From: Sedimenticola sp.
GTDB lineage: Bacteria > Pseudomonadota > Gammaproteobacteria > Chromatiales > Chromatiaceae
DNA length: 32,811 bases
Assembly (NCBI GenBank): GCA_026984055.1
Contig: JALSSX010000280.1
Span: 1 to 32,811 of the forward strand
Direction: 5' to 3'
How positions within the stretch are numbered: the stretch's first letter is position 1; each line of letters opens with the position of its first letter. The notes under the pieces were generated by a model. That model had not been told where the DNA came from. It did not search any database and saw only the letters and a program-made list of their open reading frames with translations. Position numbers and translations under genes: made by a program. Positions 1 to 32,811 of the stretch are shown here, one piece after another.

Positions 1-546
1 CCCTGTGAATACCTGCGTGTGTTCTCGCGCGCGGCGGAGGTCCGCACCCTGGACACGCCGGTCACCGGCAAGGAGGATGTCAATATCGAGGCCATCGAGC
101 CACAAGGTTCCTACGCGGTGCGCATCGTCTTCGACGATGGTCACGACACCAGCATCTACTCCTGGGACACACTCTACGAACTCGGCGAGAAACAGGAAGA
201 GAACTGGCGGGACTACCTGAAACGCCTGGAAGCCATCAGCTACCAGCGCAAGATCACTGGAGACGGGCCAAGACACATCAAACTGCTGTACTTCAACTAT
301 CTGGTGGAGAAACTCGGCAAGGAGGTCGAGGAAGAGCAGATTCCCGAATCGGTCGGCGACGTGGAAAGCCTGCTGAACTGGCTGCGCAAGCGTTACCGCG
401 AACGCGGTTATCTGCTCATCGACGATCGCGTGCGCGTCACCGTGAACAAACAATTCGCCGAACCCTTCACCCGCATCGAGGATGGCGACGAAATCGGCAT
501 CGTGCCGAACTCGCCGAATTCACCATCGCCGGACTCACCTGCATGA
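1..546 (+). CDS. DUF971 domain fused to a MoaD/ThiS-like domain (5' end cut by the window)
   Basis: The reading frame is open from the first base, so the start lies upstream; 181 residues are visible. The opening residues (PCEYLRVFSRAAEVR) and the segment ending near residue 75 (YAVRIVFDDGHDTSIYSWDTL split by short gaps) match the DUF971 / gamma-butyrobetaine-hydroxylase N-terminal-like fold. From about residue 94 (HIKLLYFNYLVEKLG) to 165 (EDGDEIGIVP) the protein reads as a beta-grasp MoaD/ThiS-like domain. MoaD and ThiS carry sulfur on a C-terminal Gly-Gly; here the domain ends in a proline/serine tail (PNSPNSPSPDSPA) with no Gly-Gly, so sulfur-carrier activity is doubtful. DUF971 occurs with iron-sulfur and cofactor proteins, but no function can be assigned here. 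A 50-bp repeat begins seven bases after the stop. Confidence 0.82.
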   Translation, partial: PCEYLRVFSRAAEVRTLDTPVTGKEDVNIEAIEPQGSYAVRIVFDDGHDTSIYSWDTLYELGEKQEENWRDYLKRLEAISYQRKITGDGPRHIKLLYFNYLVEKLGKEVEEEQIPESVGDVESLLNWLRKRYRERGYLLIDDRVRVTVNKQFAEPFTRIEDGDEIGIVPNSPNSPSPDSPA

Positions 547-918
547 TGGGGAAATATCCAAGTCAAGGCACTGGAAATGCGCCGGCATTTTCAGCATTCC
601 CCCACCGACACGTTCACGGCATTTCCGCAGACTGATCACAGGCAACTGACTCCGTACTTTCAAGCGAAGCCTGAACTGAATCCAGACGAGTACCTAAACT
701 GTGATCTCAAGCAGGGTATTCATAGTAGATCACCCGCAAGAACGAAAGAACAGCGACAAAAAAATGTGTGCAGCCATATGAATGAAGATGCTGCAGAACA
801 ACCCTGAAAGGGTTCACAAATATCTCGAACACCCCAACATCCTGTTAATCATGTCCTATCATGATGCCGGGTTAATAATATGACGACGTCAGGTTCATAC
901 ACGAGGTCAAGTTTCTCC
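547..918. other. Gene-free stretch before the lipoprotein operon
   Basis: This stretch is visibly more AT-rich than its neighbours. It holds repeat copy 1 (553-602) and a 6-bp hairpin at 800-814 (AACCCT, loop gaa, AGGGTT). The only open frame (577-807) has no recognisable protein features and no ribosome binding site. I see no convincing sigma-70 promoter for the downstream operon, although one would be expected here. Confidence 0.5.
553..602 (+). repeat. 50-bp dispersed repeat, copy 1
   Basis: About 40 of 50 bases, with one small indel, match 9454-9503 in the same orientation. The shared core CAAGGCACTGGAAATGC is exact. The centre is an imperfect palindrome (GGAAATGC / GCATTTTC) that could fold as a short hairpin. 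It lies just after the stop of the DUF971/MoaD-like gene. Confidence 0.65.
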
Positions 919-2271
919 ATGATCGCAGCCTCCCGCCAAATCCAATCGGTGCTTCCATCACGCTTGCTGTTGGTGTTGATGGTGATCAGCCTGTTACAGG
1001 CCTGCGCCACATCCTCTCCGTTTCATCTGCAAAAATCCCGGCCGTTGACGCCAGCCGAGCTGCTAGCCGACGCCGAGACGGGTTCGACGGACGAGCTCGA
1101 TGCCCGCGTCGCGGTATTACCGCGCGACAAGGCCACACAGATGTTCGGCGCCGACATCGGTTCACGCTGGATCCACGCCCTGTGGGTGGAAATGGACAAC
1201 CGCAGCAACCATCCTCACTGGCTATTGCAACCATCGCTGGACCCAGACTATCTGTCACCAGCCGAGGTCGCCTACCGCTTTCGCGGCGCGCTGAACGATA
1301 TGGATTACGCCACACTGTTGAAGCGCCTGGAGGAACACAGCTTTCGCAACCCGATCCACGGACATGCCAAGCGTGCTGGCTTCATCTTCGTCAGTACCGA
1401 CGCGCTGGATCGCGAAGCCGATATCACGATCATCGGCCGGGACGATGTGCTCGAACTGCCGGTCTATCTGCCACGCCCCGAGATCCTCACCGACGACATG
1501 CCGGATATCCACAGGCGCTACCCGGCCACCGCAATCAAGCATCTGAGCTTGATACAACTGCGCGCCGAACTACTGACGGTCGGCTGCTGCACGACGAATA
1601 AAGCCGCCAACAAGTCCGGCGACCCATTGAACCTCGTCATCATCGCAAAGCCCGATGCATTGCACTTCGCGCTGACCTCGCGCGGCTGGCATCCAGCGGA
1701 GAAGAACTACGCGGGTTCGATCAAGAAGACCATTGCGTCCTTCATACTTGGCCAAAAGTACACCTATTCGCCGGTCAGCCCGCTGTATACCTTCGGTCGC
1801 AAACAGGACATGGCGATGCAGAAGGCGCGCAACTCCATAGACCAGCGCAACCACCTGCGCCTGTGGCTGACCCCATGGTTGGTGAAGGATGCAAACGTCT
1901 GGGTCGGCCAGATCAGCCGTGACATCGGCGTGCGCTTCACCACCAAGACACCAATCTTCGTCACCCACAAGATCGACCCGGATACCGACGAGGCAAGGAA
2001 TTATCTAATCGAGGATCTGTTGCTGTCCGGCCAGGTAGTGCGTTTCGGCTACATCGAAGGACTCGGAGCATCCTCCCGGAAGCACCCGCGTTTCAATCTG
2101 ACCGGCGACCCCTACTTCACCGACGGCCTGCGCGCGGTGCTGTTTCTGGAGCGCGGCAAGCAACCGGCTCGCTCGCATCTATCGAGACGCCAGATTCGCT
2201 TCCTGAACTGGGACCATTCCGAAACATCGCGCGACGCACGACATATCGATCCCACGGCGGTTCACCGTTGA
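919..2271 (+). CDS. Lipoprotein with LssY C-terminal domain
   Basis: The N-terminus is a lipoprotein signal: a hydrophobic run (LLLVLMVISLLQAC) with the lipobox cysteine at residue 29, and no Asp at +2, which favours the outer membrane. About residues 212-410 form an LssY C-terminal domain, recognised from GDPLNLVIIAKPDAL, PVSPLYTFGRKQDMAMQKA, RNHLRLWL, VWVGQISRDIG and THKIDPDTDEARNYL. In longer relatives this domain follows DedA and PAP2-phosphatase membrane domains; here it stands alone as an exported lipoprotein. I chose the ATG at 919 because GAGGT lies 11 bases upstream and the signal peptide then has normal length. An ATG at 880 (13 residues longer) has no ribosome binding site. The stop overlaps the TTG start of the hydrolase gene, so translational coupling is likely. 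The biochemical role of LssY_C is unknown to me. Confidence 0.85.
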   Translation: MIAASRQIQSVLPSRLLLVLMVISLLQACATSSPFHLQKSRPLTPAELLADAETGSTDELDARVAVLPRDKATQMFGADIGSRWIHALWVEMDNRSNHPHWLLQPSLDPDYLSPAEVAYRFRGALNDMDYATLLKRLEEHSFRNPIHGHAKRAGFIFVSTDALDREADITIIGRDDVLELPVYLPRPEILTDDMPDIHRRYPATAIKHLSLIQLRAELLTVGCCTTNKAANKSGDPLNLVIIAKPDALHFALTSRGWHPAEKNYAGSIKKTIASFILGQKYTYSPVSPLYTFGRKQDMAMQKARNSIDQRNHLRLWLTPWLVKDANVWVGQISRDIGVRFTTKTPIFVTHKIDPDTDEARNYLIEDLLLSGQVVRFGYIEGLGASSRKHPRFNLTGDPYFTDGLRAVLFLERGKQPARSHLSRRQIRFLNWDHSETSRDARHIDPTAVHR

Positions 2272-3035
2272 ATTGCCATCACATCGCCACATGGCTGCTC
2301 GGTGGCTTGCTCGCGACGCTGCCGGCGGGTTTGTTCGCGCGATCTGGCGTCGCCGATCCGCCGGTCTCCGCGAAGACGCCCGAAACCGTCGTGCTACTGC
2401 ACGGGCTGGGTCGCGCCTCTGACGCAATGGACTCTATCGCCAAGCGACTGCGCAAGGCCGGCTACGAGGTCATCGGCATCGACTACCCCTCGCGCAAACT
2501 GCCGGAGAACGCACTGCTCGCACTGATTCGCCACCGAGTGATCAGCTGTTGCGCCTACAAGCGCCGGGTACATTTCGTCGGCCACTCGCTCGGCGGACTA
2601 CTGATTCGCGGCCTGCTGGAAAGCCGACCCCTGAACAACCTCGGACGCGTCGTGCTGCTGGGCACGCCAAATCACGGCAGCGAACTGGCGGACAGACTGA
2701 AGGCCGCCGACCTGGAGTGGGTGAACGTCATCGCTGGACCGACGGCACTGCGCCTCGGCACCGACGCCAACAGCTTTCCGAATCGCCTGAAGGCGCCCTA
2801 CTACGAAATTGGCGTAATCGCCGGCAACCGCAGCTTGAACCCGATCGGTTCCTGGCTGATCCCTGGTCCGGACGACGGCATGGTATCCATCGCCAGTACC
2901 CGACTGACGGGCATGAGCGACTTCCTGATCGCGCCGGCGGATCACATTCTGATGCGCTACAGTAAGCGCATCGCCTCGGCTATCATCCACTTCCTGCGAC
3001 ACGGACGCTTTCCGCTGGAGGACGGCTCACAATGA
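2268..3035 (+). CDS. Exported alpha/beta hydrolase (lipase/esterase-like)
   Basis: This is a 255-residue serine hydrolase. A signal-peptide-like hydrophobic N-terminus (residues 6-24) precedes the fold. The oxyanion-region motif VVLLHGLGR is at 41-49. The nucleophile elbow GHSLGG puts the serine at 107. LGTPNHGSELAD (131-142) is typical of lipases acting on acyl esters. The acid is Asp202 or Asp203 in GPDDGMVS, and the catalytic histidine is probably His226 in PADHILM. The start is TTG, overlapping the stop of the preceding gene by four bases; the next in-frame ATG falls after the HG motif and would remove part of the fold. The gene overlaps the phospholipase-D-type gene by ATGA. The context points to envelope lipids as substrate, but no substrate can be read from the sequence. 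Confidence 0.85.
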   Translation: MNCHHIATWLLGGLLATLPAGLFARSGVADPPVSAKTPETVVLLHGLGRASDAMDSIAKRLRKAGYEVIGIDYPSRKLPENALLALIRHRVISCCAYKRRVHFVGHSLGGLLIRGLLESRPLNNLGRVVLLGTPNHGSELADRLKAADLEWVNVIAGPTALRLGTDANSFPNRLKAPYYEIGVIAGNRSLNPIGSWLIPGPDDGMVSIASTRLTGMSDFLIAPADHILMRYSKRIASAIIHFLRHGRFPLEDGSQ

Positions 3036-4570
3036 AGCGCTTCATCAGACTGTCGATCATACTGTTACTGCTGACCGGCTGCTCGACGCCGACGGTCAAA
3101 AATGCCGACACACGCGCCTGGATACCCGGTTCATCAGTATTCGGCCCGCCGAAGGATTTCATCGGCAGCCCGCTTCCCGACATCGGTCGCAATGGCCTGT
3201 TTCCGACGCGCGTCAGCCGCATCGCCATCCTGTCGAATGGCGATGTTTCCTTCACCGCGCGCATACAATCGCTGGAGAAAGCAGATACCTCCATTCGTAT
3301 CCAGGCGTTGATCTTCAATGGCGACGAAGCCGGACTGGCGATCGCCGACCTGTTGAAGCGCAAGAAACTCCAGGGGCTGGATGTGCGCGTCATCGTCGAC
3401 GCCTTCTCCAACCCATCGTTGCAGACGCAGCGACTCTACTTCGATCTGAAACAGTGGGGCATCGAAGTTGAAGGCTATGAAGCCATGCTCCTACAGTGGA
3501 TCAACGAAGTGCCAATCCCAAAGCTGATGCCACACTACGACCCGAATCGCCTGGACAAGCGCTTCCATGAAAAGATGTGGATCATCGACGGCGAGACCGA
3601 TCACGGCGTCGCCATCACCGGTGGGCTGAACGTCGGCAACGAATATTTCCGCATCGATCCGCAAACGCCCCACGGCTACTGGCGCGATCAGGATGTCATC
3701 GTCAAGGGTGGCGTGATAAAAGACATGGTCGCCGCCTTCGATCGAAATTTTCACTACTTCACCGACATCAAGAAAAGCCGTGGCGTCCTGAACACCAATC
3801 TGTATTGGAAGGTAACCCGCGCGGTATTGGACAAGACCGGCCACGTCCGATTCCATTTCAATACCGACCCACGCCTCGTCGAACGGGTAAAGGCACTCGC
3901 GCGAAACAAACTGAAGTTGGATTTCCATCCCGCCCGCTCACGCTTCTTCCAAAGTCGCCCACGCTTTCAGGAACACACGATCGAGCAAGCCTACCTGCAA
4001 CTGATCACCGCCGCGAAACGGGAGATCCTGATCGCCAACGCTTACTTCGTGCCAAGCCGCGCCATCATGGACGCCCTGATGAATGCCACCCGCCGCTGCG
4101 TTGCCATCTCGCTGATCAGTAACAGCCCAGAAACCAACGACCTACCCGAGATCACCATGGTCGGGCGCGGCTACTACAAAACCCTGCTCGCGGTAAACCG
4201 CGAGCCGCGCGTGCGCCAATGCAGACATCGGCGCGCCGGCCTGCATATCCACGAATGGCTGGGACGGCTACGTAACGAAAGCACCCAGCGCGAAGGCACC
4301 ATGCACAGTAAATACGCCGTGTTCGACCGCCGCACCAGCCTGGTCGGCTCCTACAACCTCGACCCGCGTAGCGCCAGACTAAACAGCGAAAGCGCGCTGG
4401 TATTCGAAAGCCCGATACTCGCCCGCCAGCTCGCTGACCTATTCGAGTACAACGACCTGCCGAGAAGCGACCCCGTCACCCTGGACGAAGCCGAGTATTT
4501 CACTCATCCCGACGAGATCATCTATCGGCTGCGCAAATCCTTTGGCGAACTATTCGAGCAGCAGCTTTAA
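3032..4570 (+). CDS. Phospholipase D-family lipoprotein (cardiolipin synthase-like)
   Basis: A lipobox (LLLLTGC) puts the lipidated cysteine at residue 17, with Ser at +2, which favours the outer membrane. Two complete HKD motifs are present: H179-x-K181-x4-D186 (HEKMWIID) followed by GGLN, and H425-x-K427-x4-D432 (HSKYAVFD) followed by GSYNLDPRS. Two intact motifs in one 512-residue chain imply an active enzyme that makes or breaks phosphodiester bonds in phospholipids, as in phospholipase D and ClsC-type cardiolipin synthases. Unlike classical cardiolipin synthase A it has a lipoprotein anchor in place of N-terminal membrane helices. GGAGG lies 10 bases before the ATG, which overlaps the hydrolase stop as ATGA. 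Transfer versus hydrolysis cannot be decided from sequence. Confidence 0.9.
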   Translation: MKRFIRLSIILLLLTGCSTPTVKNADTRAWIPGSSVFGPPKDFIGSPLPDIGRNGLFPTRVSRIAILSNGDVSFTARIQSLEKADTSIRIQALIFNGDEAGLAIADLLKRKKLQGLDVRVIVDAFSNPSLQTQRLYFDLKQWGIEVEGYEAMLLQWINEVPIPKLMPHYDPNRLDKRFHEKMWIIDGETDHGVAITGGLNVGNEYFRIDPQTPHGYWRDQDVIVKGGVIKDMVAAFDRNFHYFTDIKKSRGVLNTNLYWKVTRAVLDKTGHVRFHFNTDPRLVERVKALARNKLKLDFHPARSRFFQSRPRFQEHTIEQAYLQLITAAKREILIANAYFVPSRAIMDALMNATRRCVAISLISNSPETNDLPEITMVGRGYYKTLLAVNREPRVRQCRHRRAGLHIHEWLGRLRNESTQREGTMHSKYAVFDRRTSLVGSYNLDPRSARLNSESALVFESPILARQLADLFEYNDLPRSDPVTLDEAEYFTHPDEIIYRLRKSFGELFEQQL

Positions 4571-4610
4571 CCCGGATTTCTCACCCGTTCACTACTGCGA
4601 CCGCCCAATG

Positions 4611-4716
4611 CGATTTCCCGGTTCCTTCATTTTCAATGACTTGCCGTCATCGAAAATGGCGGTACATCCCTGTACCGCACACAGACCATTGAAAAATGCC
4701 ATTTTTCAATGGTCTG
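4611..4716 (+). repeat. Composite hairpin-chain repeat, copy A
   Basis: About 90% identical by eye to the reverse complement of 18194-18300, and partly shared with 14460-14491. It contains consecutive hairpins. CATTTTCAATGAC pairs with GTCATCGAAAATG (12 of 13). GCGGTACA pairs with TGTACCGC around tccc. CAGACCATTGAAAAATG at 4682-4698 pairs perfectly over 17 bp with 4700-4716. The leading CCGGTTCC lacks the partner arm found in the other copies, so the left end looks truncated. It sits between two convergent genes and could also end their transcripts. Confidence 0.85.
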
Positions 4717-4737
4717 CTAACTTTCATGAAGGGATAC

Positions 4738-4770
4738 AGCCATGGCCAACCAAACGTCGAATCTTGGCGA
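4738..4770 (+). repeat. GCCATGGCC-type short motif, copy 1
   Basis: The motif reads AGCCATGGCCAACCAAACGT followed by CGAATCTTGGCGA. It matches the reverse complement of 23570-23601 at 25 of 31 positions and that of 29238-29263 at 20 of the first 22. All copies are intergenic. Confidence 0.55.
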
Positions 4771-4803
4771 GATGATTCATAGCACCACCTTCAGGTCGAT
4801 TGC

Positions 4804-5280
4804 TCAGTTCATCGCCGCCTTGATGAAGCACCGTTGATCGTCACTGACCGCACCGGCCATGACTTCGGCGACGTTACCACCGAACATCGAACCCAACAGG
4901 CTGGCGTTCATCGCGCCGATGTAGGTTTTGCCATCGCCCTTCCGATAGACCGAAATCGTACACGGCATCATCACCGAGACGATCTTGCTGGCATCATCCT
5001 TGAGAATATTAAAGGCATGATTAGCTTGGCACAGATTGACCAACATCACCGGCGGCAGGTCACCGCCACCATGCTTCTTGATGGATTTGTGCAACGGCTT
5101 GATGCTCGCTACCACCCAGCCCTTGGCCAACGCAGCGGCCTTGAGCTTTTCGACCGTCTGCTCCACGCTGTTGGGACTCTGATACTCCTTCAGCATCATG
5201 CCCGGCGCCATTTTCCAGCCAACGATGCCCAACAAGGCCGCGCCGACGATCAGGCCCACGATAAAGGATCCCAGTTTCAT
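4804..5280 (-). CDS. DUF302 family protein with N-terminal membrane anchor
   Basis: The 158-residue protein starts with one membrane segment or uncleaved signal (LGSFIVGLIVGAALLGIVGW, residues 3-22). A DUF302 domain follows, recognised by KAAALAKGWVVASI, PVMLVNLCQANHAFNIL, MMPCTISVYRKGDGKTYIG and MNASLLGSMFGG. The domain would lie on the periplasmic side. DUF302 proteins are small alpha/beta proteins of unknown biochemical role. I chose the ATG at 5280 because GGAGG lies nine bases before it; the ATG at 5286 would be only three bases from that site. It is transcribed alone, convergent with the phospholipase-D-type gene. Confidence 0.85.
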   Translation of the reverse strand: MKLGSFIVGLIVGAALLGIVGWKMAPGMMLKEYQSPNSVEQTVEKLKAAALAKGWVVASIKPLHKSIKKHGGGDLPPVMLVNLCQANHAFNILKDDASKIVSVMMPCTISVYRKGDGKTYIGAMNASLLGSMFGGNVAEVMAGAVSDDQRCFIKAAMN

Positions 5281-5360
5281 CTTCATTCTCCTCCGGTGAA
5301 ATGGCGAGATTGCCACTCTTATTTTCATTTTGTATCAATAACGCCACAGTTGAGCATGAC

Positions 5361-5389
5361 CTAATATCGGAAACTTTAATGGGGATCAA
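5361..5389 (-). promoter_or_regulatory. Possible promoter of the DUF302 gene
   Basis: On the minus strand TTGATC is followed after about 17 bases by TATTAG, roughly 80 bases before the gene start. Each hexamer is a partial match to the sigma-70 consensus, so this is only a candidate. Confidence 0.25.
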
Positions 5390-5533
5390 GGCGGATGGAT
5401 AGTTCGCGGGAAATTGACATAGCGCAAGAAAAGTCACAAAAATCCGGATACCGCCGACGGAAAAAGCAAGACATATCTGCTGGGCCGAGGATTTCATGCG
5501 ATTTGAGGCAACAGCCCTGCACCGGGAAGGTGC

Positions 5534-6337
5534 TCAACGATGTCGGGGATCCCATGCATCCCGCAATCTGTCACCGACGATATTCACCGCCAACACCACG
5601 ATAAAGATCGCCAGCCCCGGTGCGGCGACCAAGTGCGGCGCAACCAGCATATAACGCGCACCATCGCGAATCATGCTGCCCCAGGAGGCATCGGGTGGTT
5701 GCATGCCGAGTCCGAGAAAAGACAGACCGGCCTCGGCGACGACCACGCTGGCGACGCCAAAGGTAGCCTCGACCAATAGGGGCGCCGCGGCCAATGGCAG
5801 CAGATGGCGCAGGACGATGACGCCTTCGCCGACGCCCAATGCCTTTGCGGCCAGCACATGTTCGCTGGTCTTCAGTGATAGAATCTGCGCCCGCGCGAGT
5901 CGCGCATAACCCACCCAGCCGACCACCGACAGAGCGATCACCAGGTTGTTCAGCCCCGGCCCGAGAATGCTCGCCAGCGCAATCGCCAGCAAGATACCCG
6001 GAAAGGCCATCAACAGATCGACAAGGAGACTCAGCAGGCGATCCAGCCAGCCACCACGCCACGCCGCCATGGCGCCGAGCAGACTGCCGAGTATCGCGCT
6101 GATCAGGATTACACTGAAGGCGACATGGAACGCAGTGCCCGCACCGGCGATCAGGCGCGCCGCCACCGGTCGGCCAAGCGCATCGGCGCCGAACCAGTCA
6201 GCCGCACCAGGCGGCCGCAGAATCGCTTGCAGATCGATCTGGTTTGGATCGATCGCCAGTCGCGCGCCGAATAGCGCCAGAAACGCCCAGACCGCCAGAA
6301 TCAGCCACGGCCAGGCCCGCCAGCCGAAGTGATTCAT
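5534..6337 (-). CDS. Opp/Dpp-type peptide ABC transporter permease (OppC/DppC-like)
   Basis: A 267-residue inner-membrane permease with about six hydrophobic segments. The N-terminal soluble loop has the family pattern DWFGADALGRPVAARLIAGA (residues 47-66). The EAA loop that contacts the ATPase is at 161-182 (VLAAKALGVGEGVIVLRHLLP). AEAGLSFLGLGMQPPDASWG (201-220) and the C-terminal GDRLRDAWDPR are typical of OppC/DppC. The start at 6337 overlaps the stop of the OppB-like gene as ATGA. It is the last gene of the nhaA operon. No binding-protein or ATPase gene is adjacent, so the transporter must borrow an ATPase encoded elsewhere, possibly the fused one at 29998-31992. Confidence 0.92.
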   Translation of the reverse strand: MNHFGWRAWPWLILAVWAFLALFGARLAIDPNQIDLQAILRPPGAADWFGADALGRPVAARLIAGAGTAFHVAFSVILISAILGSLLGAMAAWRGGWLDRLLSLLVDLLMAFPGILLAIALASILGPGLNNLVIALSVVGWVGYARLARAQILSLKTSEHVLAAKALGVGEGVIVLRHLLPLAAAPLLVEATFGVASVVVAEAGLSFLGLGMQPPDASWGSMIRDGARYMLVAPHLVAAPGLAIFIVVLAVNIVGDRLRDAWDPRHR

Positions 6338-7263
6338 TCGGAAGACCCGAGACGAATGCGTGGATCGACCCAGGCATAGGCAAGATCGGTGACCAGATTC
6401 ACCAGCACATAGCTCAAGCTGATCAACAGCACGCAACCCTGCACGATCGGATAGTCGCGCTTCTGGATGGATTCGATCATCAGCGAACCGATACCGGGCC
6501 AGGAGAAAACCGTCTCGGTCACCACCGCGCCGCCGAGCAAGGCACCAAGTTGCAGGCCGATCAGAGTCAACACCGGCAGCCAGGCGTTGCGCAATGCATG
6601 CCGCCAGATCACCGCGCGCGGCCCTAGCCCCTTGGCTCGGGCGGTACGGATATAGTCTTCGCGCAACACTTCGAGCAGACTGCCGCGCACCATGCGCGCG
6701 GTGATTGCGGCCATGCCACTACCCAGCGTCAGCGCCGGTAACAGCAGGCTGGAAAAGCCCATGCGACCACTGACCGGGGTCCAGCCCAGCCATAGCGAGA
6801 ATACCAGGATCAACAAGGGTCCCAACAAGAAGTTTGGCACCGATACACCGATCAGCGAGAAGGTCATCGCGGTGGCATCCCGCGCCCGGCCGTGATGCAA
6901 CGCGGCGCTGATGCCCAGTGGAATCGCCAGCAGGATGGCAAACAGCAGTGCCGCCAACGTCAATTCCACCGTGGCCGGCAGGCGCTCGACAAGCAGCTCG
7001 GCGACAGCGCGACCACTGTGAATGGATGTGCCCAGCTCGCCGCGTGCCAAACCGCCGAGATAGGCGCCAAATTGGACTGGCAACGGCCGGTCCAGCCCAA
7101 GGCGCGCGCGCAATGCTTCGCGATCCGCCGCCTGGGCATGCTCACCGAGCATCACCTCGATCGGATCACCTGGGATCAGGTGGATCAGCAGAAACACCAG
7201 GCAGGATGCGCCGAACATCACCAGCAGCAGATGTCCGAAGCGCCGCGCAAACCAGCCAATCAT
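6334..7263 (-). CDS. Opp/Dpp-type peptide ABC transporter permease (OppB/DppB-like)
   Basis: The 309-residue permease begins with the family signature FLLIHLIPGDPIEVMLG and the LGLDRPLPVQFGAYL segment. It has about six membrane helices and an EAA loop near 210-235 (EDYIRTARAKGLGPRAVIWR). It ends DLAYAWVDPRIRLG as OppB/DppB proteins do. It would form a heterodimer with the OppC-like protein encoded next. Its ATG shares one base with the stop of the YkuD-domain gene (TGATG), and its stop overlaps the next start, so the three proteins are probably made in fixed proportion. The substrate is inferred from context to be a cell-wall peptide. Confidence 0.92.
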   Translation of the reverse strand: MIGWFARRFGHLLLVMFGASCLVFLLIHLIPGDPIEVMLGEHAQAADREALRARLGLDRPLPVQFGAYLGGLARGELGTSIHSGRAVAELLVERLPATVELTLAALLFAILLAIPLGISAALHHGRARDATAMTFSLIGVSVPNFLLGPLLILVFSLWLGWTPVSGRMGFSSLLLPALTLGSGMAAITARMVRGSLLEVLREDYIRTARAKGLGPRAVIWRHALRNAWLPVLTLIGLQLGALLGGAVVTETVFSWPGIGSLMIESIQKRDYPIVQGCVLLISLSYVLVNLVTDLAYAWVDPRIRLGSSE

Positions 7264-7748
7264 CAGGCAATATCCACGCGCATGCCACGATGCACTCGGG
7301 GAAACAGATCGAGTAGATCGGCATTACGCATGCGAATGCAACCGTGCGATCCGGGCTCGCCCATCGCCACCGAATCCGGGGAACCGTGGATATAGATGAA
7401 GCGTCGCCGGGTATCAACCTCGCCACCGCGATTACGCCCTGGCTCGCAGCCGCCGAGCCACAGGATGCGCGTAAGTATCCAATCGCGACCGGGAAAGCGC
7501 TCGGCCAGTTCCGGCGTATAGACCTCTCCAGTCGGTCGCCGGCCGACGAACACCGTGTTCTCGGCGCAACCATCACCAATCTTCAGCACGATGCGATGTT
7601 GCCCGCGAGGCGTGCATTCCGAGCCAAAACACTCGCCCACGCCATTACCCGCGGTCGACACCGGATACTCCAATCGTGATCGTTCCTGCTCCAATAGTTG
7701 CAATCGCTGCGCCTGGATATCGATGCGCAACCGGGCTACCCGACTCAT
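7263..7748 (-). CDS. YkuD-family enzyme without signal peptide, probable cytoplasmic L,D-carboxypeptidase
   Basis: The protein has 161 residues and is almost entirely one L,D-transpeptidase (YkuD) domain. The catalytic motif is SHGCIRM with His135 and Cys137; the upstream conserved histidine is His121 (YIHGSPDS). There is no signal peptide or membrane segment, unlike periplasmic L,D-transpeptidases. Short signal-less YkuD proteins include the ElsL/LdtK type of Acinetobacter, a cytoplasmic L,D-carboxypeptidase that trims murein tetrapeptides during recycling. Placement directly before two peptide-permease genes fits that role. The ATG overlaps the nhaA stop (ATGA). The alternative is a transpeptidase exported by an unrecognised route. 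Family: very sure; carboxypeptidase role: inference. Confidence 0.85.
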   Translation of the reverse strand: MSRVARLRIDIQAQRLQLLEQERSRLEYPVSTAGNGVGECFGSECTPRGQHRIVLKIGDGCAENTVFVGRRPTGEVYTPELAERFPGRDWILTRILWLGGCEPGRNRGGEVDTRRRFIYIHGSPDSVAMGEPGSHGCIRMRNADLLDLFPRVHRGMRVDIA

Positions 7749-9124
7749 GCTCCCGTGGGTTTCCTCGAAACCATCAACAGCCACAGATAGCCGCCCACGC
7801 CAGCGAGTAACGAAGCGACGAGAATACCCGTCTTGGCCATCAGCAGATTCTCCGGCTGGCTGGCGAAGGCCAGCTCGGCGATAAAGATCGACATCGTGAA
7901 ACCGATGCCACCGAGCAGCGCGACGCCGGCCAACTGAGTGAACGATGTGTTCGCCGGTAACTGTCCAAACCCCAGTTTCAGCGCAATCCAGCAGCTACCG
8001 GCGATACCGAGAAATTTGCCGAGCACCAGGCCAGCGATGACGCCAAAGGTCACCGGATGGGTGAAGGTGCCGGACAAGGCCGAGAAATCGATCGGTACGC
8101 CAGCGTTGATCAGCGCAAATAGCGGTATCACCAGATAGGCCACCGGCATGTGCCACTGATGTTCCAGGCGCTGCAATGGCGCCTGAACCTTCAACACACC
8201 GTTTTCCAGCGTTTGTACGATGCCGCGCTGCGCCTCGTTGGTCAGGATATTCTCACCAGGACGATACTCGGCGTCGAAACGTCCCAGCAGGTGCTTCATG
8301 CGCTTGCTGAACAGACGCGGATCGAACTTTGGATAGGCCGGGATGGTAAACGCAGCGATGACGCCCGCCAGGGTGGCATGCACCCCGGATGTCAACAACG
8401 CCATCCATAACAGGATGGCGACCAGGAAATACGGCAGCGGCTTGCGAATGCCAAACAGATTGAAGCTGACTAGCACGCCGGTCAGCAAAGCCGCAACCGC
8501 CAGTGCCGACCACGACAGTTCTGCGGTGTAGAACAGTGCGATCACCAGCACCGCGCCCAGATCGTCGACGATCGCCAAGGCGACCAGAAAGGTGATCAGC
8601 GATTTCGGCACGCGGCCCGCGAGCAAGGCCAACGCACCCACCGCAAAAGCGATGTCGGTCGCCATCGGAATGCCCCAGCCCTTCGCGGTGGCGCCATCCG
8701 GATTCAGCAGCAGATACAGCAACGCCGGTACCAGCATGCCGCCGATGGCCGCAATGATCGGCAGGATGGCATGCCGCAGGTCGGACAGCTCGCCGACCAG
8801 GATCTCGCGTTTCAGTTCCAGGCCAACGACAAAAAAGAAGAACATCATCAGGCCGTCGTTGACCCAGTGCTGCAACGACATCTTCAGCGCGTGATCGCCG
8901 AAGCTGAAGCCCAGCTTGGTGTGTATCAGATGCAGATAGGTATCGGCATACCGGCCATTGGCGAGAAACAACGCAATCACCGCGCAGATCATCAGCAGCA
9001 TGCCGCTGGTGGTCTGACGGTGGATGAACTCATCGAACGGCGTCAGAACCCTGTCGAAGGCCCGCTCCCACGGCGCGTAGAAAACCTGCCATCTCGATGG
9101 CTTCATCTGTTTGTCGCCGGTCAT
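7745..9124 (-). CDS. nhaA: Na+/H+ antiporter NhaA
   Basis: An inner-membrane antiporter that expels Na+ in exchange for protons. Family motifs are clear: MMFFFFVVGLELKREILVG near 93-111, PMATDIAF with Asp157, and AIVDDLGAVL with Asp187 and Asp188. The 30-residue spacing equals that between Asp133 and Asp163/Asp164 of the E. coli protein. At 459 residues it is longer than the E. coli protein (388), with an extra loop after the middle of the chain (about 280-325), as in many NhaA homologues. I chose the ATG at 9124, which has GGAG eight bases upstream, over the in-frame GTG at 9139. It is the first gene of a four-gene overlapping operon. A 6-bp GC-rich hairpin (9169-9185) lies about 45 bases upstream of the start. 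Confidence 0.95.
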   Translation of the reverse strand: MTGDKQMKPSRWQVFYAPWERAFDRVLTPFDEFIHRQTTSGMLLMICAVIALFLANGRYADTYLHLIHTKLGFSFGDHALKMSLQHWVNDGLMMFFFFVVGLELKREILVGELSDLRHAILPIIAAIGGMLVPALLYLLLNPDGATAKGWGIPMATDIAFAVGALALLAGRVPKSLITFLVALAIVDDLGAVLVIALFYTAELSWSALAVAALLTGVLVSFNLFGIRKPLPYFLVAILLWMALLTSGVHATLAGVIAAFTIPAYPKFDPRLFSKRMKHLLGRFDAEYRPGENILTNEAQRGIVQTLENGVLKVQAPLQRLEHQWHMPVAYLVIPLFALINAGVPIDFSALSGTFTHPVTFGVIAGLVLGKFLGIAGSCWIALKLGFGQLPANTSFTQLAGVALLGGIGFTMSIFIAELAFASQPENLLMAKTGILVASLLAGVGGYLWLLMVSRKPTGA

Positions 9125-9531
9125 AAAGATTGTCTCCACGGAACAGAAATCTGGAACCCGCTATTCTGCCCGCCAAACCGGCGGGAAACCAGCACGGATC
9201 GGTCGCGCTCGGAATAGCGTCATTCAACCACGCATCACTTTGATTGACGGGGTTGGGGACCGGGTCCCGCCCAAGGAGGGAAAAGGCGCTATCCGCAAGA
9301 GCACCGCGACAGGCGCCAGCAACGTATTCATGATGAGAATGCATCCACACGTGGGAGCAGGAATGTCATGGCGCGCGAAACGCTGAATTCCGCGAGCGGT
9401 TCGAACACATGCAGCGGCGCGTGGAGAGGGATCTTTATGTGTCACGACCAGCCAATATCAGGAGCAAGGCACTGGAAATGCCCCCGGCACTTCCAGCATT
9501 CCCAACTTTCCCATGGGTTGGGCCACATGCC
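9125..9531. other. Gene-free stretch between rnfH and nhaA
   Basis: This must hold the nhaA promoter, but none is clear to me. It contains the hairpin CCCGCC/GGCGGG at 9169-9185, repeat copy 2 at 9454-9503, and a segment at 9351-9380 (GTGGGAGCAGGAATGTC then ATGGCGCGCGAAA) that resembles the GTGGGAGC...CGCGAA layout of REP elements in pseudomonads. The last is weak because the two arms barely pair. Confidence 0.45.
9454..9503 (+). repeat. 50-bp dispersed repeat, copy 2
   Basis: This is the partner of 553-602. The central palindrome is better here: CTGGAAATGCC pairs with GGCACTTCCAG with one mismatch. It lies just downstream of the rnfH stop on the other strand, so both copies sit close to a gene end. 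Confidence 0.65.
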
Positions 9532-9879
9532 TCACCGGTTGGCGAGATGATCGCGCGGGACTGCCGCCGCGCCCTTCTTCATCACCTTGCCCTCGGCAGC
9601 ACGCCTGCGTCGCGCCTCCTTCGGGTCGGCGATCAACGGTCGATAGATCTCGACCCTGTCGCCGGGATTCAGTACCGCATCGAGTTTGCTCAGCTTACCG
9701 AAGATACCGACCTTATTCTTGCGCAGATCAATCATCGGGAAACGCTGTAGAATGCCCGACTGGTGGATCGCCTCCTCTAGCGTCGCGCCGCGACGCACTT
9801 CCAGCGGGATGATCGCCTGTTCGTTGGGCAATGCAAAAGCGACCTCCACCCTCATCTTGCCACTCTCTTGTTCAGTCAC
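9532..9879 (-). CDS. rnfH: RnfH family protein (RatB)
   Basis: A small beta-grasp protein of the RnfH (UPF0125) family, recognised from MRVEVAFALPNEQ, TLEEAIHQSGIL, IDLRKNKVGIFGKL and DRVEIYRPLIADPKEARRRR. The chain has 115 residues with a basic C-terminus. Despite the name, its link to the Rnf complex is not established; it is regularly encoded beside ratA, as here. I chose GTG at 9879: it has GAGGT five bases upstream and overlaps the ratA stop (GTGACTGA). An ATG at 9855 would also give a complete domain but has a poorer binding site. Confidence 0.88.
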   Translation of the reverse strand: MTEQESGKMRVEVAFALPNEQAIIPLEVRRGATLEEAIHQSGILQRFPMIDLRKNKVGIFGKLSKLDAVLNPGDRVEIYRPLIADPKEARRRRAAEGKVMKKGAAAVPRDHLANR

Positions 9880-10306
9880 GGTACACCTCGTCGGCGCGTT
9901 TGCAAAATGAATCCACCAAGCTATTGGCAATCTGACCGAATACCGCGCCAAACGCCATGTTGATCAACCGACCGGAGAATTCGAATTCGAGATGTAGCGC
10001 CACCTTGCAGGCATTCTCGCCGAGTCCGGTGAATTCCCAGGCGCCCTCCAATTTACGGAACGGCCCGTCACGCAATTTGATCTCGACGCGCTGGTTTTCC
10101 ACCAGCCGGTTACAGGTAGAAAAGGTCTGGCTGATGCCGAGATTGCTCACCGTCAGCTCGCCACACACTTCATCCGGGGTGCGGCTCAGCAGCCGCGACT
10201 TGCTGCACCATGGCAGAAAATCCTGATAGTGTTCGACTTCGATCACCAAGCGGTACATTTGCGCTGGCGCATGCCGTACCAACGCACTCTTTTCGACGAT
10301 AGGCAA
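9872..10306 (-). CDS. ratA: RatA family SRPBCC protein (COQ10-like)
   Basis: A 144-residue START/polyketide-cyclase-fold protein. Family signatures are ALVRHAPAQMYRLVIEVEHY, FLPWCSKSRLLS, LRDGPFRKLEGAWEF and the C-terminal FGQIANSLVDSFCKRADEVY. In E. coli the homologue was reported to block 70S assembly as a toxin; in other organisms the family binds ubiquinone. Which applies here cannot be told. The start is TTG directly after the symporter stop (TGATTG), with GGAG eight bases upstream; no in-frame ATG lies early enough. Its stop overlaps the rnfH start. The convergence of family, position next to rnfH and closeness to smpB is standard for gammaproteobacteria. Confidence 0.9.
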   Translation of the reverse strand: MPIVEKSALVRHAPAQMYRLVIEVEHYQDFLPWCSKSRLLSRTPDEVCGELTVSNLGISQTFSTCNRLVENQRVEIKLRDGPFRKLEGAWEFTGLGENACKVALHLEFEFSGRLINMAFGAVFGQIANSLVDSFCKRADEVYRD

Positions 10307-11719
10307 TCAGAATACTCCCAAGGCATTCAGCATGACGATGAATACCGCCAGTGGTGTGACGTAACGGACCAGGAAGCGCCAAATCCCATAGAGCGCGGGG
10401 TGCGCCAGGTTCAACTCGTCCTCGCTGGCCGCGCGACTCATCAGCCAACCGGCGAATATTGCGATCAGCACGCCACCCAATGGCAACATGATATTCGCGG
10501 TCAAGTAGTCGAGCAGGTCGAAGAAGGTCTTGCCGAACAACTTGTAGTGATCCCCAGACCAGAGATTGAACGAGAATATCGTGCCGACGCCGACCAGCCA
10601 GACGACGATGCCGGATATCACCGATGCCCGCAAGCGGCTATGGCCCTTGTTCTCCACCAGCCAGGCAACCGCCGGCTCGATCAACGAGATCGCCGAGGTC
10701 CACGCGGCAAACACCAGCAACACGAAGAATAGCGTGCCGAACAACTGTCCGTAGGGCATGTGGCCGAACGCCAGCGGCAGGGTCTGGAAGATCAAGCCGG
10801 GACCGGAACCCGGCTCCAGCCCGTTGGCGAACACGATCGGGAAGATCGCCATGCCGGCAAGCAAGGCGACACTGGTATCGGCGATCGCGATCCATATCGA
10901 GGCCGCCGCGATGGAGGCTCTCTTCGGCATATACGAGCCATAGACCATGATCGCGCCCATGCCCAGGCTCAGGGTGAAGAAGGCATGCCCCATGGCAATC
11001 AATAAGGGTTGCCAACTAAACTCGCAGATCCGCGCGCCGTCGATCGTCTCGCAGGCATGGAACACCTCGCCGAAACGCATCGAAAACAGGAAATCCAACC
11101 CCCTGTCGAAGGCGCCGGTGTTCATTGCGTACCCCACCATCACCAACATCAGCACGAATAGCATCGGCATCAGCCAGCGTACCGCCTGCTCCAGGCCGTT
11201 TTTCACTCCCTGGGCGACGACGAGCATGGTCATGAACATGAAGATACTGTGCCAGGCGAGCAGTTTCTCTGGACTGCCGACCAGGCCGCCGAACAGATCG
11301 CCAACACCCTTGGCATCCAGGCCATTGAACAGCCCGGCCCCGGCGCGAAACACATAGGCCAACGCCCAACCGGCGATGACGCTGTAATAGGATAGAATCA
11401 GCACCCCGGCGAGCACGCCCATCCAGCCGAGCAGCCCCCAGGCCGGATTCAGGCCATCGGCGGCGGCTAGATCGCGCATCGTGTTGATCGGGCTCTTGCG
11501 GCCGCGTCGGCCCAACATAATCTCGGCCATCATGATCGGAATGCCGATCGCCAGGATGCACACCAGATACATCAGCACGAAGGCGCCACCGCCGTTCTCG
11601 CCGGTGATATAGGGAAATTTCCAAATGTTCCCCAAGCCAACGGCGGAACCCGCCGCCGCGAGGATGAACATCAGTCGGGAGGACCATTGTCCGTGGATGG
11701 ATTTTTTTTCTGTCGTCAT
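10307..11719 (-). CDS. Sodium-dependent symporter of the NSS/SNF family
   Basis: A 470-residue inner-membrane protein with 11 to 12 predicted helices. The first helix carries the family signature [20 protein letters not shown] (residues 21-40), the unwound segment that binds Na+ and substrate in LeuT-type transporters. [20 protein letters not shown] follows. It most likely imports an amino acid with sodium, but the substrate cannot be deduced. It heads a unit with ratA and rnfH (no gap to ratA) and is divergent from smpB. A sodium symporter and the NhaA antiporter nearby suggest routine sodium cycling, although they are in separate transcription units. Confidence 0.93.
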
Positions 11720-11754
11720 GGGTCTCAGCCATCGTCCGTTATTGCAAGCCTCGC

Positions 11755-11783
11755 ATTCTCAATGAAATTCGCGCTGATCTCAA
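11755..11783 (-). promoter_or_regulatory. Candidate promoter of symporter-ratA-rnfH
   Basis: On the minus strand TTGAGA is separated by exactly 17 bases from GAGAAT, 36 bases before the symporter start. The -35 is a good match and the -10 is four of six. Position within the short divergent gap supports it. Confidence 0.4.
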
Positions 11784-11795
11784 TCCTGGGAAAAA

Positions 11796-11804
11796 TGGTA
11801 AGAT
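11796..11804 (+). promoter_or_regulatory. Extended -10 element before smpB
   Basis: TGGTAAGAT fits the extended -10 pattern TGnTAnnnT, with no clear -35. A start about seven bases downstream would fall at or next to the smpB ATG at 11812, implying a leaderless or nearly leaderless transcript; no ribosome binding site is visible there. Confidence 0.4.
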
Positions 11805-11811
11805 CGCGCCC

Positions 11812-12297
11812 ATGGCAAAAAAAGGCAAAAAACGCGCAAGACACGGCGGCAAGACGATCGCCGTCAACAAGAAGGCGGGCTTCGAATATTTCATCGAGGA
11901 ACGCTTCGAGGCCGGACTGGTGCTGCAAGGTTGGGAGGTCAAGAGCCTGCGCGCCGGCAAGGTGCAGATCATGGAAGGCTACGTCACCGTGAAGGACCAC
12001 GAAGCCTTTCTGTTCGGCGCGCTGATCACGCCACTGCCGACCGTCTCGACGCACTACGTCCCCGATCCGCGACGTACGCGCAAACTGCTTTTGCACCGAC
12101 ATGAACTCAATCGCCTGATCGGTGTGGTGGAGCGCAAGGGCTATACCCTGGTGCCAGTCTCGCTGTATTGGAAGAACGGCCGCGCCAAGCTGGAGATCGG
12201 CCTGGCGAAAGGTAAGAAGCAACATGACAAGCGCGCCAGCGAGAAAGAGCGCGACTGGAAGCGCGACAAGGCACGAATGCTGAAGGATCTTCGATGA
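11812..12297 (+). CDS. smpB: SmpB, tmRNA-binding protein
   Basis: SmpB binds tmRNA and, in trans-translation, enters the decoding centre of stalled ribosomes so that the nascent chain is tagged and freed. The 161-residue protein matches end to end: [39 protein letters not shown]-type segment [35 protein letters not shown] and [19 protein letters not shown]. The basic C-terminal tail ([19 protein letters not shown]) is the part that folds in the mRNA channel. The tmRNA gene is not next to it in this window. It overlaps the following small gene by ATGA. Confidence 0.97.
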
Positions 12298-12482
12298 ACA
12301 TGGACGGGCCGAAACAACCGGCGCGCCACGCGGCAGGACGCGCGCGTACATCGCTACTCGCCTGGCTGTTACTGTTGATCGCTGGTGTTGCCTATCTGAA
12401 ATGGCAAGGCGCCGTGATATCCGACATCCTCGGGCATACTCCTGGCGCGCCACCCGTCAGTCAATCCGTGGATGCGCATTGA
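12294..12482 (+). CDS. Small single-pass membrane protein, unknown function
   Basis: A 62-residue protein with a basic N-terminus (residues 1-19, several Lys/Arg) followed by one hydrophobic helix ([17 protein letters not shown], about 21-37) and a short polar tail. The positive-inside rule would place the N-terminus in the cytoplasm. The ATG overlaps the smpB stop and AGGA lies seven bases upstream, inside smpB, which supports real translation coupled to smpB. I do not recognise a family. Confidence 0.6.
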
Positions 12483-12584
12483 CCGGCGGTCGCCGATATG
12501 ATCGCACGGGGCCTTGAATTTACAAGGGAGTTTACGAAGGGGCGGAATACCCGGGTATCTTTCCAAGAGAGTATTCGCGATTTC

Positions 12585-12593
12585 TGATATACT
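12585..12593 (+). promoter_or_regulatory. Extended -10 promoter of the RNA helicase gene
   Basis: TGATATACT matches the extended -10 consensus (TG-n-TATACT, five of six). No -35 is obvious. It would give a leader of about 48 bases before the ATG at 12648. It lies in the only gap between the smpB unit and the helicase gene. Confidence 0.45.
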
Positions 12594-12647
12594 TTCGGAT
12601 TGGCTTCTTTGCCACCTCCTCGCCCGCTCTACAGGTACACCCCGCAC

Positions 12648-14399
12648 ATGCCAGACCCCAATATCCTACCCGGTTTCGATGAACTGGAACTCGATCCGCG
12701 TCTCCTCCAGGCTGTCCAGGATGTCGGCTACGAAACCCCGTCACCCATTCAGGCAGCCTGTATTCCCCCCCTGCTGGCAGGCAAGGATCTGCTCGGTCAA
12801 GCCCAGACCGGCACAGGCAAGACCGCCGCGTTCGCATTGCCGCTGTTGTCACGCATCGACCTGGGCAAGGCAGCACCACAACTGCTGATACTGGCGCCGA
12901 CCCGTGAGCTGGCCATCCAGGTCGCCGAGGCGTTTCAGAGCTACGCCCGCCATCTACCGGGCTTCCATGTGTTGCCAATCTATGGTGGCCAGTCCTACGG
13001 TCTGCAACTGAGGCCACTGAAGCGCGGCGTGCATGTCGTCGTCGGAACGCCGGGACGGGTAATGGACCACATCCGGCGTGGCACCTTGCAGCTCGACAAG
13101 CTGCAAGCGCTGGTCCTCGACGAAGCCGACGAGATGCTGCGCATGGGCTTCATCGACGATGTCGAATGGATACTCGAACACACCCCACAGGAACGCCAAA
13201 TCGCGCTGTTCTCGGCAACCATGCCGGATGTCATCCGCAAGGTGGCGAGAAAGCATCTGAACAAGCCGGAAGAGGTGCGCATCGCAAGCAAGACGACCAC
13301 CGCCGACACCATCCGCCAGCGGTACTGGCAGGTCAGCGGCCTGCACAAGTTGGATGCCCTGACGCGCATCCTGGAGAGCGAGGACTTCGACGCCATGCTG
13401 GTGTTCGTGCGCACCAAGACCTCGACCGTGGATCTGGCCGAGAAACTATCGGCGCGCGGCCATGCCTGCGAGGCGCTGAACGGCGACATTCCGCAGGCGA
13501 ATCGCGAGAAGATCGTTGACCGTCTAAAGCGCGGCAAGCTGGATATTCTGGTCGCCACCGACGTGGTCGCGCGTGGCCTCGACGTGGAGCGCATCAGCCA
13601 TGTCATCAACTACGACATCCCCTATGACGTGGAATCGTACACACATCGCATCGGACGCACCGGGCGCGCCGGGCGCAAAGGCGACGCCATCCTGTTCATC
13701 GCGCCGCGCGAACGCCGCCTGCTACGCACTTTCGAGCGGCATACCCGTCAACCGATCGAGGCGATGCAGATGCCCTCGACCAGCGAGATCAACATAAAAC
13801 GCATGGACCGCTTCAAGCAGCGCATCAGCGACACCCTAGCCAGCAATGACTTGGACATTTTCACCCAGGTGGTCGGTGACTATCAGCAAGAACACGACAC
13901 CGACCCGCTGTTAATCGCCGCCGCACTCGCGAAACTTGCCCAGGGCGAGACGCCGCTGCTGCTCAGCGACAGACCACAGCGTAAAAAGGCAGACAAAAGA
14001 GAACGCGCCGAGCGGCCGGGCACAAACAAGCGCACCGAGAAACGCAACCGGCCAGTCAAGGATGCCCCGTCCAGCAAAGCCTTGCCATTAAGCGAATTCC
14101 CGGATATCCCGATGGAGCGTTACCGTCTCGACGTCGGTTATCAACAGAACGTCAAGCCGGGGAACATAGTCGGCGCAATCGCTAACGAGGCTGAGATCGA
14201 AAGCTGCTACATCGGCCATATCGAGATTCACGATGACTTCTCGACCGTGGACCTGCCCGAGGGCATGCCGCCGGAAACGCTGAACACACTGAAAAAGGCC
14301 TGGGTCTGTGGCCAGCGCCTGAACCTGCGCAAGTACAGCGACAAACCCAGCAAGAGGAAAGGCCCGAAACATGCCGGCAAGGCAAGAAAGCGGACCTAG
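12648..14399 (+). CDS. deaD: DEAD-box ATP-dependent RNA helicase, DeaD/CsdA type
   Basis: A 583-residue helicase. Motifs in order: Q motif (GYETPSPIQ, 27-35), Walker A (AQTGTGKT, 52-59), PTREL (84-88), TPGR (134-137), DEAD (158-161), SAT (189-191), ARGLD (308-312) and HRIGRTGRAGR (333-343). A lysine/arginine-rich linker (about 465-495) joins a C-terminal DbpA-like RNA-binding domain (MERYRLDVGYQQNVKPGNIV onward) found in DeaD/CsdA. The family unwinds structured RNA in ribosome assembly and mRNA turnover, especially in the cold. I chose the ATG at 12648 because the helicase fold begins just after it; the longer frame from 12600 adds residues with no homology features. The stop abuts repeat copy B directly. 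Confidence 0.93.
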   Translation: MPDPNILPGFDELELDPRLLQAVQDVGYETPSPIQAACIPPLLAGKDLLGQAQTGTGKTAAFALPLLSRIDLGKAAPQLLILAPTRELAIQVAEAFQSYARHLPGFHVLPIYGGQSYGLQLRPLKRGVHVVVGTPGRVMDHIRRGTLQLDKLQALVLDEADEMLRMGFIDDVEWILEHTPQERQIALFSATMPDVIRKVARKHLNKPEEVRIASKTTTADTIRQRYWQVSGLHKLDALTRILESEDFDAMLVFVRTKTSTVDLAEKLSARGHACEALNGDIPQANREKIVDRLKRGKLDILVATDVVARGLDVERISHVINYDIPYDVESYTHRIGRTGRAGRKGDAILFIAPRERRLLRTFERHTRQPIEAMQMPSTSEINIKRMDRFKQRISDTLASNDLDIFTQVVGDYQQEHDTDPLLIAAALAKLAQGETPLLLSDRPQRKKADKRERAERPGTNKRTEKRNRPVKDAPSSKALPLSEFPDIPMERYRLDVGYQQNVKPGNIVGAIANEAEIESCYIGHIEIHDDFSTVDLPEGMPPETLNTLKKAWVCGQRLNLRKYSDKPSKRKGPKHAGKARKRT

Positions 14400-14491
14400 C
14401 AGGCCGTTGAAAAAGTCCTTCCATGGACTTTTTCAACGACGGAACCGGAAAATGCAACTTCCCGGTTCCTTCATTGTACCGCACACAGGCC
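14400..14491 (+). repeat. Composite hairpin-chain repeat, copy B (internally deleted)
   Basis: It begins at the base after the helicase stop. The first hairpin is a perfect 14-bp stem (CGTTGAAAAAGTCC, loop ttccat, at 14405-14438). The second pairs GGAACCGG (14441-14448) with CCGGTTCC (14462-14469). It then runs from CTTCATT straight to GTACCGCACACAGGCC, missing about 40 bases (the CATTTTC hairpin and one arm of the next) that copies A and C retain. It lies between convergent genes and may double as their terminator. Confidence 0.85.
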
Positions 14492-14576
14492 GCGTGTCTC
14501 ACCGGATTCAGAGATCAGCCACAATGTTACCGCGGACGGACCACAGACGACCGGCTGCGTACTTCACGTTGACCGG

Positions 14577-15368
14577 CTATCGATCAAGGCTGGCAAGCAC
14601 AGAAGACGTTTCATCCCGCTCGCTACCAGGCCAGGGCAACAACGTACTGCACAGCGCCACCAAGGCGAGCGCCCATACGATGGCTGCGCCGCTGGGCAAA
14701 TCCCACCAAGCCGAGGCCAATAGGCCGGCCGCGTAACCCAAGGCACCAATCGCGTAGGCGCGCCACAGCCCGGCGCGGCCCTGCTGGCGCCGACGCACCG
14801 CAAGCGCCGGTACGATCAGGCTGGCGAACACCAAATACACGCCGACCAGTTGTACCGAGGCAGTCACCGCCAGGGCGAACACCAGATAGAAGCCGAAGCC
14901 GTGGCGCAACGCGGGAAAACGCCACCTTACCAGCAACAGCAAGGCATACAACGCCGCCACCCAGGCAATATGCGGCCATTCCACCCACAGGATTTGACCA
15001 GACAACAGGTGCGCGATACGTTCGCCGGCGTGCGCGTCATGGCTCAGCACCAGTACCGCCGCGCTGGCGGCAAGGACGAACACACTACCGATCACAGCCT
15101 CCTGGGCGTCGCGCCAATGGCGTTCCACCCAATGCAGGAAGAAAACCGCTGCGAGCGCCGCCAGTCCCGCGCCCAACTGTACCACCCAGTGCTGATCACC
15201 CATGCCGAGCACTTCCGCGAACAACGCGCCGAGAGCCGCTACCTGGGCCACGGCGAGATCAAGGAAAATGATGCCACGGCGTAACACTTCTCTGCCCAGC
15301 GGCACATGCAAGACGAGGATCAGCAAACCAGCGATGAACGCCGGGGTAAGGATGTCGAGGTCGATCAT
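14577..15368 (-). CDS. Metal ABC transporter permease (ZnuB-like)
   Basis: A 263-residue inner-membrane permease of the ABC-3 metal family with about seven to eight hydrophobic segments. GREVLRRGIIFLDLAVAQVAALG near residues 25-47 is the typical segment of zinc/manganese permeases, and the C-terminal half has VQLVGVYLVFASLIVPALAV. Its start overlaps the stop of the binding-protein gene (ATGA), so the two are coupled. The matching ATPase (ZnuC-like) is absent from this operon and from the window. Zinc is favoured by the neighbours; manganese or iron cannot be excluded from this chain alone. Confidence 0.9.
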   Translation of the reverse strand: MIDLDILTPAFIAGLLILVLHVPLGREVLRRGIIFLDLAVAQVAALGALFAEVLGMGDQHWVVQLGAGLAALAAVFFLHWVERHWRDAQEAVIGSVFVLAASAAVLVLSHDAHAGERIAHLLSGQILWVEWPHIAWVAALYALLLLVRWRFPALRHGFGFYLVFALAVTASVQLVGVYLVFASLIVPALAVRRRQQGRAGLWRAYAIGALGYAAGLLASAWWDLPSGAAIVWALALVALCSTLLPWPGSERDETSSVLASLDR

Positions 15369-16261
15369 TCAAGCGCTCCGACGAGGCGTTTCAACGTCAC
15401 ATCGAACAGGCCGAACAGATCACCCGCGCCATCCGCGCCTCCAACAGTGAACGGCAGCTCGACCACCGGCACGTCCAGTTTATTCGCCAGCCATCGCGCC
15501 GGACGGGGATCCATCATCGCGGCGCGCACGATCATGGCGGGCGGCTGATTGGCCAATCGAGTGGTCAGTTCGGCAAGGTGCGCCGGAGTCGGCGGCAGGC
15601 CTGGCTTCGGTTCCAGCTCACCGAGGCGGTGGATACCCAGCCAGTCTTCAAGATAGACCCACTGGTCGTGGTATACCACCCAACCCTTGCCACGCAGCGC
15701 CTCGCCCTGCTTCCGCCAGCGCTGTATCGCGGCGGTCCAGCGCGCCGCGAAGTCTTGGTAATGATGCTGGTAGTCCGCGGAGCCAGCAGGATCGATCTCG
15801 GCCAAGCGTTTTTCCAGCGCTGTCGCAACCTGGGCGAGACGACGTGGGTCGGTGTTAATATGAGGATTACCGGAGGCATGCACATCGCCATTGGCGCGTG
15901 TGAGCTGGCGTGGAATCTCCAGCCGTTGCACCTGCTCAGCAGCCATGAACAGGCCCGGACTGCCGTTTCGGATGCGTGCGTTGCCAGCTTTGCGCAGCAA
16001 CACGGGCAACCAGCCGATCTCCAATTCCGCGCCGGTGCAAACCGCCAGGTCGGCGCGTCGAAGATGTGAGATGAGGGCCGGTCGGGCCTGCACATGGTGG
16101 GGATCTTGCAGGGCATTGGTGGCGGTATAGACCTTTACTCTATCGCCGCCGATTTCCCGCACCAAGGCGCCCCATTCCGGTTCGCAGGCAAATACCGACA
16201 AGGCGGCCTGGCTGGGCTGGCTGAGTACGATGAAGACGAGGGAAAGAATGACACGTTGCAT
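15365..16261 (-). CDS. Periplasmic metal-binding protein of an ABC transporter (ZnuA-like)
   Basis: A 298-residue protein with a cleavable signal peptide (MQRVILSLVFIVLSQPSQA). Probable metal ligands follow the family order: the DPHH pair at 55-56, His134 in GNPHINTDPRR, His198 in VVYHDQW and an acidic residue in the C-terminal lobe near AAMMDPRPA (Asp251). The long His/Asp-rich loop of many zinc-specific ZnuA proteins is missing; only VHASGNPH remains in that place. The ending PFTVGGADGAGDLFGLFD resembles zinc-binding proteins encoded with outer-membrane barrels. GAGGAG lies nine bases before the ATG at 16261, and the gene follows the barrel gene after 13 bases. Confidence 0.9.
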   Translation of the reverse strand: MQRVILSLVFIVLSQPSQAALSVFACEPEWGALVREIGGDRVKVYTATNALQDPHHVQARPALISHLRRADLAVCTGAELEIGWLPVLLRKAGNARIRNGSPGLFMAAEQVQRLEIPRQLTRANGDVHASGNPHINTDPRRLAQVATALEKRLAEIDPAGSADYQHHYQDFAARWTAAIQRWRKQGEALRGKGWVVYHDQWVYLEDWLGIHRLGELEPKPGLPPTPAHLAELTTRLANQPPAMIVRAAMMDPRPARWLANKLDVPVVELPFTVGGADGAGDLFGLFDVTLKRLVGALE

Positions 16262-16274
16262 GATGAAACACTCC

Positions 16275-17645
16275 TCAGTACGTATGCGCGCCATGGGCGC
16301 CCAGGCTCATGATGTATTGCAAAGTCCATGCATTGTTCGCTTGCCGCGTGGACTTGTCATAGGTGTATTGCAGGCGCAAGCGGCTGAACTCGCTGTTAGA
16401 CCAGTCCAGCATCAGGCTGTAATCACGTGGATCATGCCCCAGTGGATCGAGCGCGCCGCCAGCCAGCGCCGCGCCCGGATCGTCGGCATTCAAACCAGCG
16501 ATACGCGAGCCGAAGCGCCACTGTGGCATAAACTGATACACTGCTTGCACATACCAACCACGTTGCCTGCCGGAATAAGGGAGGGCAGTTCCGCCATTCG
16601 GAGTGAAGTCGCCATCCTCGTCACGCCAGAAAAACTCGCCCTGTAACTTGAAGTTGCGTAACGTCGGATCACCATTGGGCGCCCATTTCCAAATGGCATC
16701 GGCAATCCATAGATGGCTGTCCCCACTGAAGCTATCCTCGGCGCCCGGGTCGCCACTGAGGCGTTCGTCCGCGCGCGCATCCAGATAGGAGAGTCCGGCC
16801 TGCCAACTGCCGGAGAATCCGATATCGTCGCCCAGTGTAAGATATGCGGTCCAGGCCCCCATGCCGGCATGGCCAGCGCCAGCAGCCGGAAACTGTCCGC
16901 CGCGCAGATATTCACCACCGAATTCGAGATACCTATCGGTTGGCGCTACCCAGGCGAAACCGACGCCATCGTCCTTGTAAGCGCCATTTAGCATCAGGCG
17001 ATAAGGCAGTGGGCGATCGGCGAAATCGTCGGTATGTGCATGCCTTGGATTCAGATAGCCGATGTTGGAAAGAAAGCGGCCACCCTTCAACCGCATGCCG
17101 TTGCCAATCGCGGCTTCCAGGAAAGCCTCCTCCAACTCTATCGAGGTCTCGCCGTCGTCATCCGCCAGTGAAGCCGTCAGTTTGCCACTGAAGCGATTGT
17201 CTATATCGGCGGATAAACTGATCTCCGACTCGCCCAGACTGAGGCCTTCGGCACCCGGCGCGGATTCTCCACCACCAAGAAAACCCGGCACATTGCCGGC
17301 GGGATTGGAGTAAGAACGCAAAGCGCCACTCAGGACCACGCCAATCGATGGATTGAAGGCACTAGCGGCCGCCACCGGAGTCGGCGTGGGCGCCGGCAGA
17401 CTTACCGGCTGACTGGGTTGCTCGGACTGGGTCGGTGCCTCAGCCTTTTCAGCTTGAGTCAGACGCGCCTCCAGCGTATCGATACGGGCTTCGTAATCGT
17501 GCCGCAATTGTTGAATCATGGCCTTCAGCTCAGCGACATCCTGATCGCTGGCAGCGTGGGAAACCATGGGTAAAAAAACACTGGTGGAGATTGCAAGCGA
17601 GCCACAGACACGCGCCATCGCCACCCGCAAGGGGAAGGAATGCAT
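16275..17645 (-). CDS. Outer-membrane beta-barrel protein of the zinc operon
   Basis: A 456-residue protein with a signal peptide ending near HAA (residues 30-32). A short coiled-coil (ELKAMIQQLRHDYEARIDTL, about 39-58) and a Pro/Thr/Ala-rich linker (70-92) lead to a long region of alternating polar and aromatic strands (about 97-456), typical of a porin barrel. Motifs such as LEEAFLEAAIGNGMRLKGGR, GRFLSNIGYLNPRHAHTDDF and the ending QYIMSLGAHGAHTY resemble outer-membrane proteins found beside Znu-type genes. It probably lets zinc or a zinc complex across the outer membrane. GGAG lies seven bases before the ATG. Substrate is inferred only from the operon. Confidence 0.8.
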   Translation of the reverse strand: MHSFPLRVAMARVCGSLAISTSVFLPMVSHAASDQDVAELKAMIQQLRHDYEARIDTLEARLTQAEKAEAPTQSEQPSQPVSLPAPTPTPVAAASAFNPSIGVVLSGALRSYSNPAGNVPGFLGGGESAPGAEGLSLGESEISLSADIDNRFSGKLTASLADDDGETSIELEEAFLEAAIGNGMRLKGGRFLSNIGYLNPRHAHTDDFADRPLPYRLMLNGAYKDDGVGFAWVAPTDRYLEFGGEYLRGGQFPAAGAGHAGMGAWTAYLTLGDDIGFSGSWQAGLSYLDARADERLSGDPGAEDSFSGDSHLWIADAIWKWAPNGDPTLRNFKLQGEFFWRDEDGDFTPNGGTALPYSGRQRGWYVQAVYQFMPQWRFGSRIAGLNADDPGAALAGGALDPLGHDPRDYSLMLDWSNSEFSRLRLQYTYDKSTRQANNAWTLQYIMSLGAHGAHTY

Positions 17646-17707
17646 GAGAGTTCTCCAGTTTGTAACGAGACAAAGGGACGCTGACGTCCTTTACACGGGG
17701 AGGCGTC

Positions 17708-18010
17708 TCAGCACGGCGGAGCGCGGCTGGCATAGGCGCTGAAATCGGTTTGCCGCCAAGATGGTATTTGACGGACATAAACGATGGGCGTCTGAATGGG
17801 CGAAGGCGGCAGACTCGGCAAGGATAAGCTGGCATGGTCGAGTCCATGCCCGGCCAGACAGAGTCTGCAATGCGGATTCTCGCCAGCGCCAAGATGATGT
17901 AATCCATGCACCACCAACAGGGTTTGCGACACCACCAGCAATGCGGCGAGCAACCAGCGCCGCCAATGCGCCTGGAGCGACGGCTCGGTGCTGGATGGAG
18001 TAGAAGTCAT
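17708..18010 (-). CDS. Small His/Cys-rich membrane protein at the head of the zinc operon
   Basis: A 100-residue protein with one hydrophobic segment (WLLAALLVVSQTLLVVHGL, about 19-37). It is followed directly by a cluster of possible metal ligands: HGLHHLGAGENPHCRLCLAG, then HGLDH. The C-terminus ends ASRAPPC. The arrangement recalls DUF2946-type proteins found in metal operons, but I am not certain of the family. The gene lies 62 bases before the barrel gene in the same direction. No good ribosome binding site precedes the ATG at 18010. A role in handling zinc in the periplasm is inference. Confidence 0.6.
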   Translation of the reverse strand: MTSTPSSTEPSLQAHWRRWLLAALLVVSQTLLVVHGLHHLGAGENPHCRLCLAGHGLDHASLSLPSLPPSPIQTPIVYVRQIPSWRQTDFSAYASRAPPC

Positions 18011-18040
18011 AGTGACGTGGGATGCATGAATCGGGCCTAT

Positions 18041-18354
18041 GGGATATCGAAAAATTCCTTACATGGAATTTTCTCGTCCCAAAGAGAAAATACGATTGCC
18101 TCTTTGCTCACATTTTCCATCACTTATCGTGACCGAAAAGGGTGGGATATCCCTGTCTCGCTCGGGCATCTCGATTTTTCGAGATGCCCTTAACAGGCCA
18201 TTGAAAAATGGCATTTTCCAATGGCCTGTGTGCGCTACAGAGAGGCACCGCCATTTTCGATGACGGCAAATCATGGAAAATGAAGGAACCGGGGAAATCG
18301 TATTTTCCGGTTCCGTCGCTGAAGAAGTCCATGGAAGGACTTTTCAACAGCCTG
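18041..18354 (-). repeat. Composite hairpin-chain repeat, copy C (longest)
   Basis: This fills most of the 451-bp gap between the zinc operon and the tRNA. Read on the minus strand it starts like copy B (GTTGAAAAGTCC hairpin, then the GGAACCGG/CCGGTTCC hairpin at 18285-18314) and continues like copy A through CAGGCCATTGAAAAATG (18194-18228, 16 of 17 pairs). It then adds modules not seen elsewhere: a perfect 11-bp hairpin GGGCATCTCGA (18164-18189), the palindrome GGGATATCCC, and CGAAAAATTCC (18048-18076) around the loop ttacat, close to the loop ttccat of copy B. No protein-coding content is convincing. The promoter of the zinc operon must lie in or near its left end. Confidence 0.85.
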
Positions 18355-18461
18355 TTACAGATCATACCCAAGCCAAGCACTCACAGCGTGAATCCTCTCT
18401 GCATGGACAGCAAGAACTCCAGCGGCGGATGCCGCGAGAAACAGTTGAGGAGGTCAATAAT

Positions 18462-18538
<77 letters not shown>

Positions 18539-18551
18539 ATCAGAACCCGGC

Positions 18552-18580
18552 ATGCTAGGGATATATCCATCAGCTGTCAA
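18552..18580 (-). promoter_or_regulatory. Promoter of the tRNA-Pro gene
   Basis: A perfect -35 (TTGACA) is followed after exactly 17 bases by TAGCAT (four of six). The -10 ends 13 bases before the tRNA 5' end. A GC-rich stretch (GCCGGG) follows the -10, as in stable-RNA promoters under stringent control. The -35 lies just after the merR stop. Confidence 0.75.
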
Positions 18581-18586
18581 GCAGCT

Positions 18587-18946
18587 TCAGCTTTTCAGTA
18601 TGACCAGCACTTCTTCCAGTTCCGCGAGAAGCTGCTTGATGATCTCGTGGCTCTGTATCCGATCGGCGGCGGGCGACTCGTCAGAGAGCTGCTGGCGCGC
18701 GCCGCCGATGGTGAAGCCCTGTTCGTACAGCAAGCTGCGGATCTGGCGCACGACCATGACATCGTGACGTTGATAATAACGACGGTTACCGCGTCGCTTG
18801 ACCGGCTTCAGTTGCGGAAATTCCTGCTCCCAGTAGCGAAGCACATGCGGCTTGACCGCGCAGAGTTCGCTGACCTCTCCAATGGTGAAGTAACGCTTTC
18901 CAGGAATGGGTGGAAGTTCAGTTTTTGAATTCGTCGCGTCCAGCAT
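18587..18946 (-). CDS. MerR-family transcriptional regulator
   Basis: A 119-residue protein with an N-terminal winged helix-turn-helix: [28 protein letters not shown] (split at 19-46), then [30 protein letters not shown]. The C-terminal part is a short helix ([17 protein letters not shown]) suited to dimerisation. There are no cysteines in a metal-binding arrangement, so it is not a mercury sensor. This MerR gene commonly follows ihfA in gammaproteobacteria; its targets are unknown to me. The ATG lies inside the 3' end of ihfA (29-base overlap) and has GAGG just upstream. Confidence 0.92.
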
Positions 18947-19226
18947 ATGCCTCTACCCTTGCCTTGAGTTTTTGTCCGGGGCGAAAAGTAACCACACGGC
19001 GGGCGGATATCGGAATCTCCTCGCCGGTTTTCGGGTTTCGGCCAGGGCGCTGACGTTTCTCGCGCAGATCGAAGTTACCGAAGCCCGACAGCTTGACCTG
19101 CTCGCCGCGCTCCAACGCCTGACGAATCTCCTCGAAAAACATTTCCACCAAGTCCTTGGCTTCACGTTTGTTGAGTCCCAGTTCATCGAACAGGTGCTCG
19201 ACCATATCTGCCTTGGTCAATGCCAT
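18918..19226 (-). CDS. ihfA: Integration host factor subunit alpha
   Basis: One half of the heterodimeric DNA-bending protein IHF. The 102-residue chain matches throughout: [47 protein letters not shown] (the beta-arm with the intercalating proline), and [22 protein letters not shown]. It starts six bases after the pheT stop and is the conserved last member of the pheST-ihfA unit. The beta subunit is not in this window. Confidence 0.97.
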
Positions 19227-19232
19227 AATCTG

Positions 19233-21611
19233 TCAGTCCCTCAATGAAATACCCAGTTGCCGCGACAACCCGGCCAAGATCTCCTGGCAGAGTTCGTCGA
19301 CACGCTCATCAATCAACGTTTCAGAATAATCCTGTAAAATCAGACTTAAAGCAAGGCTTTTTAGCCCGGACTCTATATTTCCCCCAGTATAAACATCAAA
19401 AAGCCGTACATCCTTGAGAAGCTCTCCACCGACTTCACGGATAACGGCTTCCACCTGTCCGTATTCTATGCCCAGATCCATTGCCAGGGCAAAATCCCTA
19501 CGAATCGCGGGGAAACGCGACAACGGTTGGAAGGCTGGAATCCGGCCGTCGTCCAGCGCCTCCAGCAGTAGCTCAAACAGGAATACGCCAGACGGCAGAT
19601 CCAGTAATTTTTCCAGGCGCGGATGCAACATGCCGATCCAGCCGACAAGCCTGTCGTCACGCAGGATCTTCGCGCTCTGACCGGGGTGTAATGCCGGATG
19701 CCCGGCGGCGACGAAGCGGCATGTGTCCGCTACCGCGTGGATCTTCAGCAACGCCTCGACATCGGCCTTGATGTCGAAGAAATCGACCTTCTGGCTAGGC
19801 AGGCCCCACTGTTCACGCTCGCGGGTGCCACACGCCAGCCCGCCGAGCACCGCTTGCTGGTCGATATCGTCACCCGAGCGGCGGAAGCGCAGACCGGTCT
19901 CAAACAGTCGCACGCGGTTTTGCTGACGCGCCAGGTTATGGCTGGCGGCAAGCACCAAGCCCGGCCACAAGGAGGTACGCATCACTGACATATCGCTTGA
20001 GATTGGGTTTGCCAAGGCGATGGTTTCGTCATCCGGCGCCAGCTGTTTCTGGATCTCGGGGCTGACGAAACTGTAGGTGATGGCCTCCTGATAGTCGCGG
20101 TCGACGAGTAACAGGCGCGCGCGTTGTACCGGCGTATGACGCTCCGGCGCCGGGTGCATATGCATCACCGAGCTGGCGTGTCGATCCGGGATGTTCTCGT
20201 ACCCGAAGATGCGTCCGACCTCCTCGATCAGATCGGCCTCGATGGCAATATCGAAGCGGTGTGGCGGTGGTGTCACCATCCAACCCTCGACGGTTCTCTC
20301 GACCCGCATGTCAAGACGCCGGAGGATGTCACCGACCGTCTCCACCGGCACGGCCACGCCAAGCAAGCGCTCGATGCGTTGTTCGCGCAGGATCACGGCC
20401 TCGCGCGCGGGCAACGCGCCTGGCTCGACTGCCTCGACCAGTGGCCCGGCCTTGCCACCGGCAATCGCCAGGATCAACGTGGTGGCGCGCTCGATCGCGC
20501 GCGCCGGCAGGCTGGCGTCGACGCCGCGTTCGAAGCGGTGCGATGAATCGGTATGCAAACCATAAGCACGCGCGCGGCCTGCGATCGCCAATGGCGCGAA
20601 ATGCGCGGCTTCGAGCAGGATATCCCGGGTGTCGGCGGAAACCGCCGAGTCTGCGCCGCCCATGATGCCAGCCATCGCCAGCGGCTTGGCGTCGTCGGCG
20701 ATCACCAGTGTGTCAGCGCGCAGTTCGACATTCTCGCCATTCAGCAGAGCCAGCTTCTCGCCGGCCTTCGCCATGCGTGCATGGATACCGCCTTCGATAC
20801 CTGCGAGATCGAAGGCATGCATCGGCTGGCCAAGTTCCAACATGACATAATTGGTCACGTCGACCAGCGGATCGATGCTCCGCAAGCCACAACGACGCAG
20901 TTTCTCCCGCATCCAGAACGGTGTTGGCACGCTCGGATCCACACCTTTGATAAGCCGGCCGATGTAGCGCGGACAGGCCTCTGGCGCATCCAACGTGACC
21001 GTGACGCACCTGTCGACAACGGCTTCGACTGGCGAAAGATCCGGCCATTGCAACGCCAAGCGGTCGATCACGCCGACCTCGCGCGCGATGCCGGCGATCG
21101 ACAGACAATCACCACGATCCGGCGTCAAACCGATCTCGATCTCATGATCGTCCAGCTTCGCCCAGGCGCGGAAATCCGCGCCAAGCGGGGCGTCTGCGGG
21201 TAGCGTCAGGATGCCGTCGGAGGATTCCGCAAGGCCAAGTTCCGACGCCGAACAGATCATACCGAAGGATTCCACGCCACGCAGCCTTGCCCGCTTGATC
21301 TTGAAATCACCGGGCAACACTGCGCCGATCGTTGCGACAGGCACCTTCATATCGGCGGCGACATTCACCGCTCCGCAGATGATCTGGAGCGTATCCGGTT
21401 GGCCGATATCCACTGTGCAGACGCGCAGTTTATCGGCATTTGGATGCGGGTCCACCGCCCTCACATAACCAATGAGTACGTCGCTGAAATCCGCCGCGCT
21501 CGGTTCGATCGCCTCGACCTCCAGGCCCGCCATGGTCAACTGATGCGCCAATATGGCAACGTCGACATCAGGGTTCACCCATTCACGCAACCAGGCTTCA
21601 CTGATACGCAT
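19233..21611 (-). CDS. pheT: Phenylalanyl-tRNA synthetase beta subunit
   Basis: A 792-residue subunit of the alpha2-beta2 enzyme that charges tRNA-Phe. Domains in order: N-terminal helix and EMAP/OB-type tRNA-binding domain (about 40-150, with GYVRAVDPHPNADKLRVC and QIICGAVNV); B3/B4 editing domain (about 210-385, with YVMLELGQPMHAFDL); B5 domain (about 400-475); the catalytic-like core; and a C-terminal FDX-ACB anticodon-binding domain (about 700-792, with FPAIRRDFAL and YSETLIDERVDELCQ). Length is within a few residues of the E. coli protein. It follows pheS after 11 bases. Confidence 0.98.
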   Translation of the reverse strand: MRISEAWLREWVNPDVDVAILAHQLTMAGLEVEAIEPSAADFSDVLIGYVRAVDPHPNADKLRVCTVDIGQPDTLQIICGAVNVAADMKVPVATIGAVLPGDFKIKRARLRGVESFGMICSASELGLAESSDGILTLPADAPLGADFRAWAKLDDHEIEIGLTPDRGDCLSIAGIAREVGVIDRLALQWPDLSPVEAVVDRCVTVTLDAPEACPRYIGRLIKGVDPSVPTPFWMREKLRRCGLRSIDPLVDVTNYVMLELGQPMHAFDLAGIEGGIHARMAKAGEKLALLNGENVELRADTLVIADDAKPLAMAGIMGGADSAVSADTRDILLEAAHFAPLAIAGRARAYGLHTDSSHRFERGVDASLPARAIERATTLILAIAGGKAGPLVEAVEPGALPAREAVILREQRIERLLGVAVPVETVGDILRRLDMRVERTVEGWMVTPPPHRFDIAIEADLIEEVGRIFGYENIPDRHASSVMHMHPAPERHTPVQRARLLLVDRDYQEAITYSFVSPEIQKQLAPDDETIALANPISSDMSVMRTSLWPGLVLAASHNLARQQNRVRLFETGLRFRRSGDDIDQQAVLGGLACGTREREQWGLPSQKVDFFDIKADVEALLKIHAVADTCRFVAAGHPALHPGQSAKILRDDRLVGWIGMLHPRLEKLLDLPSGVFLFELLLEALDDGRIPAFQPLSRFPAIRRDFALAMDLGIEYGQVEAVIREVGGELLKDVRLFDVYTGGNIESGLKSLALSLILQDYSETLIDERVDELCQEILAGLSRQLGISLRD

Positions 21612-21622
21612 TTCCCAACTCC

Positions 21623-23136
<1,514 letters not shown>

Positions 23137-23156
23137 GATTCAGACTCCGGATCAAA

Positions 23157-23351
23157 TCAGTAAGGCAACATGCGACGAGCCGCCGCGACATCTGCTTTAT
23201 GCACACAGGCGGGGGACCGCAGATGGCGCATCCGCTTGGTGCTTTTCTTCGTCAGGATATGACGGCGGTGGGACTGGCCGCGCTTGACCGCCCCGGAGGC
23301 TGATTTTCTGAACCGTTTGGCAGCGCCGCGGTTCGTCTTGATTTTTGGCAT
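23157..23351 (-). CDS. rpmI: 50S ribosomal protein L35
   Basis: A 64-residue L35 protein beginning [20 protein letters not shown] and containing [21 protein letters not shown]. The start at 23351 is set by the universal MPK(I/M)KT beginning of L35 and by AGGAG eight bases upstream. The frame stays open for about another 300 bases upstream, but that is the regulatory leader, not protein. One cysteine (residue 49) replaces the usual small residue near the C-terminus. Confidence 0.97.
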
Positions 23352-23438
23352 TTTGGACTCCTGATAGTTTGAAGTGCTATGGAACGACCCAGGCAATGCC
23401 GTTGGCCCGGAGTCGCATGGGTCTTGCGTTTTCTCATT

Positions 23439-23571
23439 GCCGTAAACGCACCCTCTTCGCCGTGAAAGTTGCCCGTGCTTCGGCCAAGGGATGTCCGAGG
23501 CCAAGCCTACACGCACGCATTTACGGCGTTCCCGCAGACGCACCAGAGGTGTCGGATCGTGGACTTTCACG
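23439..23571 (-). promoter_or_regulatory. Candidate L20-binding leader pseudoknot of rpmI-rplT
   Basis: Two long-range pairings interleave in the mRNA. Arm 1 is CGTGAAAGT (23571-23563) with ACTTTCACG (23469-23461), nine perfect pairs. Arm 2 is GCCGTAAATGC (23527-23517) with GCGTTTACGGC (23449-23439), eleven pairs including one U-G. Their order 1-2-1'-2' is a pseudoknot. A local hairpin GCTTGGCC/GGCCGAAGC (23506-23477, one bulge) sits between arm 2 and arm 1', and CACC-tct-GGTG between arm 1 and arm 2. In E. coli L20 represses rpmI by binding a long-range pseudoknot at this place. The last arm ends 87 bases before the rpmI ATG. Confidence 0.55.
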
Positions 23572-23601
23572 CAAAAATCCGATGTTCGGCTGGCCATGGC
23601 G
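23570..23601 (-). repeat. GCCATGGCC-type short motif, copy 2
   Basis: On the minus strand this reads CGCCATGGCCAGCCGAACAT then CGGATTTTTGCG and matches 4738-4770 at 25 of 31 positions. It ends where the first arm of the rpmI leader pseudoknot begins. Confidence 0.5.
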
Positions 23602-23769
23602 ACACATGATCGCGTGACGCGCACATTGGGACATCGGCAGATGCATCCTGCAAAAAGGCGCATAGTCTACCAGACTATCGAGCGATACGCGCGGAAAATA
23701 CGATGACAGGAGGGTTTTTCCGTCTACATTGCCAGCGCGTGCAAAGCCTGGCAGCGGGTCATCGCCATG

Positions 23770-24288
23770 TCATTTCTTTTTGGGCGCTATCACCATCACC
23801 ATCTGGCGACCTTCCATCGCCGGCTGCTGTTCGACCGTGGCGATCTCTTCCAGATCCTTCTCGACGCGTCGCAGCACGTCCAGCCCGAGTTCACGATGGG
23901 CATGTTCACGACCGCGAAAGCGCATCGTGATTTTCGCTCTGTCGCCATCCTCGAGAAAACGGCGCACATTGCGCAATTTAACCTGATAGTCGCCCTCGCC
24001 GGTATGCGGGCGAAACTTCATTTCCTTGACCTGAACCTGCTTCTGTTTCTTCTTCGCCGCTTGCTTCTGCTTTTTCTGTTCGAAGACATACTTGCCGTAA
24101 TCCATGATCCGGCATACCGGCGGCTCGGCATTGGGTACGATCTCGACCAGATCCAACGTGGCCTCGCGGGCCTTTTCCAGTGCTTCCTCGATCGTGACAA
24201 TGCCGATCTGCTCACCATCCGAACCGATCAGCCGGACTTCCGGCGCGGTGATGTCGGCATTCAGACGGCTTCTTTTTGGTTTAGCGAT
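23770..24288 (-). CDS. infC: Translation initiation factor IF-3
   Basis: IF3 binds the 30S subunit and checks the start codon. The 172-residue chain covers both domains: [90 protein letters not shown] and [13 protein letters not shown]. No ATG, GTG or TTG lies at a sensible place: the nearest, a GTG at 24333, is 15 codons too early. An ATC at 24288 has GGAGG eight bases upstream and gives [10 protein letters not shown], the length expected. infC starts at AUU in E. coli, and IF3 represses its own mRNA through that poor start codon. It lies 89 bases after thrS. Confidence 0.95.
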
Positions 24289-24296
24289 AACAGGTT

Positions 24297-24301
24297 CCTC
24301 C
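24297..24301 (-). promoter_or_regulatory. Ribosome binding site that fixes the ATC start of infC
   Basis: GGAGG lies eight bases before an ATC codon in frame with IF3. No standard start codon occurs at a working distance downstream of it, so the site points to a rare AUC initiation. Confidence 0.6.
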
Positions 24302-24377
24302 AACAAATTCAAAAACAACAGAAGCTTGTCCACCCGTCCATCCGAATGAAGGACAAACCAGACAAGCTTCGGTCAAC

Positions 24378-26297
24378 TCAAACGGACCAGCCGCCACGCT
24401 GGCTGGACTCCTCCGACAAGCGCCGCGTCAGCGCCTCGACCGACATGGAGCCCAGATCCTCGCCGCCGCGACTGCGTGCCGCAACGCTGGCGTTTTCAAC
24501 CTCGCGATCGCCGATCACGAGCAGATATGGTACTTTCCGCAGGGTATGCTCACGAATTTTAAAGCCGATTTTCTCGTTTCTCAAGTCCAGATCAACGCGA
24601 AAACCAGAATTTTTTAGCTTTTCGGCCACCTCACGGGCGAATTCCTCCTGCCGGTCGGTGATGTTCAACACCACGACCTGCACCGGCGCCAGCCATAAAG
24701 GCAACGCGCCGGCATAATGCTCGATCAAGATGCCGATGAAACGCTCCAGGGAACCCAGAATCGCGCGGTGTAGCATCACTGGCACGCGCTTGCTGTTGTC
24801 CTCGGCGATATAGTGCGCGCCGAGCCGCTCGGGCATCGAGAAATCCAGCTGGATGGTGCCCAACTGCCATACCCGGCTCAGACAGTCGCGCAACGAGAAT
24901 TCGATCTTCGGCCCGTAGAAGGCGCCCTCGCCAGGTTGCAGCTCCCAATCGAGATTCTTCTGGTTCAGTGCGTCCTCCAGGGATTTCTCGGCCTTGTCCC
25001 AGAGCGCGTCGGCACCGACGCGATGTTCTGGCCGGGTCGACAGCTTGATCAATACATCGTCGAAACCGAAATCGCGATAGACCTGGAACAGCAGATCGAT
25101 GAACGCCGAAACCTCGTCGAGGATCTGCTCCTCGGTGCAGAAGATATGCGCATCGTCCTGAGTAAAGTTGCGCACGCGCATCAGGCCATGCAGCGTGCCC
25201 GACGGCTCGTTGCGATGGCAGGAGCCGAATTCGGCCAGCCGCAACGGCAGATCACGATAGGACTTCAGTCCGTGATTGTAGATCTGGACATGCGCCGGGC
25301 AGTTCATCGGCTTGATGGCAAAATCCCGGTTCTCGGAATGCGTGGTGAACATCATTTCCTGGAATTTGTCCCAGTGGCCGGACTTCTCCCATAGACTGCG
25401 GTCGATCAACTCCGGGGTATGCACCTCCTGGTAGCCCTGGTCACGCAGCTTGTCGCGAATATACTGCTCGATGATCAGGTAGATCCGCCAGCCCTTGTCA
25501 TGCCAAAACACCATGCCGGGTGCTTCGTCTTGGGAATGAAACAGGTCTAGCGCCTTGCCGATGCGGCGGTGGTCGCGTTTCTCGGCCTCTTCCAGACGAT
25601 GCAAATAGCCCTTCAACTCTTTCTTGTTGCGCCAGGCGGTGCCATAGATGCGCTGAAGCATCTCATTGTTCGAGTCGCCGCGCCAATAGGCGCCGGCGAG
25701 TTTCATCAGCTTGAACGATTTCAGCTTGCCGGTGCTGGGCACGTGCGGACCACGACACAGATCGGTGAAATCGCCCTGAGTGTAGAGCGATAAATCCTCG
25801 TCGGCCGGAATGGATTCGATGATCTCCGCCTTGTATTCCTCGCCGAGATCACGGAAGAAGCGTACCGCTTCGTCACGGCGCTTCACCATCCGGCTGATCG
25901 GGATATCCTGCTTCGCCAGCTCATTCATCTTCTTCTCGATGGCTTGCAGATCCTCCGGCGTGAATGGCCGCTGATAGGCGAAATCGTAGTAGAAACCGTC
26001 CTCGATGGTCGGGCCAATGGTGACCTGGGCCTCGGGAAACAACGTCTTGACCGCCATTGCCAACAGATGGGCGGTGGAATGCCGGATGATCTCCAACCCT
26101 TCTTCATCCTTGTCGGTGACGATGGCGAGCGTCGCGTCATGCTCGATGGGATAGCTGGCATCGACCAGCTTGCCATCCACCTTGCCAGCGAGGGTCGCCT
26201 TGGCGAGTCCAGGACCGATGTCCATCGCAACATCCGCCACGCTGACAGGATGATCATAGTGGCGTTGGGAGCCGTCGGGAAGCGTAATCTGGGGCAC
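24378..26297 (-). CDS. thrS: Threonyl-tRNA synthetase
   Basis: A 639-residue class II synthetase. Domains in order: TGS (1-62, [20 protein letters not shown]), the editing domain with H73-x3-H77 (RHSTAHLLA), the catalytic core (from about 245) with the zinc cysteine in [10 protein letters not shown], the histidine in CHRNEPSG, motif 3 near [15 protein letters not shown], and the anticodon-binding domain (about 535-639, [15 protein letters not shown]). The start is GTG at 26297: GAGGAG lies upstream at normal spacing and the family begins M-P-x-I-x-L there. A frame extending 25 codons further has no resemblance. It opens the translation operon. Confidence 0.98.
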
Positions 26298-26400
26298 GAT
26301 GTGTCTCCTCAGTGGTGATCCATACGCGAGATCACATGAAATCAATGAAGGCTGCGAAAGCAGAAGGGCCACGGATGGTAACCGCCGACGCGACCGGCAG

Positions 26401-26943
26401 TCAACCGACGGACGTTTCGCGACCGGAGAGAAAACGCCGCTCGACGAAAGCCGCGATGGCCGGGATATCGTTCAGATCCAGCACCACGAGCGATGCCGGC
26501 GCTGGCAAGGAAGGATCGTCGCTGGCGACCGCGATGATATCCGGGTCACTCGGAAACAGCAGGGCATGTCCGGTGGCCGGCCGATGCAACTCGATCTTTG
26601 GAAAGGCTTCGTGCTTGAAGCCTTCGACCAGGATCAAATCCAGGCTGTCGCGATCGAGGTGCGCGACCGCGTCCGCCAGCCGGGGTTCGCGCGGCCGCGG
26701 GTGATCCTCTATCCACACCCAGCGCCACGCCGAGGCGATCAGCATCTGCGACGCGCCGGCCTTGCGTAGCTCGTAGCTGTCCTTGCCCGGCCTGTCCAGC
26801 TCCACGTCGTGATGGGTGAACTTGATCACCCCGACGCGATGGCCGGCATTCCGCAATAGCGGTAGCAACTGACGCAACAGGGTGGTCTTCCCAGTACCGC
26901 TGTAGGCGGCAAAACCCAGCAATGGAATCCGGCCATCGATCAT
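26401..26943 (-). CDS. mobB: MobB, molybdopterin-guanine dinucleotide biosynthesis adaptor
   Basis: A 180-residue P-loop GTPase that assists MobA in making the bis-MGD form of molybdenum cofactor. The opening [20 protein letters not shown] (7-26) holds the Walker A loop. [30 protein letters not shown] is the family-specific switch region, and [20 protein letters not shown] carries the conserved EGFK segment. It lies 24 bases after the AsmA-family gene in the same direction, 103 bases before thrS. The partner mobA is not in the window. Confidence 0.94.
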
Positions 26944-26967
26944 CGCGCTATATTGCCAGCCAGTATG

Positions 26968-29118
26968 CTACTTAAACAACCCTTGTAAGGCGCCACCTAG
27001 GCCACCATCACCACCCTTTCCCTTCAGCAGATCGCCAAAACCGGCGCCCGTGCCTTTCTTCAGCGCCTCGCCGAGCTTGCCGCCGGCTTTTTCCTTGACC
27101 TTGTCCAGCAGCTTGCGCTTCGCGACCTCTTTCAAAATGGATTCCAGATCCGGCTTGATCGACGGATTGCTGAACGCGCCACTGACACGCACCGGGATCG
27201 GCAAGCCTTTCAGCTTCTCCAGATCATCCCCACCCTGTCCCTTGACGCTACCGACCAGCTTGGTGGTCAGCAGGTAATCGAGCGTCTCATTGGCCAGGTC
27301 GATCGTCCCCCGGCCCTTCACGCGCAGGAATGGCGACTTCGCCAAGAAGTCATCGTTACGCGCAACGCCGTTGCTGATCTTCAGGCTACCCTTCAGTCCG
27401 GCGAAATCGGTTTTTTGCGGCCCGCTTGATTTCACCGACTTGCCCTTCAGCGCCGCCATAGCCTGTCGAATGATACCGGCCAAATCATAGCCCCGCACCG
27501 AGCCATCGGTGAAACTGAAGCCCGCGCGACCATTCAGGTTACGGCGTATCACCTTGTCGTCCAGGCCATGACTCTTCAACTTGGCCGCGAGGTTCGCGGT
27601 GCCGGTGATCCGGGGATCATCACCGGTCATATCCTTCAGCAAAGGGCCGATCCGAACACCCGCCAAGCGTTTGTCGACGGAGAAACGCGGCTGGCCGCCT
27701 TGCACGTTCATGCTCGCGGCGACCTTCAGACTGCCGTTATAAAGCTTCGCCGCAAGCGGCTCGATCCGGACGACGCCGCGCTTCGCCTTCAGCCCGAGCA
27801 CCGCGTTACGTAGCTTCAGACCGTACAGCTTCAGCTTGGCAATCCTCAGACTGCCGTCCAGATTCAGACCGCGCAGCATCTTCAATGGCAGCTCTGGCCG
27901 CTTCGTATCGGCGGCACGCGCCTTGTTCTTGTCATCCGCCGTTGCCTCCGTTGGCGGCAGATAACGATCGGCGTCGAGCGTGTCGATATGCAATTCGAAA
28001 CGCACGGGAGGATGCTCGCCGCTACCGACCGATGCACTACCGCTCAGTTTGCTGTCATCCAGCCGCGCTTGCAGATTGGTGAGACGTGTCAGCGCCGAAG
28101 TCTTATCCAGCTTCAGGTTCAACCCAACGCGGGTCAATGCCTTGGCATCGCGTGTGTTGAGCGCGACACCCAGTTCGCCCAGAAGTCTTTTCAGATTGAA
28201 CGGCGCCAGTTCGAAATCCCCGCTGAGCTTCTGTCGACCCGACAAATCGCTGCCATCGATCGCGCCGCTCAAGCTCAGATCATCACGCTTCAGCAGTAGG
28301 TTTTTCACACTGAAGCTGTCCCGGGACCGGTCGAAGATCAGCGCCGCGCTCAGCTCGGCATCGACGCCCTTCGATGGCATGCCCTCGCCTTTCGCCTGGA
28401 CACGCGCATGCAGGTCGGGGAACTCGAAACGTTGCAGGGATTTCGCGAGTTTCAGCGTCGCACTGGCGTCCAATATCACATCGATCGCCGGCTGCGAGGT
28501 TTTTGCCACGATGAGCAGTTCAACCGGAATATCGCCGCCTGGCACGATCTCGCCGGCATGCAAGCGCTGAAGATCCAGTTGCTGGCTGGCGCCATCGCGC
28601 CGGTCGACATAGTTGACGATCACCTTGCGGATATCCAGGCCACCGATGCTGATCGATTCGATCACCGCGGCCCCGCCATCGGCATTCTGGGTCTCGCCCA
28701 TTTCCTTGGCGCCCTTGCCCGCCAGATCGTCCCAATTGTTGCGTCCGGATTTATCCGTTGCCAGATTCAATGTCAGGCCGTCAACCGTCACCGTGTCGAC
28801 TTCCACCCGTCGGCTCAACAACGGCAACAATTTCACCGAAACCCGCGCGTCGCCGACGCGGGCGAACGGCTGGGCGCCAAAACCGGGAGCGTTCGCCAGC
28901 GTCACGCCACTCAGATCGACGCCCAAGCGGGGAAACAAGGTCAGGCCGATGTGCTTGTCGATACGCAGTTCACGTCCGGTCTTTTCCTTCATCAATGCGA
29001 CGATCCGCTCCTTGTAGTCATTCGGATCGAATACGTTCGCCACAATCAGGCCAGCGATCACCAGAATGCCAACCAGTACTGACACGGTTACCAATAGCCA
29101 CTTTATAATCTTGCCCAT
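26968..29118 (-). CDS. AsmA-family protein
   Basis: A 716-residue protein with an N-terminal signal anchor (WLLVTVSVLVGILVIAGLIV, 7-26) and a long periplasmic part made mostly of short beta strands. The N-terminal AsmA domain is recognised by FDPNDYKERIVALMKEKTGR, LFPRLGVDLSGVTLANAPGF and the VEVDTVTVDGLTLNL repeat. The C-terminal AsmA domain is recognised by RNLNGRAGFSFTDGSVRGYD, IRQAMAALKG and LLTTKLVGS. The last 40 residues are Gly/Lys-rich (KGTGAGFGDLLKGKGGDGG). The family is related to bridge-like lipid-transfer proteins and acts in outer-membrane homeostasis. Whether it is E. coli AsmA itself or a paralogue is unclear. Confidence 0.9.
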   Translation of the reverse strand: MGKIIKWLLVTVSVLVGILVIAGLIVANVFDPNDYKERIVALMKEKTGRELRIDKHIGLTLFPRLGVDLSGVTLANAPGFGAQPFARVGDARVSVKLLPLLSRRVEVDTVTVDGLTLNLATDKSGRNNWDDLAGKGAKEMGETQNADGGAAVIESISIGGLDIRKVIVNYVDRRDGASQQLDLQRLHAGEIVPGGDIPVELLIVAKTSQPAIDVILDASATLKLAKSLQRFEFPDLHARVQAKGEGMPSKGVDAELSAALIFDRSRDSFSVKNLLLKRDDLSLSGAIDGSDLSGRQKLSGDFELAPFNLKRLLGELGVALNTRDAKALTRVGLNLKLDKTSALTRLTNLQARLDDSKLSGSASVGSGEHPPVRFELHIDTLDADRYLPPTEATADDKNKARAADTKRPELPLKMLRGLNLDGSLRIAKLKLYGLKLRNAVLGLKAKRGVVRIEPLAAKLYNGSLKVAASMNVQGGQPRFSVDKRLAGVRIGPLLKDMTGDDPRITGTANLAAKLKSHGLDDKVIRRNLNGRAGFSFTDGSVRGYDLAGIIRQAMAALKGKSVKSSGPQKTDFAGLKGSLKISNGVARNDDFLAKSPFLRVKGRGTIDLANETLDYLLTTKLVGSVKGQGGDDLEKLKGLPIPVRVSGAFSNPSIKPDLESILKEVAKRKLLDKVKEKAGGKLGEALKKGTGAGFGDLLKGKGGDGGLGGALQGLFK

Positions 29119-29189
29119 GCTTCACCTCTTCCGAGCGCTTCCGCCGCGGGCGTCAACCCAGTTCGTCATTCAGGTAATCGACCCTGCAC

Positions 29190-29215
29190 CCACAACGACG
29201 AGCAACACCGACAGA
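29190..29215 (+). repeat. 26-bp direct repeat, copy 1
   Basis: CCACAACGACGAGCAACACC followed by GACAGA; 25 of 26 bases are identical to 29409-29434 in the same orientation, 219 bases apart. Confidence 0.75.
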
Positions 29216-29237
29216 AACGAAAGGAAACGTGTGATAA

Positions 29238-29263
29238 TGCCGACGTTTGGCTGGCCGTGGCTA
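29238..29263 (-). repeat. GCCATGGCC-type short motif, copy 3
   Basis: On the minus strand TAGCCACGGCCAGCCAAACG followed by TCGGCA; 20 of the first 22 shared bases match the copy at 4738. Confidence 0.5.
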
Positions 29264-29408
29264 TAAACTAGACCCAATATGACAATGGCGCAACTGGTGG
29301 AAGACGCTACCATGCCCTCGACCAAACAAACGTTGGACTTTGGCGTGCGCGCCATCTGGCGCGAAAAGACGTGATTGATTGCCTGTGATTCGTCTGCGGG
29401 GCCAGTCT

Positions 29409-29434
29409 CCACAACGACGAGCAACACTGACAGA
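29409..29434 (+). repeat. 26-bp direct repeat, copy 2
   Basis: Same as 29190-29215 apart from one C-to-T change (AACACTGACAGA). Only two copies exist and their spacing is too large for a CRISPR unit. Confidence 0.75.
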
Positions 29435-29484
29435 GATTCAGCGCGCATGCGCTCATTCCGGGAAGTTTATTGGGAAAGGATGGC

Positions 29485-29521
29485 AAAAAGAAGGCGGCGA
29501 CCTGGGGAAGTCTGCCGCCTT
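29485..29521 (-). terminator. Rho-independent terminator on the minus strand
   Basis: On the minus strand AAGGCGGC (with an inner GAC/GTC) pairs with GCCGCCTT, followed by CTTTTTG. It would stop transcripts coming from the Opp ATPase gene, which end about 500 bases upstream beyond the oppositely oriented Hpt gene. It shields the AsmA-family promoter region. Confidence 0.6.
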
Positions 29522-29673
29522 TACCTGATACTAGAAAATAACTAGTCAGGACAATGATCTCGCTAGTTAGCACAACAGTAAAAAACTGCTGTGGTGAAAC
29601 CATACACAGAATATACGTGAATAGGGACTCACTCAGGTTAAAATTGACAATTATTTACAGAATATCACTCGAT

Positions 29674-29976
29674 ATGAATGAAACAACCGCTTATCACGAT
29701 GTTCCTCCCGCGCTGAGAGAGAAATTCCGCGCTTCGCTACCGGAACGCCTGGAGATCATTCAGACCGCCTGGAAAGCGGTTTCCGAAGGCACGCCGTCGG
29801 CGTTCGCGACCCTGCGCCTGCATGTGCATCGCCTCGCCGGCGCCACCGGCACCTATGGCTACGCGAAACTGCACGCCGCCAGTTGTCGACTGGAAGCCGC
29901 CATCGACACCGGGCAATCATTGGATACCATGGAGCCGCTGTATCTGGAACTGAAAACCGTGATCGAGTCGCTATAG
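29674..29976 (+). CDS. Stand-alone Hpt (histidine phosphotransfer) domain protein
   Basis: A 100-residue, all-helical protein made of one Hpt domain. The phospho-acceptor is most likely His52 in HRLAGATGTYGYAKL, which fits the family pattern H-x-L-x-G-x5-G. Second-half residues LHAASCRLEAAIDTG continue the four-helix bundle. Such proteins pass phosphate between a hybrid kinase and a response regulator; neither is encoded nearby. I chose the ATG at 29674 because the domain begins soon after; the frame runs upstream to 29554 through AT-rich non-coding DNA. No clear ribosome binding site precedes this ATG. It is convergent with the ATPase gene, 21 bases apart. Confidence 0.85.
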   Translation: MNETTAYHDVPPALREKFRASLPERLEIIQTAWKAVSEGTPSAFATLRLHVHRLAGATGTYGYAKLHAASCRLEAAIDTGQSLDTMEPLYLELKTVIESL

Positions 29977-29997
29977 CCGCGACAAGCGAGACCGGCA

Positions 29998-31992
29998 TCA
30001 GTTCTGATCTAGCAACCAGCAGGCCGCCGTGTGACTCGCCGAGACCCGGCTGACATCGGGATAGCGCTCGCGACATACGGGCATCGCCCTCGCGCAGCGC
30101 GGATGGAAATGGCAGCCGGTCGGCTGATTCGCCGGTGACGGCATGTCGCCCTCCAGGCGGATCACCTCGCGCCGCTGCTTGCTGTCGATAACCGGCACGG
30201 CGGATAGCAGCGCGAGAGTATACGGATGCTTCGGTTGCTCTAGAACCTCGTCCACCCGACCTTGTTCGACGATGCGACCAAGATACATCACCGCGATCTC
30301 ATGCGCGATAAAGCTGATTACCGAGATGTCGTGAGTAATGAACAGATAGGACAGTTTCAGACGCTGTTGCAGCTCGGAGAACAGATTTAGGATCTGTGCC
30401 TGCACCGACACGTCCAAGGCGCTGGTCGGCTCGTCGCAAACGATCAGTTTCGGCTCGACCGCCAAGGCACGCGCAACGCAGATACGCTGTCGCTGGCCAC
30501 CGGAGAACTCGTGCGGGTAACGTTGCGCGCTATCGGCCGGCAGGCCGACTTGTTCCAACAGTTCGGCGACACGCCGCTGGCGCGCCTCGCGATTGCCGCC
30601 GAGTCCTTGCGCGCGCAGTCCCTCGGCAACGATCTCGCCAACCGGCATGCGCGGATTCATCGACGCCGCCGGATCCTGGAAGATAATCTGCATGTCCGCG
30701 CGACGCTTGCGCAACGCGCTCGCCTGCAGCGCGGCCAGGTCGTCACCGTCGAACATCACTCGTCCGGCGGTCGGCTCGATCAGGCGCAGGATGCCCTTGC
30801 CGACCGTAGTCTTGCCGCAGCCGGATTCGCCGACCAGCGCCAGCGTATGACTGCTGTCCAGCTTCAGCGACACCCCGTCGACGGCCTTCACATACCCTTT
30901 GACGCGTCGCAGCATCCCTTTATGGATGGGGAAATGTACCTTCAGGTCGTCCACATCAAGCAACGCCTGGCCCGGCATCCGTTGCCGGGTGGCCAGCTCG
31001 CCATCAACCGCCGGCACCAGTGGCCCACCGCGCGGATGGATGCATCGCACGCGATGTCCGTCTTCCAGATCCCGCCACGCCGGTTCGCTGGCGCAGCAAT
31101 CGTCCTGAACGAAATCGCAACGATCGGCAAAACGGCAACCGCTGAAATCGCTGTCCAGCGGCGGTACCATGCCGGGGATAATCTCCAGCTCGCGACCGCG
31201 CTTGCCGAAGGTCGGCAACGACGAAAACAGCTTGCGCCCATATGGATGCGCCGGCTGGTGAAAGAAGGCCTTGGCGTCGCTCACCTCGACCAACTGCCCG
31301 GCATACATCACCGCGACCCGATCGGCGGTCTCGGCAACCACGCCGAGGTCGTGGCTGATCAGCAACACCGCCATGCCGGCCCGGCGCTGCAAATCCTTCA
31401 GCAGGGTCAAGACCTGAGCTTGAATCGTGACATCCAGCGCGGTGGTCGGCTCGTCGGCGATCAGCAGGCGCGGCTTGCCGGCCAATGCAATCGCAACCAT
31501 CACACGCTGCTTCATGCCACCGGAGAGCTGATGTGGATACTCGTCGGCTCGGCGGCGAGGATCGGGAATGCCGACCGCGTCGAGCAACTCCACCACGCGT
31601 TCGCGCAGGCGGCGCAGGTTTGCCTTATCGTGCAGGCGAATCGATTCACCAATCTGATCGCCGATGCGCATCACCGGGTTCAGCGAGGTCATCGGCTCTT
31701 GGAAGATCATCCCGAGACTGCCGCCGCGCACCGCGCGCATCTCGCGTTCGGGCAACGCCAACAGATCTTGACCGTCAAACAGCACCTGACCGGCAGTGAT
31801 CCGCCCGGACAGCGGCAACAGCCGCATCATGCCAAACGCAGTCATCGATTTTCCACAGCCGGATTCACCGAGCAGGGCCAAGGTCTCGCCCGGACGCACG
31901 TCCAGATCAACCCCATCCACCGCGCGCACCGGACGTTCGCGTGAACCAAGCGCGACACGCAAGCCCCTGATTCGCAATAAGGCCGGCTTCAT
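29998..31992 (-). CDS. Fused double-ATPase of an Opp/Dpp/Yej-type peptide ABC transporter
   Basis: A 664-residue protein with two complete ABC domains, as in YejF. Domain 1: Walker A GESGCGKS (42-49), Q loop near 98, signature LSGGMKQR (156-163), Walker [13 protein letters not shown] with Asp180/Glu181. Its C-terminal extension has cysteines at 286, 292, 299/300 and 317, as usual in OppD/DppD-type subunits. Domain 2: GESGCGKTT (388-396), FSGGQRQR (496-503), [12 protein letters not shown] with Asp520/Glu521, and the C-terminal [12 protein letters not shown] and CHFHPRC region. Both ATP sites look functional. The ATG at 31992 overlaps the permease stop (ATGA). It could also power the ATPase-less permease pair at 5534-7263; that is inference. 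Confidence 0.95.
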
Positions 31993-32811
31993 CCTCGCCC
32001 CCGTCCCAGGCGCGGGTCGAAGGCGTCGCGCACCACGTCGGCGAAAAGGTTCGCCGCCAGCACCAACACGAACATGAAGACGAAGGCTGCCGCCAGCGAC
32101 CACCAGACGATCGGCTCGCGCGCCAGTTCCAGTCTTGCGCTATTGATCATATTGCCCCACGAATTCATGGTCGGATCGACGCCGATATTGACATAGGCGA
32201 GCACCGCCTCGGCCAACACCAATCCGCTGAAATCCAGCACGATGGATATCAGTACGATATGCATGGTATTCGGCAGGATATGCCGGCTGATGATGGTCAG
32301 GCCACGCACGCCGAAGGCTTGCGCGGCCTGCACATATTCTAACTCACGCAGTTTCAAGGTCTCGCCGCGCAGCAGGCGACACAGCGTCGTCCAACTGGTG
32401 ATGCCGAGAATCACGCAAAGAAATAACAGGCGCAGGTCGGCACGTTGCACCAGGCTGTTGAATTCCTCGGCATGCTCGGACATGTATACCTGAAGCATCA
32501 GGATGGCGGCGGCAATCAACAGCACGCCGGGAATGGAACTCAGCGTGGTATACAGATACTGCACCAGATCGTCCACCCAGCCGCGAAAATAGCCAGCGAG
32601 AATGCCGAGAAACAAGGCCGCTGGTAGCATCACCAAGGTGGTCAGCGTACCAATCAAGAGCCCGGTGCGCACGCTCTTCAATGCCTGATAGAACACATCC
32701 TCGCCAACCTTGTCGGTACCGAAAAGATGGTATTCCCCCACCAGCGAGGCCATCACGAAGCCGACCAGCAACAGGATCACCAAGGTGGCGTTGAACGCCG
32801 GCCAGGCGGTC
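31989..32811 (-). CDS. Opp/Dpp/Yej-type ABC transporter permease, OppC-like (5' end outside the window)
   Basis: The frame is open to the window edge, so the start lies beyond 32811; 273 residues are visible. It begins inside the first membrane helix ([18 protein letters not shown]). It continues with [20 protein letters not shown], the loop [20 protein letters not shown], an extra periplasmic insertion (about [20 protein letters not shown]) and the EAA loop [20 protein letters not shown]. It ends [16 protein letters not shown]. The OppC assignment rests on the GTDKVGEDV and AFDPRLG motifs. The partner permease and binding protein are presumably upstream, outside the window. The stop overlaps the ATPase start. 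Confidence 0.92.

Follow-up and report, generated by a model that had tools for sequence, protein, structure and literature searches.

What is the chain of hairpins that recurs between the genes of a 32,811-nt stretch of Sedimenticola sp. DNA (contig JALSSX010000280.1, assembly GCA_026984055.1; the whole of this stretch is the window below), and what holds its fold in place? A preliminary description made from the sequence alone listed three intergenic copies, at 4611 (A), 14400 (B) and 18041 (C), sharing inverted-repeat modules in fixed order, with paired arms that had changed together in places. It took this to suggest selection on the folded form, in an element more complex than ordinary REP elements. 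The repeat described there does exist. The interpretation placed on it is supported only in part: selection on the fold is strongly supported across lineages but not by comparison of copies inside this genome, the REP framing is wrong, and the CsrA/RsmA-type sites in the loops of the opposite strand had gone unseen. Our reading, to which we give a probability of roughly two in three, is that the repeat is a small transposon-like element whose hairpin chain, on one strand, would act as a mobile RNA decoy for the global regulator CsrA.

Structure and copy number of the element

The last hairpin of copy A is a perfect 17-bp stem around one base, as described, and copy A is 89.6% identical to copy C over 115 bp. 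The three copies are nevertheless not equal (Table 1). Comparison of 68 full-length copies from the same genome gives one consensus of 161 bp, which reads CAGG-hp1-hp2-hp3-hp4-hp5-CCTG, with imperfect inverted ends. Against this consensus, copy A is a chimera that has lost its left third, and the sequence to its left is the beginning of another repeat family, joined at AATGCG, which both share. Copy B lacks hairpin 3, half of hairpin 4 and most of hairpin 5. Copy C is two elements head-on, C2 and C1, both found by a covariance model of the core (R1, described below); C1 belongs to the main subfamily. Copy number is far above chance. In the 3.16 Mb host genome, 174 places match a 43-nt core within 3 mismatches (81 forward, 93 reverse), while the reversed pattern, used as a control, gives 0.

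Table 1. Coordinates of the repeats and their parts within the window
Position	Strand	Feature	Basis
4571-4606	+	Fragment of an unrelated repeat (CCCGGATTTCTCACC family) fused to copy A at AATGCG	Seen complete beside other copies, e.g. locus L027, and in part beside L013 and L022
4607-4716	+	Copy A: right two thirds of the MITE (half of hairpin 2, hairpins 3, 4 and 5)	R1 hit 4592-4686, E 3.5e-14
4628-4658	+	Hairpin 3 of copy A (CATTTTC...GAAAATG)	Covarying structure
4659-4678	-	Hairpin 4 of copy A; minus strand of 4664-4675 reads GUACAGGGAUGU	12/12 match to the CsrA SELEX consensus RUACARGGAUGU (PMC7652899)
4682-4716	+	Hairpin 5 of copy A: right terminal inverted repeat as a palindrome	Sequence
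4717-4720	+	CTAA, right target-site duplication	YTAR rule from 68 copies
4739-4772, 23567-23600, 29241-29265		Further short dispersed repeat, around GCCATGGCCAACCAAACGTCG, three times in the window	Sequence
14396-14399	+	CTAG, left YTAR site; contains the TAG stop codon of the DEAD-box helicase gene	ORF 12600-14399
14400-14491	+	Copy B: hairpins 1 and 2 intact, hairpin 3 and half of 4 deleted, right end truncated	Sequence comparison
18041-18189	+	Copy C2: divergent member of the same superfamily with another terminal repeat (GGGATATCGAAAAATTCC / GGGCATCTCGATTTTTCGAGATGCCC)	R1 hit 18075-18169, E 3.5e-9
18190-18193	+	TTAA, target site at the C1 right end	YTAR rule
18194-18354	-	Copy C1: full-length 161-bp element inserted next to C2	R1 hit 18224-18318, E 2.3e-15

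Mobility and genomic position

The element is flanked by four-base duplications, CTAA, CTAG, TTAA, TTAG or TTAT, which are identical on the left and right in 41 of 68 copies, against 13.9 expected from shuffled partners. YTAR is the target of the IS5 group, and a short, non-coding, high-copy element with such ends and duplications is a MITE. In related genomes (G numbers denote genomes and L numbers loci of the set examined), IS5-family transposons carry the ends of the MITE. In G034, an element at L236:814-2006 has ends GGGCACCTTGAAAAATTGGG/GGGGACCTCGAAAAATTGTG and the duplication TTGA, matching the MITE end of that genome, GGGGACCTTGAAAAATTGCC (L105); L226 is a further such locus in G034. 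In G167, an element (L288) has ends GGAAGCTCTGAATAAGTTCA/GGATGCTCTGAACAAGTAAT and the duplication CTAA, matching nearly identical, and so recent, MITEs with GGAAGGTCTGAATAAGTCC. The target duplications in G034 and G167 are mostly of YTAR type. Similar but less exact pairs occur in G325 (L283) and G137 (L286). The proteins of L236 and L212 are DUF772 + DDE_Tnp_1 and hit NCBIfam transpos_IS5_4 (NF033581). In the host genome itself, the only PF01609 match is a degenerate IS4/IS5-type transposase remnant at a contig end (L091, G000:C240:12-176), so no active partner was found there, although the assembly breaks at repeats and a copy may have been missed. A search of the host genome for a Y1 (RAYT) transposase (PF01797), which the preliminary description had named as a check, gave 0 matches; the REP model therefore fails.

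That further copies should lie at gene ends is confirmed. With genes approximated by long ORFs, the 68 copies usually have a gene end within 60 bp (many 3'-side distances are 0-60 bp), whereas 5'-side distances are mostly above 100 bp. About 17 gene ends lie 0-1 bp from a copy because YTAR contains TAA or TAG, and the duplication restores the stop codon; copy B sits on a stop codon in this way. Orientation to neighbouring genes is unbiased, with 33 copies plus-sense and 31 minus-sense downstream of genes.

Conservation of the hairpin chain

An exact 30-nt scan of public genomes found nothing, but a degenerate pattern did recover relatives. Its hits L155, L163, L169, L186, L188, L199 and L203 were set aside as chance matches, and the only match in viral contigs, L211, was also judged to be chance. 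Diverged versions occur in 23 of 92 genomes searched, the host included, and in named genomes of Sedimenticola (among them the MAG contig JALVEB010000197.1), Thiohalocapsa, Thiococcus and Ca. Thiosymbion. An alignment of 36 diverged cores (A1) has 29 pairs, of which 20 show changes on both sides. To validate the structure, the alignment was compared with 500 shuffles: 93.2% of cells are paired against 80.7% in shuffles, 144 cells show two-sided changes against 47, and the covariation score is 0.393 against 0.166. None of the 500 shuffles reached the observed values, and sliding the partners destroys the signal. The covariance model R1 finds the core in 50 of 276 gammaproteobacterial genomes, representing 34 families, with many genomes at the reporting limit of 15 matches. 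It also finds the core in 25 genomes of other classes of the phylum, where even the outer stem of hairpin 3 has changed on both sides. End sequences differ between genomes while the interior and the hairpin order stay.

Among the copies of the host genome, compensatory changes are not significant as evidence for selection on the RNA. There, one-sided changes in stems are as often A.C as G.T (92 and 73), and private double changes are about as frequent as chance. The AGACC/GGTCT change between copies A and C, cited in the preliminary description (AGGCC/GGCCT in C), is real, but within the genome it is a single private event. In alignment A1 there is likewise no wobble bias for either strand (G.T 34, A.C 28). 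Individual copies therefore seem to decay neutrally, and we infer that the covariation was fixed in the lineages that keep moving.

Loops resembling CsrA/RsmA sites

Read on the minus strand, hairpin 4 of copy A is GCGGUACAGGGAUGUACCGC. Within it GUACAGGGAUGU agrees at 12 of 12 positions with the CsrA SELEX consensus, with GGA in the loop and AC and GU pairing as in the selected ligands (PMC7652899). Hairpin 1 is CAUGGAAG here and CAGGAUG in many genomes, the motif repeated in E. coli CsrB (PMC7652899). Over 86 elements, GGA lies in the minus-strand loop of hp1 in 65/82 and of hp4 in 71/84, and the CA(N)GGANG form, the CsrA/RsmA binding motif, in 48/82 and 62/84; the plus strand has GGA in only 7/82 and 1/84. 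As a control, in a set of 80 elements, the loops of hp2 and hp3 never carry the motif (none among 80 and 79 loops). The variable loop columns of hp4 are the two N positions of the consensus. Some copies have lost a loop motif, as in hairpin 4 of C1, and the plus strand begins with an unpaired CAGGATG, which is the end sequence itself. The csrA gene is present in the host and in 47 of the 50 element-bearing genomes, although it is nearly universal in the class (242/276), so its co-occurrence tells little.

In the complete genome G075 (one contig), the element occurs in tandem, with R1 hits about 70-200 bp apart. The array at L331:1499-2280 has 8 and that at L336:1496-1932 has 5 CA(N)GGANG motifs on one strand, and neither has any on the other, which resembles CsrB. 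G167 has a longer variant (L311, L312, L314, L317, L318 and L320) with an insertion in the hairpin 1 region that adds, as read by eye, further CANGGANG stretches on the minus strand; the near-identity of these copies suggests recent activity.

Similarity to RsmW

No Rfam family matches the window at its gathering score except a tRNA. Below that level, however, the Rfam model of RsmW (RF02809, clan CL00106), an RsmA-binding sRNA of Pseudomonas aeruginosa, aligns end to end (1-124) with L110 on the minus strand (E 1.9e-4 in 30 kb, 1.9e-6 in 301 nt). The first RsmW hairpin (AGGA loop) corresponds to hp4, followed by hp3 and hp2, and the last (AGGGA loop) to hp1. A search of 16 genomes found more full-length matches in G350, from another class, and in G075. 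The matches in L330 and L335 (E 2.5e-4 and 1.2e-3) and in L331 and L336 (per genome 0.0014 and 0.009), like that in L110, each lie antisense to an R1 hit at the same place. The E-values, from about 1e-6 to 1e-2, depend on search size, and the best score, 44.6 bits, is below the gathering score of 52. A scan of 20 other loci gave no match. A search of 370 gammaproteobacterial genomes gave one weak partial hit, judged to be chance, although its strict filter scored only 9 candidates per genome; the laxer run over the 16 genomes recovered hits located at the element. RsmW binds RsmA with a Kd of 11.5 nM, lies in the 3' UTR of PA4570, and was reported as having no homology to other Rsm RNAs (PMC4950607). 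It shares with the present element four hairpins in the same order and strand, GGA loops in the first and last of them, and the 3'-UTR position. It differs from the present element in being described as a processed 3'-UTR RNA rather than a repeat, in the 7 GGA motifs reported for it, and in that hairpin 5 and the right transposon end are absent in its model.

Interpretation

The analysis establishes an IS5-type MITE with a conserved, oriented hairpin chain, found in many families of Gammaproteobacteria and in other classes of the phylum. It also establishes that two loops on the minus strand are held to CA(N)GGANG while their stems drift with compensation, and that the RsmW model fits whole elements on exactly that strand and in the same hairpin order. 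What we infer beyond this, from sequence alone, is transcription, CsrA binding, decoy action and a link in origin with RsmW. In this view, when a neighbouring gene is transcribed through a copy in the minus direction, the RNA would fold into an RsmW-like chain that binds a CsrA/RsmA dimer, and a genome full of copies would act as a dispersed CsrA decoy or would put individual 3' UTRs under CsrA. Selection would act on the lineages that keep transposing, and inserted copies would then decay neutrally, mostly at gene ends because YTAR contains a stop codon. The unbiased orientation and the absence of wobble bias argue against selection on each copy as RNA, and the sub-threshold Rfam scores remain a weak point. 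RsmW would be a domesticated copy or would share an ancestor. The boldest form of this reading is about as likely as not: a transposable family of CsrA/RsmA decoy RNAs carried between IS5-type ends, spread in tens to hundreds of copies over many families of Pseudomonadota, sometimes expanded into CsrB-like arrays, and the evolutionary source of at least one Rsm sRNA, RsmW.

Csr/Rsm decoy RNAs evolve fast, and a mobile source would explain how new decoys arise in 3' UTRs. It would also mean that in genomes with hundreds of copies, read-through transcription of repeats could set free CsrA levels. The question of why a transposon keeps a folded RNA, protein-binding in this view, becomes testable, and R1 provides a ready covariance model for finding more. 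Our literature searches found no CsrA-binding MITE. CsrB/CsrC and RsmX/Y/Z are also hairpin arrays, with CAGGA(U/A/C)G loops, but they are dedicated genes rather than mobile repeats, and there was no Rfam hit to those families here. IS5-family MITEs share the ends like IS5-group inverted repeats, the YTAR duplication, the high copy number and the lack of coding capacity, but the interior here is a conserved structured module shared between genomes whose end sequences differ, not a remnant of the local IS. Correia, ERIC, BOX and RUP elements are also small, dispersed and intergenic, with stable folds and effects on transcripts (PMC10969869), although none was found described as binding CsrA or as conserved in structure across families and classes. 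REP/REPIN elements with RAYT are likewise intergenic palindromes near gene ends; the present element differs in having inverted ends and a target duplication, in a genome without a Y1 transposase.

The rival that survives best, although we consider it unlikely, is an ordinary IS5-mobilised MITE whose folding matters only at the DNA level, as a cruciform or single-stranded hairpins that help transposition or transposase recognition, with the GGA loops incidental or contacted by the transposase. The IS5-type ends and YTAR duplication, the lack of a G.U over A.C excess in stems and the lack of orientation bias are consistent with this. Against it, two separate loops, on one strand only, are held to exactly the fixed positions of CANGGANG while its N positions vary, and the whole-length match to RsmW lies on that strand. 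The partner IS5 elements (L236, L226 and L288) share the end sequences, and no copy of the interior was noticed in them, though without a systematic scan. Much less likely is that the compensatory changes arise by mutation, through hairpin-templated repair (quasipalindrome correction) that keeps the arms identical in slowly drifting copies. The terminal palindrome, hairpin 5, does show recurrent paired variants inside one genome (position 133/155, G-C 36, A-T 24), but private double changes elsewhere in the host copies are near chance, and such repair explains neither the conservation of loops and hairpin order across classes nor the persistence of many one-sided mismatches. A host-useful 3'-end element (bidirectional terminator or mRNA stabiliser) like REP, ERIC or BOX repeats is equally improbable, because although copies cluster just behind gene ends, target choice plus removal of harmful insertions suffices to explain this, both orientations are equal, no Y1/RAYT gene is present and the window has no Rfam match but a tRNA.

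Other repeats in the host genome

The sequence fused to copy A belongs to a second dispersed family, CCCGGATTTCTCACC...GGTGAGAAATCCGGG, which also occurs beside L013, L020, L022, L027 and L028. It too lies next to YTAR sites (TTAA/CTAG) and looks like another MITE. Copy C2 represents a second subfamily of the hairpin-chain superfamily in the same genome, with a different terminal repeat; pieces of GGGCATCTCGATTTTTCGAGATGCCC occur near L003, L006, L007 and L014.
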